Source: Chloroflexota bacterium (GTDB lineage: Bacteria > Chloroflexota > Dehalococcoidia > Lucifugimonadales > Lucifugimonadaceae). Taken from it: a stretch of DNA of 64,000 bases. Both the position numbers and the translations under genes were made by a program. This document shows positions 1 through 64,000 of the stretch, piece after piece (within the stretch, counting starts at the first letter, position 1; each line of letters starts with the position of its first letter). Where the stretch lies: NCBI GenBank assembly GCA_029262735.1, contig JAJCYY010000036.1:62001-126000 (forward strand). Reading direction: 5' to 3'. The notes beneath the pieces are model-generated. The model was not told the DNA's origin. It did not search any database and saw nothing but the letters and a program-made list of their open reading frames with translations.

Positions 1-1
1 G

Positions 2-730
2 TCATTCGTGGGCCCGGAGTTGATCGCAGCAGGATTCGAATACGTCTCTGTCAATTCCGGCACCGAAGCCCTCGCGAAGGTCGAAACCGAACATCCCGAC
101 ATGGTCGTGCTGGACGTCATGCTGGGAGACACGAATCTCAACGGCCTGGATGTCTGCAAAAAGATTCGGGAGGCCGGTCACAAAGTGCCCGTCATATTCC
201 TGACGGTCCGCGATCGCGCCGACGATTCAGGAACTATGAAACGCGCGTTTTCGGTCGGTGGAACCGACTACGTCTCGAAGCGCGAAGAGCTCCGCCGAAT
301 TGAAGAGCGAATGGGTCTGATACCTACCGAGTTCCTCGAGAGGAAATCGGACGTGGACGAACTGCTCACCCGTATCCGGGCACACCTTGCCGAGAAGCTG
401 CCTACAACTGAATACAACAATGGTCTGAAGATCGATTTCGAGAGTGAGCACGCTTACGTTCAAAAAAGTGGTGAATGGAAGAAAGTTAACCTGTCCGCCG
501 CACAGTTTCGGATCCTGCGAACACTGGCCATCAACGAGGGTAAAGGGGTCACAAAGACGGCACTGCTGGACATCGCTGGAGGACAGTCTGACGGTGATGG
601 GGATAGAGCGCTTCAGAGTCACATCTACCGGCTTCGAGAACTTATCGAGCCAGATCCCCGCAACCCTCTGTTTGTTCTCACCTACCACCGCATCGGTTAC
701 CGGTTCGGTGGCAATAAAAGCACGGAATGA
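2..730 (+). CDS. OmpR-type response regulator, 5' end cut by the window
   Basis: DNA-binding response regulator with an N-terminal receiver and a C-terminal winged helix. The reading frame is open to the first bases of the window, so the GTG at position 8 is internal and the acidic pocket at the start of the receiver lies outside. Visible parts are the phospho-acceptor aspartate in the VVLDVML strand, the FLTVRD strand and a lysine in YVSK, where most receivers have KP. A linker of about 35 residues with a charged helix follows. The OmpR-like winged helix ends in the usual TYHRIGYRF hairpin. The histidine kinase starts 3 bp after the stop, so the two form one operon and presumably one signalling pair. 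The signal is unknown. Confidence 0.9.
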   Translation, partial: SFVGPELIAAGFEYVSVNSGTEALAKVETEHPDMVVLDVMLGDTNLNGLDVCKKIREAGHKVPVIFLTVRDRADDSGTMKRAFSVGGTDYVSKREELRRIEERMGLIPTEFLERKSDVDELLTRIRAHLAEKLPTTEYNNGLKIDFESEHAYVQKSGEWKKVNLSAAQFRILRTLAINEGKGVTKTALLDIAGGQSDGDGDRALQSHIYRLRELIEPDPRNPLFVLTYHRIGYRFGGNKSTE

Positions 731-733
731 CCC

Positions 734-1573
734 ATGGGCGATCTCGTATTTCAGTCCGGCATCCTGACCTTCATTGGCATATTGATCGGTGCGATCGCCT
801 TCGGGGCGGTCGTCGGCTTTCTGATTAGGAACAGGCGATCGTTGCGACTGGAATCTACCGAATCTACGTCAACCGATGAGAATCTCTATCTGGCCTTTAG
901 CCGAATCAGTCACCACCTCAAGTCATCGGGCGAGATAGTGCGCGGCCACCTGCGTGGATTTTCGGAGGAGTTGCCTGGCGATGCTGAGCGCTGGAGGGTC
1001 GCCCGGAGAACCATTTTCGACGAGGCGACTCAGATCTCAACACTGGTCGAACGCCTCGACATACTGGTGCGAATCGGCATGACGGACGAACCGTTGGTGA
1101 TGGAGCCGGTAAACATCCCCGGCTTGATTGAGGAGCTAATGATGGGGCTGGCTCCTGCAGCCGACGAAAAAGGAATCGTGCTTGGCAGTGCAGCAGACGC
1201 GTCGGGTGCAGCGCAAAGCATCGTATCGGGTGACCAATCGGCATTGCGGGAGGTGTTCTCAAACATCCTTGAAAATGCAGTCACGCACGGCGGCGCCGGA
1301 TCGGAAGTCACCGCCGAGCTTCGGAGTAGCAATGGAGTCATAAAGGTGCTGATTCGGGACACCGGGTCCGGAATGGACGATACGCAGCTGCGAAATCTGT
1401 TCAAACCAGGAAATCGCGATCACACGCCGGGCATTCGCCGCGGCACAGGGATGGGCCTCTACCTCAGCAAGATGCTGGTTGAGCTGCACGGCGGAACGAT
1501 CAACGCGTCGAGCAAGCCCGGGGAAGGCACCGCCTTTTCAATAGAGCTCCCGTTGAAGAAAGTGGCCGGATAG
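734..1573 (+). CDS. Membrane-bound sensor histidine kinase
   Basis: Sensor kinase of 279 residues that presumably phosphorylates the response regulator just upstream. One N-terminal membrane segment (about residues 8-30) is followed directly by a short linker, with no periplasmic sensor or HAMP domain. The dimerisation helix carries the phosphorylated histidine in SRISHHLKS (H60 or H61). The ATPase domain shows the N box (ILENAVTHGG), G1 (DTGSGMDD) and G2 (GTGMGLYLSK). With no extracellular domain, sensing is likely within the membrane or through a partner. The gene ends 93 bp before the first NHL lipoprotein, so the lipoproteins may be cotranscribed. Confidence 0.9.
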   Translation: MGDLVFQSGILTFIGILIGAIAFGAVVGFLIRNRRSLRLESTESTSTDENLYLAFSRISHHLKSSGEIVRGHLRGFSEELPGDAERWRVARRTIFDEATQISTLVERLDILVRIGMTDEPLVMEPVNIPGLIEELMMGLAPAADEKGIVLGSAADASGAAQSIVSGDQSALREVFSNILENAVTHGGAGSEVTAELRSSNGVIKVLIRDTGSGMDDTQLRNLFKPGNRDHTPGIRRGTGMGLYLSKMLVELHGGTINASSKPGEGTAFSIELPLKKVAG

Positions 1574-1596
1574 CTCGTGCGGTACCAGTGACCAGA

Positions 1597-1666
1597 TTCC
1601 GCGAGGACTCCGCGTGGTTTTCAGGCTTAAGATGCCTTTTTCATCGAGATTGCATGAGGGCACGAA
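1597..1666 (+). repeat. Upstream repeat U1 of the NHL lipoprotein genes
   Basis: Leader of the first NHL lipoprotein gene. It recurs at 4682-4752 before the second gene and, degenerate, at 7797-7860 after it. Shared elements are TTCCGCGAGG at the start, AAGATGCCTTTT in the middle and a GAGGGCA-type ribosome-binding region just before the start codon. Confidence 0.7.
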
Positions 1667-4600
1667 ATGCGCAACGGGTTCAGGTCGGCGAACAGGACGA
1701 AGCTCCTGGCTTTCGTCTTTGCAGCGCTGTTCGTGCTGGGCGCGTGTGCCGCGCCAAAGATTGTCACGGTCACACCCGAGACAACTGAAAACGTAGACGC
1801 ACTCGGCACTTCTTCTCCAGGCACACCGGGTCTTCCCGCTTCGATACCCGGAACGCCGTTGCCTCCAACCAAAACTGCCATTCCGGCCACTCCAACGCCC
1901 GTGCCACCGATCGCTTCATTTGAAGTAGACGCACGTTCTGGCACGGCGCCGTTTACAGTACGGTTCAAAGACGCCACCGAAGGTCCGGCACGTACCTTCG
2001 AATGGGACTTCGGCGACGGGATTACCAGCACAGAAGCCTCACCTGTCCATGAGTACACCAAAGCCGGGACTCACACAGTTCGCCTCACGGTTTTTGGTTC
2101 TAATGGCTCTGACAGCGAGACGAGGACAAGCTACATCACGGTGGATCCGGGTGTGGTGGTCGGATTAGCTATCAGACCCGAGCATCCAGTTGTTGAAGTT
2201 GATCAGACCATTGAGTTCGATGCGGTCGCAGTGGATCAGTTCGGTAATGGAGTCCCAGTGAACGCGGAATGGTCGCTTGATTCAACAGAGGGATCTCTGA
2301 CCGAAATCGGATTATTCACCGCCGGAACAACCGCCCAGACTCTCACTTCCGTCATCTCTGCGACGGCCATGACCGACTCCGGTGAAAGTAAAGCTTCAGC
2401 CTCCATAACCGTTGCTCCTGGCCCGCTGAAAACTGTCGTCATCAAGCGGCCAGCCGGATCTCTCGGAGTACAGGACAAACACCAGTTTTCGTACGAACCA
2501 GCTGATGAGTATGGCAATCCGATAACGGACGCTGCTGCGACCTGGACCCTGGCGACCGGCCTGGGCAGCATCACGCCAACTGGAGAATTGCAGACCGGCA
2601 CGGAGGCCGGACTGTTTAAAGACGGCATCCGCGTTCTCGTTGTTTCCGGGCAACAGCGTGCATCAGCGTCGGCAGACCTGGATATCAGGCCAGATGTGCT
2701 CGACTCGGTACTAGTTTCGCCTTCGATGGCCATAATCCATTGGCAACACGAACAGCAGTTCACAGCAATGGGAGCAGACCGGTTCGGAAACTCAATTGAA
2801 GGAATTGCCGTTACCTGGGAGGCGACTGGCGGAGAAATTGATGACACGGGCCTGTTTGTAGCCGGAACGCATGCAGGATCGTTCTCGGTTACAGCAACGG
2901 GATTTGATGGCGTCAGTAAGTCTGGCAGTACGAACGTACAGATTCCGCCACCTCAGTTTTCTTTAACGCAGACACTGGGTGACCCGGAGGCGCGATGGGC
3001 CGACGGACTCATGGTCTTCAACAAGGGTGTTGCGGTCGATTCCGACGGCAACATTTACGTGGCTGACAGACTTAATTTCAGAGTTCAGAAGTTCTCTCCG
3101 GAAGGCGATTTTCTAGCGAAGTGGGGACGCCAGGGTGATAACCCCGGAGAATTTCGCGCTCTGTGGGGCTTGGCCGTGGACGCGGATGGAAACGTCTACA
3201 CGACCGAGCAAAACAATAACCGGATTCAGAAATTCACTTCAGATGGCCAGTTCCTGATGATTATTGGGAGCGAAGGGGAAGGCAACGGCCAGCTACGCCG
3301 ACCTACGGGAGTTGCCGTGAGTCCGAACGGCGACGTATACGTCGCGGACACCATGAACGACCGCATCCAGAGATTCGGAGCCGACGGAACGTTCATCCAG
3401 GCGTGGGGAAGTGGAGGCAGCGGCGCCGGTCAGTTTTCTCAGCCGAACGGAATAGATATCGGGCCGTCCGGTGATGTTTACGTAGCTGATACGGGCAACA
3501 ATCGAATCAAAAAGTACACGAAAACCGGGAGTCTCATCACATTCTGGGGAAGCTCCGAAGACAGGGTATTGTTTCCAAGCGACGTGGCCGTGGACGCAGA
3601 TGAGAACGTCTACGTTGCAGATGGGGGATTCGTTACAAAATTCAGTTCGATCGGTGAGCCACTGAGACGGTGGGGTGGGGCGGGGGCTGCAGCCGGCCTG
3701 TTCTTCTGGCCGGAGAGTATTGCGGTCGGTCCGAGTGGAGACGTATATGTGTCGGAATCACTTAATCACCGGGTCCAACGGTTCTCGGCGGGTGGATCAT
3801 TCAAGCTGCAGATCGGAAGCGACGTCTCTGGCCCGGGGAGCTCGAGATCACCAATGGCTGTCGCTGTCGCCCCGGATGGCAACCTACTTGTCGCCGATTT
3901 CTGGGATGCAAAAATTCTCAGGTTCGACCCGAGCGGCACATTTTTATCCGAGTTCGGTGAGAAAGGATTCGAGTTCCAGCAGTTGGAAACTCCAACGAAC
4001 ATAGCAGTCGACTCTTTTGGCAACATTTATGTGGACGGCTCTCGGGGAGGCGATCTTGGCCAGGGCATCCTGAAGTTCGATATGTCCGGCGGCTTCATCA
4101 CCTCGTGGGGTCGAGAAGGGACAGGTCCGGGAGAGTTCCTGCAAATCGAAGGGATCGGGTTAGATCGACGCGGTCGCGTTTATGTTGTCGATCCGGAGAT
4201 CAATCGGATACAGGTATTCACGGCCAGTGGTGAATTCCTCCACGAATGGGGCTCAGCTGGAACGGGCGCGGGCTTCTTCGATCAGCCAAACGGCATTGCT
4301 ATCGATGCGGACGACAGCGTCTACGTTACAGATTGGGGGAATGGTCGGATACAGAAATTCACCACCGACGGCGATTTCATCGCAATGTGGGGTGAAATGG
4401 GAGATAGTCCCGGTCAATTCATCGGTCCGGCCGATATAGCCCTCGATCACCTGGGTAACGTCTATGTAGCCGATGCGAGCCTGGGCAGAGTGCAGATGTT
4501 TACGTCTGACGGCGAGTTTTTGACCGGTTGGGGGGATGAGGACGTGGAGCCCAGGAACCTGACGGCACCATGGGGAGTAGCCGTCGACTCAAGCGGACAC

Positions 4601-4675
4601 GTATACGTGGCTGACAATCGAGGCGGGGCAGTGCGTGTCTATACCTCCCCGGCGTTGACAGGGCCTGCCTCGTAG
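1667..4675 (+). CDS. Lipoprotein with PKD, Ig-like domains and NHL beta-propeller
   Basis: Exported surface lipoprotein of 1,002 residues. A signal peptide ends in a lipobox (LGAC, lipidated Cys27), then comes a Thr/Pro-rich stalk to about residue 80. A PKD domain (about 82-160, with WDFGDG and the conserved VHEYTKAGTHTVRLTV strand) is followed by three related Ig-like domains (about 165-430, each with AxDxFGN and GLFxAGT motifs). The last 560 residues are about a dozen NHL repeats of the type DxxGNVYVADxxNxRIQKF, forming one or two beta-propellers. The architecture fits a cell-surface binding or scaffolding protein; its ligand cannot be read from the sequence. ATG start, with GAGGG 8 bp upstream. 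Confidence 0.88.
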   Translation: MRNGFRSANRTKLLAFVFAALFVLGACAAPKIVTVTPETTENVDALGTSSPGTPGLPASIPGTPLPPTKTAIPATPTPVPPIASFEVDARSGTAPFTVRFKDATEGPARTFEWDFGDGITSTEASPVHEYTKAGTHTVRLTVFGSNGSDSETRTSYITVDPGVVVGLAIRPEHPVVEVDQTIEFDAVAVDQFGNGVPVNAEWSLDSTEGSLTEIGLFTAGTTAQTLTSVISATAMTDSGESKASASITVAPGPLKTVVIKRPAGSLGVQDKHQFSYEPADEYGNPITDAAATWTLATGLGSITPTGELQTGTEAGLFKDGIRVLVVSGQQRASASADLDIRPDVLDSVLVSPSMAIIHWQHEQQFTAMGADRFGNSIEGIAVTWEATGGEIDDTGLFVAGTHAGSFSVTATGFDGVSKSGSTNVQIPPPQFSLTQTLGDPEARWADGLMVFNKGVAVDSDGNIYVADRLNFRVQKFSPEGDFLAKWGRQGDNPGEFRALWGLAVDADGNVYTTEQNNNRIQKFTSDGQFLMIIGSEGEGNGQLRRPTGVAVSPNGDVYVADTMNDRIQRFGADGTFIQAWGSGGSGAGQFSQPNGIDIGPSGDVYVADTGNNRIKKYTKTGSLITFWGSSEDRVLFPSDVAVDADENVYVADGGFVTKFSSIGEPLRRWGGAGAAAGLFFWPESIAVGPSGDVYVSESLNHRVQRFSAGGSFKLQIGSDVSGPGSSRSPMAVAVAPDGNLLVADFWDAKILRFDPSGTFLSEFGEKGFEFQQLETPTNIAVDSFGNIYVDGSRGGDLGQGILKFDMSGGFITSWGREGTGPGEFLQIEGIGLDRRGRVYVVDPEINRIQVFTASGEFLHEWGSAGTGAGFFDQPNGIAIDADDSVYVTDWGNGRIQKFTTDGDFIAMWGEMGDSPGQFIGPADIALDHLGNVYVADASLGRVQMFTSDGEFLTGWGDEDVEPRNLTAPWGVAVDSSGHVYVADNRGGAVRVYTSPALTGPAS

Positions 4676-4681
4676 TTCACG

Positions 4682-4752
4682 TTTCCGCGAGGTCTTCGCG
4701 AGGTATGCGAGTCTAAGATGCCTTTTGTGTCGAGAATGCAGGAGGGCATGAA
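4682..4752 (+). repeat. Upstream repeat U2 of the NHL lipoprotein genes
   Basis: Second copy of the leader described at 1597-1666. It has a stronger ribosome-binding site (GGAGGG, 7 bp before the ATG). That the repeat is carried outside the coding region shows the duplication unit was leader plus gene. Confidence 0.7.
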
Positions 4753-7700
4753 ATGCGTTACGGAGTCAGGCTGTCGAACAGGATGAAGATCCTGGTTTTC
4801 GTTCTTGCCACGCTGTTCGTATTGAGCGCGTGTGAAGGCGAAGGGATCGTAATCACTCGGCTCACATCGACACCCGACCCGAACGCCACCGCAACTCCGA
4901 CTGTCAATCCATCGGACACTCCTGTCCCTGGTGCAACAGCCACGGCGACAGCTGATCCGGCTGTGCCCGTTCCCACCGTTCCTCCGGGATCGACACCCAC
5001 ACCCGGATCCGGCCCAACAGCGACGCCAAGCGCCACCAGCACTCCTGTCCCCACGCCAACGCCGACACCTGTTCCGCCACTTGCATCGTTCGATGTTGAT
5101 TCTCGCTCCGGCGCGGCCCCATTCACGGTCCAGTTCACCGATACAACGGAAGGACCTGTCAGCTCGGTCGAGTGGGAATTCGGAGACGGGAGCACCAGCA
5201 CCGAAGCATCCCCTGTCCATGAGTACACGAAGGCCGGTGCCCACACCGTTCGCCTGTCCGTCTCGGGACCTAACGGATCAGACAACGAGGTGAGGACAAG
5301 CTACATCAACGTCAGCCCTGGTGCTGTCGTCGGCCTGTCAATCCGACCAGAGCACCCGAATGTCGCCGTCAGAGAGACGGTCAAGTTCGAGGCGCTTGCC
5401 GTGGATCAGTTTGGCAACGGCGTTCCCATCGAAGCCCAGTGGTCGCTGGATGGCGAAGAAGGGGCGCTTGATGACGGCGGTCTGTTTACCGCCGGGACGA
5501 AGGCGCTGACTTTAGGTGGTGCGATATCAGCCTCAACCCGGACCGACGCCGGTGCCAGCACGGCAAGCACATCGGTGACGATCACGACAGGACCGCTTAC
5601 GGCGGTGATACTGAGCGAGACGCAAAAGAGGCTGACCGTGCAGGACACTCACCAGTTCACTTTTTCCGCAACAGATGAGTTCGGTAATGCGGTCACAGAT
5701 GCGTTGGTATCGTGGTCCGTCGACTCAGACGCCGGTTCGATTACGGATTCCGGTCTGGTTCGCTCGGGCACAGAAGCCGGATTCTTCGCTGAAGCCGTTC
5801 GGTTGAGTGTTGTGTCCGGTCGCCAGAGTGTGTCTGCAAGAGCCGACCTGGTGCTCGAGCCTGATGTCCTGGAAACGGTCACGGTCAGCCCTTCGGGTAC
5901 CGAGGTCATCTGGCAGCATGACCGGAAGTTCACTGCTTCGGGAAGCGACAGATTTGGGAATGTCATTGGCGATCTCGCTTTTGCCTGGGATGCGACAGGC
6001 GGCGAGATAGATGAGTCCGGTCTGTTCACCGCCGGTACTCGAGTTGGCACGTACACCGTGACAGCAACCGGCCTCAGCGGCACCGCCAAGATTGGGCATT
6101 CAACGGTCAACATCCCGGCGCCGGAGTTCTTTTTTCAGGGTCAGATTGGAGGGCAGTTCGAAGACGGAGTGTTCCATGTCCCGGTGGGCATCGCGTTCGC
6201 TGGGGATGGCTCTATACATGTAGCTGATTCGAACCACCGGCGCATCCAGGCGTTCGCACCGGACGGACAGTTTCTAACAGCCTGGAACCAGCGTACCGAG
6301 GGTCCCCGACTCGAATTACCTTATGATGTGGCGTTTGACTCAAAGGGTAATCTGTATATCGCCGATTTAATTTTGAATAGCATTCTTAAATATTCGGCAG
6401 ATGGTCAATTTGTTCGACAGTGGGGAAGCTCGGGAAACGCCGATGGACAATTTAATAATCCATTTGACATCGCGTTCGACTCGATCGGCAACGTGTATGT
6501 TACTGACCGCGACAACGGTAGAATACAAAAATTCACATCCGATGGTGTTTTCCTCTCAAAATGGGGCAGTATTGGGAGCGACAATGGTCAATTTCATTGG
6601 CCAACAGCACTCGTGATCGATTCTAGCGACAACGTATACGTAGCCGATCGATTTAATCAGCGAATCCAGAAATTCACATCGGACGGCCTGTTTCTATCAA
6701 AATGGGGAAGCCCGGGCACAGGGAACGGGCAATTCGAAGAACCTGTGGGAGTTGCGATCGATTCCGGTGGGAACCTCTACGTAACCGACGGGACCAGCGA
6801 CCGAGTCCAGGTATTCACGTCTGACGGAGCATTCATCAGGAAATGGGGCACTTCAGGTACCGCTGATGGTCAGTTCAACCGACCGTTTGGGATAGCAATT
6901 GACGCCTCCGATAAGGTTTACATCGGGGACGTTAATAACAGCAGGATTCAGGTGTTTTCATCAATTGGCGCCTTCAATTCAAAGTGGGGTGATGAACTCG
7001 GTGTAGGACAACTGAAGAGGCCTGTGGGTGTTGCAACAGATAGTTTCGGCAATGTGTTCATAGTCGACGAATCTGAGAGGATTGTTCAAAAATACAACCC
7101 CGACTACCAATACGTGTTGAAATGGGGTCGGTTTGGGACGGGGGTGGGCCAGTTTGAGAGACCAAACGATATTGCAGTTGATTCCTCTGGCAGCGTGTAT
7201 GTCGCTGATCGAACAGATAATAGCGTTCAAAAATTCGATAGTACCGGATCTTTTATTAGCGTTTGGACAGGGTTCAACGAACCAACCGCAATCGCGACCG
7301 ATTCAAAACTCAATGTATATGTGGTAGGTCGTGGAAACAATCGGATCCGGAAATTCACTGGCAGTGGAAATATAATTACTGAATGGAGTTCAAGTGGTCC
7401 CAGCGGAGTGGCAGTTGACTCGGAAGACAACGTATACATTGTAGAAGAAGGAAATAGCCGGATTCAGAAATTTACATCTGGCGGGCAATTCATCTCTGCT
7501 TGGGGCCAAGCAGGTGTTAGCCAGGGCGAATTCTCGAGTCCCGGTGGCATCGCGATTGATTCTTTTGACAACGTCTATGTGCTGGACACTGGAAACGGTC
7601 GCATACAGATGTTGACCAGCGGCGGAACCTTTATCACTGAATGGGGTAGTTTTGGCACCGGACTTGGTGAGTTTGAGAAACCTACCGGAATCGCGATCAC

Positions 7701-7782
7701 GCCGCATGGAATGGTTCTGGTCGCAGATCGCGAAAGTGGCAGAGTCCAGGTCTTCCGATCGCCTGCGCTGACTCCGTCCTAG
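4753..7782 (+). CDS. Second PKD/Ig-like/NHL lipoprotein, tandem paralogue
   Basis: Lipoprotein of 1,009 residues, collinear with its upstream neighbour. It has a signal peptide with lipobox LSAC (Cys27), a longer Thr/Pro stalk, a PKD domain (about 110-188), three Ig-like domains (to about 455) and about 13 NHL repeats to the C-terminus. The N-terminal domains match the paralogue closely and the propeller has diverged more. The propeller-coding DNA (about 6,340-7,500) is visibly more AT-rich than its surroundings, with codons such as TTA and AAA, which suggests this half was replaced or acquired separately. Role as for the first copy: surface binding, ligand unknown. Confidence 0.88.
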   Translation: MRYGVRLSNRMKILVFVLATLFVLSACEGEGIVITRLTSTPDPNATATPTVNPSDTPVPGATATATADPAVPVPTVPPGSTPTPGSGPTATPSATSTPVPTPTPTPVPPLASFDVDSRSGAAPFTVQFTDTTEGPVSSVEWEFGDGSTSTEASPVHEYTKAGAHTVRLSVSGPNGSDNEVRTSYINVSPGAVVGLSIRPEHPNVAVRETVKFEALAVDQFGNGVPIEAQWSLDGEEGALDDGGLFTAGTKALTLGGAISASTRTDAGASTASTSVTITTGPLTAVILSETQKRLTVQDTHQFTFSATDEFGNAVTDALVSWSVDSDAGSITDSGLVRSGTEAGFFAEAVRLSVVSGRQSVSARADLVLEPDVLETVTVSPSGTEVIWQHDRKFTASGSDRFGNVIGDLAFAWDATGGEIDESGLFTAGTRVGTYTVTATGLSGTAKIGHSTVNIPAPEFFFQGQIGGQFEDGVFHVPVGIAFAGDGSIHVADSNHRRIQAFAPDGQFLTAWNQRTEGPRLELPYDVAFDSKGNLYIADLILNSILKYSADGQFVRQWGSSGNADGQFNNPFDIAFDSIGNVYVTDRDNGRIQKFTSDGVFLSKWGSIGSDNGQFHWPTALVIDSSDNVYVADRFNQRIQKFTSDGLFLSKWGSPGTGNGQFEEPVGVAIDSGGNLYVTDGTSDRVQVFTSDGAFIRKWGTSGTADGQFNRPFGIAIDASDKVYIGDVNNSRIQVFSSIGAFNSKWGDELGVGQLKRPVGVATDSFGNVFIVDESERIVQKYNPDYQYVLKWGRFGTGVGQFERPNDIAVDSSGSVYVADRTDNSVQKFDSTGSFISVWTGFNEPTAIATDSKLNVYVVGRGNNRIRKFTGSGNIITEWSSSGPSGVAVDSEDNVYIVEEGNSRIQKFTSGGQFISAWGQAGVSQGEFSSPGGIAIDSFDNVYVLDTGNGRIQMLTSGGTFITEWGSFGTGLGEFEKPTGIAITPHGMVLVADRESGRVQVFRSPALTPS

Positions 7783-7796
7783 CATCTTCCGTTCCC

Positions 7797-7860
7797 AGCC
7801 GCGAGGACCCTGTAGTTTGGGGGCTTCAGGTGCGTCACGCATCGAGACCGCAAGGGGGAA
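7797..7860 (+). repeat. Orphan third copy of the NHL leader repeat
   Basis: Starts with AGCCGCGAGGAC and keeps CATCGAGACCGCAAGGGGG, aligning with the two leaders upstream of the NHL genes. Only a 13-codon open frame follows. It is best read as the start of a lost third gene copy or the right border of the duplication. Confidence 0.55.
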
Positions 7861-8021
7861 CCTAACAGTCCATGCTCGCCGTTCAGCGGTCTGAGATAGG
7901 AGTTGCGTGATCACTGAGATCCAATCGGGCAATAAATCGGTAGATCAACATGAACGGGTCAAGCAGTCAACGCGGCCGTTGGGACTCAAGCACCCAGGAT
8001 TGAGCCGCATATGACCGACGA

Positions 8022-8828
8022 TCATGCTGCATCGTCCTGTGGTGGCTGGTTCCGAGTACCATCGCCCGTCGGAGTGTTAACGGCAAAGCTGGCGGGCGAG
8101 ACCTGTGCCGACTGATCGGTTTCATTACTCACTATGTCACCCACCTCAAAGACTGAGACGCCGCTGGTCAAATCGTCAGACATCTGCTAAAGCGACTGTG
8201 CAGAAGCAACCAGTTCCTCGACCTGGGCAGACAACTCCTCAGTTAAAGCGGAAGACTCTTCTGCAGTGGCACTCGCCTCCTCTGTGATTGCGGCGACGCT
8301 GTTCATAGATTCTCTGGCTTTGTCCGCGCCTTCTCCCATTGTTGATGCTGTTGTCGCGTTCTGCGTGGCGATCACATCGACATCGTCTATGTGGGAGACC
8401 ATCTCGGCGGACGAAGCTGAAACTTCTCCTGCGGCAGTTGATATCTCCAGGATCTTTCCAGAGACCTCAGCAACAGCGGTGATAATCTCCTGCAACGCGA
8501 TGCCCGCCTTGTCTGCGAGTTCCGTACCCTGGACCACCTGTTCACTTCCGGTCTCCGTTGCCTTGACCGACTCATCGACCCCAACTTGCACGTTGTCGAT
8601 CAAGGACGCGATCTCGGTTGTTGCCTGGCTGACTCGCTGCGCGAGCTGCCTGACTTCATCAGCGACCACTGCGAATCCGCGCCCCTGCTCACCTGCTCTG
8701 GCGGCTTCGATTGCTGCGTTCAGCGCCAGCAAGTTCGTCTGTGCGGCGATGTCGTCAATTACGGAAACGATCTTGCCGATCTCAACAGACTTCTCTCCCA
8801 GCTCGGCTACAGGGCCGAGCAGAACTCG
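8022..8828 (-). pseudogene. Decayed methyl-accepting chemotaxis protein, signalling tail only
   Basis: Remains of a chemoreceptor. The preserved part is the cytoplasmic hairpin that binds CheA/CheW, with the hallmark [20 protein letters not shown] (8,680-8,760), followed by coiled-coil helices. Reading in frame from 8828, the N-terminal sensor, membrane and HAMP parts are absent and a TAA lies at 8829-8831. A TAG at 8187-8189 interrupts the tail, yet the same frame continues for 54 more codons (QMSDDLTSGVSVFEVG...) to a TGA at 8022-8024, so the TAG looks like a nonsense mutation. No start codon or promoter is evident. Confidence 0.8.
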
Positions 8829-8831
8829 TTA

Positions 8832-9337
8832 ACGAACTTCCCGACGGGTGTTGAGCATGATCACGGCAACCAGGGAGTCGACACGCCGGACGGCCTGTTG
8901 AAGTCAATCGCCAAATCCTGTGTTTCCGGCTGCGGCTACATCGCCGATCCGCAGGGAGAAATCGACAGAGTGGTCAGGTAGTCGAAGCTGTATATCGTTT
9001 CAGATGCGATCTAATTGAGTCGATCGTCTACCGCTGGCAAGGGTGTCGGGACGACGTTACGAACTGCGTTTCGGCAAATAGTCTGTTAGGGACCGCTCGC
9101 CGTTTCAACTCTTACAGCACGCCTGATCCGCCACGGAAAGCGGCAAACGATGTTATTCGCCTCGACGCAGACTACTTGAGTCGAATGTTGAGCTCTGGCG
9201 ACCACCTGCAGCGGTGACCGCTTGTCCGGCTAGTAGCCGCGACCGATTGAGGCTTCGGCTGCCGGCTCCTCGTTTTGAGCGAGTGTTGGGTTAACGAACC
9301 CTCCTGCACTCCGTCTCTCTCGGCGCGACCGTCTTTG
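8832..9337. other. Gene-free stretch
   Basis: About 500 bp between the receptor remnant and the cytochrome gene. Short open frames exist but none shows a family motif. I see no RNA, repeat or clear promoter. Confidence 0.4.
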
Positions 9338-9766
9338 CTACTGCAATGTCTTGAGGTACGCGATGAGGTCGCCGATATCGGCGTCGGTCAGCGCCGGGAA
9401 GGGCGGCATTGCAGGTGCGAAGCCCTCGACGATCACCGCCAGCGGTTCTCTGATCGATTGGCGCAGGTATGCGTCGTCGCCGCGCTGGCTAACTCCAGCA
9501 AGTCCGGGGCCAACCACGCTGTTGCTGCCTGTTGAGTGGCAGGAGTTGCAGCTGTTAGACGCAAACAGGGACTCGCCTTTAGCAGCGTCACCGCTGCCAC
9601 CATTGCCCGGCAATGACGTCGGCGTCACCTGTTGCTGGGCCGATGTAGTGGCGGTGGGCTCGACCGTGGCGAATGGCGTTTCGCCATCGCTGCACGCAAC
9701 CGCAACGACTGAGAATGTCAACAGCACGGAAATGAGCAAAAGCTTTCGACTGTATACGCTCGGCAT
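9338..9766 (-). CDS. Lipoprotein c-type cytochrome
   Basis: Small membrane-anchored electron carrier of 142 residues. I chose the ATG at 9766 because it begins a standard lipoprotein signal (MPSVYSRKLLL...) ending in the lipobox VVAVAC. An ATG 16 codons upstream would add a charged extension. After a Thr/Pro/Gln linker comes a class I cytochrome c domain with the haem-binding motif CNSCH, VGPGLAGV, and the distal methionine in APAMPPFP. It ends in the typical LIAYLKTLQ helix. It sits 1 kb from the oxidase operon, in the opposite orientation, and is a plausible electron donor to that oxidase, though this is inference. Confidence 0.9.
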   Translation of the reverse strand: MPSVYSRKLLLISVLLTFSVVAVACSDGETPFATVEPTATTSAQQQVTPTSLPGNGGSGDAAKGESLFASNSCNSCHSTGSNSVVGPGLAGVSQRGDDAYLRQSIREPLAVIVEGFAPAMPPFPALTDADIGDLIAYLKTLQ

Positions 9767-10034
9767 TCGTTTCCTCTGCAGCCAGGATGGCTGAATGGCG
9801 CGTCTATAACTCACTCGCCTCTGATCGCCGAGTGCTATTCAGCAAGGTTATGCGGCAGGCTACGCCATCTATAGGTGCGCGGTCACCAACGTTCAAATTA
9901 CGCCACCGCCGCCGCTTGCGCACCCGAATCCTCAGATAACTCTCACGCGACTGAACGTTGCCCGAGTTCTGGGTTATGAAACATTTTGCCAGATTCGAGA
10001 CCGAACATCGCGCGCGGCAAAGAGGGCGGTACAG

Positions 10035-10688
10035 GTGAGTCACGGCAAAAGCACTGGCCTGGCAGCAAGGTTGAATACGGCGGATGGCTTATTTTCAGTT
10101 GACCATAGCCGGCGAATAACATTCTGGAACACAGAGGCTACGCGCATCCTCGGCTTGAAAGCCGGCGATGTGATCGGGAAGACATGCTACGAAGTCTTAT
10201 GCCAGCCGGGCAGCCCGGGCAGAGATTCATGTAACCGCGAGTGCCAGGTGTTCGTGAACGCCAGACGCGGGCGGCCCACTCGTGATTTCGACCTGTCCTG
10301 TACGGCCAGTGACGGGACTCGGCGCTGGTTGAATGTCTCCGTCATGTTTGAGACGCCGCTCCAAGACGGCAGCGAGCTTCTTCACCTGTTCCGCGATGTT
10401 ACGGATAGTAGATCTGTTGAGCGGGCCGTAGTTGCGAACGATGCACCAGACCACCAGTCAGGACCGGAAGATGCCGTGCACGGCGTGCGCGCTGGTTTGC
10501 CACTGTCCAGGCGTGAAGACCAGGTTCTGCAGCTTCTTGCTGCAGGCAAGGGGACATCTGAAATCGCCGAGGCTCTGAGCGTCAAGCCCGTGAGCGCACG
10601 TAACCACATTACGCGGCTAATGAACAAACTGGGAGCTTCAACGCGCCTTCAAGCGGTGTCGATCGGTATGCAAACTGGTCTGATCTGA
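10035..10688 (+). CDS. PAS-domain LuxR-family transcriptional regulator
   Basis: Cytoplasmic regulator of 217 residues. The N-terminal PAS domain (about 13-120: DGLFSVDHSRRITFWN, then GDVIGKTCYEVL) is rich in cysteines (CYEVLCQPG, DSCNRECQVF). This suggests a bound cofactor or redox sensing, but that is inference. The C-terminal GerE/LuxR helix-turn-helix (about 152-217) has LSRREDQVLQLLAAGKGTSEIAEALSV in pieces. GTG start; no strong ribosome-binding site. It lies directly upstream of the oxidase genes in the same direction (119 bp gap), so control of the oxidase operon by this protein is a reasonable guess. Confidence 0.85.
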   Translation: MSHGKSTGLAARLNTADGLFSVDHSRRITFWNTEATRILGLKAGDVIGKTCYEVLCQPGSPGRDSCNRECQVFVNARRGRPTRDFDLSCTASDGTRRWLNVSVMFETPLQDGSELLHLFRDVTDSRSVERAVVANDAPDHQSGPEDAVHGVRAGLPLSRREDQVLQLLAAGKGTSEIAEALSVKPVSARNHITRLMNKLGASTRLQAVSIGMQTGLI

Positions 10689-10793
10689 ATCTGTGCCTAG
10701 GGACGGTTGATGAATCCGCACCTACAAATGGTTTGGGGCGCCGGATAAGTTCGATTGCACGTAGGCGCCTGCAAGCGCCTTTCGATCTGACAC

Positions 10794-10799
10794 GGAGGG
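10794..10799 (+). promoter_or_regulatory. Strong ribosome-binding site ahead of a CTG codon
   Basis: GGAGGG is 7 bp before an in-frame CTG at 10807. No ATG, GTG or TTG occurs in that frame between the upstream stop (10762) and the TTG at 10870. The spacing makes CTG the best start for oxidase subunit II. Confidence 0.6.
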
Positions 10800-10806
10800 C
10801 CGCGAT

Positions 10807-11580
10807 CTGAACAGAGACACTCTTACTGCCGGAATTATCTGGGCTGTTCTGACCATCATTGGCGAACTCTTGATGTTCGGATGGGACATCTTCCCGGTGG
10901 CGGCATCAGAGCAGGCCGATGTAGTCGATGAAGCGTTCTTCCTTCTAACTCTCCTTGCCATTCCAATATTCACCTTTGTCGTAACCGTCATTGGATACAC
11001 GATGTGGCGGTTCCGGGCGCAAAGCGGCGAAGTTGCAGACGGTCCCCCCGTTCGGACACACAGCAAATGGGTGCCGTTCTGGCTGTTCTGGACTACGGCT
11101 CTGACGATCGCAGTGATCATTCACCCCGGTTACACCGGGCTTCTTGAGCTACGCGAGACCAACGACCACGATCCCGATCTTGTGGTCAATGTGACGGGTC
11201 TTCAGTGGGTCTGGCTCTTCGAGTACCCGGACGACGATGTTTCCACCGTCAACGAACTGGTGTTGCCGGTCGACAAAGTCGTCAGGTTCAACGTCACTGC
11301 CCCTGACGATGATGTGGTTCATTCGTTCTGGGTGCCGGCGTTCAGAACGAAGATTGACGCTGTTCCGGGACTCATCACGCGCATCGATGTGACACCAAAC
11401 GCAATCGGTGAGTTCAATGATGACGTGAACTTCCGAGTGCAGTGCGCCGAACTTTGCGGCCTTAACCACGGCACCATGTTTGCGCGTGTGAAGGTGGTTG
11501 AAGAGGCCGAATTCGATCAGTGGATCGCGGAAAGATCGGGACGTGCTGCGATTCCGAGTTCAGGGAGTAACCCCTCTTGA
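10807..11580 (+). CDS. coxB: Cytochrome c oxidase subunit II (CuA subunit)
   Basis: Accepts electrons from cytochrome c through the binuclear CuA centre. About 257 residues if translation starts at the CTG at 10807. The alternative TTG at 10870 has no ribosome-binding site and would cut into the first hydrophobic segment (TAGIIWAVLTIIGELLMFGW). Two further membrane helices follow (FFLLTLLAIPIF..., WVPFWLFWTTALTIAVI), then the periplasmic cupredoxin domain. All CuA ligands are visible: the histidine in VVHSFWVPAF and the set in CAELCGLNHGTM. The stop overlaps the TTG start of subunit I by 3 bp, indicating translational coupling. Confidence 0.92.
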   Translation: MNRDTLTAGIIWAVLTIIGELLMFGWDIFPVAASEQADVVDEAFFLLTLLAIPIFTFVVTVIGYTMWRFRAQSGEVADGPPVRTHSKWVPFWLFWTTALTIAVIIHPGYTGLLELRETNDHDPDLVVNVTGLQWVWLFEYPDDDVSTVNELVLPVDKVVRFNVTAPDDDVVHSFWVPAFRTKIDAVPGLITRIDVTPNAIGEFNDDVNFRVQCAELCGLNHGTMFARVKVVEEAEFDQWIAERSGRAAIPSSGSNPS

Positions 11581-13409
11581 TTAAGCTAGTTCCCATTGGC
11601 CGAGGCTTGCTGTTCGCATCCATCGGACTGGCTATAGGAACGCTCTTTGCATGGCTCCTGGTTGAGATAACCGGTCGCGAATCGTTCGCCGACCCGGTGA
11701 TAACCCTCGGTTATCTGTTTGCACTGATCGGTTGGATAATGGGCGTTGGCCTGTGGAAGACCTGGGGTAGGGAGTGGTTCGGGCTGTCGACCAGTACAGG
11801 ACCAACCACCGGTTGGGGACGCTACTTCTCGTTCAGCATGGATCACAAGGTAGTAGGCGTCCAGTACCTGGTCACGATGGTTGTGCTGTTCCTGCTGGGT
11901 GGGATCGGCGCGTTGTTGCTACGGGTTGAGCTGTCTCAATACGGACAGAACATCCTCGGACCGGATGAGTACAACACCGCGATGAGTCTGCACGGAATCA
12001 TCATGATCGCGGTTGCCGTGGCTACGGTGATGGGTGGTTTCGCAAACTACATTCTGCCGTTGATGATTGGCGCGGAGGACGTCGCGTTTCCGCGCTTGAA
12101 CGCACTGAGTTTCTGGATCGTTCCACCGGTCGCCATCCTCCTGTTACTCACGCCTGTTTTCGGTGGCTTCGATACTGGCTGGACCGCATACCCACCACTT
12201 GCGACTCAGAGCGATACGGGAACGCTGCTTTTCTTGTTAGCGTTCTTCACGTTTGGCATTTCATCGATCCTGGGCGGTATCAACTTCATCGCAACCATCG
12301 TGACGATGCGCGCTCCGGGGATGACCTGGAGCAGGTTACCGATATTTGCCTGGTCTGTTTTGGCGGCATCACTGATATCTCTGACCGCTACCCAGTGGGT
12401 GGCATATGCGCTGCTGATGGTGGTGTTTGAACGAGTATTCGGGATGGTGTTCTTCTCACCACCGGGTGGAAACGCTCTGCTGTACGAGCACGTCTTCTGG
12501 TTCTATTCACACCCGGCCGTTTACATCATGATTCTGCCTGCTTTCGGGCTGGAGTTGGAGATCATCAGTCACTTCAGCCGGAAGCCGGTGTTCGCATATA
12601 AGTGGGTCGTGCGCGCTCTATTCCTGATTGTCGGACTTAGCTTCGTCGTGTGGGCACACCATCTGTTCACAAGTGGAATGGGCGAGGATCTGCACGGCCC
12701 GTTCATGATCCTAACTGAGTTGATCTCGATACCGACCGGAATTGTGTTCCTGTCTGCCCTGGGAACTATGTGGCGTGGCAGGATGCGATTGAAAACCCCG
12801 GTTTTATTCGCCCTGGCGATGGTCTTCAACTTCGCCATTGGTGGACTGACCGGGATCTTCCTAGCAGACGTGGCAACTGACGTGAACCTGCAGGATACGT
12901 ACTTCGTCGTTGCTCACTTCCACTACACGATCATGGGTGGCGAGATCTTCGCCATATTCGCTGCGCTGTACTACTGGTTCCCTAAGATCACGGGGCGTAT
13001 GTACAACGAAACACTGGGGAAGATCCACGCCATTGGAATGTTCTTATTCTTCAACATCACGTTCCTGACGATGTTCATGCCCGGGGTAGCCGGTATGAAC
13101 CGGCGAGTGGCGGACTATCCTCCTGAGTTTGGCGACATAAATATGGTCGTATCCATCGCCGCGTTCATTCTGGGCGCTTCGTTCCTGCCGTTCACTTACA
13201 ACATGATCAAGTCATGGATATCTGGTCCGCAGGCGGCCGCAAACCCGTGGGAAGCGAAATCGCTCGAGTGGCAAACATCTTCGCCTCCCCCGCTGGAGAA
13301 CTTCGATGGTGAGCCGGTTATCGTCGGAGACCCCTACGGGTATGGCGACCCTGATGCCGTCCACGTCCGTTTTGAGCACCATGGCGCGACGCCCGTTGAA
13401 GCCGACTAA
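11577..13409 (+). CDS. coxA: Cytochrome c oxidase subunit I, A2-type
   Basis: Catalytic subunit reducing oxygen to water while pumping protons; 610 residues in the membrane. An N-terminal extension with two hydrophobic segments (about 1-65) precedes the usual twelve-helix core. Haem ligands are in MSLHGIIM and VVAHFHYTIMGG; CuB histidines are in FWFYSHPAVY and WAHHLFTSGM. The motif YSHPAVY replaces HPEVY, so the D-channel glutamate is absent and Tyr-Ser takes its place, the signature of the A2 class. Start is TTG, overlapping the end of subunit II. Part of the operon II-I-IV-III. Confidence 0.95.
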   Translation: MIKLVPIGRGLLFASIGLAIGTLFAWLLVEITGRESFADPVITLGYLFALIGWIMGVGLWKTWGREWFGLSTSTGPTTGWGRYFSFSMDHKVVGVQYLVTMVVLFLLGGIGALLLRVELSQYGQNILGPDEYNTAMSLHGIIMIAVAVATVMGGFANYILPLMIGAEDVAFPRLNALSFWIVPPVAILLLLTPVFGGFDTGWTAYPPLATQSDTGTLLFLLAFFTFGISSILGGINFIATIVTMRAPGMTWSRLPIFAWSVLAASLISLTATQWVAYALLMVVFERVFGMVFFSPPGGNALLYEHVFWFYSHPAVYIMILPAFGLELEIISHFSRKPVFAYKWVVRALFLIVGLSFVVWAHHLFTSGMGEDLHGPFMILTELISIPTGIVFLSALGTMWRGRMRLKTPVLFALAMVFNFAIGGLTGIFLADVATDVNLQDTYFVVAHFHYTIMGGEIFAIFAALYYWFPKITGRMYNETLGKIHAIGMFLFFNITFLTMFMPGVAGMNRRVADYPPEFGDINMVVSIAAFILGASFLPFTYNMIKSWISGPQAAANPWEAKSLEWQTSSPPPLENFDGEPVIVGDPYGYGDPDAVHVRFEHHGATPVEAD

Positions 13410-13423
13410 AGAGAGTCAACAGG

Positions 13424-13705
13424 ATGATTGAATCCCAACAAGAAACCCACGGCGGGGATGAGCAGCCCACTCAGCGGAGAGGCATCCAGGTAATCGTTGT
13501 CCTGGCGGTCTTTACGGTTATCGAGTTCATCATCGCCATAGCGATAGATGGCGGCAATCTGCTCGCAACGCTGCTCGGGGTGGTCGCCGTGATCAAAGCG
13601 GTTCTGATAATTCAGTACTTCATGCATTTCCACCAGTTGTGGGAGAGCATTCGCGAAGTTTGGGACGCAGTTGTCTATGGTGAGGAGGCAGAGTCGGATG
13701 ACTAG
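13424..13705 (+). CDS. Cytochrome c oxidase subunit IV-like small membrane protein
   Basis: Protein of 93 residues. A soluble, acidic N-terminus (1-20) is followed by two membrane helices (VIVVLAVFTVIEFIIAIAI and ATLLGVVAVIKAVLIIQYFM) and a short acidic tail. This matches the prokaryotic subunit IV (COX4_pro) family, which stabilises the CuB site during assembly. It lies 14 bp after subunit I and its end overlaps the start of subunit III by 8 bp, which supports the assignment. Confidence 0.85.
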   Translation: MIESQQETHGGDEQPTQRRGIQVIVVLAVFTVIEFIIAIAIDGGNLLATLLGVVAVIKAVLIIQYFMHFHQLWESIREVWDAVVYGEEAESDD

Positions 13706-14267
13706 CGAGGTCCATGACACCGTCGAGAAAGTGCAGGCTCGTCTCAAGCTGAACAGGCTGGGTCTTTGGCTATTCCTGGTCTCTGATGCTTCATTCTTCC
13801 TGGCCTTGCTCTCAAGCCGATACTTCGTAGAAGGGCTCCACACGCCTGAGGAAGTTGACCAGGCTCTTGGCCTGGCGCTGACGATACTGTTGCTTGCCAG
13901 CAGCCTGACTGCTTACAGGGCTGAGACGGCTGCGGCGAACGGCAACATGCCACGCTACAGGTGGAACATGTTCGCCACGATGTTGATGGGAATTGTCTTC
14001 ATCGGTGGCGTCGGCTACGAGTGGTTCGAGGCGTTCAAACACTTTCCACCCTCGACCGGATACGGCACTGTGCTGTTTACGCTCACCGGAGTGCACGCCA
14101 CTCACGTGCTTAGCGGCGTGATCCTGCTTGCACTCGTATACCGCAAAGGCCAGTCAAAGCCCTACGCTCCGGACAGCTACTGGGGAGTGGAAGGCGCGGT
14201 CAAGTACTGGCACTTTGTAGACGTCGCCTGGGTCTTCATCTACCCGACGCTGTACCTCGTGAGTTGA
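13698..14267 (+). CDS. coxC: Cytochrome c oxidase subunit III
   Basis: Integral membrane subunit of 189 residues with five predicted helices. I place the start at ATG 13698, which has GAGGAGG 10 bp upstream; the frame is open further upstream but only over the previous gene. Family motifs are LGLWLFLVSDASFFLALLSS in the first helix, the GVHATHVLSG helix and VKYWHFVDVAWVFIYPTLYL at the end, all typical of subunit III. It closes the oxidase operon. Confidence 0.93.
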   Translation: MTSEVHDTVEKVQARLKLNRLGLWLFLVSDASFFLALLSSRYFVEGLHTPEEVDQALGLALTILLLASSLTAYRAETAAANGNMPRYRWNMFATMLMGIVFIGGVGYEWFEAFKHFPPSTGYGTVLFTLTGVHATHVLSGVILLALVYRKGQSKPYAPDSYWGVEGAVKYWHFVDVAWVFIYPTLYLVS

Positions 14268-14283
14268 ACGAGCGGTCAAGCTT

Positions 14284-14307
14284 GGTGGAGACGGGGAAGG
14301 CTCCACC
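14284..14307 (+). terminator. Possible terminator hairpin after the oxidase operon
   Basis: GGTGGAG pairs with CTCCACC across a 10-base loop, 16 bp after the stop of subunit III. No T-run follows, so it would be a weak intrinsic terminator. The left arm is also part of a 15-bp match (TTGGTGGAGACGGGG) to the dispersed repeat found at 23,145 and elsewhere. Confidence 0.4.
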
Positions 14308-14377
14308 TCCGACAAACCGACCAAATTGCTCCGATCCTGTCGTCTAGTACGTACTGGATAGATTGGTTGGAGGCTGA

Positions 14378-14686
14378 ATGAGCGAATTCAATGTGATGCA
14401 TGCGCTAGGCAATGTGGGCTGGTGGGTGATCGAAGAGAAGTGGGATTCGCCCAACACTCGGGTCGTGGCAACGTTCAGACGACTCGATGAGGCACTGGGA
14501 TACGCAGAGTGGAGAACAGGCAGGATGGATGGTCGGCCCACAGCCCGCCTCAACGATGGGATCGTCCACGACGCGTTGCGGGCTGTAGGAAAGGGAGGAG
14601 TCCGTAGCGCCGCTGACATTCTGGGAATAACCAGGCAAATGCTGCACCGTTACTTACGCATAAGAGTGGAACAAAATGCCGGGTAA
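14378..14686 (+). CDS. Small helix-turn-helix protein
   Basis: Protein of 102 residues. The N-terminal half (WWVIEEKWDSPNTRVVATFRRLDEALGYAEW) looks like a small alpha/beta fold without a family I can name. The C-terminal half ends in a Fis-like helix-turn-helix: GVRSAADILGITRQMLHRYLR. The start is supported by GGAGG 6 bp upstream. It lies alone between the oxidase operon and the tRNA-like remnant. A DNA-binding role is likely; targets are unknown. Confidence 0.65.
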   Translation: MSEFNVMHALGNVGWWVIEEKWDSPNTRVVATFRRLDEALGYAEWRTGRMDGRPTARLNDGIVHDALRAVGKGGVRSAADILGITRQMLHRYLRIRVEQNAG

Positions 14687-14701
14687 AATTACACACCGAA
14701 A

Positions 14702-14793
14702 GAGCTCAGATCCGAACCCTTCCGGAGTAATACTTTTGGTCCCAATCAAATCCTTGGGCAGAGAGATGGGTTCGAATCCCTCTAGGCTCACCA
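14702..14793 (+). pseudogene. tRNA-like remnant with intact 3' end and CCA
   Basis: The right part reads as a tRNA T-arm and acceptor: GGGTTCGAATCCC followed by TCTAGGCTCACCA. The left part (GAGCTCA) pairs with TAGGCTC except for one mismatch. A TCCG/CGGA D-stem and a CCAA/TTGG arm resembling the long variable arm of Leu/Ser tRNAs are present. However, no paired anticodon stem can be made, the D-loop lacks the GG pair and two T-stem pairs are broken. It is therefore a decayed tRNA or a 3'-end duplication left by integration, not a working gene. Confidence 0.45.
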
Positions 14794-15249
14794 CAGGTCG
14801 CCTGTCGACATCGGCAAGCCGCTGACCTTCTGCCGGAACGTTGACTGGAAGCGCGCCTATTCTGGTCAGATCCAGGTGGGTCGGAATTTTTCATTCATAC
14901 GAACTCCAACGGACACTCATAGCTGCCATATGTACGCGCCTGTTTATGCAGGATTTGTTGAGCGCATCGAGCGGCCATACGACACGAAGTCTAGTTTCGA
15001 AGAATCTAAAGATGGCACCGGTGCTGTGGTGCATGCCGTCATGTGAATAGTGAGACTGTAAACTCAGAAAATATTAACGAATGGCTCACGACAGATGCCG
15101 AAATTCGTTCTGAGACCATGTTAGTATCCTGTCCTCAATCATGATCGGTAATTGTTCGAAAACTGTAAGGTCCGCGCCACATTCGTTAAGAAAATTTGCG
15201 CAAGATCCATTCGAATCGAGTCCATAACTCAACTCCTAGCATTGACGCC
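14794..15249. other. Gene-free leader of the giant surface protein
   Basis: About 450 bp with no convincing gene. The second half (15,050-15,200) is AT-rich and probably holds the promoter of the large gene; I could not assign -35/-10 boxes with confidence. Confidence 0.35.
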
Positions 15250-18200
15250 ATGGTAAATATGTCGCGCTGGTGGCTAGTTGCGGTCGTCGCGGTTGGCGCT
15301 TTTACACTCGCACTGGCTCTCACCTCGTCCACATGGACAAATGTTTTGGCCGCTGGTTCAACCGGGGGCACTGATGGCACAGGTGGCACCGGTGGAACGG
15401 ATGGCACAGGTGGTACCGGCGGAACGGATGGCACAGGTGGAACTGGCGGAACGGGCGGCACTGGTGGTACCGGCGGAACGGATGGCACAGGCGGAACTGG
15501 CGGAACTGGCGGAACCGGCGGAACGGGCGGCACCGGTGGTACAGGAGGCACCATACCCCCGGTCGAGAAACCGACACTAGAGATAATCGATGAGCTGGGT
15601 CTGCCAACTCACCTGATCAGCCTGCAGGCAATTGGATCTACCGAAACATTAAGCATAAGCGTAGATTCATTGCCGATAGTCGGCGCCGACACTATCCAGG
15701 TACTCATTCAGCACAACCCGCTGGTCACGTCTATCAGCAACACCAGTTGCCAGGGTGTGTTTGATGACGCTTTCAGCCCATTAGACGCTGTTCGCATCGA
15801 TTCTGAGTCGGCGTCCGGATTCGTCTGTTTCAGCAGCTCTCATATAGCGACCGGCACCGGAGCGCTGATCGAGTTCGATGTTGAGCGGATTGGATTCGGG
15901 TCTGACATGATCGAGCTGTCGGGTTCAGGGCCGTATGCAACCACCTTTTTTGCAACCGGCGATTCAGTGGGGCCAGTTCTCCCTGCCCCGTTCGAGGTAT
16001 TGAACCTGCCGGCTCCGGCTCCTACATCGACGCCTACTCCCACACCATCACCGACTCCTACGCCATCGACAGGTGGCGGAGGTGGAGGTGGGGGTGGAGG
16101 CGCGCCTCCACCCGCTCCTGCTCCAGCACCTGCTGCGATCCCACCGGGTGCGCCGCTCGATATCGAGGTGGAGGCTGGCGATCTGCTGGCAATCATCCGC
16201 TGGGAACCACCAAACATTATCGGCAGTTCTGCAATAACTTCTTACACTGCCGGCATTTTCGGAGGCACAGCGGCCCAGATCCTGCCGTCGACAGCACGCA
16301 CAGCCGTGTTCACAGGTTTGCCGAACGGGGTTCCCGTCCAGCTTCGTGTGTGGGCCAGCAACTCGGCTGGCAACGGACCTCCTTCGAGCCCGGTCTCAGT
16401 GACTCCGTTTGGTCTGCCCGGGCCGCCGCTATCGGTCACCGCCCAGCTAATGCCGGATAGTGAGTCGATACTGGTCAGCTGGCAGGAACCGGAATCGGAC
16501 AACGGCGCGGAGATCCAGTCGTACACGGTCAGCTCGGCAGGTGCGCCGTTCGAGCCTGTCGAGGTCGACGCTGGAACGTTTTCGGTAGTTCTCGGAAACC
16601 TGGCGCCGGGTAGCTACTCTGCCATGGTTGCGGCGGCGAATACGGCCGGAAGCGGAGAGCTTTCGTCGCCGTCGGATCCTATTCCGGTCGCTGGCCTGCC
16701 CACTGTCGGTGCCCCCTCAGAACCGCCTGGTGGTGAGTCCGGTAACACGACCGCTCCGTCTATCGATCTACCTGCAAACGACCGAGAAACAATCGCCGGG
16801 GCAGTCGGCGGCTCTCCTTCTGAATCCGTGGGTTCGGCACAACTGCGAAAGGAATCAGGCGGCTTAGTCCTGAGCCTTCCTGTCGAGTTCGATAGTGATT
16901 CAGGTCCGGTCATTGGAGACCTCGAACTTTCGACGTCCGATCTCAAGATGGACTTCTCAAGCGGGACCGGGACGTTCGAGCTTGCCATATCGGACGACAT
17001 GGTGCTCCGTGGCATAGGAGAGCTGCGGAACAGGGACCGTCATTTGGCGGTTGAGGTTAAGGAACTCTCGCTTTTCTACTCGCCTGCCCTCGCCGGTACA
17101 CAGGTGCCGGTTGGAAGAAGTATCCAGTTCGACGTAGACATAGTCGGCTTGCCAGGCAGTCTCTCGACAACAGTCGTCGATTCTCTCGAAGAGCTTAATC
17201 TTCCGGCGAGTTCTCAGTTCTCGAACCCCATTGAATCGGCAGGAAGCGAGTTTGGCGACGGCTTTCGAGAGATCGCCCTGCTGGTGCACGTAGAGACCAT
17301 GGATACCGAGGACGGAGTGTTTGGTTCGAACTCCGTGTCCATCACGGTAGAGACAAGCTGGCTAGAGAAGGAGTTGGCGCTCGGACGCCTGATTGGAATA
17401 CTCAAGATCAGTGACGATGGACTTGTCTACTCAGCTGAGCCAGCATGTTCTGAGGTTTCGCCTGGTTTCTCGAGCTGTACGTCGAAGTTCGAAGGTGCGG
17501 CCGGTGGCTTTTCATCATTCGCGCTACTGTCTTTCGAACGAATAGTTGCGCCGACGCCTGAAGCGATCACAAGATCGACTCCGTTCCCAACCGCAACCAT
17601 CGTACCTACTGCGACACAGACAGCAACGCCCACGGCCACACCGATAGCTGCGCTCTCGAATGCTCCCGAGATACCGCCTTCAGCAGAGACTCCGACTCCG
17701 TTGCCCCTGCCGGTATCGACACCTGTGCTCCCCGGTATCAGTGGAGACAGTGGAGGAGGCAGCATCATTGTAGTAGTGGTGGTGGTTATCGTTGGAACAG
17801 CGGGAACAGCTGCCGGTTTAGCTGTGTGGCGCAGACGCAAGACTGGTGTGGTAGTTGGAACGCTACTGCTTATGGCGTTCAGTGCCCAGGCAATGATCCC
17901 GGGCGACACATCCGCACACACAGTCCGGTCGTTTGATCGGTTGGCGAGCGAGTCATTCGATGCTCAACATACAGCGTCGATAGTTTCTGGACCTCGACTT
18001 AGCACCTCACCACGAGGTAAACCAGCAGGAGATGTTCCTGTCAACAGGCTCGATACGTTCGAAAATCCACTGTATGTAGCTGGCACGGAGGTGACAGGTA
18101 ATCAGGTCTTGATCCACGCAGCTACAGATAATCCTGAGGCGCTAGCTGCAGAACTGGAACTTCTGGGGCTTACAGGCGCAACAGTCGGGGAACGCTCTGT

Positions 18201-21200
18201 TTCAGGCAGAATCCCCCTCACCTCGTATGGCCAGTTGCAGTCGGTTCGCAGCGCAAAACACGTGACCATCGAACAGCCGTTTACGAGATCGGGTTCGGTA
18301 GTGTCTCAAGGTGATGCCGCCCACCGCGTTGATTTTGCACGGTCGTTCTACGGCGTCGACGGCACAGGTGTGACCGTCGGCGTGATCTCGGATAGCTGGG
18401 ACTGTCTGAACCAGTACCAGACCGATGTGACGGCCGGAGAGCTACCCCCGAACGTGATCGTGCTCGAAGAGATCTCATCATGTAGCGGTGCGATCGATGA
18501 GGGACGTGCGATGGCGCAGATTATCCATGACCTGGCGCCGGGTGCGGACCTTATATTCCACACGGGCTTCAATGGCTCGGTAAACATGGCTGATGGCATC
18601 CGTGAGCTGGCCGCCGCTGGCGCCGACATCATCGTGGACGACATCGGATACTTCAATCAACCATTCTTTCAAGATGGCATCATAGGTGAGGCTGTCAATT
18701 CCGTCACAGGCATGGGAGTTGCATATTTCTCATCGGCAGGGAATCTGGCATCTGATTCCTACGAAGCTGATTTCGACCCGAGAGATTTCTTGGCGCCGGA
18801 TGCGTTTCCAAGTGTCATTGGAGCTCCGAGGTTTCTCGGTGGGTATCCGCACTGGTTCACTACTACACAAAGCAACAAGGACGATAATTGGCGGCGAGGT
18901 TTCACGCTGAATCCCGGAGACGAACTAACCCTGTATTTTCAATGGGATGACGCCTTCTTGTCGGCCAATGATAAAGGCGCCGCCAGCGAAATGGATGTTT
19001 ATATTTTCGATTGGACCGGATCTGTCGTACTCGCCGGCTCGACCTCCCTTTCGATGGGAAATGACCCGTTCGAGGCGCTTAGTGTGATCTATCTCCCACC
19101 AGCGGGAGAGACCAGGGATTTCCAAGGTGGAATCGCGTTTGTGCATGAAGCTGGGCCTATCCCTTCAAGGATCAAGTACATCTTCACCACCACAAATTCT
19201 GGTGGCAGCGGCCTTAAAGCCGGCCGAGACGGCGATCGTGCCGGAACTATTGTGGGACATCCGAATTCCGAAGGCGCTATCGCTGTCGGCGCAATTGAAC
19301 ACCATGATGTACTCAGGATTGACAAGGAGTCGCTTCCACATCGGCACGACGTTGAGGTTTTCAGTTCACGCGGCGGAGTACCCGTGCTTCGGGATGACCA
19401 GGGAACTCCAATACCCGAGATTGTCAGGCTTCGGCCAGATATCGTTGTATCTGACGGCGTTAGCACTTCAACTAATCTGAATCCGTTCTATGGCACATCC
19501 GCCGCAGCTCCTCACGCTGCCGCGATTGCAGCCTTGATGCTCGACGACAATCCGCATCTTTCGCCTGGACAAATTCGAGCAGCCTTCACGTCTAGTGCAG
19601 TTGACATTGAGGGCACAGGCTTTGATTTCGAGTCTGGTTTCGGATCGCTCGATGCACCGAACGCACTATCACGGACCGCACTTCGCCGTGAGTCCAAAAT
19701 TCTGGATTACGATGCAAATGATCTGGAGGTCGGATCTTCTGGGCTCATCTATATGAGCGTAACCGCAACAGGGGGAGTGCCCGAAAATAGACTCATTGCT
19801 GTCGACCCATTCACGCTAGAAGAAACGTGGTCCTACACTACAACCTTCGTTCCTGATCGTATTGCCCTCGCCAGCGACGAGTCAAAACTCTACGCGAGCA
19901 AAGTTGGAGGATCGTCTATCTCGCGGATTGACGTTGACCAGGTGATAGTTGACCTTCAATTGACCGGCATCCAGCCGATGAATATGGCGGTAATGCCCAG
20001 TGATCCAGACATCCTCGCGGTGACTCACCGAGGAATGACGTCACTGTCCGTTAATGGCACGTGGGTTGATAGTGATAGTCATCCAATCCATAGCAGTGAC
20101 AATTTTGCAACGGATTTGAGATTTGCTCCTAATGGTGAGTTGTTCGTGGGTTACAAAGGAATAATTTCATACACAGTGTTCAATTCATCACTAATCCGTA
20201 CTGAAGGCTTCAAAGTATTGGGTGCGGCACGAATAATTCAATTCGATCTAGATAACGGGTTAATTTTTGGCAGCAGTGGTGACATCCTTGATATCGATAC
20301 TCGTCGAGGGATAACAAATTTTTGGACTACGGCGCCATTAGACTCATCGGTTATTTCAAGTGATGATGGCTCGCGCGTGCACTATGCAGCCAGGACGCAA
20401 TCTCCGCGGGACGAGTATGAGCGATCATCGCTAATTACGTATGACGTGCCAACCGGTAATTTAATCGGGTCGTTCTTACTACCTAAGTACTATAATATTG
20501 TCGATGATATTGGGCTGTGGGGCAAACACGGGGTGACTTTCCGAGTTCCGGGAGGTGGGGTTTTCATTGGCAGTACCGAGCTATTTGGTGAGTCGATTGA
20601 AATGCTTGGTAAAGTGACCGGCTTTGGACTCGATCCTGCAATCTCAGCGGAAAAGCATCTAATCAAAATCGAAGCATCTTTAGTTTATCGAGATTCGGAA
20701 ACAGCAATGGTTGGTCAGGTGGACGCAGATGGTAATATCCTTTTTAGAACTCTAAATGGAGTATTCGATATTGAAGCTTCCGCCCCGGGATATCTTCGAA
20801 TAAAAGCGAAATCGGTGCGCATCGGCAATACGCCGGTGAGGATGGAATCTGTTCAACTGGTACCCGGTGATTCGAACAATGACCAGATTGTTGACACAGC
20901 GGATGCACTCATAATCGGCGACTCTTTCGGAGTGACTACCGGCAACAGCATGAATGTTGCTGGATACGTTGTTGATTTCGATGGTGACGGTTTTGCTACG
21001 GGCAGAGACGCCTCGTTATTAGTGGCCGGTTTTGGCGCGAGCGGGCCCCAACCGTGGGAATATGAAGAAATTCCACCTCCTCCTACGGCTACACCCGCGC
21101 CTTCGCCTACGGTCGAACCTATTCCCTCACCAACTCCCACACCAACTCCTGGGCCCATTCCAACGCCAACTCCTACGCCAACTCCGACGGCCGGTCCCTC

Positions 21201-22485
21201 TCCAACGCCAAGTCCCGCGCCAACCGCCACTCCAACAGCAACGCCGATCTCAACGCCTCAACCCTGTAGCGCGGGCACTGACACTCAATTCATTGCTGAT
21301 ACGACCGGTCTCAGATTTCCCGATGTGGGAACGGCTGGTGGGACCTTCACTGCGTACGTCTGTAAGTTCGATTTCGAAACACAGGAACCGCCTTCCGAGT
21401 TTGTCGGATTTGACGGTCGAATAGGAAGCGTCGGCACTTCGTTCATCACGCCCGGCGGCAATGCCCGCATCACTCACCCGCGGCTCGACGTGAGTCCGAT
21501 TGGAGTCAAATCCCTTACGCGCTCCGATGTACTGGGCAAAGCGGTCACCGCTCCTGCGTTGGAGGCTGCCTTTACGGGTGCGGACCAGCCGATACGGATC
21601 GAGTTCGGATCGGGTACAAATGCGGTGGGGATGGACATCATTAGCCCTTCGGTTGACGGCGCGTACATTGTTGCTGTGGATTCCGGTGGAGATAGGAACG
21701 TCTACTTCATTCAGACCGGAAACGCCACCAGGTTCTTCGGCATCACGAACACCACTGGCATCAGGGAGATCTATATCGGCACGGCATCCAGGACGGGCAC
21801 GGCAAGGATAGCGATTGACAACCTCACGTATAGCGCAGGCTCCTCCGAATGGACCGTCCCTCAGCCACCGGCGACCAACTGTTCCAGCGGCGAAGTTGCC
21901 GATGTGGTATTAGGCACGGAAGGATTGCCCCACACGTCGTTCGATGCCTCAGGACCGGGAGATATATCGGTATTTCTTTGCTTGAGTGAATTTCAAGCCT
22001 CGACCACGACAGATTCTGTCATCACGTTCGACGGCCCATTCGGGAATCTTGGTCCGGAACACATTGAGAACGGTAATGTGCGATTCACTAGCCCGTTACT
22101 AGACCGAGATCCAATCACGTTTATGGATCTGTTGAGGTCTGACGCCTCTGGCACAGCAGCTACTCCGCCGACACTACGCTCGGCGGGTCCGTCTACGCAT
22201 GATTTTCCACTGGTCATTGAGTTTTCTCCCGGGACGGGCGCAGCCGGACTCCATATCATTGATGGTGCAGCCGCAGTCAATCCACTGTTTGTAATAGCTG
22301 AAGATTTCTCCGGCGCGGCGATGCTTATCTTCATCAACGGTGAACCGAGTTCCGGGGCGTTTATCGGCTTCGATTCACCAAACGGCATCAGCAAGATCTC
22401 CGCTGGGCACTCACCCGTGATCTGCTGCACCGGAACGATGAACATCGACAACGTGTACTACGAATCCGGTTTACCGTTTTCCTAG
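15250..22485 (+). CDS. Giant exported protein: cohesin, FN3, membrane segment, subtilase, dockerin
   Basis: About 2,411 residues from the ATG at 15250; a TTG at 15196 would add 18 polar residues before the signal peptide. Order: signal peptide (1-36), Gly-Gly-Thr repeat (36-101), cohesin-like domain (109-245), Pro/Thr linker, two fibronectin III domains (298-480), an uncharacterised beta-rich region to about 790, and a membrane segment (838-860) followed by RRRK. A second signal-like segment (VVVGTLLLMAFSAQA) comes next, then a subtilase (S8) domain about 1035-1480 with Asp1048, oxyanion Asn1165 and Ser1417 in GTSAAAPH. A divergent propeller, a dockerin with two calcium loops (1874-1915), a Pro/Thr linker and two copies of a ~200-residue beta domain follow. 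The usual catalytic His is replaced by Glu1084 (DEGRAM). It looks like two secreted proteins joined in frame. Confidence 0.85.
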   Translation: MVNMSRWWLVAVVAVGAFTLALALTSSTWTNVLAAGSTGGTDGTGGTGGTDGTGGTGGTDGTGGTGGTGGTGGTGGTDGTGGTGGTGGTGGTGGTGGTGGTIPPVEKPTLEIIDELGLPTHLISLQAIGSTETLSISVDSLPIVGADTIQVLIQHNPLVTSISNTSCQGVFDDAFSPLDAVRIDSESASGFVCFSSSHIATGTGALIEFDVERIGFGSDMIELSGSGPYATTFFATGDSVGPVLPAPFEVLNLPAPAPTSTPTPTPSPTPTPSTGGGGGGGGGGAPPPAPAPAPAAIPPGAPLDIEVEAGDLLAIIRWEPPNIIGSSAITSYTAGIFGGTAAQILPSTARTAVFTGLPNGVPVQLRVWASNSAGNGPPSSPVSVTPFGLPGPPLSVTAQLMPDSESILVSWQEPESDNGAEIQSYTVSSAGAPFEPVEVDAGTFSVVLGNLAPGSYSAMVAAANTAGSGELSSPSDPIPVAGLPTVGAPSEPPGGESGNTTAPSIDLPANDRETIAGAVGGSPSESVGSAQLRKESGGLVLSLPVEFDSDSGPVIGDLELSTSDLKMDFSSGTGTFELAISDDMVLRGIGELRNRDRHLAVEVKELSLFYSPALAGTQVPVGRSIQFDVDIVGLPGSLSTTVVDSLEELNLPASSQFSNPIESAGSEFGDGFREIALLVHVETMDTEDGVFGSNSVSITVETSWLEKELALGRLIGILKISDDGLVYSAEPACSEVSPGFSSCTSKFEGAAGGFSSFALLSFERIVAPTPEAITRSTPFPTATIVPTATQTATPTATPIAALSNAPEIPPSAETPTPLPLPVSTPVLPGISGDSGGGSIIVVVVVVIVGTAGTAAGLAVWRRRKTGVVVGTLLLMAFSAQAMIPGDTSAHTVRSFDRLASESFDAQHTASIVSGPRLSTSPRGKPAGDVPVNRLDTFENPLYVAGTEVTGNQVLIHAATDNPEALAAELELLGLTGATVGERSVSGRIPLTSYGQLQSVRSAKHVTIEQPFTRSGSVVSQGDAAHRVDFARSFYGVDGTGVTVGVISDSWDCLNQYQTDVTAGELPPNVIVLEEISSCSGAIDEGRAMAQIIHDLAPGADLIFHTGFNGSVNMADGIRELAAAGADIIVDDIGYFNQPFFQDGIIGEAVNSVTGMGVAYFSSAGNLASDSYEADFDPRDFLAPDAFPSVIGAPRFLGGYPHWFTTTQSNKDDNWRRGFTLNPGDELTLYFQWDDAFLSANDKGAASEMDVYIFDWTGSVVLAGSTSLSMGNDPFEALSVIYLPPAGETRDFQGGIAFVHEAGPIPSRIKYIFTTTNSGGSGLKAGRDGDRAGTIVGHPNSEGAIAVGAIEHHDVLRIDKESLPHRHDVEVFSSRGGVPVLRDDQGTPIPEIVRLRPDIVVSDGVSTSTNLNPFYGTSAAAPHAAAIAALMLDDNPHLSPGQIRAAFTSSAVDIEGTGFDFESGFGSLDAPNALSRTALRRESKILDYDANDLEVGSSGLIYMSVTATGGVPENRLIAVDPFTLEETWSYTTTFVPDRIALASDESKLYASKVGGSSISRIDVDQVIVDLQLTGIQPMNMAVMPSDPDILAVTHRGMTSLSVNGTWVDSDSHPIHSSDNFATDLRFAPNGELFVGYKGIISYTVFNSSLIRTEGFKVLGAARIIQFDLDNGLIFGSSGDILDIDTRRGITNFWTTAPLDSSVISSDDGSRVHYAARTQSPRDEYERSSLITYDVPTGNLIGSFLLPKYYNIVDDIGLWGKHGVTFRVPGGGVFIGSTELFGESIEMLGKVTGFGLDPAISAEKHLIKIEASLVYRDSETAMVGQVDADGNILFRTLNGVFDIEASAPGYLRIKAKSVRIGNTPVRMESVQLVPGDSNNDQIVDTADALIIGDSFGVTTGNSMNVAGYVVDFDGDGFATGRDASLLVAGFGASGPQPWEYEEIPPPPTATPAPSPTVEPIPSPTPTPTPGPIPTPTPTPTPTAGPSPTPSPAPTATPTATPISTPQPCSAGTDTQFIADTTGLRFPDVGTAGGTFTAYVCKFDFETQEPPSEFVGFDGRIGSVGTSFITPGGNARITHPRLDVSPIGVKSLTRSDVLGKAVTAPALEAAFTGADQPIRIEFGSGTNAVGMDIISPSVDGAYIVAVDSGGDRNVYFIQTGNATRFFGITNTTGIREIYIGTASRTGTARIAIDNLTYSAGSSEWTVPQPPATNCSSGEVADVVLGTEGLPHTSFDASGPGDISVFLCLSEFQASTTTDSVITFDGPFGNLGPEHIENGNVRFTSPLLDRDPITFMDLLRSDASGTAATPPTLRSAGPSTHDFPLVIEFSPGTGAAGLHIIDGAAAVNPLFVIAEDFSGAAMLIFINGEPSSGAFIGFDSPNGISKISAGHSPVICCTGTMNIDNVYYESGLPFS
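15355..15552 (+). repeat. In-gene Gly-Gly-Thr coding repeat
   Basis: Twenty-two tandem 9-bp units encoding Gly-Gly-Thr or Gly-Thr-Asp variants, with codons varying between GGC/GGT and ACC/ACT/ACG. It forms a flexible, Gly-rich spacer directly after the signal peptide. Such tracts expand and contract by slippage. Confidence 0.85.
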
Positions 22486-22544
22486 TGACGCAGGCTGCTT
22501 TCATCCCTCGTGATTGGTCGAACACTCGGATGCAAATGGTGTAG

Positions 22545-22817
22545 ATCGAATTCTCCGAGGGGACGGGTGCCGTAGGGCTGCATGTCATCGAGCCACCGAT
22601 CTCCTCCGTGGATGACACGAGACCGCTATTCATCATCATCGAGGATTTCGCGGGCGCCGCAAGGATCCTGTTCTTCAACGGGCCGCCAAGTGATACCCAG
22701 CCGAATGCAGGCGCGTTTGTGGGCTTCGATTCTCGAGGCGGGATCAGCAAGATCGTCGTCGGGTATGCGCTAAGCCCTGGCACACGCAGGCTGTTCGGAC
22801 TCTGTCAGAACAATTGA
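22545..22817 (+). pseudogene. Orphan copy of the giant protein's C-terminal domain
   Basis: Starting 60 bp after the stop of the giant protein and in a different frame, 90 codons encode IEFSEGTGAVGLHVIE..., PLFIIIEDFAGAARILFFNG and FVGFDSRGGISKI. This aligns with the last 110 residues of the giant protein (IEFSPGTGAAGLHIID, LFVIAEDFSGAAMLIFINGE, IGFDSPNGISKI). There is a stop directly upstream (22542-22544) and no start, so this is the tail of a third, lost repeat of the C-terminal beta domain. Confidence 0.75.
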
Positions 22818-22827
22818 AACGAGCGCT

Positions 22828-22852
22828 GTTCATCCGCGAGTTCGACTCTCCG
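22828..22852 (-). repeat. tRNA/tmRNA-3'-end-like repeat, inverted partial copy
   Basis: Reverse-complement copy of the right two thirds of the repeat at 35,186: TGTTCATCCGCGAGTTCG then ACTCTCC. It is the only copy in this orientation. Confidence 0.65.
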
Positions 22853-23375
22853 TCAGCTCCCCGGTTCGAGTCTCCCGTGGGTGGGCCTAACGGGACAGTA
22901 TCAAGGGCTTTCGAGGTGGTTGTCGCGATCGAATGAATGCTCTGCACCAATCGTTCAATCACTTGAAGAATCAAGTAGAGCTGGCGACTCGTGGGCCTGC
23001 ACGAGTTTAGGACGTGGGTGCGATGTAGTGTCAGCGATGCAACTCAGTTCATTGCAACGCAATCTGTGTGAGCACGGATGCCGAAGAGCGACGACCGGTT
23101 GTCCAACCAAATTTGAATCAGAGATCACGACTGAAGGCTAGTTTGGTGGAGACGGGGGAGAGTCGAACTCGGCGATGAACACAGAACTACGACCCTCGGT
23201 ATCTTAGCCTGCGATCGGATTCGGTTATTGGTGGCAAATATGCCACCAGACATCATGCCTTCCATACTCCCATGGCAGGCTGATTGGGAGGCGCATACGA
23301 TGCTATCGACTCACCCTAAAACTCCGGAAGAGATTTGCCAGAACCTTCATCGAGGTGGTCGCTGAGCAACCGGGA
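22853..23375. other. Gene-free, repeat-bearing junction
   Basis: Contains a second T-arm-like stretch (CCGGTTCGAGTCTCCCG at about 22,860) and the repeat copy at 23,145. No gene is supportable. It looks like scar tissue left by successive integrations. Confidence 0.4.
23145..23183 (+). repeat. tRNA/tmRNA-3'-end-like repeat, copy C
   Basis: TGGTGGAGACGGGGGAGAG, then TCGAACTCGGCGATGAACAC. Its reverse complement reads as a T-arm (GAGTTCGACTC), an acceptor strand (CGTCTCC) and a terminal ACCA. Compared with the copy at 35,186 it differs at two bases after ACTCG and lacks the left inverted arm GTGTTCAT. Confidence 0.75.
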
Positions 23376-23640
23376 GATGGCTGGGCATATGTTGATGGAG
23401 TGTAGGGAGAGCCGGATTACCGGCAGCCGAAGCAATCCCTGAACGGTCAACTCGAATCACTCGTGATTCCGGGAATCGATGCGACGAAAAAGGCTGCGCC
23501 ACTATTACAGGACCTACCAGAGCTGTGGTCGCGAGCGATTCTTAGAGACAGGCATCATTTACTTACGTCGATAACAGGTGCTGTGTTCCTGAGCTTCAAC
23601 GAACCAACTCGTATTGATCTCAAGCTCATGCCGGTTTTGA
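23376..23640 (+). pseudogene. Remnant of a large serine recombinase
   Basis: In frame, this stretch encodes a decayed copy of the C-terminal coiled coil found intact at 57,000-57,582. Matching blocks are KQSLNGQLESLVIPGIDATK against KQSLETQLESLVIPEIDATK, LPELWSRA against LPELWDRA, and HHLLT against HDLLT. A TAG at 23403-23405 interrupts it and nothing of the catalytic N-terminus remains. It shows that a second, older element of the same family once sat here. Confidence 0.8.
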
Positions 23641-24099
23641 CTCGTTGGGAGGCTGATCCATGGCCGGATCGACTCGCAGATCCCAGCTCTTGCCTGACAT
23701 TTCCACGTGGAAAGTCATTCTAATTGTCGGTTTGTTTCTGGCGATAGGACAAGGGATGCCAAGTATACGATGGCGCCTTCCCAATATGGAAAAGCGCCAT
23801 CGTCCGTACGCTCCGGTCCATCAACTATTCGATATCGACGTTGTCTTAACCGCCTTCAACAGTCGAAACGACACCCGGTCGCCGACGAGGCTGGTAGCAG
23901 TATTCACGATGTACAGATACCTGTCCTTGTTGGTGTTGTAGGTCATTGGAGCCTCGAGTACGAGGCCATCCACCGAAACGGTCATCGAGCCTTAGTAAGA
24001 CATTCCCTGTGTTTCCTTAAGAACCGGGCGAAGTTCCTTCGACCGAATCGTTCCATAAAGATGCCAGATTTGTGTGGTCGGCCGGGTTGATGTGATGGA
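23641..24099. other. Gene-free stretch
   Basis: About 460 bp after the recombinase remnant. Short frames in both directions show no family motif. Nothing else is recognisable. Confidence 0.35.
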
Positions 24100-25297
24100 C
24101 TAGTTGACTCGGTCTAGTACCAATTTGCCGCTTTCTAGCACAGCCTGAAAAAACTCAATCTTGCTTTCGGGCGAATCGAAAGACTGACTCAGAAAGAGAT
24201 TAAGAGCATCACCAACCTCGACAGCATCCTCGATGTACTCCAGATCACCGCCACCTACTTCAGCAAACAAGCCAAATTCACTGGTGATTTGATGCTGGAC
24301 GCCCACGACGGAGTAATCCGCACCTGTGACAGTCGCTGAGGATTCCAAGTTGTACAGTGATATGACAGCAACTCCAGTTGCGCTTTCAAGTTTCGCAGCT
24401 ACGGCGATCACCTCAGGTCCACCAAGAGGAATCATGACGAGATTGAGTGCGACCCGATCATGATCCTCAAGGTTGTCCAACTGTTCATCTGACAGTCCCA
24501 AAACGTTTTGGAGAGACAGGACATCAATCTGCTCGACTGTTGCCCGTAGGATCCGAACGAACTCTGCATCGATAGTTTCCTGAGCCATAGATTGAGGAAA
24601 GATGATGTCCATCTTCAAGCCCTCAGGATTGACAACGATTTTCGGTCCGACAGACTCTACCGAAAAGATGTCGAGTTCATCATTGCTGACGATATGCTCA
24701 ACTGTCAGATCGACATTGTCTACCGAGGCCATCACCGCACCACGAATGCAAAGCACCTGGCCACCAAGGATTAAATTTGGGTCGACGATGTCATTCGCTG
24801 ATTGAATTTCAGGCCAGCGTAGGACGTCACCGAGGTATAGCAAGGCGATCGTTGAAAGTGTGTCTCCCGCCGAAACGGTGTGGAACACCGTGCAGCCAGG
24901 AGTCAGTGCATCGTTCTGCGCGTGAAGAGCCACGAGAATAGCCCCAGCCCTGTTCACCGTCTCTTTCAATGCGCTTAAAGTCGCTCGATCGATTCCCGGC
25001 GTCGGCGTTGAAACAGGAGTCGGGGACGATGTCGGCGTTACTGTCGGAACTAAAGTGGCGGGTACCGCAGTCGGCGGTCGCTGTGTGGGTGTCGCTGACG
25101 CCTGAGGTGTCGGAGTCCTCGTTGGGGTTGGCTCAGGCGTAAATTCGACTGTCGCGGTTGGTGGCGTCGTAGGCGTCGCCGTCGCCGCGTTCACGTCGCC
25201 CCCACCGCACGCGACCGCACGCGACCGATGCGCCTGCGATCAACGCGATCATCACCGTACCCCACATCTTTCGAGTCATCATTAGATTGCTACTCAT
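24100..25297 (-). pseudogene. LysM-domain lipoprotein broken by a 10-bp duplication
   Basis: Two overlapping frames make up one gene. From ATG 25297 the first frame gives a lipoprotein signal (MSSNLMMTRKMWG...IAGASVAC). The second, to 24100, gives a Thr/Pro stalk, a LysM domain (HTVSAGDTLSTIALLYLGD ... NLILGGQVLCI; binds glycan such as peptidoglycan) and an uncharacterised C-terminal domain of about 190 residues. The frames join if one copy of a 10-bp tandem duplication at 25205-25224 is removed, giving VACGGGDVNAATATP. The shift falls exactly at the lipidated cysteine. The rest is intact, so the mutation is recent, a sequencing error or a switching site. Confidence 0.8.
25205..25224 (-). repeat. 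10-bp tandem duplication causing a frameshift
   Basis: CCGCACGCGA occurs twice in a row on the + strand, at the codons for the lipobox cysteine of the LysM lipoprotein. Removing one unit restores one continuous frame. Confidence 0.85.
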
Positions 25298-26064
25298 CGT
25301 CCTTCGGCCTTGCTGACAATGCACTGACGATAGCTCTACCACTAGCTGATTGGCTCATTTCAATATGGAGCCGAGGCGACAGTCTTGTTCGGGACTGCCT
25401 ACAGACTCCGGTGGCACGCAACTTTATCAAGCTTCAGGTCCTGGGCTACGTTATGCGGAATGGTGTTCCGAGATTGTTCAGGTTAATGGCAATTCTTCCC
25501 CTGTGGAGGTCAACGGTGCGAACGAGAACGGCCTTGCTAGACGGTGCCATTCAGTCACTGTTTGGGACACGACAGCTACAGACACATCCAGTTCCGGCGG
25601 CAGTGTCGCAGCGTGTTGAGAAGACCCAGTTGCGGATTTAACTTGTCGGTGTACAACTGAAATAGACCAGTTGAGTAAACAGGTGTTTGCTGAACTTGTT
25701 GGCCAAATCATTCGGAGAGCGAATCGAACAACAATTAAGCGGCCGTCAAGGTAAATGCCACTACTGCCAGCGGCGTGGTGTCGTCGGTGAGTTACTGGAG
25801 GTCCCCGCGGCGTGGCCAGTAGGTCAACCATGGATCTCCGAATACGCTTCAGTAGATAGTGGTATGACCGATTTTAATATTCTTCTGTGTTGCCAAGACG
25901 AGTCGGATTGTGCTGAACACGGTGGAGACAGAACCGATCTTCCGACAAGCTGACAAATGCGGGCCTTTTGTCAGGGTGTCTTAGAAATACTGCTGAGCGA
26001 AGGACATGAACACCGAACAACGTGTATGTTGTCCATCGTTCGGGATACTAGCGAAGAATACAAA
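25298..26064. other. Mostly gene-free stretch
   Basis: About 770 bp between two minus-strand genes. The only candidate is a small cysteine-rich frame at 25,687-25,953. The rest has no recognisable feature. Confidence 0.35.
25687..25953 (+). CDS. Possible small zinc-ribbon protein
   Basis: An 88-residue frame with a TTG start and no clear ribosome-binding site. It has a CHYC pair near residue 24 and a CCQDESDC cluster near residue 69, spaced like a small zinc-binding fold, and a coherent hydrophobic pattern between them. No family is recognised. It could equally be a chance frame in a decayed region. Confidence 0.25.
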   Translation: MLNLLAKSFGERIEQQLSGRQGKCHYCQRRGVVGELLEVPAAWPVGQPWISEYASVDSGMTDFNILLCCQDESDCAEHGGDRTDLPTS

Positions 26065-26093
26065 GAGGGTGACGATCCAGAATCGCCACCCTC
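26065..26093 (-). terminator. Intrinsic terminator of the methyltransferase operon
   Basis: GAGGGTGACGAT and ATCGCCACCCTC pair with one mismatch around a 5-base loop. On the minus strand, the stem is followed by TTTG. It lies 33 bp after the methyltransferase stop. Confidence 0.7.
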
Positions 26094-26125
26094 ATTCACC
26101 GGTTCACCTCGTACAGCAGATGTCG

Positions 26126-27208
26126 CTACTTCTGGCTTATGTAGTAGTTGTTTTGCGGATCATGCTCAAGTTTTGTTACTTTCAACAGTTCGAAATCCGC
26201 CTTCCCCAGCATCTCCATCGCCATCTCTTCCCCCCACATAGTGCCGAGGCCTTCGCCGCCATCAGAGAGCGAAACCGTCATACAGTGGAATGTTGAGATC
26301 GCGTACAAGAACGTGCCGAGGGGCAGATTCCGATTGTTCTCGAGCTTCGAGGATGCCGCAATGTCCTGCATCAGGTAAGTGCCGCCAGGACGAAGAGCTC
26401 TATGGATCTCACGAACAACCGCGGCCGGGTCCTTTTGGTCGTGTACCGCGTCAAACGTCGTAACGAGGTCGAACTGCTCATCGAACCACATCTTCGTTGC
26501 ATCCCTCTGCTCAAACCTGATGTTCGTCACATCTCGTCGAACCGCCTCATTCCGACCGGTGGCCAGTCCTTCTGCTGAGATGTCGACCCCAATGAAACGT
26601 GAGTTCGGAAAGGTCTCTGCAAGGAGAACCAATGCCAGTCCGCTGCCGCAACCTACATCCAGAACGTCTATTCCCTGCCGCAGTCTGTCGCTCAATCCGT
26701 CGACCAGCGGCACTATCTTATCTATCAGAACCGGCAATACGGTTTGCCCGGAGTCCTCGGCCATCGTTTCCTGGAACCGCGTGAATTCCGAATATGGCAC
26801 GCCGCCGCCGTTCTCGAAGCACTCAATGATCTTGTCCTCTACGGTGCCGAACATTCCAATGTACTGAGTGAAAGCAGCCATGTTGTTAGGTGAGGCAGCT
26901 CGAGTGAGAAAGGATGCGTGTTCGGCTGGTAGTGAGTACTGAGCAGTAGAGGGCTCGTATTCGACTACCCCGGCAGTAAACATTCCTGCAAGCCACTCCC
27001 GTGCATACCTTTCATCCAGGCCGGCATCCGAAGCAATTTCGGTGCTGGTCGACGGCGGCAGGTTGCCCAGCGCGTCCAACAATCCAGTGCGATGCCCAAC
27101 GGAAGTTAAAAGCGCAAGTGCACCATGATCGAGTACCGCAAACATCTTTTCTGCGAACACCTCGGCTTTCCGCTCATCGAACGCAATCGTTTCCATCGTC
27201 ATAATCAA
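26126..27208 (-). CDS. Winged-helix class I methyltransferase, cassette 1
   Basis: SAM-dependent methyltransferase of 360 residues. The N-terminal third (about 20-100) is a winged-helix/dimerisation domain like that of O-methyltransferases and the mycobacterial Rv2258c group. The catalytic Rossmann domain has motif I VLDVGCGSG (182-190), the acidic residue after strand 2 in FIGVDIS, and the LRPGGTYLMQD strand. The substrate is unknown. Its start overlaps the stop of the PQ-loop gene by 4 bp (ATGA). It lies below a LuxR-NTPase, an arrangement repeated at 35.4-39.6 kb. Confidence 0.85.
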   Translation of the reverse strand: MIMTMETIAFDERKAEVFAEKMFAVLDHGALALLTSVGHRTGLLDALGNLPPSTSTEIASDAGLDERYAREWLAGMFTAGVVEYEPSTAQYSLPAEHASFLTRAASPNNMAAFTQYIGMFGTVEDKIIECFENGGGVPYSEFTRFQETMAEDSGQTVLPVLIDKIVPLVDGLSDRLRQGIDVLDVGCGSGLALVLLAETFPNSRFIGVDISAEGLATGRNEAVRRDVTNIRFEQRDATKMWFDEQFDLVTTFDAVHDQKDPAAVVREIHRALRPGGTYLMQDIAASSKLENNRNLPLGTFLYAISTFHCMTVSLSDGGEGLGTMWGEEMAMEMLGKADFELLKVTKLEHDPQNNYYISQK

Positions 27209-27522
27209 CTCTCCTGTTGTGTTCTGGGTTGCCTGACGACCTGTGAGACGAATTGCTTATCAGTGCTGAATCGGAGATAGAGCAGGAGCATTAGTCCGGT
27301 AGTCAGGAGGTAGAAACTGTGTAGAAACCAAATCGGCCCGGGAGGAAGATTGAACACGTACAGTGAGTGGACAGCGTTGCCAGCGTTCGCCAACATCAGA
27401 TTCCCAAAGCTGTACGAAGCCAGATCGTGTGTCGTGCATGCTTTCCACAGCATTGGCATCGCACTGCATGCGAACAGGATCGTCGAAATGGCGCCGGCAA
27501 CAACTGGTACGTTCATGTCCAA
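27205..27522 (-). CDS. PQ-loop/SemiSWEET-like small membrane protein
   Basis: Protein of 105 residues with three predicted helices: about 8-24, 40-57 and 65-85. SAMPMLWKACTTHDLASYSFGNLMLANAGN matches the shape of a PQ-loop half-transporter, where a Pro-Gln pair starts helix 1b and a Ser and Asn line the pore; the Gln is replaced by Met here. SemiSWEETs work as dimers moving small sugars, but other PQ-loop proteins move amino acids or quinone-like molecules, so the substrate is open. Coupled to the methyltransferase by a 4-bp overlap. Confidence 0.6.
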   Translation of the reverse strand: MDMNVPVVAGAISTILFACSAMPMLWKACTTHDLASYSFGNLMLANAGNAVHSLYVFNLPPGPIWFLHSFYLLTTGLMLLLYLRFSTDKQFVSQVVRQPRTQQES

Positions 27523-27592
27523 CCTGTCATCTCCCGAGTTAACTGATAACTACGAGGATGAGTTTCAACGACAGGAGTGCCTTGATCACCTG

Positions 27593-27645
27593 CCGATGGT
27601 TGGAACCGCGGTTTGTAATTAGTTGCCGTAAGCACCAACCATCGG
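27593..27645 (-). promoter_or_regulatory. Inverted repeat upstream of the PQ-loop/methyltransferase operon
   Basis: CCGATGGTTGG and its exact complement CCAACCATCGG are separated by 31 bp. They end 71 bp upstream of the PQ-loop start and before the LuxR-NTPase stop. The arms contain TTGG/CCAA cores also seen in the dyads of the second cassette. It could be an operator or the terminator of the LuxR gene; no T-run follows. Confidence 0.5.
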
Positions 27646-27689
27646 GTGGCGGCTAGATGCGAATCGGGATAGTTGTGCGCTGTGGCTGT

Positions 27690-30200
27690 CTAGATGATGG
27701 AACGTTTTCGCGCTTCTGAGATAGCCTGAGCACGATTGCGAACAGCGAGCCGGCTGTAGATCTGTGATGAGTACCACTTGACGGTGCCGGGCGAGATGAT
27801 CAGATGTTCTGCGATCTCTGGATTCGTTTTCCCGTCTGCCATCAGGGTGAGAATCTGGATCTCTCTCTCAGAGAACTCACCGGAGGAACCGGTGGCATCA
27901 GCAGGGGTCTGCAGCGCTAAGAGACTTCGATCAAGCAGGCGCGTCTCCAGCTCGTTTAGCCACTCCTCACCTACCGATGCCGTTTCCTGGTTGTTCCTGG
28001 AACCGGAGGCCATCAACTGATTTGATTCCGCTGAGCCAGTAAGTGCTCGCAAAATGAAATCACTATGTCCATATGAGCCGATTGCTCGCAGTGCGGTCTG
28101 CCCGAGATCCTGGTCACCGGTCGCAATATGGAGGCGGCCGAGTCCAACCATGGATCTGAGTAGAAGATTCTGGAAGTGGAGGTCACTGGCGGTCGTCAAA
28201 CATCGCGAAAGCAAGCTGAACGCCTCATCGAAACGTCCATCGTCAATCAAGGTGAGCGCAAGGCCGCTACTTGCAAGTCCGAGATTACCTCGGTCTCCGG
28301 TAGTTTCCAGAGCGGATTGCGCGTCGGTGAACGACCTGCGCGCTGCGTCTATATCACCGGTTATGAGTGAAACTTCTCCACGTTTTATCAATGCCTCACC
28401 CATCCCCACCGGATCGTCGTAGCTCAGTCGAATGCTGTAGCTCTCTTTGTAGAAATCATCGGCCCTGGGAAAGTCTCCCTCAATAGCCACCAGGTCACCC
28501 ATCAAGCTAACGCAGTACGCCTCAAACCAGGTTTCTCCAGCGCTCCTTGCACTATCCAGTGCTGCATTTGTATGACTTCTTGCTGAATCGGTATTGCCGT
28601 CGTGAAGTTCAACTGTCGCCAGCAAGTATTCGGCTAGCATTTTGGCGAATGAGTTGAGGTGATCTGGACCCTCATCCAACCTCGACTCAGCGATCCTCCG
28701 CGCGTTTGGCATATCGCCGTTCACAGACGCTACATAGGCCTTTAGCAGGGTCGGATCGGTGCTTGGGAACTCGGCCATATTGGCGTTGATCGACTGGCAG
28801 AGTGCGATCGACTCATGAGCATTATTTAGTGCCAGATCCGTGTTGCCGAGACGCAGATGCCACCAACCGATATCGCTAATTGCTGCAGCTCGCAACATGA
28901 TGGCGGCCTTATCAGGACTGTTTTCTAGTAGAGCTGCCACCGATTCCATCAAGGCAATCCCGTCGAGATAACGTGCCTTAAATTCCAGGTAGTAGATGAA
29001 GAACGCCGTAAGAGGGCGAAGCTGATCAATGTCCAGCTGATCACTTGCGATCTCCATAGCCAACTTGAAGTTCTCTAGCTGTCGGTCTGCAATCTTCGCC
29101 AGTTCGAGTTCAGTCAATCTCCTGTTTGGGCCTGGGAATATGTTCTCCGCTAGCGACGAGTAGTGTGTAGCAATGCGACGCGAGACCCGATCTTCGTTTT
29201 TAGTTCCGGGCTGGACTTCAAGGGCGAATCTTTTCAAGACCGGGTGGCAGATGAATGTTCCATCTGGCTCAGCATGGATCATTGACGCGTTGACGAGTTC
29301 GCCAATGTCAATGAGAGAGGCATTCGCGATCGCTTTAGCGGCTTGTCTGTCGAACGGTCCTCGGAGCATAGCCAGAGCGCTAAATATCTCTTGCTGTGTA
29401 TCAGACAGCATTCGCCACGAGCCATCGAACACGGCCTTCATGCTCTGATGTCGTAACGGTCGATCGCGTCTTTCCGAGATCAGCAGTTGTGAATCGCTCT
29501 CAAGTTCTTTCACTAGCTCAGCGACAGGCAGGATACGAGTCCATGGAGCCACCATTTCGATAGCGAGCGGAACACCGCCAACGATCTGGCAAATGCGGCT
29601 GACGTGCGTCTCCACATCGGATCCCGTCTCAACAGTGAATCCCGGATTGACTCGGCGAGCTATGCGCTCGAACAACTGGAGAGAAGCTCCGTCTTCGATC
29701 TTTAGAGAAGAGGACAATCCATCGAGCGGAAATACCCACTCTTCCGCTACGCCGAGAGGTGCTCGGGACGTAGCAACAAACTGTGATCCAGGCGAAAGAC
29801 CGAAGAGCGGGGCTATTTCGGCCCCGTAGTGACTCAGTTGTTCAAGATTGTCGAGAACCAGCAAAGCGGAGGTTTGAGACATCCAGTCGGCAACGCGTTG
29901 TTCAACAGGTGCCTTGCTGGATAAACGGAGACCAGCGGCATCTGCAATTGCATGGTAAAGACGGTCGAGATTTGATGCATTCTCTGCCTGAACAATGTAT
30001 GCGCCATCATCGAATTCGCGAGCTAATTTAACTACAAGCTCGGTCGCCAGTCGGGTCTTTCCAACACCACCTATCCCAGTGATCGTCACAAGGCGGCAGT
30101 CAGGATCACGGACCATCTCTTCCAGGCGATGTAGTTCGCTCGATCTCCCAACCAACGGTATTGAGTATTCCTGGTGAATTTGTTGGCGAGGCAATGACAT
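27690..30200 (-). CDS. NTPase-TPR-LuxR transcriptional activator, cassette 1
   Basis: Large ATP-dependent regulator of 836 residues. An AAA/NB-ARC-like domain carries Walker A GIGGVGKT (42-49), Walker B LLVLDNLEQL and the sensor LVATSRAPL-type strand. A winged segment follows, then about 400 residues of TPR-like helices (inducer or protein binding), and a C-terminal LuxR/GerE helix-turn-helix (SEREIQILTLMADGKTNPEI...). The start at 30200 matches the compact N-terminus of its paralogue at 37-39.6 kb; the frame extends 35 codons further upstream to an ATG at 30305. Probably controls the neighbouring PQ-loop/methyltransferase operon (inference from the duplicated arrangement). Confidence 0.85.
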   Translation of the reverse strand: MSLPRQQIHQEYSIPLVGRSSELHRLEEMVRDPDCRLVTITGIGGVGKTRLATELVVKLAREFDDGAYIVQAENASNLDRLYHAIADAAGLRLSSKAPVEQRVADWMSQTSALLVLDNLEQLSHYGAEIAPLFGLSPGSQFVATSRAPLGVAEEWVFPLDGLSSSLKIEDGASLQLFERIARRVNPGFTVETGSDVETHVSRICQIVGGVPLAIEMVAPWTRILPVAELVKELESDSQLLISERRDRPLRHQSMKAVFDGSWRMLSDTQQEIFSALAMLRGPFDRQAAKAIANASLIDIGELVNASMIHAEPDGTFICHPVLKRFALEVQPGTKNEDRVSRRIATHYSSLAENIFPGPNRRLTELELAKIADRQLENFKLAMEIASDQLDIDQLRPLTAFFIYYLEFKARYLDGIALMESVAALLENSPDKAAIMLRAAAISDIGWWHLRLGNTDLALNNAHESIALCQSINANMAEFPSTDPTLLKAYVASVNGDMPNARRIAESRLDEGPDHLNSFAKMLAEYLLATVELHDGNTDSARSHTNAALDSARSAGETWFEAYCVSLMGDLVAIEGDFPRADDFYKESYSIRLSYDDPVGMGEALIKRGEVSLITGDIDAARRSFTDAQSALETTGDRGNLGLASSGLALTLIDDGRFDEAFSLLSRCLTTASDLHFQNLLLRSMVGLGRLHIATGDQDLGQTALRAIGSYGHSDFILRALTGSAESNQLMASGSRNNQETASVGEEWLNELETRLLDRSLLALQTPADATGSSGEFSEREIQILTLMADGKTNPEIAEHLIISPGTVKWYSSQIYSRLAVRNRAQAISEARKRSII

Positions 30201-30548
30201 GTCTAGAGGGTAGCTCAGCCACAATTCTTTAGAACTACATCGAACAGAATGTGGGGTTCCCGACACAGTTTCAGTCTGTTCTGGCGAATAACAACTCCGA
30301 GGCATCCTGCCCCGATTCTGAACGTCCAGATTTGGATTCTCATGCTGGAATCGTCCACGTGGCCCTGGGCCAGAGCCGGTGTCGGTTGATCAGCTATTGT
30401 AAGTACCGAGGCAGACAGACTGTTTTGATGGAGACAGTGGAGAGTCGGATCACTCCGCGAATACGGTGGTCATCTGCAACGTGCCAGACCGCTCATTGTC
30501 GGCGTGATTGACTGGGGCACACGAATCCGATGATCTTCGGCAGGCGGC
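30201..30548. other. Intergenic region with a degenerate dispersed repeat
   Basis: About 350 bp between two minus-strand genes. It holds the weak repeat copy at 30,426 and the promoter region of the LuxR-NTPase. No gene is seen. Confidence 0.35.
30426..30462 (+). repeat. tRNA/tmRNA-3'-end-like repeat, degenerate copy D
   Basis: TGATGGAGACAGTGGAGAG followed by TCGGATCACTCCGCG keeps the spacing and most bases of the left half of the repeat at 35,186, with scattered changes. Same orientation as copies C, E, F and G. Confidence 0.45.
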
Positions 30549-31979
30549 TCAGTCGGTGGCCGCGGTTTCCGTTGCTGTTGCGGTTTCGGTGCTGGCAGAT
30601 TCGGCACTGGTTGTCGGACTGGGCATGACAAACTGACCGGTTGTCACCAGGTAGATCGCCCTGGCGCCAACCAGGATCGCCACCGGCGTAGCCACTAGAC
30701 CCAGCATGTGGAACATGTCCGCCCAGATTCTCGACGGCCCCGCAGGTCGTTCCAGCCACAGCAGCAGCACCGTGCTCAACACTCCGACATACACGATGAC
30801 GTACAGCAGGCGTTTCAGCAGCGAATACGGCTCTCGTAGGAACTCCGGTATGTTGACCCGATTCGTCTTCAGCACGTGCAGATCCCACGCTGCCCACAGT
30901 ACGAGCACAGGCGCCAAAGCTCCCAGCAGGACCAGGGCGTCGAACGAGATTAGCCGCCAGAAGGCTGCGCCACCAGCGTTCCTTGCGATCCACATGCTGA
31001 CCATGAACCACACCGCGCCTGTTGAGGCGATCGCCAGGACGGCAAATGTGAGACCGCCCCGCAGGTCGCCGAGGTAGCTGACCGCCCTCTGAACTGGACC
31101 GGAATTAGACGAAATCTCTGTGGGTTTGTCCGTTTTGTTGATCCAGCCGAGAATCCTGATGGCGACAAGCAAATAGCCGACGTTGACGGCGATCGGGAAG
31201 AGGTCGCCAAAGAATCGAAGCCAGATCGTACTGGTCGCCGAGTCCACGGCCAACGCCATATCGATCGTCAGGTTGAGCATGCCGATTATGGCGATGACGT
31301 AAAGCCCAAAGATGAGCCTCCTATGATCGTCTTCCACCAGTGCCTTCGTCGCCGACCACCAGCCGCCGGATTCTTCCGCGTCGGACGGCGACTCAGGCCT
31401 CTCGTTGGCCTCCGTCTTGTCCACGTCCTCCGCGGCACCGGACGGAGCAGGCTTCCGTAGAGCTGCGACTATTGAGACGATCGCCGCGAGCAACAGAATG
31501 GAAGAAAGGACCGCGAAACTCTCGTCTGACCAGCCACGCCACGCGCGCATCGGTCCACGGTCCCTTGACTCCCAGGTCGCGATGGCGATCGATCCCAGTC
31601 CGATCAGCGTTGTGACGTAAAACCCGATGGTGAGTAGCTTGAAGGGGTTCGAGCCGTAGCCAGTGATCCTCTGTTTGATCGTCGACTCAGATGGGGTGGC
31701 ACCCGGTTGTTGACCAATCAATCGATAGACAATAGAGATTGCGCCAGCCAGTAGAGTGAAGGTAACTCCGGCCTCGAAAAGGGTTGATAAGAACTGCTCT
31801 GTCCGGTCTCCTAGCGGCTGTCCGCGTATGGCAAATTCGTCGAGAATAACGTGTCCGAGTTCCAGGTAAAGAACTCCAAACAGCGCTATATAAAGCAGGT
31901 AATACGGATTTGTCAGACCGACAATTATTCCGTTTTTCCAGAAGTCTTTAATTCTAGTCATTAGAGTGGAGACTGACAT
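30549..31979 (-). CDS. Polytopic membrane protein of unknown function
   Basis: Protein of 476 residues with roughly ten predicted membrane helices (for example TNPYYLLYIALFGVLYL, LLTIGFYVTTLIGLGSIAI, WADMFHMLGLVATPVAIL). An acidic cytoplasmic loop sits at about 180-205, and a Ser/Thr/Ala-rich tail ends the protein. I recognise no family. The start overlaps the end of the 78-residue gene by 26 bp; an ATG two codons earlier is also possible. It is the last gene of a four-gene run whose first three encode single-helix mini-proteins, so it may be the core of a membrane complex. Confidence 0.7.
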   Translation of the reverse strand: MSVSTLMTRIKDFWKNGIIVGLTNPYYLLYIALFGVLYLELGHVILDEFAIRGQPLGDRTEQFLSTLFEAGVTFTLLAGAISIVYRLIGQQPGATPSESTIKQRITGYGSNPFKLLTIGFYVTTLIGLGSIAIATWESRDRGPMRAWRGWSDESFAVLSSILLLAAIVSIVAALRKPAPSGAAEDVDKTEANERPESPSDAEESGGWWSATKALVEDDHRRLIFGLYVIAIIGMLNLTIDMALAVDSATSTIWLRFFGDLFPIAVNVGYLLVAIRILGWINKTDKPTEISSNSGPVQRAVSYLGDLRGGLTFAVLAIASTGAVWFMVSMWIARNAGGAAFWRLISFDALVLLGALAPVLVLWAAWDLHVLKTNRVNIPEFLREPYSLLKRLLYVIVYVGVLSTVLLLWLERPAGPSRIWADMFHMLGLVATPVAILVGARAIYLVTTGQFVMPSPTTSAESASTETATATETAATD

Positions 31980-32190
31980 CATCATATTGAGGAGCGATCT
32001 TCAGATCCGGTGGCACATTTATTTGCCCATCCCATGTGATCATAATGAAGGCACCGAGTATCATCGCTGTTAGCATCCCAATGACTGCCCCTATGACCAT
32101 TGAGCAATGGTCCATGCCATTGAACTCTGCGGGTCGACGGTCGTCATACACCATTTTCTGCATTTTCTGACTATTGATTTGATCGTACAA
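31954..32190 (-). CDS. Single-helix mini membrane protein with HSND tail (78 aa)
   Basis: Predicted one membrane helix (MVIGAVIGMLTAMILGAFIM) after a charged N-terminus of about 28 residues, then a short exposed tail ending YDDVSLHSND. The tail matches that of the 61-residue neighbour (YIDVNIHSND). No family is recognised. The gene overlaps the large membrane protein by 26 bp, so translational coupling is likely. A later start at the internal ATG of MDHCSM (32,115) is possible. Confidence 0.6.
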   Translation of the reverse strand: MYDQINSQKMQKMVYDDRRPAEFNGMDHCSMVIGAVIGMLTAMILGAFIMITWDGQINVPPDLKIAPQYDDVSLHSND

Positions 32191-32338
32191 AAAAACCGGA
32201 CGTGCTCAGACTGCAGTTAACAACGGAGCCTCCATACCAAAAATTACGCGCCTCTCAACTCAGTACCTGTAGGTCATTATCCGTAGCTTATATACATACC
32301 GTTATTAATATAGCAACGAACGATGACCGATTACACTA
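32191..32338. other. AT-rich intergenic gap
   Basis: About 150 bp between two mini-protein genes, markedly AT-rich (for example ATATACATACCGTTATTAATATAGC), a likely internal promoter for the distal two genes. Confidence 0.35.
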
Positions 32339-32524
32339 TCAGTCATTAGAATGAATGTTCACGTCAATGTAGTTGACCGGAGTTTCCGAATCTTCAATCC
32401 AGATCCCACCAAGTAGATAGATGAGGACGACACCGGCAACAAGTGCGGCCATACCAAGGAGAGTTCCGTAGCCGACTGCGCATCTTTCAATTTCTGCAAA
32501 GATCTGATCGTCTTCTTCGACCAT
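32339..32524 (-). CDS. Single-helix mini membrane protein with HSND tail (61 aa)
   Basis: Acidic N-terminus (MVEEDDQIFAEIERC), one hydrophobic helix (TLLGMAALVAGVVLIYLLGGIW), and a tail ending in YIDVNIHSND. The ending is shared with the 78-residue protein downstream, which argues that both are real and related. No known family. It starts 42 bp after the stop of the 51-residue gene. Confidence 0.6.
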   Translation of the reverse strand: MVEEDDQIFAEIERCAVGYGTLLGMAALVAGVVLIYLLGGIWIEDSETPVNYIDVNIHSND

Positions 32525-32566
32525 TAGTTTTCAGCGGCTGCATGAGTAAAACCGCCGCACACGTTT

Positions 32567-32722
32567 CTACTCAAATCTTCCAATATTTGACTGTGACGGA
32601 TCTGCGACAGAGCCCCAGACGGCGAACGCCAGCCCGAGGACCACGAGCAGTGGCAAGCCCCATATGATCAGGGTCTCGAACGTGCCCTTTTCGCCGATCT
32701 TCATCCAATCGGGAAGCTGCAT
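32567..32722 (-). CDS. Single-helix mini membrane protein (51 aa)
   Basis: Short gene starting at ATG 32722 with GGGGGA 5 bp upstream. It encodes an amphipathic N-terminus (MQLPDWMKIGEKGTFE), one membrane helix (TLIIWGLPLLVVLGLAFAVW) and a polar tail. The strong ribosome-binding site, membrane helix and position at the head of the mini-protein run support it. Function unknown. Confidence 0.55.
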   Translation of the reverse strand: MQLPDWMKIGEKGTFETLIIWGLPLLVVLGLAFAVWGSVADPSQSNIGRFE

Positions 32723-33259
32723 TTTCGTCCCCCGGGGCGTTGGTGCCTGTTGATCCGGTCCTGATCCATACCACTTTGGTGTGTGACAGTGCGCTTGGAG
32801 AGTCTACGGCGACGTTTTAGCACAGTCCCACGTTTTTGAACAGTTTGGAACTGGAGACAACGGACTAGAGCAGTCCCGCCTCAAGCATCGCCGCCTTCAG
32901 CATTCCGATCTCGCCTCGGACAATGGCGTCGAGGGGCGTCGCGGCGCAAGTGTTCGGTATTCACCGAGAGTCGGTGTGCAGGATGGTGATGTACTCGCTC
33001 CTGGATGAAACAGGACCATCGACATATCGAGCGGCGATACTATCGATGCCAGGATTCAGACGATTCGAATCAGCTAGCAGGTTCTGCACAGCGTTCGATG
33101 AGTAAAGAACCTATTTGAGGGTTAGTGGATCAAAAGTCGAGAACATCACGGCACGAGCCAGAAAGCGGATGTTCAGGACAAGATGGTCGTCTCTAGCGGC
33201 CGATTTGTCAGCATGATTCTGGATCCGATTCCTTATTCAACTCGCCAACAATTCGATGC
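32723..33259. other. Intergenic region holding a transposase remnant
   Basis: About 540 bp. The middle part encodes a decayed transposase fragment (separate entry). The right third should contain the promoter of the DUF3326 gene. Confidence 0.35.
32923..33105 (+). pseudogene. Possible IS21-type transposase fragment
   Basis: Sixty codons resembling the N-terminal helix-turn-helix of IstA transposases: GVAAQVFGIHRESVCRMVMYS compares with the usual AARxxGIHRxTVRKMLxYS. The downstream part drifts and no catalytic domain follows. No terminal repeats were found, so it is a decayed scrap and the family assignment is tentative. Confidence 0.35.
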
Positions 33260-34393
33260 ATGCACTGGGATCTGACAGATTTGTTCAATGCAGTTATGCT
33301 CGTCCCCACAGGGATTGGGTCTGAGATCGGTGGCCACGCTGGTGATGCGATGCCGGCTGCAACGTTGCTGGCTGCGGCTTGCGACACCCTAATTACTCAT
33401 CCGAACGTTGTGAACGCATCAGACGTAATCGAGATTGCGCCAAACACCCTCTACGTTGAAGGGAGCGTGATATCCCGATTACTCATGGGCACGATCGGCC
33501 TACAGAAAGTTCGTGCGAATCGGCTGCTTGTTCTCGTCGACGACCACAGGGATAAATACTTCGTCGATGCAGCGGTCAATTCTGTTAGTGCGGCGAGAGC
33601 TTCGTATGGCGTAGACGCCAAGGTTGCGGTTCTGAGCCCACCGCTCAGGATGGAAGCACGTTATACCGACTCAAGACGTGCTATCGGGATCGTCGATCAC
33701 CTTGACTCACTGTGGGATGTTTTGGCAAAGGATTCGGGCTCGTACGATGCTGTGGCGATTTCGTCGCAAATCAGCGTGCCTTTCGACTATCACGAGGATT
33801 ATTTCGAGAAGGCTGGCGAAATGATCAACCCGTGGGGCGGTGTCGAGGCAATGCTGACTCACGCTATTTCGCAGCACCTAAACGTGCCGTCGGCCCATTC
33901 ACCGATGCTCGAATCCCGCGAAGTTGCGAATCTTGATAGCGGTATTGTGGATCCGCGAATGGCCGCTGAAGCTGTATCTCTCACGTTCTTACAGTGCATT
34001 CTTAAGGGTCTGCAGAAGAGCCCGCGGATAGTTTCCGACGATTCAGCCATGAATCATTCCAGCGTACTCACCGCTGCCGATGTTTCTTGCCTGGTGATAC
34101 CGGACAAGTGCATCGGACTACCGACTTTAGCGGCATTGGAGCAGGAAATCCCGGTAATAGCGGTCCGCGAAAACAAGAACGTCATGCGTAACGATCTGAC
34201 CAAACTGCCATGGGCACGAGGCCAGTTGCACATCGTCGAGAACTACTGGGAAGCCGCCGGAATGATGATCGCCATGCGTGCAGGCATTGATCCTGTTTCT
34301 GTGCAGCGGCCGCTTGCTGCTACTGAGGTAGAAGCCGTGCAATCCGATGATACAACGGTCACTAAGCCAGTCCCCCAATCATCGCGATCGTGA
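33260..34393 (+). CDS. DUF3326-family protein
   Basis: Cytoplasmic protein of 377 residues. It matches the DUF3326 family known from cyanobacteria and plants by its N-terminal VPTGIGSEIGGHAGDAMPAA and LITHPNVVNASDV blocks and the YVEGSVISRLLMG strand. The family has no established reaction. The C-terminal half has a Rossmann-like rhythm (ADVSCLVIPDKCIGLPTLAALEQEIPVIAVREN) that could bind a nucleotide or sugar, which is inference. It is followed after 57 bp by a SET-domain gene in the same direction, so the two probably act together. Confidence 0.8.
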   Translation: MHWDLTDLFNAVMLVPTGIGSEIGGHAGDAMPAATLLAAACDTLITHPNVVNASDVIEIAPNTLYVEGSVISRLLMGTIGLQKVRANRLLVLVDDHRDKYFVDAAVNSVSAARASYGVDAKVAVLSPPLRMEARYTDSRRAIGIVDHLDSLWDVLAKDSGSYDAVAISSQISVPFDYHEDYFEKAGEMINPWGGVEAMLTHAISQHLNVPSAHSPMLESREVANLDSGIVDPRMAAEAVSLTFLQCILKGLQKSPRIVSDDSAMNHSSVLTAADVSCLVIPDKCIGLPTLAALEQEIPVIAVRENKNVMRNDLTKLPWARGQLHIVENYWEAAGMMIAMRAGIDPVSVQRPLAATEVEAVQSDDTTVTKPVPQSSRS

Positions 34394-34450
34394 TGACCAT
34401 CACCGCTGCCAGAGTCATCTGGTTCGAGAATCGATCAGGGTAGGGCAGCC

Positions 34451-35005
34451 ATGGCGCGACGATTGGATACTCAGTCATACGAGCTCGAATCTTGGATCGA
34501 TCCTCGCCTCGAGGTTGGTGCGTCCGACATTCATGGGGTCGGATTGCTCGCCAGGGCGACGATTCAGGCGGGCGAGGTTGTCGTCGTCTGGGGAGGTTAC
34601 CTGTTCACGACTCCAGAGATTGAACAGGGATTGGCCAGACTAGATTCAATCGCGGAAATCGGAGAGGGGCTCTATCTAGCCGGTACTCACGCGGATCCCA
34701 AGAGCCCCAACGACTATATAAACCACTCTTGCGACCCGAACTGTTGGCTGGTCGATGAAGTGACGATCGCAGCGCGGCGGGACATCGCGCCGGGAGAAGA
34801 TGTAACGATCGACTATGCCCTGTTCAGTTCCAGGCTTGACTGGAACATTGAGTGCTGTGAGTGCGGATCAAATGTCTGCCGGGGAATTTTAACCACTGAC
34901 GATTGGAAGAAGCAGGATCTGCAATCACGATACGCAGGACACTTTTCACCGTATCTGAACTTGCGCATCAAACGCCTGGAACTTCACGATAGCGACTCAG
35001 TGTAG
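34451..35005 (+). CDS. SET-domain protein-lysine methyltransferase
   Basis: Protein of 184 residues built almost entirely of a SET domain, which transfers a methyl group from SAM to lysine side chains. Visible are the GVGLLARATIQAGEVV strand, the SAM/pseudoknot motif NHSCDPNCW (91-99), GEDVTIDYALF with the catalytic tyrosine (122), and a post-SET cysteine cluster CCECGSNVCRG (135-145) that would bind zinc. Bacterial SET proteins are sporadic and often acquired laterally. The protein substrate is unknown; the adjacent DUF3326 protein is one candidate. Confidence 0.88.
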   Translation: MARRLDTQSYELESWIDPRLEVGASDIHGVGLLARATIQAGEVVVVWGGYLFTTPEIEQGLARLDSIAEIGEGLYLAGTHADPKSPNDYINHSCDPNCWLVDEVTIAARRDIAPGEDVTIDYALFSSRLDWNIECCECGSNVCRGILTTDDWKKQDLQSRYAGHFSPYLNLRIKRLELHDSDSV

Positions 35006-35383
35006 GAAGAACTCGTTGTGCCTTCGCACTGCTGGTTCTGGCTGAATATCCTGAGCCCCGATCGGTGATGCCGGCACGAGGTGCAATGACCGTCGGCGAA
35101 CGGCCAAGTCGTCATTCAGGAATCTTAGGTCCGAAATACAACGGGCAGGCGGCGCTACGGAGAACGCCGTGATTTCAGATGATCCGTGTTCATGGTGGAG
35201 ACGGGGGAGAGTCGAACTCGCGGATGAACACGAACTGGGAGCGGGAGCGTAACGATCAACTAGACTCAGATGATCAGAGTATCGTCACATTGATGATCTT
35301 CAGGGCGGTGATTCTGTCCGCTCCTCACCACAACTCCGCAGATAACGAATACGACCTAACTTCGATCTGGGAACAACCCAGAA
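35006..35383. other. Intergenic region carrying the left 48-bp repeat
   Basis: About 380 bp between convergent genes. The repeat at 35,186 is the main feature. No gene is supportable. Confidence 0.4.
35186..35233 (+). repeat. Left 48-bp direct repeat (putative attL), copy E
   Basis: Identical over 48 bp to 57,626-57,673. The arms GTGTTCAT and ATGAACAC form an inverted repeat around a core whose reverse complement looks like a tRNA or tmRNA 3' end (GAGTTCGACTC ... CGTCTCCACCA). An imperfect palindrome of about 50 bp is what serine-integrase attachment sites look like. Confidence 0.8.
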
Positions 35384-35411
35384 AGGCCGCTGACTATTGA
35401 ATCAGCGGCCT
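35384..35411 (-). terminator. Intrinsic terminator of methyltransferase cassette 2
   Basis: AGGCCGCTGA pairs perfectly with TCAGCGGCCT around an 8-base loop; TTTC follows on the minus strand. It begins 22 bp after the methyltransferase stop. Confidence 0.8.
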
Positions 35412-35433
35412 CTGTGACGGGTAGTCCGGTCCG

Positions 35434-36504
35434 CTACTTGGTTCCGAAGATCAAGTTGTGGACCGGCGTTATGTCGAACGCTGTCACATCTCCGAAACCG
35501 TGGCGGTCGAGGAGATCAACGAACACGGCGGTCGGCACCAGCTGATCGTCGATCTGCGCCTCAAAGTACTGGATTCCCGTCAACACTCGAGCTGCCGGAG
35601 TTCGCAACCCTTCGTGCGTTGCAGGGAACGGGAAGTCGGAGATGACGAACACTCCACCAGGCTTCAGCGAGCGCTTCACGTTTTCGGTCACGCGGTCGAT
35701 GTCACGGCACTCGTGCATCGATATGTTGATGTAAACGAGATCGTACCCTTCTTCATCAATGAAGTTCTCAAGCGTGCTCTGGACCAGGGAGACGCGGCTA
35801 TCTACGCCTTCCTGTTTCACACGTTCCCAAGCAAGATCGACCGAGTGCGCATCCCCATCCACACCAATCACCGTAGTGTTCGGAAATGTCTTTGCAAACC
35901 TGACGAGGCCGTTGCCGACTCCGCTGGCGAGCTCAAGCACCCTGGCTCCGTTGTTCAGCTTTTCAACAAGTCCTGGCACTTTGTCCAGACCGGATGGAAT
36001 TAGCCTGGTGTAGAACGGCTTCCCCGTGCCGCTGACCGCGTCGATGAACTCGGGACTGGTGTCGTTCCACCAGATCCGATTGCCGCTCTTCAGGTTTGCT
36101 GAAAAGTCGTCCAGGATCTCGGATTGGCTGAAGACAACCGGCATACCACCGACGTAGCCGGGATGACTACTGTCGAGGAGAAGGGTGCCGATATGCGGTG
36201 CCAGCGTATAACGGTTCTGTCCGTCGACCTCGAGTAGTTCGGCTGCGTATGCTGCCTGGGCCCACACGCCAACGTAGAACTCATCTGCTTCAACGATCGC
36301 TGCTAGTTCCTTAGTGGTGAGCCCTTCGGTGTGACGTTTGAGCGCAGAGAACAGTCCATTCTCCTGGCCGATAGTGATCGTTTTGAAGGCGATGTGTCCG
36401 GCCACATGGATGATCAACTTGCCTGCCTGCTGCTGAATCTCTGGCTGAGCGGGCTGAGCGGGCGGAGCTGTCTCGACGGTGGTTGGTTTTGCTGTCGTAG
36501 TCAT
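35434..36504 (-). CDS. Winged-helix class I methyltransferase, cassette 2
   Basis: SAM-dependent methyltransferase of 356 residues, distantly related to the one in cassette 1 (same length and layout, with little sequence identity outside the motifs). A Pro/Ala-rich head (1-25) is followed by the winged-helix/dimerisation domain (to about 105) and the Rossmann domain with motif I VLELASGVGNG (189-199), the acidic residue in VIGVDGD, and LKPGGVFVISDFPFP. The substrate is unknown. It lies 80 bp below a DUF1059 gene in the same direction and probably shares its promoter. Confidence 0.85.
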   Translation of the reverse strand: MTTTAKPTTVETAPPAQPAQPEIQQQAGKLIIHVAGHIAFKTITIGQENGLFSALKRHTEGLTTKELAAIVEADEFYVGVWAQAAYAAELLEVDGQNRYTLAPHIGTLLLDSSHPGYVGGMPVVFSQSEILDDFSANLKSGNRIWWNDTSPEFIDAVSGTGKPFYTRLIPSGLDKVPGLVEKLNNGARVLELASGVGNGLVRFAKTFPNTTVIGVDGDAHSVDLAWERVKQEGVDSRVSLVQSTLENFIDEEGYDLVYINISMHECRDIDRVTENVKRSLKPGGVFVISDFPFPATHEGLRTPAARVLTGIQYFEAQIDDQLVPTAVFVDLLDRHGFGDVTAFDITPVHNLIFGTK

Positions 36505-36584
36505 GTCAATTGTTCTTTCTGTTCGCTGATGGTGTAGTTCGCCTACATTTCTGGCAACGGTGTTGTTTAGTGAGCTCGTCTATC

Positions 36585-36878
36585 TCATGCAGTTACTTTC
36601 CAAGACTTGCTCCTTACTTGGGGGTGGTCTGGCATGAGGGACGCGATAAGTCTTGAGAGTTTCACGCTCCGCTTAGACTCCGGGCGGCTTGCCTGCAAGA
36701 CGGCACTGCGAGCGGTATCTCGAATTAGCTGAGCTAGATCAGTGCTGGTGGCCGAAACGCCTGCTTCACGAAGCGTTCTCTCGACGCAGTCGATCAGATC
36801 CTCCAGAGATGTCCCGGAAATGGATGCGTCGTGGTCGACACCGAGGTCCTTGCAGCGAATCTCTATTCCTTTGCCCAT
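36585..36878 (-). CDS. DUF1059-like small protein
   Basis: Protein of 97 residues. The N-terminal half (IRCKDLGVDHDASISGTSLEDLIDCVERTLREAGV) matches the DUF1059 pattern of a short alpha/beta unit beginning with a conserved CKDLG. The extra C-terminal helices, rich in Arg/Lys/Ser, are not part of that family. Function unknown. Located between the LuxR-NTPase and the methyltransferase, taking the place held by the PQ-loop gene in cassette 1. Confidence 0.6.
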   Translation of the reverse strand: MGKGIEIRCKDLGVDHDASISGTSLEDLIDCVERTLREAGVSATSTDLAQLIRDTARSAVLQASRPESKRSVKLSRLIASLMPDHPQVRSKSWKVTA

Positions 36879-36963
36879 TCCGGGTTCCTTCTTTTCTGAC
36901 GGACGATGTGTCTTGCTCGTGAGCCTCGATAAACACAGTCTGGAGAGCGGCAGCAGGATGCGG

Positions 36964-36981
36964 ACCTAACCAAAGTTAGGT
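36964..36981 (-). promoter_or_regulatory. Perfect dyad upstream of the DUF1059/methyltransferase operon
   Basis: ACCTAAC CAAA GTTAGGT, a 7-bp inverted repeat with a 4-bp spacer, 86 bp before the DUF1059 start. With a second dyad 48 bp upstream it looks like a paired operator, plausibly for the adjacent LuxR-family regulator. Confidence 0.5.
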
Positions 36982-37013
36982 AAGAGGGTTTGTTTCTTGT
37001 GCGACCAACCAAC

Positions 37014-37027
37014 CCAACCTGAGTTGG
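37014..37027 (-). promoter_or_regulatory. Second dyad upstream of the DUF1059/methyltransferase operon
   Basis: CCAAC CTGA GTTGG, centred 48 bp from the first dyad and of similar sequence (CCxAAC N4 GTTxGG). It lies 36 bp beyond the stop of the LuxR-NTPase gene. Confidence 0.45.
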
Positions 37028-37062
37028 AGAGAGGTGGACTGGTTTGGGATCGTGCCCCGAGC

Positions 37063-39591
37063 TCAGCCTGTGACCGAGATGAGTCCCAGTTCGTTGGCTT
37101 TTGCAACCGCGCTCGTGCGGTTACGGACGCCGAGCTTCATGTAGATCTGGTTGCTGTGCCACTTGATAGTGCCGAGCGACAGGATCAGGTCATCCGCGAT
37201 CTGCTGGTTCGAGTGGCCAGCCGCGATGAGGCTCAGAACCTCGACCTCTCGTTCTGTCAAGGCTTCGAGAAGTGAGCCATTTGCCGGTATCGAGTCGCCA
37301 CTGACTATTGAACTCTGTTGAGGAGCGGCGATTCGGATACGCGAAATGAGTTTGCGTGCCAGTTCGACGTACTCGTCAATGTCTTCATCGCCATCGTGAG
37401 GCGAGAAAGCGGTGGCGTCTTCGTCAAGAAGTCGTTGTAGCTGTGAGTGAGTTCTCGGCTCGGTCGATTCATGGGTTGAGACGAATCCCAATAAATGCGC
37501 CCCTTCAGCCTGTAGGTCGTTCTTCAACGCCAACTGCCCGATCCCTGACAATGCATCTAAGATTAGGCCGAGAAATTGCATCTGAGCGGCAGTCTCAAGC
37601 ACTTCATCGAGGACATCACAAGCTGACGGTGTATTACCGTCGACAACGTCGAGCAATCCAGTCCCTGCACGCGCACGGGCAACGCTCCCTCGATCACCGA
37701 CCTGTGAGTGGGCCTCGGCGGCGGCTTCAAAATGGTAACGAGCCTTTCGATATGCGCCGGACAGCATCGAGAGTTCCCCGAGGTAAGAATGCGCCACACC
37801 GATGCCAGCTTTGTCCCTAAACGACTCGCGAATCTTCAAGCCAACCTCGAAGTGCCGAATTGCCTCGTCTTGCTGGTCGCGTATGACCGCTATCTCGCCA
37901 AGGATGTCGTGGCAATAGGTGGAAAACCATCGATCACCGATCTGATTGCTCCCCTTAAGGCTGGTCCTGGCGTGATCGGCCGCCAGATCAAGCTCTCCGT
38001 TCCTCAGAGCGAGATGCCCGAGGAGCTGGTTGGTCATGATCACATGGTGGATGTGTTTCTGTTCGATCCCTCGCTCCAAAGTCGAACGAGCATGGGCTTT
38101 TGCTGCATCCATCTCACCCCGAGTCGAGGCCACGTATGCAAGGCCCAGTTCAGGGTCTGTGGCGAATCCGGGGGGTGGTTTTCGACCGAGTTTTCGTTGA
38201 ATCTCCAAACACTCTTGAAAGGCCGCTTCAGCCGTGTCTATGTGCCCCTGGCGCAAACTGAACCAACCGTGCCACACCAGCAAATCGACCATTAGACCGG
38301 TGCCATCGATGTGTCGTTCTACATGCTTGAACGAGTCGACAGCGGTCTGGAACAGTTCACCGCCTAACAGAAACCTGCCCTGGTGCTGCAGGAAAGCCGC
38401 CAACGGCTGTGTGGCTTTGGCTATCGCATCATCGAGTACTTCGGCTGACGCGTATATCCAGGCAGCGCGAAGGTTTTCCAGGTCTGGTTCCAACGTGCGA
38501 ACTGCCTCATCTTGCCGGTTCGTGTTTATGTCGATTGCGCAATTAGCGACAAAATTTGTGTAGAAGCGCGCGTGGCTCAACCTGGTTTCTGCAAGCTCCG
38601 TTTCGGACTGAGCAAGTTGATCCTGCGCCAGTTGCCGGACAAGCTCGTGAATCCTGTAGCGGTCGCCCTGAACCCGATGAACCAACGAATTGTCGACGAG
38701 TGCCGATAGTACGGGCAGTGTTGCGCCCGCGATCTGTTCAGCGGCATCCCGAGAAAATCCGCCCCTGAAGACTGAAAGCCTACTGAACACCCGGCGTTCC
38801 TCTTCTTCGAGTAATCGAAGAACCTGGTCGAATACCGCCTGCATGCTCCGGTGCCGTTCAGGAACGTCTCTCAGGTCAGTGGTCAGAAACTGGCGGTTGT
38901 GTTCGATCTCTGCGGCGATCTCGGCGCAACTCAACATTCGAGTCCACGAGGCAGCTAGTTCCAGGGCGAGCGGCATACCCTCGGTGACCTGACAGATCCG
39001 CTCTATCGCCTCCAGTTCGTCATCTACCTGGAAATCGGGGCGCATGCGTCTTGCTCGGTCCGCGAATAGCTCTATGGATGCAACACCGATTGCTTGACGT
39101 GGCCGGTTGGCCTGGGGCACAGGCAGGCCGTTGACGTGAAACAACCACTCTTGAGTTAGCCGTAACGGCGTTCGAGAGGTCACCAGCAGCTTTGTACTGG
39201 GGGCCTGTTCGATCAGCTCTCCAATCGAATCTGCTGACTCGACGACCTGCTCGAAGTTATCGAGGAGTAGCAGAGTTTCTTTGCCCGAAAGGTACTGGGC
39301 CACCTGGGCCACGGCCATTTCCCGATCCCCGACGGCTACTGCGAGCGCCTCGGCTACTGCAGTGATCACCAGCTCGGGTGAATCAACCGCCTGGAGGTCA
39401 ACAAAGGCTGCAGTGTTTCCGGTCTGCTCCTCGTGGCGTCGAGCCGCCTCAATACTAAGTCGAGTCTTCCCAATCCCGCCCGGCCCCACGAGCGTGATGA
39501 GTCGGCAGTCGGTCTTGTGAAGGTATTCGGATATCTGCGCTAACTCGTCATCTCGTCCGAATAGCACAGTGGTTGTTGCAGGTAATTCCAT
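37063..39591 (-). CDS. NTPase-TPR-LuxR transcriptional activator, cassette 2
   Basis: Paralogue of the regulator at 27.7-30.2 kb; 842 residues. The NTPase domain has Walker A GPGGIGKT (36-43), Walker B LLLLDNFEQVVE and the LLVTSRTPLRL strand. A TPR-like helical middle region follows, and then the C-terminal LuxR helix-turn-helix (LTEREVEVLSLIAAGHSNQQIADDLI in pieces, ending in NELGLISVTG). The ATG at 39591 leaves only about 10 residues before the NTPase domain. Likely activates the DUF1059/methyltransferase operon directly downstream when it binds an inducer (inference). Confidence 0.87.
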   Translation of the reverse strand: MELPATTTVLFGRDDELAQISEYLHKTDCRLITLVGPGGIGKTRLSIEAARRHEEQTGNTAAFVDLQAVDSPELVITAVAEALAVAVGDREMAVAQVAQYLSGKETLLLLDNFEQVVESADSIGELIEQAPSTKLLVTSRTPLRLTQEWLFHVNGLPVPQANRPRQAIGVASIELFADRARRMRPDFQVDDELEAIERICQVTEGMPLALELAASWTRMLSCAEIAAEIEHNRQFLTTDLRDVPERHRSMQAVFDQVLRLLEEEERRVFSRLSVFRGGFSRDAAEQIAGATLPVLSALVDNSLVHRVQGDRYRIHELVRQLAQDQLAQSETELAETRLSHARFYTNFVANCAIDINTNRQDEAVRTLEPDLENLRAAWIYASAEVLDDAIAKATQPLAAFLQHQGRFLLGGELFQTAVDSFKHVERHIDGTGLMVDLLVWHGWFSLRQGHIDTAEAAFQECLEIQRKLGRKPPPGFATDPELGLAYVASTRGEMDAAKAHARSTLERGIEQKHIHHVIMTNQLLGHLALRNGELDLAADHARTSLKGSNQIGDRWFSTYCHDILGEIAVIRDQQDEAIRHFEVGLKIRESFRDKAGIGVAHSYLGELSMLSGAYRKARYHFEAAAEAHSQVGDRGSVARARAGTGLLDVVDGNTPSACDVLDEVLETAAQMQFLGLILDALSGIGQLALKNDLQAEGAHLLGFVSTHESTEPRTHSQLQRLLDEDATAFSPHDGDEDIDEYVELARKLISRIRIAAPQQSSIVSGDSIPANGSLLEALTEREVEVLSLIAAGHSNQQIADDLILSLGTIKWHSNQIYMKLGVRNRTSAVAKANELGLISVTG

Positions 39592-39775
39592 CGAGGGATT
39601 CTCTAGTTGGTTCGCCCTCGACGGATTCTAAGGCAATAGTGCCTGGGACGTTGCTGCTGAAAGAAACGGTAAAAAGTGTCACGTAAGTGAATCATCGTAC
39701 AATCCGTGACTGATACCAACCTGAAACGTCTTAAGGGTTGCGCCGCATAGCAGGCCTGCTGGACAGGAGCCGTAC

Positions 39776-40510
39776 ATGGATCCGTCTGATATCCCACCGA
39801 TAAAGGGCGATGAAATGGTGCCGCTGGCCAGAACCGAGTTCCAGCGAACGATCGGACTGATTTCAACGCTGACCGATGCGGATTGGGCGAAGCCGACGCC
39901 GTGTTCGGAGTGGTCTGTGCGCGTGCTAGTTGCCCACATGCTGGGCGCGTCGGAGGCGAACGCGTCGCTAATTGAGAACATTGGCCAGCTAATCCGTGGC
40001 ACCTGGAAGGCGCGAAAACGGGACGTGAAGTTCGCCGATGGTGTCAGCTCAGTGCAGGTGGGCGCACGCAGTCAGCTTGAACCTGCAGAACTCGCCGAGC
40101 GAATGAAAGAAATATCCGAACGAGCGGTTTCCGGAAGACGTAACTTTCCGCGTCTGCTGCGGCTACTGCGTGTCCCCAATCCGGCCGGCGGATGGGTGAG
40201 CGCTGGTCGTTTGATGGACGTCGCGTACACCCGGGATCAGTGGATGCATCGGTGGGACCTGGCAACTGCAGTAAGCAAGCCGTTTGAGTTGACGACCGAC
40301 CACGATGGAAGGATTGTCCAAGATGTGGTCGCCGAGTGGTCGGCTAAGCATGATTCGCCGTTCGCACTGAAGCTAACTGGACCAGCCGGTAGCGAGTTCA
40401 ATCGCGGAACCGGAGGGCCTCATATCGAAATTGATGCGGTTGAGTTCTGCAAAGTGCTTGCCGGGCGGTCTCTTGCGGAGATGCCGTTGGATTATCCGGT
40501 AGTTTTTTGA
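39776..40510 (+). CDS. MDMPI/DinB-fold protein (maleylpyruvate isomerase family)
   Basis: Protein of 244 residues with the four-helix MDMPI fold used by mycothiol-dependent enzymes. Motifs are TPCSEWSVRVLVAHML (first metal-ligand histidine) and the YTRDQWMHRWDLA block with the second histidine. The C-terminal part (to LAEMPLDYPVVF) resembles the small alpha/beta domain found after this fold. Members isomerise or transfer on thiol conjugates, but many have no known substrate. Start ATG 39776; it is divergent from the LuxR-NTPase, so the 184-bp gap holds both promoters. Confidence 0.75.
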   Translation: MDPSDIPPIKGDEMVPLARTEFQRTIGLISTLTDADWAKPTPCSEWSVRVLVAHMLGASEANASLIENIGQLIRGTWKARKRDVKFADGVSSVQVGARSQLEPAELAERMKEISERAVSGRRNFPRLLRLLRVPNPAGGWVSAGRLMDVAYTRDQWMHRWDLATAVSKPFELTTDHDGRIVQDVVAEWSAKHDSPFALKLTGPAGSEFNRGTGGPHIEIDAVEFCKVLAGRSLAEMPLDYPVVF

Positions 40511-40913
40511 GCTATTGGAGAAGTTTGCGGACAATCGAGGCCGATGTTTTGAACACCGCCCGATTCGGCGCTAAACAGCAACTATTAAAAGCCCTCGGCT
40601 CGAAGTCAGTGCCGGGTTCGAGTTAGCCGATGATGGATATTCAGTGGCCACGCGGGAGAGTCGAACTCGGCGATGAACACGGACTGAAGCCAATCCGGAA
40701 GCCGGATTGAGCAAGATTTCTTTCCGAGTACGCAGACGTTCACAAAATAAGCCTGGCGTCGGACTTGCTGCGATAGGGTATCGAGTCCGGTACTAAGCTA
40801 TTGAATTGGGTGTGATATGCGTATTTTTCAACCGCTCTAGATGCGGCCACCGATGCATTTTCGACGTTGGACCTTCACCATGGGAGGTGGGACTAACACG
40901 ACTAATGGAATAG
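40511..40913. other. Intergenic region carrying repeat copy F
   Basis: About 400 bp with the repeat at 40,645 and the promoter region of the next gene. No further gene is recognisable. Confidence 0.4.
40645..40680 (+). repeat. tRNA/tmRNA-3'-end-like repeat, degenerate copy F
   Basis: TGGCCACGCGGGAGAG then TCGAACTCGGCGATGAACAC. The right half is identical to copy C (23,145); the left half has changed. Same orientation as E and G. Confidence 0.65.
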
Positions 40914-42584
40914 ATGCGAACCATTCGGCAAAAACGTCTCTCAGACTCTTCATTCACTGAAATTCTGAGGTGGGATTTAGGTCAGCTCCTGATGATCGCG
41001 GCGACCAGATCCGCAATCCGTCACAGGTGGCTAGTCGCTGCCACGGCCATAGCGTTTGTCGTGCTGATTCCATACTTCGCTGCCGGAGATCCGCCGGGTG
41101 TTGACTCACCCTCATTTCTCCACTTTGGATGGGTATTCCAGCAGTCACTCACCGGTGCTGAAGGTTCATCCCTGACCGACCGCTGGTGGTACGGCGGATT
41201 GCCGTATCTGCAGGCGTATTCACCGGGCGGGTACGGCGCTGTTGGATTGCTAGGTGCGATCACACCTTTTGCGGTAGCTGGCGCGTTCAAGATTGTGATG
41301 GCTGTTGCCGTGATCTCAACAACGGCAACAACGTACTGGCTCGGGCGAACGCTCGGACTTACTCCGATTTTCTCGTTCCTCGCGGCTGCACTACTGGTGC
41401 TCTCCTATCCGGTTATTGCGGGAGTTGGAATATTCGGATGGCTCCCGACTCTGGCGTCGATGCCGTTCGCGATGGCTGCATATATCGCAGTCGAGAAATG
41501 GACTTCGAAACAGACACGACGAAAGCTGCTTTACGCAGGTGCCTTGCTTGGGCTGGCGCTGATAGCACACCATATGACTGCAATAGCGTTTGGTCTTGCA
41601 ATCGCTGTACGGCTAACAGTATTTTCGATCGATCATCCGTCAGAAGTCAGATCCACGACAAGGGCAATTGGAACCATCGCAGTAACTACCGCTGTCGTGT
41701 CGGCCTGGTGGGCGATCCCGTTCCTGGTCAATACGATCTCGGTCGGCTTTCAGAGGGAGCTTGCAGGAAACTGGGAGTTTGAAGCGGCCACTTTTGCCTC
41801 CTCCGTTTTTGATCGCACCAAGATAGGAATCGAGACTTTTCCTTCCTATATCGGTTTTGTCCAGGGAGGTCTTGGCATCGCAGGCGCCGTTTACGCCTTC
41901 GTTTACCGATCTCGGCTTCGAGGACTGGCGGTTGTTGCTACTGTTCTGTTCTGGTTTTCAACCGGGACCAGCCTGAATCCACTTGTACGGGTATACCCGC
42001 TGAGCGGGCTGGACGTGTCCCGATTCGCATTCTATGTGGCACCAATGTTCGCTCTTCTCGCCGCATCCCTGGTTCAACAATTTTCGCGACACAAGCGGCT
42101 GGCAACATTTAGTGCAGCACCCGCCGTCCTGACGGTGGTGATGCTATTGGTGCCGGTCGTGGACGCGTTGGCAGCGCGTGATGTCTTGAGACCTGTTGAA
42201 GAGCCCCAGATCGTGTCTGATTCAATTGCCTGGATTGAGCAGAACGTTCCAGCCGACGAAACGGTTCTAGCGGTCGGGTACCGGAACTGGGACGGCTACT
42301 GGATTCCCGGCCGAGCCGGTGTGCCGATCATGGACGGCTGGTACGACGAGGGTGCAAAGAACTGGCGAAACGTGCGTGCCTACAGGTTGATGGGATGGCT
42401 CGGTGAGGTAGATGCGGCCGAGTTGCACGGGATCATGGGACGAGAAGCCACTCGCTATCTGGTAATCACTGACTGGGACACCACCGACAGCCCTCACCTG
42501 TTCGAGGAAGCGGTATCTTCAAGCCATGACTTGTTCAAACTCGAAGCTACGCTGGAAGGCACCACGGTCTACACCACGCGGTAA
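40914..42584 (+). CDS. GT-C-like polytopic membrane protein
   Basis: Protein of 556 residues with about ten membrane helices and a soluble C-terminal part (about 425-556). The first large loop has PPGVDSPSFLHF and DRWWYGGLPYLQAYSPGGYGA. The latter resembles the 'PTPS-related' membrane family and GT-C glycosyltransferases, where an acidic residue in this loop is catalytic. It may transfer a sugar from a lipid carrier, fitting the glycan operon that ends 55 bp away on the opposite strand. The first 25-30 residues are polar, and translation may start at the internal ATG of MIAATRS (40,992). Confidence 0.65.
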   Translation: MRTIRQKRLSDSSFTEILRWDLGQLLMIAATRSAIRHRWLVAATAIAFVVLIPYFAAGDPPGVDSPSFLHFGWVFQQSLTGAEGSSLTDRWWYGGLPYLQAYSPGGYGAVGLLGAITPFAVAGAFKIVMAVAVISTTATTYWLGRTLGLTPIFSFLAAALLVLSYPVIAGVGIFGWLPTLASMPFAMAAYIAVEKWTSKQTRRKLLYAGALLGLALIAHHMTAIAFGLAIAVRLTVFSIDHPSEVRSTTRAIGTIAVTTAVVSAWWAIPFLVNTISVGFQRELAGNWEFEAATFASSVFDRTKIGIETFPSYIGFVQGGLGIAGAVYAFVYRSRLRGLAVVATVLFWFSTGTSLNPLVRVYPLSGLDVSRFAFYVAPMFALLAASLVQQFSRHKRLATFSAAPAVLTVVMLLVPVVDALAARDVLRPVEEPQIVSDSIAWIEQNVPADETVLAVGYRNWDGYWIPGRAGVPIMDGWYDEGAKNWRNVRAYRLMGWLGEVDAAELHGIMGREATRYLVITDWDTTDSPHLFEEAVSSSHDLFKLEATLEGTTVYTTR

Positions 42585-42638
42585 GAGGCGTGCTGGATCA
42601 GAGTGTTCGATGCGTTATTTTGCCGCAGAGTGCGGGTT

Positions 42639-42806
42639 TTAAGTAATCAGATCTGCCACCGAATCAGTTATGCAGAATTCCGAGCTGCATTCTTTGCAGG
42701 TCAGGGTTCCATGCACGACCGATTGGCCAACGGTTTCAGACGCCGACAACCGAATCTCACCGTGGCAACCTGGACATGCCAGGTATTGAACCAGATCACT
42801 GTCCAT
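42639..42806 (-). CDS. Trm112-like zinc-ribbon protein (55 aa)
   Basis: Small zinc-binding protein starting at ATG 42806, 33 bp after the methyltransferase stop. CPGC and CKEC pairs flank a beta-hairpin, with the family outline LxCPxCxGxLxL ... GxLxCxxCxxxF. Trm112 proteins activate class I methyltransferases by forming a heterodimer, so its position directly below such an enzyme suggests a functional pair (inference). Last gene of the glycan operon. Confidence 0.75.
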   Translation of the reverse strand: MDSDLVQYLACPGCHGEIRLSASETVGQSVVHGTLTCKECSSEFCITDSVADLIT

Positions 42807-42839
42807 AGATTTTCTTCGGTAGAGAGATTCCGCTAAGAC

Positions 42840-43577
42840 TCAGGCAGCGGCAAGGTTTTCATGGCTTCTCGACAGAAGCCATATGTGACTCGGGGCAATT
42901 GGCAAGGCCGCTCGCATCAGTGGCGACGGTAGCTTGCTTGCCAACTTCGTGAGGATTGCGGCGTTGTCTGACTCCGCCCGCTGAACGATAGAGTTGGCTG
43001 TCCAGTCAGTTGCACGAAGACCGGCGATTGTTGCTTTTCTGACCAACTGACCACGCCTTAATGGACTCACTTTGAAGGAGTCTCCCTTTTTCGCAGCGCG
43101 CACTATTCGGTCTGCCAGCCGCTGCGGCATCCAAGACAGGAAAGGCAGTTTGTAGTGTGGCTCGAGCACTGTGTATTTGCTCGGGGTTGCCATGTATGCA
43201 ACACCGGTTGGAGTGAGAACTCTGTGGATCTCACGAAGCAGTTGTGTCTGGTCAATGACGTGCTCAATTACGTGGTTGGCAATGATGAAATTGAACATAC
43301 CGTCCCGGAATGGCATTGACTCGCCGGAGGCCACGACAAAATGAGAACGGTCAACAATGGCGTCTGCGGTCGTGTCCATGAGTATGTAGTCGGCACCGAG
43401 TTGTTCAGCTACCGCTTTACCTGTCACGCCTGAACCTGTGCCGATGTCCAGGAGAAGTGGCTTCTTGCCAGAGACCGGCTTGCTGTTCGCGCTTAGCGAA
43501 CGTGCGATCGGTTCTGCCTTCGCGAGCCGTGCCGCGTAGTCCTGGTTGGCGAATGAGCTTAGTGAAGCGTCTGTCAC
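42840..43577 (-). CDS. Class I SAM-dependent methyltransferase
   Basis: Protein of 245 residues. Motif I is LLLDIGTGSGVTGKAVAE, the acidic residue after strand 2 is in ILMDTT, and FNFIIANHVIEHVID marks the strand 4 region, as in UbiE/sugar methyltransferases. A hydrophobic helix pair near residue 165 may dock on the membrane. It overlaps the GT4 gene by 4 bp (ATGA), so it is likely to methylate a glycan or lipid intermediate of this operon. Followed by the Trm112-like gene. Confidence 0.85.
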   Translation of the reverse strand: MTDASLSSFANQDYAARLAKAEPIARSLSANSKPVSGKKPLLLDIGTGSGVTGKAVAEQLGADYILMDTTADAIVDRSHFVVASGESMPFRDGMFNFIIANHVIEHVIDQTQLLREIHRVLTPTGVAYMATPSKYTVLEPHYKLPFLSWMPQRLADRIVRAAKKGDSFKVSPLRRGQLVRKATIAGLRATDWTANSIVQRAESDNAAILTKLASKLPSPLMRAALPIAPSHIWLLSRSHENLAAA

Positions 43578-44818
43578 GCTGCTTTTCCTTCCGCAATTGA
43601 TGATTCGTCTGGCGCAGCTGTCTCAGGTGCCAGCTGCTCGTACGCATCCGCAAACCGACGCGCGACACTGTCCCAGCCGTAGTTAACGTTGGCGTGAGAA
43701 CGCGCCGCTCGGCCTAATTCCCTGGCAAATGATCGGTTTCTCAGCAGCTGAATCGATGAATCAGCGATCTGGTCTGGCGACTTCTCATCTACGAGTAGTC
43801 CCGTTTCGTTGTGTCTGATGACATCCGGAATTCCGCCGACTCGAGTAGAGACGATTGGCAACCCGCAGCCTGCGGCTTCCAACAAAACGACGCCGAGCGC
43901 CTCGGTGTCTCCGTCGCTTGCTACCACTGACGGCGCAACAAAAAGGTCCGCTTTACGGTAGAAGTCGGGAAGTTCGTCATTCGGACGTGCACCGGCAAAG
44001 GTCACGACTTCACCAAGATTGCTCTGCGCAACTTCCGATTTCAGAGCTTCGAGGCGCGGTCCGTCACCAACGATGGTCAACTTCGCGTTCGGAATCGCCG
44101 CACGAATAGCCGGCATTGCCCGCACCAGGTATTCGACACCCTTCTTCTCTGCCAGGCGCCCTACAAACAGTATTTGAGCACCAGACTGGTCAGCGTCGAA
44201 TCGGTGGCCTCCGAAATCAGAGAACCTGTCGAGGTCTACACCCATCGGAATGACGGTTGAGGACTTGGCGGTGAGGTCAGTAACGGCCTCTCCCATCGCT
44301 GTTGAGTTGACGGTCAGCGCATCGTGTCGGTCCGCGACGAACTTGATGATGTGTTTCTTCAGGCCGGTCTTGCTTGCGAATACGTCTCCACCGTGAGCCG
44401 TAAGCAACTTCGGAGTCGATATCCAGGCCGGGAGAATGGATGACGTGAGCCCTTGCGGAATCAACCAGTGGACGTGGATCAGATCGAACTTCAGCCGTCT
44501 GTTTAGCCACCATGTTGAGAAAAGTTGAGAGGCAAAGAAAGACGGCACAAGCCCCCATCTGAAGGGATTTGTCCGAAGGTTTTCCAGGATTCCACCGCCA
44601 TACGCCAGAGTCTCCATCGAGGGCGGTGCGTAGCGGAATCGGTGAACTTTCAGAGAGCCCAACTGTTCACGCTTCTCAGCTCCCTTTGCGTGCGGCGCAA
44701 GAACATGCATCTCATACCCGAGACTTGAAAGACGGTCGGAAAGTTGGAACACAAAAGGCGGGACCGTGTCGTCTTCCCATCGCGGAAACGTCGATGCCAT
44801 AACCAGTACACGCTTCAT
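43574..44818 (-). CDS. Glycosyltransferase family 4
   Basis: GT-B-fold glycosyltransferase of 414 residues that transfers a sugar from a nucleotide donor. N-terminal domain: VLVMASTFPRWEDDTVPPFV and LLTAHGGDVF. C-terminal donor-binding domain: ILFVGRLAEKKGVEYLVRA and the EX7E motif region with EALGVVLLEAAGCGLPIVST. The start overlaps the flippase-like gene by 4 bp. Fourth from the end in an operon of eight tightly packed minus-strand genes. Confidence 0.92.
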   Translation of the reverse strand: MKRVLVMASTFPRWEDDTVPPFVFQLSDRLSSLGYEMHVLAPHAKGAEKREQLGSLKVHRFRYAPPSMETLAYGGGILENLRTNPFRWGLVPSFFASQLFSTWWLNRRLKFDLIHVHWLIPQGLTSSILPAWISTPKLLTAHGGDVFASKTGLKKHIIKFVADRHDALTVNSTAMGEAVTDLTAKSSTVIPMGVDLDRFSDFGGHRFDADQSGAQILFVGRLAEKKGVEYLVRAMPAIRAAIPNAKLTIVGDGPRLEALKSEVAQSNLGEVVTFAGARPNDELPDFYRKADLFVAPSVVASDGDTEALGVVLLEAAGCGLPIVSTRVGGIPDVIRHNETGLLVDEKSPDQIADSSIQLLRNRSFARELGRAARSHANVNYGWDSVARRFADAYEQLAPETAAPDESSIAEGKAA

Positions 44819-45828
44819 GCTCTTTCAGCTCCTTTTCCCGGCGCGACAATTGACGACCTGTCAGAGTGATTTCGTTTTCGTTTGATGGCGAGTGCTGTGA
44901 GTTCAACTGCACCGACAATGAACAGGTCAGCAAGCACGAGAATGATGCGGCCTACCGCAACAATGGTTGCCCCAACCGGGCCGGTTAGTGCTGGTCCTAC
45001 AAAGGCCAACGCAACACCGTCACGGACACCGAGTCCACCGGCAGAAAAGATCGAGATGTATCCAGCCGAAGCGCCAACTCCCCAGGCTCCAGCCAGCAGC
45101 ATGAACTCGTTCGCCGAGTAGTCACCCACAGACAGAGCAACGAGAACGAAGAACAGAAGCTGAACCAGTGAGTGGAGCCAGTAGACCAGGATGACTCCGG
45201 ACAGTTCGCGATTACTCGGCCGGCCATCTCCTGTTACCCAGGGAGAGATTCTTGAAATCAGTGAGGTGACTCGTCCTTCGCTAACTGCCGTCTCGGCCAT
45301 ACTCATCGCCGATCTCAGAACGAACCAGGTTGCGGCAAACCCGCCAACTGCGACCGCAATGGCCAGCGACCAGTGCACCCATGCCCCAAGCAGGAATGCG
45401 AATCCCAGGATTCCGATGGCGCTGTACGAAATTGCGGCTTCGAGAAATGAGCCTGAACTGATGGCACGAGCGGAAATGCCGACACGTCTTCCGTATAGCA
45501 CTCGACCGCCGAACATCCACACACGTCCCGGCACATACCTGGCAAGCCAACTTCGCGCGTACATTGAGTACACGGCCACATCACGGGATCTGACCTTGGC
45601 GTCGGAATCTGATCGCACCATGTTTAGAACGCGAATCCAGATCACTGGGAGCGCGGCGATGAGCAGCACATGGACCGCGAAAGCAGCCAGTAGCCAGTTC
45701 AATCGCAGGCTGGTGAGCGATAGACCCGAGTCGAACGCAGAGAAGGTGTACCAACCGACTGCGACGAGTGCTGCAATGCCAAGTACTGCCGAGCCGATTC
45801 GAACTGCGTTGTGAGAGTTGACGCTCAT
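44815..45828 (-). CDS. LPG-synthase-TM-like membrane protein (flippase-like)
   Basis: Protein of 337 residues with about eight membrane helices. It matches the lysylphosphatidylglycerol-synthase membrane region/UPF0104 family, seen in MYARSWLARYVPGRVWMFGGR and GVGASAGYISIFSAGGLGVRDG. In glycan clusters such proteins are linked to moving or retaining lipid-linked sugars, but the exact role is unproven. Overlaps both neighbours by 4 bp. Confidence 0.82.
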   Translation of the reverse strand: MSVNSHNAVRIGSAVLGIAALVAVGWYTFSAFDSGLSLTSLRLNWLLAAFAVHVLLIAALPVIWIRVLNMVRSDSDAKVRSRDVAVYSMYARSWLARYVPGRVWMFGGRVLYGRRVGISARAISSGSFLEAAISYSAIGILGFAFLLGAWVHWSLAIAVAVGGFAATWFVLRSAMSMAETAVSEGRVTSLISRISPWVTGDGRPSNRELSGVILVYWLHSLVQLLFFVLVALSVGDYSANEFMLLAGAWGVGASAGYISIFSAGGLGVRDGVALAFVGPALTGPVGATIVAVGRIILVLADLFIVGAVELTALAIKRKRNHSDRSSIVAPGKGAERA

Positions 45829-48647
45829 GGACCAAGCACCGCGATGACAGGTCGGGACTCGGCAGCGATCGTCAGTTCAATGACCTCTTCAGGATCGATC
45901 TCACCGTAGAAGCCCAACGAGTCGGTCGCTCCATCAACGCGTTGCACCATGGCGAACCCGTCCTCAAAGAGAATCTGATCGCCCGACCTGAGAGGTTCGA
46001 CAATGTCGATTTCAACGTTGGAACCAACTGCAGTGAGTTCGGCTACGCCGCCAGATCGTGAACTGGCAGAGGCATGAGGCTCTCCCTCCCACGTGCAGCC
46101 GAAGTGATCACCGTCACAGTACTGGCTCGCAAAGCTGGATCCGTCGATCAATTCGATGCCGTCCCAGTAGGCGACTCCGTGGCCACCCTCTGCACTGGCA
46201 ACGATGCTGATCTGAATCGATAACTTCGCCGCGTCCGGGAGAGCAGGACCTTCAATAACCAGCTCCTGCCACTGGGTTGATTCCGTATCGAGCTTTGCAC
46301 TGACTCGATCTATTCTTGTGCCGTCTGTGCGATCGATGAACACGATCATTTCGACCGCAGCGTCCGATAGTTCCCGGATGTTCACCATCGCTCTGAGGTT
46401 CCACTCGCCAGATCGAAGATCGTCAAGTGTCAGACTGTGGGTTCTACGAACCCGCTCACCAGCCTTCGGCGCCGGTGAAAGCTCCATCCGGAGAGACGAG
46501 TTGCCGTAAATGACAACCTCGTTTGACACATCAACCGGTCCCTGGGCGTTCGGACCACCCCACAGATCAGCACTCGTTTCGAACGAGGGATTTGCGATCA
46601 GGTTCCGGGCCGATCCGTCGTTGATTACAGCGACAGTGAATGTTCGGCCGGGGGCAACGAAGGACGTCTCGAATTCGGTCACACCAGGAGTCTCAGCACC
46701 TGGAGGCTCGGTCGGTGCACCGAAACCGCCTCCGAACGGAGGAACGAAGTCATTCGCCGGTTCCTGTTCAATTGCTGAGAGTTCTAGAGCTTGCGGATTG
46801 CTTGTGATCTTCCACAGATCGCCTGCGAATGAAGGCGATGCAACCAGCGTGAGGCCAAGGAACTGGGGATCCAGCTGTTCTGTCAGGATCTCAATTGCGT
46901 TGTCTGGCTCGTTCGGCCCGAACATGTAGTAGACCGGCGTTCCTCGCCTTACCGCATCAGCCCCGGTGTCTGCGAGATGGCGCAGGTTGGACTCAGATGC
47001 GGTATCAGGCCAGATACCGATCGTCCGTCGGTACGGAACAGTGAACTTGTCGAAGCTACTGCCCGCGACCACGAGGGCGTCCGACTCAGTGTTCTCGTCA
47101 TAGAACCGTTCGTAGCGCACCGCGTTTGTACCGTAGTTCCGTTCGAGGTTCGAGATCGATTCTTGACCCGTGTACCAGATGCCGTAAGCGCTTGAGACGA
47201 CGAATGCGACCACCAGCAGAAGCGAGACTCGATGCGGCATCCGATGAAGCGCAAGGACAGCGCCAACTCCAAGCAGCATGTACAGCGGCATCCAGTAACG
47301 AACCAGAGACGCTCTCATATCGGGTTCTTCGATCCCCGCCAGAAACGTTCCCGGTGCGTTTCTGCTCAGGAACATGTACACAAACGTGATCAGAAGGACG
47401 CCGGCGCCGTAGCCGCCGAATTTTTTTGCCACTAATCCACCAGACTGCACCACGCCAACCGTGCCAAGGAAGAAGAGGTAAGGATTCTGCAGCAGGACCT
47501 GGTAAGTGAAAGTCGCGTAGATCACTCGGAAATCGACCGGCTGCGGGAACATCGCCAGCCAGACCATCCTGAATGGCTCAAGGAGAACGTTTGACGCAGG
47601 AGCGACCAGCTCAGGAAAGTGCTGTTCGAACAGCAACGTGTAGCTGACCGTGGTTGGCGAACCGTTGACCCACCAGTTGAGGATCATCAGAGGAACGATG
47701 AAGGAAGCGATCAGCGCTGCTCCGTAGACCGCGCCGAGTCGCAGAATTCCATTGCGATCGGCTGACATCTGGTGACCAACGCCGAGAACGAACGCTCCAC
47801 CGAACATGAACAGCATAGGAGCTTCAGGGATTCGAGAGAGCGCGGCGAATCCCAGGGCTACACCTCCATAGAACAGATGGCGCTCTGACTTGCTCTGAAT
47901 TGCACGAGTGAGCAACACCAGCGCGACGGCCACGAATAGGAAAGTCAGTGCTAGGTCCATGTAGACCCGAGAAGTCCAATACCACAGGGGCGTGACGCCA
48001 AGAAAAATCCAGGGTAGATAAACAGGAGCACTGGGAAGTAGGCGTCGGATAAAAATGGCGAGAGTCACGAAGAGTGCTCCGGGGACGATTGCCAGTATGA
48101 ACGGCGCTGCGTTTCCAAAAAGCGAGCTCAGGATTCCAAAGAACAGCAGTGGTGCAGGTGAGTAGGTTGGGATCGAACGCCCGTTGTGTTGTGCATAACC
48201 TCGCGGGCCAGTTGCATAAGAGGGCTCAGAAAGCGTGATGTCGTCTTCGATATAGAGTTCGCCGGTTTCTGCGAACGTTTCACCCGCCAGGTAGCGAGTC
48301 GTTTCGTCCGGGCTGTTGAACACAGCCTGGAAGCCAGTACCGAGCACCGCCGCCGGCAGAAATGCGAGCAGGAACAAAGCTATGTACGGGAGAGCGATGA
48401 GGGCGTTCTTTCGAGTAATTAGCCCCTTCAGAGCCTCGTATCTCGCGAGCGCAATTTCATCTCGCCTTGCCCACGATTCGATGGTGCCGGTTTTCATGCC
48501 TGCCCCGACGGCAACCAGTGAGACTTGCAACGAGCGTGCTCGCCGCTGCCACGAATCACGGTCAGACAGTGAGTCGGCAATCCGCCTTAGGAATGTCGGA
48601 TTTTCGGTGGCTATCGCGTATGAGGAATTGCTTCGAGCGTCGACCAT
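45825..48647 (-). CDS. GT-C-like membrane protein with C-terminal carbohydrate-binding module
   Basis: Protein of 940 residues. An N-terminal cytoplasmic part (1-80) is followed by about eleven membrane helices to about residue 520; the first outer loop has FNSPDETTRYLAG, with acidic residues typical of GT-C catalysis. After a soluble region, residues about 675-830 form a jelly-roll resembling CBM4/9 modules (NLIANPSFETSADLWGG ... YWDGIELIDGS). A module of that kind joined to a GT-C suggests the enzyme handles or measures a polymer outside the membrane, but this is inference. The stop of the next gene upstream overlaps its ATG. Confidence 0.75.
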   Translation of the reverse strand: MVDARSNSSYAIATENPTFLRRIADSLSDRDSWQRRARSLQVSLVAVGAGMKTGTIESWARRDEIALARYEALKGLITRKNALIALPYIALFLLAFLPAAVLGTGFQAVFNSPDETTRYLAGETFAETGELYIEDDITLSEPSYATGPRGYAQHNGRSIPTYSPAPLLFFGILSSLFGNAAPFILAIVPGALFVTLAIFIRRLLPSAPVYLPWIFLGVTPLWYWTSRVYMDLALTFLFVAVALVLLTRAIQSKSERHLFYGGVALGFAALSRIPEAPMLFMFGGAFVLGVGHQMSADRNGILRLGAVYGAALIASFIVPLMILNWWVNGSPTTVSYTLLFEQHFPELVAPASNVLLEPFRMVWLAMFPQPVDFRVIYATFTYQVLLQNPYLFFLGTVGVVQSGGLVAKKFGGYGAGVLLITFVYMFLSRNAPGTFLAGIEEPDMRASLVRYWMPLYMLLGVGAVLALHRMPHRVSLLLVVAFVVSSAYGIWYTGQESISNLERNYGTNAVRYERFYDENTESDALVVAGSSFDKFTVPYRRTIGIWPDTASESNLRHLADTGADAVRRGTPVYYMFGPNEPDNAIEILTEQLDPQFLGLTLVASPSFAGDLWKITSNPQALELSAIEQEPANDFVPPFGGGFGAPTEPPGAETPGVTEFETSFVAPGRTFTVAVINDGSARNLIANPSFETSADLWGGPNAQGPVDVSNEVVIYGNSSLRMELSPAPKAGERVRRTHSLTLDDLRSGEWNLRAMVNIRELSDAAVEMIVFIDRTDGTRIDRVSAKLDTESTQWQELVIEGPALPDAAKLSIQISIVASAEGGHGVAYWDGIELIDGSSFASQYCDGDHFGCTWEGEPHASASSRSGGVAELTAVGSNVEIDIVEPLRSGDQILFEDGFAMVQRVDGATDSLGFYGEIDPEEVIELTIAAESRPVIAVLGP

Positions 48648-50467
48648 CAGAATGCCCTCGCACTTCTAGTACCGGCGTTCTGGCCGGTGGGTTCGGTAGA
48701 TCGGCTACTACGGAACTGCACGGATAACTCACCGCTGATCTGTGGAATTTCAAATACACGTATGTCGCCATAGATGCTTGTGTAAGTAACTTCGTAGTTC
48801 GCTTCGAGACTCTCGACGAAGCTGGCTGGAATGAGCTCGATGTGGTTCCAATCGCTGTCATCAACGATCTGATTTTGACGGATCACAACGAACTTCGCGC
48901 CAGCCTGCCGCAGGTAGTAGTCGATTCGATCAGACGGAAGGAAATAGGCGCGGTAATCGAGCCCTTCATCCCACAGATCTTGCCTGTTCGAGTAGTACTC
49001 CCACTCGTAAACGCTCGCAGCGACGAAGGAATCGCTTTCGCCCAGGTTCGCGTTGAGCCAGGTACCTGTTTCTGCGATCGAGTTGATTCCGCCGACTGAG
49101 TCGAACCCACCGCCCTGAGTTGACTCAGAATCTTCAACCGTGCCGAACTGCGCACTCAGGAGAGGTGCGACAGAGAACAGCATGATCAGCGATGCGAACA
49201 TGGCCGCTGTTGGATTAACAACTTTTGCCAGGTCGTTTCGCGAGAGACGGGTGCGTAGAAGCCGTGCCAACTCAGGCTGAAGTAGCAGATATGGCAAAAC
49301 CACGAGTACTGATGCCACAACCGGCACGTAAAGGAACAGGCGTTTGGTGTCCGTGCCCCATGACATTGCTACATAGGAGGCGCCCAGTACCAGGAGGACG
49401 AATAACCAGCCTCTACTTCGACTGATTGCATAGAACGCGGCACCAAGACCGGTGATCAGACTCAGACTTATCAACCAGTGGAACGGCTTGAACGATGGCC
49501 CTTCATAGCCATTGAACGAAGCTGGATACAGCGTGTGAATCCACTCGAATCGGTTCCACTGAATCAGATTGCGCCAGTAGACGTGCCGCGCTTCATGCAA
49601 AACCGTGCCGCGGCTATACAGATCCGCACCGTCTATCTCCAGGTCGAGTTCTCTTGACCAGGGCTCGACTTGATCGATGATCCCGCCGGTCATGATCGAG
49701 CCCGGAAAACTGTCGTCCTGTTCCAGGATCTCGGAGACCGGGAGCTGACCGGGGTCGGTGAACGCTCCAGTTTGTGAGTAAACGAAGAGATATGGCCCCG
49801 CAGACGCTGCCACCACAATTCCAGCAATCAAGGTCGTACGCTTGATTCCGTATCCGGTGACAAGGAAATACACAAGTGCAGCAGCAACAACGGGTAACCC
49901 TGTCTGCTTGGTAAGAGCAACAACCGTCAGGCCCACCGCTGCGATAAGGACGTTCCTGGTACTGGCGTCATTACTCGCCTTGAGAACGAAGTACAGAGCC
50001 GCCATTACTGCTGCCGTCAGAGTCGGCTCCATCAATGTCAGCGATGAGTACCACAGCATCACTGGGCTGAAAGTCACAAGCGCCTGCGCGGCAATCGCTG
50101 CTTTCTCGCTTCCGGTCAGCTCTCTCGCAAACATGTACGTGAAAATGCTAGTTAGCCCAAACGCTACGAATGAGATGGCCTGAACACCTGAAGGTCCGGC
50201 AATGATGTACCCGATTGCACCGAGCAGGTGGTAGAAGGGCGGATAGTGCGAGGCGACGCTTGTATCCAGGCTTCCGAGAGTTGCTATCTGAGTGGCGAGG
50301 TTCACATGCAGGGCGCCATCGCCGGAAGGCTCCAGACCAGCTCCCGCGATCGCAGATATCGCAACCGATGCAACGGCCAGACTCACCGCTGCAAAATGCG
50401 ACGGTGAGATGGCAGTCAGCCAAACAGGGAGTTGAACCCTTTCTGTCATTCGAGCGGTGCTAATCAT
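48647..50467 (-). CDS. GT-C-like (ArnT/PMT-type) membrane glycosyltransferase
   Basis: Protein of 606 residues with about ten membrane helices. The first outer loop holds GDGALHVNLATQI and SHYPPFYHLLGA, the pattern of lipid-linked-sugar-dependent GT-C enzymes such as ArnT and protein mannosyltransferases, where a loop Asp acts as base. The C-terminal soluble part (about 455-600) is probably periplasmic. Starts 4 bp inside the end of the GT2 gene. Transfers a sugar from an isoprenoid carrier, acceptor unknown. Confidence 0.78.
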   Translation of the reverse strand: MISTARMTERVQLPVWLTAISPSHFAAVSLAVASVAISAIAGAGLEPSGDGALHVNLATQIATLGSLDTSVASHYPPFYHLLGAIGYIIAGPSGVQAISFVAFGLTSIFTYMFARELTGSEKAAIAAQALVTFSPVMLWYSSLTLMEPTLTAAVMAALYFVLKASNDASTRNVLIAAVGLTVVALTKQTGLPVVAAALVYFLVTGYGIKRTTLIAGIVVAASAGPYLFVYSQTGAFTDPGQLPVSEILEQDDSFPGSIMTGGIIDQVEPWSRELDLEIDGADLYSRGTVLHEARHVYWRNLIQWNRFEWIHTLYPASFNGYEGPSFKPFHWLISLSLITGLGAAFYAISRSRGWLFVLLVLGASYVAMSWGTDTKRLFLYVPVVASVLVVLPYLLLQPELARLLRTRLSRNDLAKVVNPTAAMFASLIMLFSVAPLLSAQFGTVEDSESTQGGGFDSVGGINSIAETGTWLNANLGESDSFVAASVYEWEYYSNRQDLWDEGLDYRAYFLPSDRIDYYLRQAGAKFVVIRQNQIVDDSDWNHIELIPASFVESLEANYEVTYTSIYGDIRVFEIPQISGELSVQFRSSRSTEPTGQNAGTRSARAF

Positions 50468-51525
50468 TTTCTGCGGTCTTTAATCACGTAAAGCGCGTCT
50501 TCAATCAGGGATCTGTTATCTGTCGATAATCCGGCTATGAGTCCGAGTGCCAGTAGTTGGAGTCCAAACACAAAGCCAAATCCAGCCATGATTGCGGATG
50601 GAAGCAGTGGACTGACCTGGCCAGTAATGGCGAAGTGCACCATCACTCTTGTTCCAAGCCCGACTCCGATGAGCATCGAGAGCATTCCAGCGAGCATCAT
50701 GTAGCCAAGAGCATGCTGTGATCCGACCATCTTCCCGACGGTGAAAGCAGCCTTTTTGCTGTAGTTGAAGAAGCTGCTTACAAGCCTCGACTCACCTGCG
50801 GTTCTGCGGTTAAACGTGATCGGCACCTCTAGCACCTGCAGCTTCTTAAACCCCGCCTGCAGAATGGTTTCTTGCGTGTAGGTGTACTGAGACAGCACGT
50901 TCATGGAGAGTGCCGCGTGCCGACTGATTGCCCGGTAGCCGGTGTGAGCATCGGTAATTGGGACACCAGAAAGTTTCTTGACCACCCATGTGCCGAAGTG
51001 GTTGCCGATTCGTTTCGATTTCGACATCTCCTCGATCTTTCCAGCGAGACGGGAGCCCATCACAACATCAGCATCACCGCTCAGAATTGGGCTGACGAGC
51101 AATGGCATTTCGTCTGACACGTACTGGCCGTCAGCGTCGATATTTACGATGACGTCAGCGCCCATCTTCAGCGCCTCGGACAGTGCAGTCTTGTAAACCT
51201 TCGCGAGACCCTGGCGGCGAGCGAATCTGAAGACGGCGTCAGCACCTGCGTCAGCCGCGACTTCTTCGGTTCGGTCTTGCGAGCCGTCAGAAATGACAAG
51301 CACCTTCACTTCGCTGATACCGTCCATCGCCCGAGGGATCGACTGAACAACGGCTCCAAGAGTCTCTTCCTCATTTAGTGCGGGAATCGTGACAACCAGT
51401 GTTTTGCCTTCCACCTGCTCAACGACCTGATTCGATTCAGGTAGAAAGGGAATTGGTTCGCTATTCACCAAAGCGGCGACTCGGACAAACTCGTCGTACT
51501 TGGTCACCTGTCTCTGTTGCATCAC
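50464..51525 (-). CDS. Polyprenyl-phosphate glycosyltransferase (GT2)
   Basis: Membrane-anchored GT2 enzyme of 353 residues that would load a sugar onto a polyprenyl-phosphate, supplying the GT-C enzymes of the same operon. The catalytic domain shows VVTIPALNEEETLG, VISDGSQDRTEE, VNIDADGQY (DXD-like motif binding the metal) and GSRLAG. Two C-terminal helices (MMLAGMLSMLIGVGLG and GFGFVFGLQLLALGLIAG) anchor it, as in dolichyl-phosphate mannosyltransferase-like proteins. GTG start with AGAGGA upstream; the next codon is ATG. Confidence 0.9.
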   Translation of the reverse strand: MMQQRQVTKYDEFVRVAALVNSEPIPFLPESNQVVEQVEGKTLVVTIPALNEEETLGAVVQSIPRAMDGISEVKVLVISDGSQDRTEEVAADAGADAVFRFARRQGLAKVYKTALSEALKMGADVIVNIDADGQYVSDEMPLLVSPILSGDADVVMGSRLAGKIEEMSKSKRIGNHFGTWVVKKLSGVPITDAHTGYRAISRHAALSMNVLSQYTYTQETILQAGFKKLQVLEVPITFNRRTAGESRLVSSFFNYSKKAAFTVGKMVGSQHALGYMMLAGMLSMLIGVGLGTRVMVHFAITGQVSPLLPSAIMAGFGFVFGLQLLALGLIAGLSTDNRSLIEDALYVIKDRRK

Positions 51526-51585
51526 ATCGTTCCTCTGGCGCTGCTTAACTGAAGGCGCTAAGACTGTCGGGATTTCAGACCTTGA

Positions 51586-52938
51586 TTAAGCGGCGACCAG
51601 CGTGTTGTTCTGAGCCGTCTGTTGAATAACTGAGCGGGCCTTTCGTCCGTCTCCTGGTCGGAAGTACCGAAAACCAAGATTTCGCATGCGTTCCGGATTT
51701 AGCGCGCGGCGAGCGTCAACTAACACTTTGTTGCGCATCATTTCGCCCGCTGCTGCGTAGTCGAGCGAGACCAGCTCCGGCCATGCTGTGGCGAGGATCG
51801 CTCCTGACGCACCGAACAGTGCTTCCTGCGGTGACTCGCAGACGATGACAGCCAATGCCAACCGATCCGGCAGTTGCGGTTTCACGGGATCAAAGACGCG
51901 TACGCGAAGCCCGTTGGAGATAAGGTTTTCGATCAATGGCACGACTTGGCTGCCTCGGAGATCGTCGGTACCATCTTTGAATGTCAGCCCAAGAACTGCG
52001 ACTTCCTGACCGGTATTTGGTTCGAGCATTTGCTTGAGCTGGTCTGCGATGTGAGAGACCTGGTTCGTATTGACCGTGCGGGCTGCGCTGACAATTGGCG
52101 ATTCGACTCCGGCGGTCTGCATCAGGTGCTCAAGCGCGGCGGTGTCTTTCGGGAAGCAACTACCACCCCAGCCGATCCCCGCCTCCAGGAATCGGGTGCC
52201 GATACGATTGTCGAGACCGACACCGGTAGCTACCTGGCCAACGTCCGTGCCGCTGTGCTCGCAAAGACGAGATATCTCGTTGATGAAACTGATCTTCAGC
52301 GCGAGGAACGAGTTAGCCGCGTACTTCACCATTTCAGACGCAGTTGAGTCGACGTTTACCACCGGTGCCCCCAGCGATGAGTAGAGGCTGGCGACCATCT
52401 CCGATACGCCAGGACTGGTCGATCCGACGACGATCCTGTCAGGGTTCATGAAGTCTTGAATGGCCCGACCCTGGCTTAGAAATTCAGGATTGGATACGAC
52501 TGTCCAACCTTCGTCGGTGCCTGTTTCCTGGTTGAGTCTTTGCTGCAGATCGGCGCATGTGCCCGGAGGTACGGTGCTCTTTACACAGATCGTTCGAGAC
52601 AGATCGGAATGGCTAAGCGCTGTGTTTACGGCGGAATCTACGAAACTGAGATTTGCGGAGCCGTCCGACGTTTCCGGCGTGCCGACAGCGACGAAAATGA
52701 AGTTCGTCAGAGAGAGAGCTTCGGCGGGATCTTCGGTTACCTGAAGTCGCCCATCCGAAGAATGCCTTCGCCACATCTCTGTGAGACCAGGTTCCTGGAT
52801 CGGTATGGACCCGGAGCGAAGCTTAGAAACTTTCTCAGGGTCTGCTTCAAGGCATCGGACATGATGTCCTAGTTCGGCAAAACAGGCTGATGTTACAAGT
52901 CCGACATAGCCGCCGCCGATCACCGTAATTTTTGCCAT
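51586..52938 (-). CDS. ugd: UDP-glucose/GDP-mannose 6-dehydrogenase
   Basis: Oxidises a nucleotide sugar (most likely UDP-glucose) to the uronic acid with two NAD+; 450 residues. The Rossmann NAD site is GGGYVG (8-13), the catalytic cysteine is Cys261 in GWGGSCFPKD, and the central helix holds EMVKYAANSFLALKISFINE. The C-terminal domain (VAVLGLTFKDGTDDLR...) binds the sugar nucleotide. First gene of the glycan operon, so it supplies the uronic acid for the product. Preceded by GAGGT 9 bp before the ATG. Confidence 0.93.
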   Translation of the reverse strand: MAKITVIGGGYVGLVTSACFAELGHHVRCLEADPEKVSKLRSGSIPIQEPGLTEMWRRHSSDGRLQVTEDPAEALSLTNFIFVAVGTPETSDGSANLSFVDSAVNTALSHSDLSRTICVKSTVPPGTCADLQQRLNQETGTDEGWTVVSNPEFLSQGRAIQDFMNPDRIVVGSTSPGVSEMVASLYSSLGAPVVNVDSTASEMVKYAANSFLALKISFINEISRLCEHSGTDVGQVATGVGLDNRIGTRFLEAGIGWGGSCFPKDTAALEHLMQTAGVESPIVSAARTVNTNQVSHIADQLKQMLEPNTGQEVAVLGLTFKDGTDDLRGSQVVPLIENLISNGLRVRVFDPVKPQLPDRLALAVIVCESPQEALFGASGAILATAWPELVSLDYAAAGEMMRNKVLVDARRALNPERMRNLGFRYFRPGDGRKARSVIQQTAQNNTLVAA

Positions 52939-53146
52939 GCGTTAGCACCTCGTAAGGGCCGACTAAGTCGGATGGAATAGCGCGCGAAATCCCGCGGAAT
53001 TTCGAAATACAGTCACGCCAGTCCCATGGCAAAGAATCAACAATTGCATTGTGCAGACTGAAACCAAAGGCTTTGGTTGACCGGAAGAGTGCAGTGCGTG
53101 TGACGGTTCTGCTTTCCTGCAGCGATCACGCCCGTTACCGGATAAG
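52939..53146. other. Promoter region of the glycan operon
   Basis: Non-coding gap upstream of ugd, up to the terminator of the convergent-direction neighbour. It should carry the operon promoter; no boxes can be called with confidence. Confidence 0.35.
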
Positions 53147-53181
53147 AAAGGCGGCTGCGGAAATTTTCCGCAGCCGCCTTT
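53147..53181 (-). terminator. Strong intrinsic terminator of the RTX-like gene
   Basis: A nearly uninterrupted palindrome of 17-bp arms (AAAGGCGGCTGCGGAAA and its complement) starts 26 bp after the RTX-like stop. TTTCTTAT follows on the minus strand and a T-rich tract on the plus strand, so it could stop transcription in both directions. Confidence 0.88.
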
Positions 53182-53206
53182 CGGCTATTTTGTTTTGTTT
53201 CAGGTA

Positions 53207-54634
53207 CTAAACGATTTCGCAGGCGACCAGGGTGTTGGTGCCGGTTCCACCGTCACAGCGGTCACGGTCGTCACCGCCGTCGAGGTGGTCGTCTCCGCCA
53301 TTACCTTCGAGCCTGTCTCGGTCATCGTTGCCGAACAACTCATCGTTTCCGGGGCCGCCCGTGATTTCGTCACGGCCTGAGCCACCATGAATCTCGTCCT
53401 GTCCTGCATTGCCGTCAATGCGGTCATTGCCAGCACCGGCGTAGATCACGTCAGGTCCGGCTCCACCGCGGATCCTGTCGTTACCGCCATTGGCTTCGAC
53501 CTTGTCCTCGCCAGCACCGGCGTTGATTTCGTCATTGCCATCACCGCCCTTGATCTCATCATTTCCGGCACCGCCAGAAAGCTCGTCATTGCCTTCTCCG
53601 CCATCAATGTGATCGTCACCTGTATTGCCCTCGATTCGGTCGTGTCGGCCTTGACCAAATATCGTGTCATTGCCAACTCCGCCGCTGATCCGGTCGTTGC
53701 CGTCACCGCCGATTATGTTGTCATTACCGGCACCACCGGTGATCTCGTCACTGCCTTCTCCGCCGTCAATTCGGTCACTTCCGAGTCCACCGGCCAGCTC
53801 ATCGTTACCGTTGCCCCCGCGGATCTCATCGTCGTCTGGCCCACCATGGATTCTGTCGTTTCGGTCGCCACCCCAGAGACGGTCTTCACCCTGCCCTCCG
53901 GTGATGCGGTCTTTGCCGTCACCGCCTGAGACTTTGTCATCGCCAGGTCCGGCCACAACTTCGTCATTGCCTTTGCCAGCTTCGACTGAGTCGTTGCCAG
54001 CACCTGCCTTGATCTCGTCGTGACCGGAACCACCGGAGATTTCGTCATTGCCTGCTCCGCCGACGATCACATCATTTCCGTCGCCTCCAAGGAGTTCGTC
54101 ATTTCCAGGACCACCAGAGATTTCGTCGTGACCGTCGTCGCCGTGAGCAATGTCGTTGCCGAGCCCGCCCTGCAGGACATCGTTGCCCTTACCGGCCTTC
54201 AGGATGTCATCGCCGGGACCGCCGACAAGCCAGTCCCGGTTCTTGTCACCGATCAACCGGTCGTTTCCGACCCCGCCGAAAAGTGCGTCGTCCCCTTTGC
54301 CGCCATCAACGGTGTCGTTGCCCTGGGCACCGAAAACGGTGTCATCGCCAGACCCGGCACAGATGATGTCGTTACCACCGGCAGCAAAGATGCGGTCGCT
54401 ACCACCCAGGGCGACGATGACATCGTCGCCCGGTGTGCCGTGTATAACTTCGGATAGCTTGGTGCCGACGATCGTCGCTTCATGGCCGAAACAGCGTTCA
54501 TCGCTGCCGTAGCCGTAGCCGTAGCCGTATCCACGCCCTGATCCCCCGTCACCTTGCGCCACGAGCGGGCTTACAAAAAGTGTGCCGAGGACGGAAACCG
54601 TCAGGGCGAGTGAGACAAGTAATTTCCTGTCCAT
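53207..54634 (-). CDS. Secreted RTX-like calcium-binding repeat protein
   Basis: Protein of 475 residues starting at ATG 54634 (GGGAG 8 bp upstream); the frame is open for 62 further codons, but without a signal. A signal peptide (MDRKLLVSLALTVSVLG...) is followed by a GYGYGYGYG run and then about forty RTX nonapeptides of the form GGxGNDxIx from residue 60 to the end. Each pair of repeats binds calcium in a parallel beta-roll. No enzymatic domain is present. RTX proteins normally exit by a type I system, but here a Sec signal is present and no exporter lies nearby, so it is probably a structural surface-layer or matrix protein. Confidence 0.9.
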   Translation of the reverse strand: MDRKLLVSLALTVSVLGTLFVSPLVAQGDGGSGRGYGYGYGYGSDERCFGHEATIVGTKLSEVIHGTPGDDVIVALGGSDRIFAAGGNDIICAGSGDDTVFGAQGNDTVDGGKGDDALFGGVGNDRLIGDKNRDWLVGGPGDDILKAGKGNDVLQGGLGNDIAHGDDGHDEISGGPGNDELLGGDGNDVIVGGAGNDEISGGSGHDEIKAGAGNDSVEAGKGNDEVVAGPGDDKVSGGDGKDRITGGQGEDRLWGGDRNDRIHGGPDDDEIRGGNGNDELAGGLGSDRIDGGEGSDEITGGAGNDNIIGGDGNDRISGGVGNDTIFGQGRHDRIEGNTGDDHIDGGEGNDELSGGAGNDEIKGGDGNDEINAGAGEDKVEANGGNDRIRGGAGPDVIYAGAGNDRIDGNAGQDEIHGGSGRDEITGGPGNDELFGNDDRDRLEGNGGDDHLDGGDDRDRCDGGTGTNTLVACEIV

Positions 54635-54842
54635 GGGACGCTCCCAGTCAGATTGCTCGCCCAGTAAGGCGAAGTGTTTGACTGCAGTCCCAGGTCTTAA
54701 ATCTATGGGGTTGTGCACCACGGCAGTGGTTGCAGAAAGTTCGGGGTTGGTTGTGGTCGCGTGTGGAATCGAACCCGACAATTTTGTCTGTCGCGTGTGC
54801 AACCGGCTGCGAAAAAACATCGAGCTGCGTTAGTGAAAATAC

Positions 54843-55000
54843 CTGGCGCGAAACTTACTGACTGAATGTTGCAGACGCGGAGCATCGTTTGTAATAATTG
54901 GCGCGGCTCTCCGGTTTTTTTTGCCGTTGGGACTACACTTTTTTTTCGTGCGAGAGCCGCGCCAACTAAACAGAATCTAAAGGAAAAATTGGCGCGAAAA
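54843..55000 (-). promoter_or_regulatory. Iterated TTGGCGCG motifs upstream of the RTX-like gene
   Basis: CTGGCGCGAAAC (54,843), TTGGCGCGGCTC (54,898), CGCGCCAA (inverted, ends 54,964) and TTGGCGCGAAAAG (54,988). Copies lie 209-366 bp upstream of the RTX-like start. The spacing and shared GGCGCGAAA core suggest operator sites for one regulator, or an origin-like iteron set. Confidence 0.5.
54898..54964. repeat. Long inverted repeat with T-rich loop
   Basis: TTGGCGCGGCTCTC and its exact complement, 14 bp, enclose 39 bp containing two runs of 7-8 T. It may be a stem-loop in RNA or a paired protein-binding site overlapping the GGCGCG motifs. Confidence 0.65.
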
Positions 55001-55232
55001 GTTGTGCGACGGAATGGACGATGATTGTTAACGCGATGGTTGCTTCGGCCGAAATCAGGCGAGCCGGGGGTCGAGAAATCTCGTGCGACATGGAGCCACG
55101 ACTCAACAAGATCCGATCTACGCACCGATCGAATCCTCGGCATTCCGAATAAGACTTGACGCGGTCGCCGGTCCACGAAATCGAACCAATGAATTCAACC
55201 TCATTTACCGACCAGCTGACGGCGATCTGAAG

Positions 55233-55276
55233 TGCCCCCAGAACATGTACCACCCGCTATGTTAGTCCAACGGCCA
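55233..55276 (-). repeat. Solo right end of the IS3-type element
   Basis: Forty-four bases matching the right end of the complete IS (55,786-55,829) except for one base. They begin TGCCCCCAGAACATG. The one difference matters: this copy encodes the ancestral TAG stop of orfB (CTA on the plus strand at 55,257). Confidence 0.85.
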
Positions 55277-55318
55277 GTTGACCTTGCCCGAATCTTGATA
55301 CCAGTCCGAATGTAGGAC

Positions 55319-55785
55319 TCAAGGAATGATTGCGGTCTTCGGGATCTTCAGGGTTTTTACGAACTCAGCCGGTGAAAGGGTTCCAAGAGCCCTGTGTGGC
55401 CGGTCGTGATTGTAATGGACTCTCCAGGTCTCGATCTTCTCTTTGGCATCCTCGACCGATAGGAACCAGTTCTCGTTCAGGCACTCCTCCCTTACTCGTC
55501 CGTTGAATGACTCGATCAATGCGTTCTCAGTTGGCTTAACCGGCCTGATGAAGTCCAGTTCAACACCGTTGAGGTAGGCCCACTGGTCAAGGATCTTTGA
55601 AGTGAACTCAGGCCCGTTGTCCACACGAATGGTCTTCGGTAACGGACGCTGCTCAGACACCCTCTGTAGTACGTCGACCACATGTCTCCCTCCAAGGCCT
55701 TGGTTGACCTCAATGGCGAGACTTTCACGCGTAAAGTTGTCCACCAACGTAAGAAGTCGAAATCTCCGGCCATCGAAGAGTGATG
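55319..55785 (-). pseudogene. C-terminal fragment of another IS3-family transposase
   Basis: About 155 codons of a DDE integrase domain: RRFRLLTLVDNFTRESLAIEV, IRVDNGPEFTSKILDQWAYL (second Asp) and KPTENALIESFNGRVREECL (Glu). It ends with the usual NHDRPHRALGTLSPAEF. Its N-terminal half is cut off precisely at the edge of the complete IS and does not reappear on the other side. It is a different IS3 subgroup from the element that interrupts it. Confidence 0.85.
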
Positions 55786-56586
55786 TGCCCCCAGAACATG
55801 TACCACCCGCAATGTTAGTCCAACGGCCACTTTGAGCTGTGGCCTGACAGTCTTCGGGACTGGTGGCCGGTACCCGAGTGAGCTATGTGGCCGGACCGTG
55901 TTGTACTTCTGCCTCCATCGCTCCGTGAGTATCTGCACCTCCCTCAGGTTGTAAAAAATCTCTCCGTTCAGCAGCTCGTCCCTGAGCTTCCCGTTGAAGC
56001 TCTCACAGTACCCGTTCTCCCAAGGACTTCCTGGCTCTATGTACAGAGTCTGTGCTCCCACCCGTGGCAGCCATTCTCTGACTGCCTTCGCCGTAAATTC
56101 CGGCCCGTTGTCTGACCTAATATGCTCCGGCACACCGTTCGATGTGAAGAGACTGGTCAGGGTATGCATCACGTCATCTGATCGGATCCTCCTCGCTGCC
56201 TTGATCGCCATGCACTCCCTTGTGAACTCGTCGATTACCGTCAGCAACCTGACCGCTCTTCCGTCCTCCGTCCTGCAGGCGACGAAGTCATATGCCCAGA
56301 CGTGGTTCGGTCTCTCTGGTCTCAGCCTGATACACGATCCGTCGTTTAGCCACAGCCTGCCTCGCTTCGGCTGCTTCTTCGGGACCTTCAGCCCTTCACG
56401 TCGCCAGATACGTTCAACACGCTTGTGATTCACATGCCATCCAGCGTTCCTGAGCAACGCTGTGATCCTGCGGTACCCGTACCTGCCATACTCAGTTGCA
56501 AGGTCGATGACGTCCCTGGTAAGGAGTTCATGGTCATCCGGTATCTTCGCCCGTAGACGTTGAGTTGCTCTTGGCTGATCAAGCAC
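55516..56586 (-). CDS. IS3-family transposase OrfB with lost stop codon
   Basis: DDE transposase. Residues 1-258 are a normal OrfB tail: HTH_21 helices (YGRYGYRRITALLRNAGW), then the integrase core with VWAYDFVACRTEDGR, IRSDNGPEFTAKAVREW and SPWENGYCESFNGKLRDELL. The frame then runs another 98 codons out of the IS because the stop expected at 55810-55812 is TTG (TAG in the solo end at 55,257). It would be made by a -1 frameshift from orfA in the GGAAACTTC region near 56,670, giving a fusion transposase. The foreign tail may impair it. Confidence 0.85.
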   Translation of the reverse strand: MLDQPRATQRLRAKIPDDHELLTRDVIDLATEYGRYGYRRITALLRNAGWHVNHKRVERIWRREGLKVPKKQPKRGRLWLNDGSCIRLRPERPNHVWAYDFVACRTEDGRAVRLLTVIDEFTRECMAIKAARRIRSDDVMHTLTSLFTSNGVPEHIRSDNGPEFTAKAVREWLPRVGAQTLYIEPGSPWENGYCESFNGKLRDELLNGEIFYNLREVQILTERWRQKYNTVRPHSSLGYRPPVPKTVRPQLKVAVGLTLRVVHVLGAHHSSMAGDFDFLRWWTTLRVKVSPLRSTKALEGDMWSTYYRGCLSSVRYRRPFVWTTGLSSLQRSLTSGPTSTVLNWTSSGRLSQLRTH

Positions 56587-56999
56587 TCTGCAGGCTTTTC
56601 GCTCGGTAACCCGAAGGCGGCGTCTGACGTGATCAACACACTTGCGGCGACGTGAAGGGCTTAGAAGTTTCCCTCGGCCGCTTCTTTCAGGATCAGCTTG
56701 TCCAGGGTGAGATCCGCAACGGCTCGCTTGAGCCTGGCGTTCTCCTGCTCAAGCTGCTTCAGACGTCTCGCCTGGTCGATGCTCAGGCCGCCATACCCGT
56801 TACGCCAGCGGTAGTAGGTCTGTTCGGTAACTGCTATCTGTCTGACGGCAACGGCTACTGTCTGCCCCTTGGCCAGGGCGACCTCCACTTCACGAAGCTT
56901 GCCCAGGATCTGCTCCGGACTGTGTCTCTTTCTCGGCATCTCTTCCCCCTTTTTCACCAGAGTTTCTAACATTCACTCTGGATCAGCTTTTGGGGGGCA
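55786..56999 (-). mobile_element. IS3-family insertion sequence (1,214 bp)
   Basis: Complete element. Right end TGCCCCCAGAACATG and left end (reverse complement) TGCCCCCCAAAAGCTG are the imperfect terminal inverted repeats. It carries orfA and orfB in overlapping frames. No target-site duplication is seen: the flanks are a transposase fragment on one side and a serine recombinase on the other. This implies deletion or recombination after insertion. Confidence 0.85.
56661..56939 (-). CDS. IS3-family transposase OrfA
   Basis: DNA-binding subunit of 92 residues. The helix-turn-helix is MPRKRHSPEQILGKLREVEVALAKGQ..., with TEQTYYRWRNGYGGL, followed by a leucine-zipper-like coiled coil (LKQLEQENARLKRAVADLTLDKLILKE). 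The start at ATG 56939 matches family length. It ends at TAA just past the point where a -1 frameshift would join it to OrfB. Confidence 0.9.
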   Translation of the reverse strand: MPRKRHSPEQILGKLREVEVALAKGQTVAVAVRQIAVTEQTYYRWRNGYGGLSIDQARRLKQLEQENARLKRAVADLTLDKLILKEAAEGNF

Positions 57000-57582
57000 G
57001 GTCACCTGGGCACAGACGTACCGAAACGGCAACGGGTACTACCGTGAGAAGCGCGCATCCAGCGGAACAGGAGAGTGTCCTGCGAAGGGCGGGTCAATAC
57101 CTTGCGACATACCCGACGAGCAGGTGGCCCGGATCGTGACAGTTCTGGAACTACCACCGGATTGGCTTGAACGTGCCTTTGAGTTGATCTCGGAGAAAGA
57201 CGAAGTGGCGAGTGTGAAAAAGGAACGCCAGCGGGTGAAAGAACGACTCCGCAGACTCGGTCGTGTCTACCTGGATGGCCTGTTCCCGGAAGACGAGTAC
57301 CGCCGTCAAAAGCAGTCGCTCGAGACTCAACTCGAGTCACTGGTGATTCCGGAGATAGACGCCACGAAAGAGGCAGGTCGGCTCCTGTCGCAACTGCCTG
57401 AGCTCTGGGATCGAGCGACGCTGGCAGAGCGGCACGATCTGTTGACTCGGATGATGGATGGCGTTTACGTCGACATGAAGGCGAGTCGCTCTGTGGTCGC
57501 CATCAAGCCGAAACCGGCGTTCCGTCCGCTGTTCCGGTTAGCGACGATGCGAACCGAGTCCGGCGTTAAACTGCTGCAGTAA
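57000..57582 (+). pseudogene. Large serine recombinase, C-terminal half only
   Basis: Open from the IS edge to TAA 57582, 193 codons. It begins inside the recombinase zinc ribbon (YRNGNGYYREKRASSGTG, then CPAKGGSIPC), continues with the long coiled coil (KERQRVKERLRRLGRVYLDG) that controls integration direction, and ends with a tail after VYVDM. The catalytic N-terminal domain (Ser nucleophile) and the DNA-binding recombinase domain were lost with the IS insertion. Its stop is 43 bp from the right 48-bp repeat, the usual position of a serine integrase beside its attachment site. Confidence 0.87.
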
Positions 57583-57625
57583 GTCCTGCCCTAAGACAAA
57601 AAGGCTCGATCTTCAACTGCAGTCT

Positions 57626-57673
57626 GTGTTCATGGTGGAGACGGGGGAGAGTCGAACTCGCGGATGAACACGA
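57626..57673 (+). repeat. Right 48-bp direct repeat (putative attR), copy G
   Basis: Identical to 35,186-35,233 over 48 bp. Arms GTGTTCAT/ATGAACAC flank the tRNA/tmRNA-3'-end-like core. Lies between the recombinase stop and the next gene. Confidence 0.8.
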
Positions 57674-57712
57674 CAAGTGGTGCAGAGGTGAGGTTCACTC
57701 CACCAACCGACA

Positions 57713-58549
57713 TCACAAATAGATCTTCCTGTAGTAGTCGATCAGTTCTGTCATTCGATTCATCGCTTCGATCATTCCCCGCTTTTCATTTAGTCTGATG
57801 TTCGACATCAACATGAAGATTTCGGGGTCAGCGCCTTCTAGATATTTGGCTTCTTCAGGCGCAACAACCTGAAGGTGTTTGAGCGAAAGGCCGTTCCAGG
57901 ATTCACTTCGGTCGCCGCGCTGGTCAACGATCTCGGCGCAGCGCTCGACGATGCGTCCAATAATCGATGCGCCTCCGACATGTGTCCCCCACTGGTGTGA
58001 TAGCAACTGCCTCGTGCGTTTCTTGTTGTTCATCAACCTAGGAAGTATTGTGACAGTTCGACTATGCATCAATCCTGTAACACGTGCCATGCCGGCTTCC
58101 GAGATTTCTGTGGCGAGTTTCACGCCGGTTCCGCTCAGCGATTTCGGCATGGCCATCATGTTTGGTTCTGATTGGGGCATATTGTGTCGATCTAGTGACA
58201 CTACAAACGGCCTACGGTAGGAGCTGACGCTCAGAAATCCAAACTTCTGTCTGTATTCGGCGGTAGAGTAATTGCGGCCGTCATTTCTCAGCGCTTTCCA
58301 GATGTTGTTTTTTCTACTTACAATCTCATAGCCAGCTGTCGGATCAAGGTAGAAATGGATCGGTACTCCCGGTGCTGACCAATCCATATATTTATACGAG
58401 CTGCCTTCGTGTGCCACGTCGTCAGCGAAATTGAGCTTCTGTCGCTCCGTCGGCAACTCAAGAAGTCTGGTTCCCCGGATGTAATTTTCCAGGAGCGGGG
58501 CAGATGACTTTGAATTCTCTTCAAGGCGATTATTGTTCATAGCGTCCAC
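57713..58549 (-). CDS. Protein of unknown function (278 aa)
   Basis: Soluble, basic protein with no signal peptide or membrane helix. The N-terminal part has KYMDWSAPGVPIHFYLDPTAG and a Tyr/Arg-rich stretch. The C-terminal part is helical (GADPEIFMLMSNIRLNEKRGMIEAMNRMTELIDYY). No family motif is recognised. The coding DNA is more AT-rich than its neighbours and it sits directly outside the right repeat, so it may be part of another acquired segment. ATG start; an earlier start is not available in frame. Confidence 0.6.
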   Translation of the reverse strand: MDAMNNNRLEENSKSSAPLLENYIRGTRLLELPTERQKLNFADDVAHEGSSYKYMDWSAPGVPIHFYLDPTAGYEIVSRKNNIWKALRNDGRNYSTAEYRQKFGFLSVSSYRRPFVVSLDRHNMPQSEPNMMAMPKSLSGTGVKLATEISEAGMARVTGLMHSRTVTILPRLMNNKKRTRQLLSHQWGTHVGGASIIGRIVERCAEIVDQRGDRSESWNGLSLKHLQVVAPEEAKYLEGADPEIFMLMSNIRLNEKRGMIEAMNRMTELIDYYRKIYL

Positions 58550-58659
58550 CAGACTGGCTAATCTGCCTCGCCGCCGGAGTCACTATGCAGCCTACTGCCA
58601 AAAGCAGGACGAGATTCCAACAGAGCTGAGGTTAGAAGCTTACCGTTCGTCAGTCCCTG

Positions 58660-58736
58660 TGGGTATCGCCTGGGCACACCATCCTGTTACGGCAAATACC
58701 CGATGCCCTTAGTTGATTTTGACTACGTGAGCACGG
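58660..58736 (+). repeat. Leader-like repeat R1
   Basis: GTGGGTATCGCCTGGGCACACC ... TTAGTTGATTTTGACTACG. It aligns with 59,841-59,917 over about 75 bp. Confidence 0.55.
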
Positions 58737-58742
58737 ATCTGT

Positions 58743-58762
58743 CAGGTTCTGTCAGAACTCAG
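58743..58762 (+). repeat. Left arm of inverted repeat around the TPR gene
   Basis: CAGGTTCTGTCAGAACTCAG; its reverse complement, with one change, is at 59,797-59,816. The preceding GCACGGATCTGT also recurs at 59,680. Confidence 0.65.
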
Positions 58763-58798
58763 GTCAGGTGTGTGAACCGAGTTCTGATAGATCCCGTG

Positions 58799-59656
58799 TC
58801 AATCGTGCAAATGGAGCTCGGCCATGCGGCTGAATGCCTGGCGCGACTCTTCAAACCGCTGCAGGGTGTGGAGAACTTGTCCGAGGGTTTGCCAGGCCAT
58901 CCAATCGTCCGGGCGGAGCTCGGTTGCACGTGTAACGGCTTCGAGCGCCTCCTCCCACCGCTCGGCTTTGGCAAGAGCACTGCCACGGTCGAACCATGCG
59001 GCGGCGTTCTCGGGGTCGAGCTCGGTAGCCCGGGTAAGGGACTCGAACGCCTCTTCGTGCCGCTTCAGTTCGCGAAGTGGAAAAGCGCGGCGATACCATG
59101 CGACGGCGTACTCTGGGTCGAGCTTGGTAGCACGTGTGAGGGACTCGAGTGCCTCTTCCCACCTATGCATGTTGGCAAAAGCGTCGCCGCGTCCGTACCA
59201 GGCGATGGCGTTCTCGGGGTCGAGCTCGGTAGCACGAGTGTTGGATTCGAGTTGGAGCTTGGCTGCGCGGACAGAGGCGATGAAACCGAAGTCTTCTCGC
59301 TCCAGTTCGAGAAAAGCAACGCCGCGGTCATGCCGAGCGAGGCGGTCCCCCGGGTCGAGTTCGGTCGCGCGGGTAAGTGCCTCGTACGCCTCCTCCCACC
59401 AGTCCCGATTGGCGAGATCGAAATCTACATCAGGCGTTGTTGTATGGTGGATCTGTCGCGCCTCCTCGTACCGGATTTGATAGACAAGCCCTCTGCCACG
59501 ACCGCGCCATGCGATCGGATTCTCCGGGTCGAGTTCGATCACACGGGCATAGGCTGCAGCGGCGGCCTCATAGTCTTCCGCCGAGAAAAGACGGTCCGCT
59601 TCCTCAAGCAGTCGGTCGGTTTCTTCCTGGTCATTTTGCATATGGCATTTTGGCAA
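58799..59656 (-). CDS. TPR-repeat protein
   Basis: Soluble protein of 285 residues made of about seven tetratricopeptide repeats. Units follow the pattern ATELDPENxxAWxxRGxAxxxxxRWEEALEALTR. One middle unit is disturbed (LEREDFGFIASVRAAKLQLES). TPRs bind other proteins, and the strong repeat identity suggests recent internal duplication. No catalytic domain is present. An internal ATG (MQNDQEE) six codons in is an alternative start. The gene is enclosed by an inverted repeat. Confidence 0.85.
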   Translation of the reverse strand: MPKCHMQNDQEETDRLLEEADRLFSAEDYEAAAAAYARVIELDPENPIAWRGRGRGLVYQIRYEEARQIHHTTTPDVDFDLANRDWWEEAYEALTRATELDPGDRLARHDRGVAFLELEREDFGFIASVRAAKLQLESNTRATELDPENAIAWYGRGDAFANMHRWEEALESLTRATKLDPEYAVAWYRRAFPLRELKRHEEAFESLTRATELDPENAAAWFDRGSALAKAERWEEALEAVTRATELRPDDWMAWQTLGQVLHTLQRFEESRQAFSRMAELHLHD

Positions 59657-59796
59657 GGTTTCGCATCAAGGTATAACAGCACGGATCTGTAAGATCTCGG
59701 CACTCGGGCAGAGTAGCACGGTTATGTCAGAACTTAGGGAGCGAGGCAAAATCAGCCCCGGATTCCACGCATCCTAATACCGTCTTTGAGTTCAAT

Positions 59797-59816
59797 CTGA
59801 GTCCTGACAGAACCTG
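59797..59816 (-). repeat. Right arm of inverted repeat around the TPR gene
   Basis: CTGAGTCCTGACAGAACCTG, the reverse complement of 58,743-58,762 with 19 of 20 bases matching. Confidence 0.65.
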
Positions 59817-59840
59817 TAATACCGACTCGGAGTCCAATGT

Positions 59841-59980
59841 GGGTGCCGGCTGTGCATACCATCCCGTTTCGACATAAGCCCTACGCCCGTAGTTGCTTTT
59901 GACTACGCGGGCATCAACCGAATTTAATCAGTGCGAGTGATGGCTGCGACAGATTGAATCGTTAGTCTATGGTCTATTGT
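59841..59980 (+). promoter_or_regulatory. Leader-like repeat R2 before the PAP2/kinase operon
   Basis: GTGGGTGCCGGCTGTGCATACC ... GTAGTTGCTTTTGACTACGCG. The left part matches R1 (58,660). The right part (GACTACG...GATGGCTGC...GAATCGTTAG) matches R3 near the window end (63,870-63,950). Position 130-270 bp upstream of the first gene suggests a shared regulatory leader. Confidence 0.5.
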
Positions 59981-60113
59981 GATGATGCTTGACGTAGCGA
60001 GTCGTTCGCTGAGAATCATCATGTCCCCCCTGAAGGCAAGTAGACATGAGTGCTGAAGAGCGGGGCGGGGTCAACGGGGCGCGTAGTCGAACCCGTCAAG
60101 GAGTCGAGATTCA

Positions 60114-61352
60114 TTGGTGAAGATGAACCGAAAATCCTTCCTCTTAGTGGTTGTTGCCGTCGCTGCCGTCCTTAGCGGCGGGGGATATGTGCTGTATCAA
60201 TCGATCGATCAGCCGCCCCGGGCTGTCCATTTGACCTACTTCACCTACACATCGGACGAACTGGACTCGTTACGCGATCTGAGTTCGGACCGGAAAATGT
60301 CTATCGACGATCTGTTTGATTGGGAGGACACGCTATTCGATCTGGTAAGTGATCAGAGAATCACGAGAAGTTCTGCCAAAAATATGCTGGCGTATCTGGT
60401 CGTCGCCCAGAGAGACGCAGCGTACCTGTCATCCAACGTCCACCAGGAATTCCGGGGAAGCATCGACCCTGTGTCAAGGGATGTCGCCTGCTTATTCATC
60501 CCAGAGGTCTGCCAGGAGATACCGGTCGAAACCGACGCGTATTCAGAGCGGCTAACGGCAATCGTACTCCCGAAGATTGAAGCCAGAATACTTGCAGCCA
60601 AAAACAACACCCGGGCGTACGAGATGAGGTCCGAGGACCAGTACTGGGACAATGGCAAGCCAAAGGTTGTTTCGCAAGAGACGTGGTTAATCGACTCCCC
60701 GGAGGGCTACAGGATCGCGCCACCACCTGAAATCGGATCTGAAGCAGATATGGCTCAGGTCCAGATGGTGAGGGATGCCCTGGACAACATCACGGACGAC
60801 CAGATACTGGCCGTCCTTCGCTGGTCAGGTGGCCCCTACACCATTGGCACAAACGCCTTGTGGCCCGAACTGGCGACAAAGTACATGAGGCGAACCGGGT
60901 TCAGCGATTTGGCGCAGGCGCTCAAGATCCGCTCAGTGCTAATGATGACCGTCATCGACACCCGTATTGCTGTCGACGATTCTAAGTACACCTATCTGGT
61001 GAAGCGGCCCGCGCCCAGACTCGGGACGGACGACCCGTTGTACACAATCATGCCGACGGTTGACAGTCCGTCTTACCCCTCGACCAGCATGGTTGTCGCA
61101 ACCGCGGCGGCAACCATCATGTCTTTCTACTTTCCTGAAAATACGGACGAGTGGAACACCTTCGCAAAAGAGATCGGTGACTCCCGAGTCTGGTCCGGCA
61201 TCCACTACCCGATGGATCCCGAAAGGGGCGCGAGCTTGGGGCGAAAGGTGGGTCTGGAAAGTCTCAGGATTGCTGAACCGATGAGCAGCTTAAATTTCGA
61301 TCCAAGCTACGAGGACTACCTCTTCCAACCGGGCATCGCAGGGCCAGGATAG
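60114..61352 (+). CDS. PAP2/vanadium-haloperoxidase-fold exported protein
   Basis: Protein of 412 residues with one N-terminal membrane helix (about 7-27) and a periplasmic helical domain. The C-terminal part carries two of the three phosphate/vanadate-site motifs: K-x6-RP at Lys291-Arg298-Pro299, and SR-x5-H-x3-D at Ser357, Arg358, His364, Asp368. In place of PSGH is PSTS (322-325), so the acid-base histidine is missing. It may still bind phosphate or vanadate, perhaps as a sensor rather than an enzyme. The histidine kinase begins 7 bp after its stop, which fits a sensory partner role. Confidence 0.75.
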   Translation: MVKMNRKSFLLVVVAVAAVLSGGGYVLYQSIDQPPRAVHLTYFTYTSDELDSLRDLSSDRKMSIDDLFDWEDTLFDLVSDQRITRSSAKNMLAYLVVAQRDAAYLSSNVHQEFRGSIDPVSRDVACLFIPEVCQEIPVETDAYSERLTAIVLPKIEARILAAKNNTRAYEMRSEDQYWDNGKPKVVSQETWLIDSPEGYRIAPPPEIGSEADMAQVQMVRDALDNITDDQILAVLRWSGGPYTIGTNALWPELATKYMRRTGFSDLAQALKIRSVLMMTVIDTRIAVDDSKYTYLVKRPAPRLGTDDPLYTIMPTVDSPSYPSTSMVVATAAATIMSFYFPENTDEWNTFAKEIGDSRVWSGIHYPMDPERGASLGRKVGLESLRIAEPMSSLNFDPSYEDYLFQPGIAGPG

Positions 61353-61359
61353 GGGCTCC

Positions 61360-62817
61360 ATGTCAATTTCGATTAGAAATATCACAATCGGAAAGAAGCT
61401 CCTGGTCGGGTTCATGTCGATCGCCCTCCTTGTGGCGGTCACCGGCTATATCGGAGTCCGTGAGACACGACAGATCCAGAGATCCTTTGAAGAGGCCGCA
61501 AGCTCTTCAGTTCCTGCAATCCAGGCACTGGAAGAGATCAAGAGGGCGGAAAACGAAATCGCTCTCCGGATTGGTGAATTCCCCGCAGGTACTGAAACGG
61601 CAGACGAAAAGAGTGCATTGATTGGAAAGGTGGAGACACTGGTCAGATGGTCGGAACGGTACGACCGTGCTGTGATAGCCGGCGAGGCGGACGCGCGATT
61701 AGTGTTTAGTCAGAATGTGAAGACTGCGGAAGAAGACGTGATTCTTAACGCATTCAAGTTGCTCGGGCTAAAAGAGCGCGGCATATCGGGAGATGTGCTG
61801 GACGCCAGTGTTGAGGATTTGGAGAAAGCCCAAGCTCGCCTGAAGCGGATTATCGACGAAGCGATTCGCGATGAGCTGGCTCACATCGAGGAAAACGACG
61901 CTCACGTCTCCACGGCTTCCGATGAAACGGTCAGAAATATTTTTCTGGCGTCCGCTCTGACTTTTGCATTCGCTGCGTCCATGGGTCTGGTTTTCGCCCG
62001 TTCTATCGGAGCGCCCGTCAGGCGGCTGAAGAAATCGGTTGAGCGGTTTGGCATTAGGTACGCGGGAGGATCAACTGAGGTCCCGGTTGGCACGGGTGAT
62101 GAAATCCGTCAGCTGTCGCAGTCGTTTAACTGGATGAAAGAGAGGCTGGAGGAAACGACCGTCCACCGAGACCGGCTGGAGCGTCAACTGATCGAACGCG
62201 AGGTCATGCTGAGCGAAATCCACCACCGGGTTAAGAACAATCTGGAAATTGTCTCAAGCTTGCTCGATCTCCAGGCAGCAGACCTGGTGGACCAACGAGC
62301 ACTCCCATTGTTCAGACGCAGTCAGGACCGGATCAGGTCTATGGCACTCATCCACGAACAGCTGTATCAGTCCGAAGACCTTGCGAAACTTGATTTCGGC
62401 GAATACCTCCGGAACCTCGTGGCCAATCTGCAAAATGCATATGGGACCGGTCCCGATTCTGTAGATGTTAAGTTCGATGTCGAGCACATATTCATGGGCA
62501 TCGATTCGGCGATTCCCTGTGGTCTCATCATCAATGAGCTGGTTTCAAATGCGCTGGAACACGCGTTCCCGGCGGGTCGACATGGCGAAATAAGCATCTC
62601 CCTTCGGCTGGATAAAGATAGTCGGTATCAGCTTGCCGTCTGTGACAACGGAGTTCGCTTACCCGATGGTCTGGACTTTCGCAATACAAAATCGTTAGGC
62701 CTGAAACTGGTCAATGCCCTGACAGCCCAACTCAAGGGAAATATCGAGGTGGATCAAAGTAGCGGGACAGCTTTCAGGATAACGTTCGAAGCAAATAAGC
62801 CTGAGGTGACCACGTGA
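61360..62817 (+). CDS. Membrane histidine kinase of the HisKA_2 type
   Basis: Sensor kinase of 485 residues. Membrane helices at about 12-32 and 194-214 enclose a periplasmic four-helix-bundle sensor. HAMP (about 215-270) is followed by a HisKA_2 dimerisation domain with EIHHRVKNNLEIVSSLLDLQ (His288/His289) and a HATPase domain with IINELVSNALEHAF (N box), AVCDNGVRLPDG (G1) and SLGLKLVNAL (G2). Such kinases commonly act on stand-alone receivers. It is coupled to the next gene by a 4-bp overlap (GTGA). Confidence 0.9.
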   Translation: MSISIRNITIGKKLLVGFMSIALLVAVTGYIGVRETRQIQRSFEEAASSSVPAIQALEEIKRAENEIALRIGEFPAGTETADEKSALIGKVETLVRWSERYDRAVIAGEADARLVFSQNVKTAEEDVILNAFKLLGLKERGISGDVLDASVEDLEKAQARLKRIIDEAIRDELAHIEENDAHVSTASDETVRNIFLASALTFAFAASMGLVFARSIGAPVRRLKKSVERFGIRYAGGSTEVPVGTGDEIRQLSQSFNWMKERLEETTVHRDRLERQLIEREVMLSEIHHRVKNNLEIVSSLLDLQAADLVDQRALPLFRRSQDRIRSMALIHEQLYQSEDLAKLDFGEYLRNLVANLQNAYGTGPDSVDVKFDVEHIFMGIDSAIPCGLIINELVSNALEHAFPAGRHGEISISLRLDKDSRYQLAVCDNGVRLPDGLDFRNTKSLGLKLVNALTAQLKGNIEVDQSSGTAFRITFEANKPEVTT

Positions 62818-63704
62818 TTAGCAATGCTCCACGAATCCTGGTCGTCGAAGACGAGGCCATCGTGGCAATGGCCCTACAGGCCAGATTAGAAAACCTGGGA
62901 TACGCCGTCGTCAACGTGACCGCTTCTGGAGAAGAGGCGATCGTACATGCCGCCGAATTGAGTCCCGATCTCGTTCTGATGGACATTCGGCTAGCTGGGG
63001 CTATTGATGGTATCCAGGCCGCCGAACAGATTCGGGTTCGCTACGACATTCCGGTGGTTTATCTGACAGCGTATGCAGATCAGGCCACGTTGCAGCGAGC
63101 GAAGCTAACTGGGCCCTATAGCTACCTGATCAAACCGGTCGAGGAAAGTGCCTTACATACCGCTGTTGAGGTCGCTCTCTTCAAGCACGGAATGGAGAGG
63201 GCGCTGAAACGTTCGGACCAACTCACCGCTACGGGAGTAATAGCTGCCGGCATCGCGCACGAAATAGATATTCCTTTGACCAGCGTCCTGCGCACTTCTC
63301 AACTACTTTCGGACAAATTAGAAGGATCCCTCAGAAACGATGCTCTTCAGATTCTTGAAGAGGTACAGCGAGCTAAGAGCATCGTTCAAGGCCTCCTCTC
63401 GTTGGTACGGCAGCAAGTTCAGCATTCTCCAGAAGAAGAGAATATTGCTGCCGAGGTAATCAGCGAGAACTTTCCGGAGCCTCGGTATCAGGAAGTTCTC
63501 ACCCCCCGTCAGGTCGAAATCGTCCGGCAGATCTTGGCTGGTCGACCTACCAAAGACATAGCTGAAGAGTTGGTGATTACCACTGACACAGTAGCCACGC
63601 ACGTGGGGGACATCTACAAGAGGACCGATTGTACGAACCGTGTTTCATTGGTCTTATGGGCAATCAACCACGGCCTCGTTTCGTCACGTGAGTCAGAAGG
63701 ATAG
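62814..63704 (+). CDS. Response regulator with receiver, HisKA-like helix and LuxR domain
   Basis: Protein of 296 residues. The receiver (about 6-125) has the acidic pair Glu12-Asp13, phospho-acceptor Asp57 in VLMDIRL and Lys in YLIKP. Residues about 138-205 form a histidine-kinase dimerisation helix pair with an H-box (GIAHEIDIPLTSV) but no ATPase domain follows. The C-terminus is a LuxR/GerE helix-turn-helix (LTPRQVEIVRQILAG ... RVSLVLWAINHGLV). The HisKA part may only dimerise, or its His may take part in a relay. GTG start, overlapping the kinase stop. Confidence 0.87.
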   Translation: MISNAPRILVVEDEAIVAMALQARLENLGYAVVNVTASGEEAIVHAAELSPDLVLMDIRLAGAIDGIQAAEQIRVRYDIPVVYLTAYADQATLQRAKLTGPYSYLIKPVEESALHTAVEVALFKHGMERALKRSDQLTATGVIAAGIAHEIDIPLTSVLRTSQLLSDKLEGSLRNDALQILEEVQRAKSIVQGLLSLVRQQVQHSPEEENIAAEVISENFPEPRYQEVLTPRQVEIVRQILAGRPTKDIAEELVITTDTVATHVGDIYKRTDCTNRVSLVLWAINHGLVSSRESEG

Positions 63705-64000
63705 GTAGGCCCAGGGACGCTTGAGCGTCGGTTAGGCCATCGGCAGATATCAGCATTCGCTAGATTTAGGAGAGAATCGTGATGCCATCAAGGTTTGAAA
63801 GCCCATGTGACCGATGCTGAGTCGTTTGTCGCCGAGTCGCAGGTCGGCGCGCCATTCGGCGCCTCTGATTACCTCTGACTACGAGCGCGTTCCTTAAAGT
63901 TAGTCAACGCAGGCGATGGCAGCCACCGTAGGAATCGCTAGCCTCCGATCTGTCGCGAGGAAGCCAATATAGGCAGCAACAACGCGATGAGGTGCGAAGC
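63705..64000. other. Intergenic end of window with leader repeat R3
   Basis: No gene. The stretch at about 63,870-63,955 (CTGACTACGAGCGCG ... GATGGCAGCC ... GAATCGCTAG) aligns with R2 upstream of the PAP2/kinase operon, so a similarly regulated gene probably starts just beyond the window. Confidence 0.45.

Follow-up and report, generated by a model that had tools for sequence, protein, structure and literature searches.

A single gene in the window, the 64,000-nucleotide stretch of contig JAJCYY010000036.1 from a Chloroflexota bacterium that was analysed here, joins a cell-surface anchor with a cohesin to an S8-like protease with a dockerin. The gene is one open reading frame, with a predicted cohesin fold in the first half, homology to X-dockerins in the second, a conserved pair of hydrophobic segments between them, and a second half that is collinear with stand-alone proteases. 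The product is probably a secreted polyprotein that signal peptidase would cut behind the second hydrophobic segment (segment 2), leaving two products that could rejoin, an anchor with the cohesin and a protease with the dockerin.

Layout of the gene and its domains

The features of the gene are as follows.

15196..22485, + strand: whole open reading frame of 2429 codons plus stop, without interruption; likely start at ATG 15250 or ATG 15259
15250..15351, + strand: N-terminal signal peptide MVNMSRWWLVAVVAVGAFTLALALTSSTWTNVLA, from hydropathy, with a predicted cleavage site
15352..15561, + strand: Gly/Thr/Asp-rich repeat spacer (TGGTDGTGG...), from sequence
15571..16008, + strand: cohesin domain, residues 126-271, from the predicted fold; a Cys pair is invariant across the family
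16141..16674, + strand: two fibronectin type III (FN3) domains (PF00041, E 1.5e-13)
16708..17547, + strand: family-specific beta domain "nbd", residues 505-784, from homologues and predicted structure
17548..17736, + strand: Pro/Thr-rich linker, from sequence
17737..17829, + strand: membrane helix 1, a stop-transfer anchor by hydropathy
17830..17841, + strand: RRRK, predicted cytoplasmic loop, from sequence
17842..17892, + strand: segment 2, putative internal signal peptide TGVVVGTLLLMAFSAQA, with a predicted signal peptidase cut after A899 (17892/17893)
17893..18282, + strand: pro-region, from an alignment in which it is collinear with the pro-region of stand-alone proteases
18211..19695, + strand: S8-like protease domain, from PF00082, alignment and HMM limits
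20665..20850, + strand: X-module-like beta domain ahead of the dockerin, from a profile match to X-dockerins
20860..21063, + strand: dockerin with two calcium-loop repeats, DSNNDQIVDTAD and DFDGDGFATGRD, from PF00404 and the X-dockerin profile
21265..22482, + strand: two C-terminal beta domains that are alike, from sequence

Residues are counted from ORF position 15196, so that residue n of the initial annotation is n + 18 here; the product from ATG 15250 has 2411 amino acids. Its first half runs from the signal peptide and the Gly/Thr repeat through the cohesin, two FN3 domains and the family-specific beta domain to the Pro linker and helix 1. After helix 1 come RRRK, hydrophobic segment 2, the pro-region, the S8-like protease, the X-module with the dockerin and the tail domains. 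Just downstream of the gene (22539-22769) lies what is left of an additional copy of the C-terminal beta domain; it shares 59% identity with residues 2339-2406 and is broken by a TAG. Two neighbouring proteins with PKD and NHL repeats, each of about 1000 amino acids, are encoded at 1667-4675 and 4753-7782, upstream of genes for cytochrome oxidase subunits (10870-14267).

The window cohesin gave no match to Pfam PF00963 at E values up to 1 in protein scans or 0.1 in the six-frame genome search, and no match in a sequence search of the PDB. Its AlphaFold model, built from 11 homologues, reached a pLDDT of 87.8, and the first 46 PDB rows returned by Foldseek were all cohesins or cohesin-containing (best E 2.4e-8, TM 0.69). 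The cohesin fold is supported because the model matches solved cohesins, despite the lack of a sequence match; it is the predicted fold, and not the sequence, that places the domain among the cohesins. The beta domain "nbd" of the anchor is likewise beta-rich in a confident model (pLDDT 82), for which a fold search among solved structures returned nothing significant. It was found in 17 of the 250 genomes searched in the order, in one genome of the class sample that lies outside this order and in none further among the 400 of the phylum sample, and is thus almost confined to one order.

The dockerin scored 27.6 bits against PF00404 in the six-frame genome search (cut-off 22.9) and 19.8 bits, slightly under the same cut-off, in the whole-protein scan. 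Cellulosomal scaffoldins have X-dockerins that match a family profile of the dockerin and the preceding beta domain (4u3s, E 5.7e-13), and DSNNDQIVDTAD and DFDGDGFATGRD would be its two calcium loops. The protease domain matches PF00082 (E 6e-13, 49.1 bits), and its sequence matches in the PDB are subtilases. The Ser is kept in GTSAAAPH (19492-19515), Glu replaces His in DEGRAM (18496-18513) and the Asp is offset by one position in the alignment, so that the canonical Asp-His-Ser triad is absent.

The modules named in the initial annotation are borne out by these results: a cohesin at its residues 109-245 (here 126-271), for which the support comes from AlphaFold and Foldseek while the Pfam and PDB sequence searches were empty; a dockerin at its residues 1870-1920 (here 1889-1956), supported by both PF00404 and the X-dockerin profile; an S8 protease domain; and the presence of cohesin and dockerin on one chain. 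The succession of Pro linker, helix, RRRK and second signal-like segment that it described is also present (17737-17901), and hydropathy and sequence agree on a membrane anchor inside the chain.

The membrane joint and its proposed processing

The order of beta domain, helix, short loop, helix and S8 domain (followed by the dockerin), with no stop at the joint, was found at 11 loci in nine species of two genera. These are the window gene, L039, L038 and L040 to L043 from the window's genus, and L055, L056, L090 and L092 from another genus of the family, drawn from nine genomes of as many species. The stretch from cohesin to dockerin is complete in six of them (the window gene, L039, L038, L040, L056 and L092), and contig ends cut L041-L043 and L090. 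A single in-frame TAG (L055:3398-3400) follows the cohesin in one otherwise continuous homologue.

Residues 848-907 of the window protein comprise, in order, helix 1, RRRK, TGVVVGTLLLMAFSAQA and MIPGDTSA. Helix 1 has a median hydropathy of 2.86, which is anchor-like; segment 2, at 2.31 compared with 2.30 for N-terminal signal peptides, is hydrophobic enough to be retained in the membrane. Helix 1 (out to in), the four basic residues and segment 2 (in to out) are predicted to form a hairpin. As there are two adjacent hydrophobic segments with a basic loop, both halves are predicted from hydropathy and charge to lie outside, whether the chain is cleaved or not. The initial annotation had overlooked segment 2 as a membrane crosser, and its claim that an uncut chain would have one half on either side of the membrane is contradicted by this predicted topology.

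The comparison with stand-alone proteases of relatives points to segment 2 as a signal peptide. The protease half aligns with these proteins end to end from segment 2 onward, their signal peptide and pro-region aligning with segment 2 and residues 908-1030, and the distance from the hydrophobic segment to the S8 domain is 123 residues in the window protein versus 122 and 124 in L046 and L047. Segment 2 is an internal hydrophobic segment with a positive n-region, homologous to the stand-alone signal peptide and collinear with it in position and spacing, while the similarity of the segment itself is weak. In the alignment of the hairpins, one column past segment 2 holds Ala in 10 of the 11 sequences, and the -3 residue is small or aliphatic; the window gene has SAQA instead. 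A rule for AxA-type motifs was positive in 68% of signal peptides versus 65% of ordinary internal helices of these genomes, and because this rule does not discriminate, the proposed cleavage relies on the alignment column just described and on the hydropathy and collinearity of segment 2. For the signal peptidase motif, a trained matrix had learned lipoboxes (lipoprotein signals) and was dropped. In the reading favoured here, signal peptidase would cleave after segment 2.

According to the proposed mechanism, the N-terminal signal peptide would export the first half (cohesin, FN3 and beta domain) until helix 1 halts the transfer and becomes its C-terminal anchor, with RRRK remaining in the cytoplasm. 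Segment 2 would act as an internal signal peptide that restarts export, now of a complete pre-pro-protease with its X-dockerin. Signal peptidase I would cut behind segment 2 and release a membrane-anchored cohesin protein and a dockerin protease in equal amounts, and the dockerin may then bind the cohesin of its own or a neighbouring anchor, which would hold the protease at the cell surface. Here we infer the topology, the cleavage, the pairing of cohesin with dockerin and the activity of the protease.

Alternatively, segment 2 may stay in place as a second permanent helix, so that a single chain would have both extracellular halves fixed at one point of the membrane, and the dockerin would close a ring onto the cohesin of its own chain or link neighbouring chains. 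The hydropathy of segment 2 would allow this, the motif counts above give no positive proof of cutting, and an uncut hairpin, which would also leave both halves outside, accounts for the conservation of the hairpin with its short basic loop. However, a permanent tie between the halves would make the cohesin-dockerin pair dispensable, and an uncut helix does not sit well with the alignment of segment 2 to the N-terminal signal peptides of stand-alone proteases. In L048 (genome G060; partial, its start cut by the contig), an S8 domain and the anchor domain apparently share one chain, in reversed order and with a single helix, and neither cohesin nor dockerin was seen in the available sequence. 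We regard the uncleaved hairpin as unlikely, though still a serious alternative. The L048 homologue is interrupted by a single in-frame TAG (L048:5585-5587).

Proposed pairing of the modules and origin of the gene

A dockerin in the same ORF or in an adjacent gene accompanies 12 of the 13 evaluable cohesin-bearing anchors, whereas none of the seven cohesin-less anchors has one (Fisher p 1e-4, a value that overstates the case because the counts share ancestry). Taken with L048 above and L044 below, these counts suggest a role for the cohesin-dockerin pair where the enzyme and its anchor end up as two molecules. Self-assembly into chains, as raised in the initial annotation, is possible; one cohesin on the anchor and one dockerin on the protease would agree no less well with a protease that attaches itself again to an anchor.

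An extended form of such assembly would be a surface fibre whose members polymerise head to tail from membrane anchors, the window gene giving an anchor and one unit. It finds some support in the window's genome, which holds 10 cohesins and seven X-dockerins of these families, with a cohesin also present in six of the seven dockerin ORFs, and in the adjacent-gene systems L045, L051, L052, L089 and L093, where a gene for a secreted protein with both cohesin and dockerin lies upstream of a cohesin-bearing anchor gene. Yet the dockerin half of the window protein, once cut, has no cohesin and would cap the chain, and the cohesins and dockerins of one cellulosomal chain usually differ in specificity. 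A fibre is improbable in our judgement; it is compatible with the polyprotein reading and the two are not exclusive.

Both halves of the gene were found as separate genes in the search of relatives, as stand-alone anchors and as stand-alone pre-pro-proteases. The stand-alone anchors stop right after helix 1 and have a short, usually basic tail. The nearest of them to the window anchor, its sister with 100/100 support, is L044, which has neither cohesin nor protease; the last part of this gene (L044:1926-4163, + strand) encodes a few hydrophobic residues, perhaps what remains of segment 2. Across the hairpin, dN/dS is 0.15 (L056/L092) and 0.13 (L055/L090), with differences mostly at third codon positions, and on these ratios the joint is under purifying selection. 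In-frame ATG, GTG and TTG codons near the joint were considered as internal translation starts and rejected, being unconserved and without a convincing Shine-Dalgarno sequence. A stop or frameshift at the joint, which the initial annotation named as grounds for refutation, is absent, and all 11 homologous loci are uninterrupted there. The layout is real and selected, and not an assembly mistake, because nine related species have this joint in common. The earlier reading as a fusion of two genes thus stands in so far as both components exist separately in relatives, and fails as a one-off event or assembly error. A recent accidental fusion, frameshift or misassembly is highly improbable: stand-alone versions of both halves would make it conceivable, but nine species of two genera share the joint, which is under purifying selection and contains neither a stop or frameshift nor a conserved internal start.

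In the trees built from the beta domain and from the S8 domain, the fused form requires three changes, at least two of them forced by well-supported branches. The S8 domains of the second genus cluster apart (99/98 support) and show a canonical Asp-His-Ser pattern, which implies that the fusion took place twice or that the protease domain was exchanged, the trees being unrooted. The anchor-hairpin-protease polyprotein has apparently been built at least twice. Within the window's genus, L039 resembles the window protease in keeping Ser and having Glu at the His position, and by sequence the activity of both is uncertain. The paralogues L038 (L038:7090-11895, - strand), L040 (L040:8203-12885, - strand) and L041-L043 have Arg at the His position, and in the alignment their GSxAAAAH motif is rewritten and holds Pro, Ser or Thr, so that the Ser is mostly lost; they also lack the pro-region found in the window protein. 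Their S8 domains look like pseudoproteases, and they still keep the hairpin, as well as cohesin and dockerin where these are readable. A search of the genome collection with the S8 domain as query also found one protease, without fusion, on a 3.9 kb contig labelled Schleiferiaceae. The full account is a way of displaying proteins on the bacterial surface: anchor and cargo would be made as one polyprotein, cut apart by signal peptidase and rejoined non-covalently by a matched cohesin and dockerin. It would have arisen independently two or more times, each time with another S8 subfamily, and have been kept in a lineage whose protease lost the catalytic residues. This account is offered tentatively, at somewhat less than even confidence.

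Comparison with known systems

Cohesin and dockerin share one chain in cellulosomal scaffoldins of Acetivibrio cellulolyticus and in ScaF, ScaH and ScaI of Ruminococcus flavefaciens, and S8 peptidase modules are listed in the scaffoldin figure for A. cellulolyticus (PMC3413522; PMC5301203). The window protein resembles these in that a single chain carries the two modules, and also in its FN3 domains and in the X-module with the dockerin. It differs in the internal membrane hairpin, none being described for scaffoldins, of which those of A. cellulolyticus are anchored by SLH modules, and in its cohesin, which has diverged beyond the reach of Pfam and contains the invariant Cys pair. The window protein has one cohesin, and the Pfam scan showed neither a CBM nor a glycoside hydrolase in it, so that its composition is not that of a cellulosome scaffoldin with a CBM and an array of cohesins for cellulases.

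Surface proteases borne by dockerins are represented by the S8 double-dockerin protein 0689 of C. thermocellum and by a peptidase-dockerin of R. flavefaciens that binds ScaE (PMC12484212, PMC5301203). As in these systems, a protease would be brought to the surface by dockerin-cohesin binding, which in the window protein is presumed; there protease and anchor are separate proteins, whereas here one ORF encodes both. In Bradyrhizobium, signal peptidase divides the FbcH precursor into cytochromes b and c1, and this cleavage is proven. The window protein would likewise be a polyprotein of a bacterium that is separated where an internal signal peptide lies, but it carries surface modules where FbcH yields subunits of a respiratory complex. 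The cohesin-dockerin proteins of Archaeoglobus fulgidus provide a non-cellulosomal cohesin, and its solved structure (2xdh) was one of those that the window cohesin matched in the fold search; we know of no protease or membrane-hairpin architecture in them.

Our literature search returned no description of an anchor-hairpin-protease combined with cohesin and dockerin, and nothing useful on dockerins of Dehalococcoidia. If the polyprotein reading is true, the gene would represent non-cellulosomal cohesin-dockerin docking, in which both modules in one gene set anchor and enzyme at 1:1 and reunite them after cleavage, and it would be one more bacterial polyprotein that is processed through an internal signal peptide. 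One gene with one cohesin and one dockerin is also a ready test system for the question of why many non-cellulolytic microbes carry these modules. That cohesin, dockerin and S8 domains share chains is already known from cellulosomes; what is new is the proposed anchor-hairpin-protease polyprotein.
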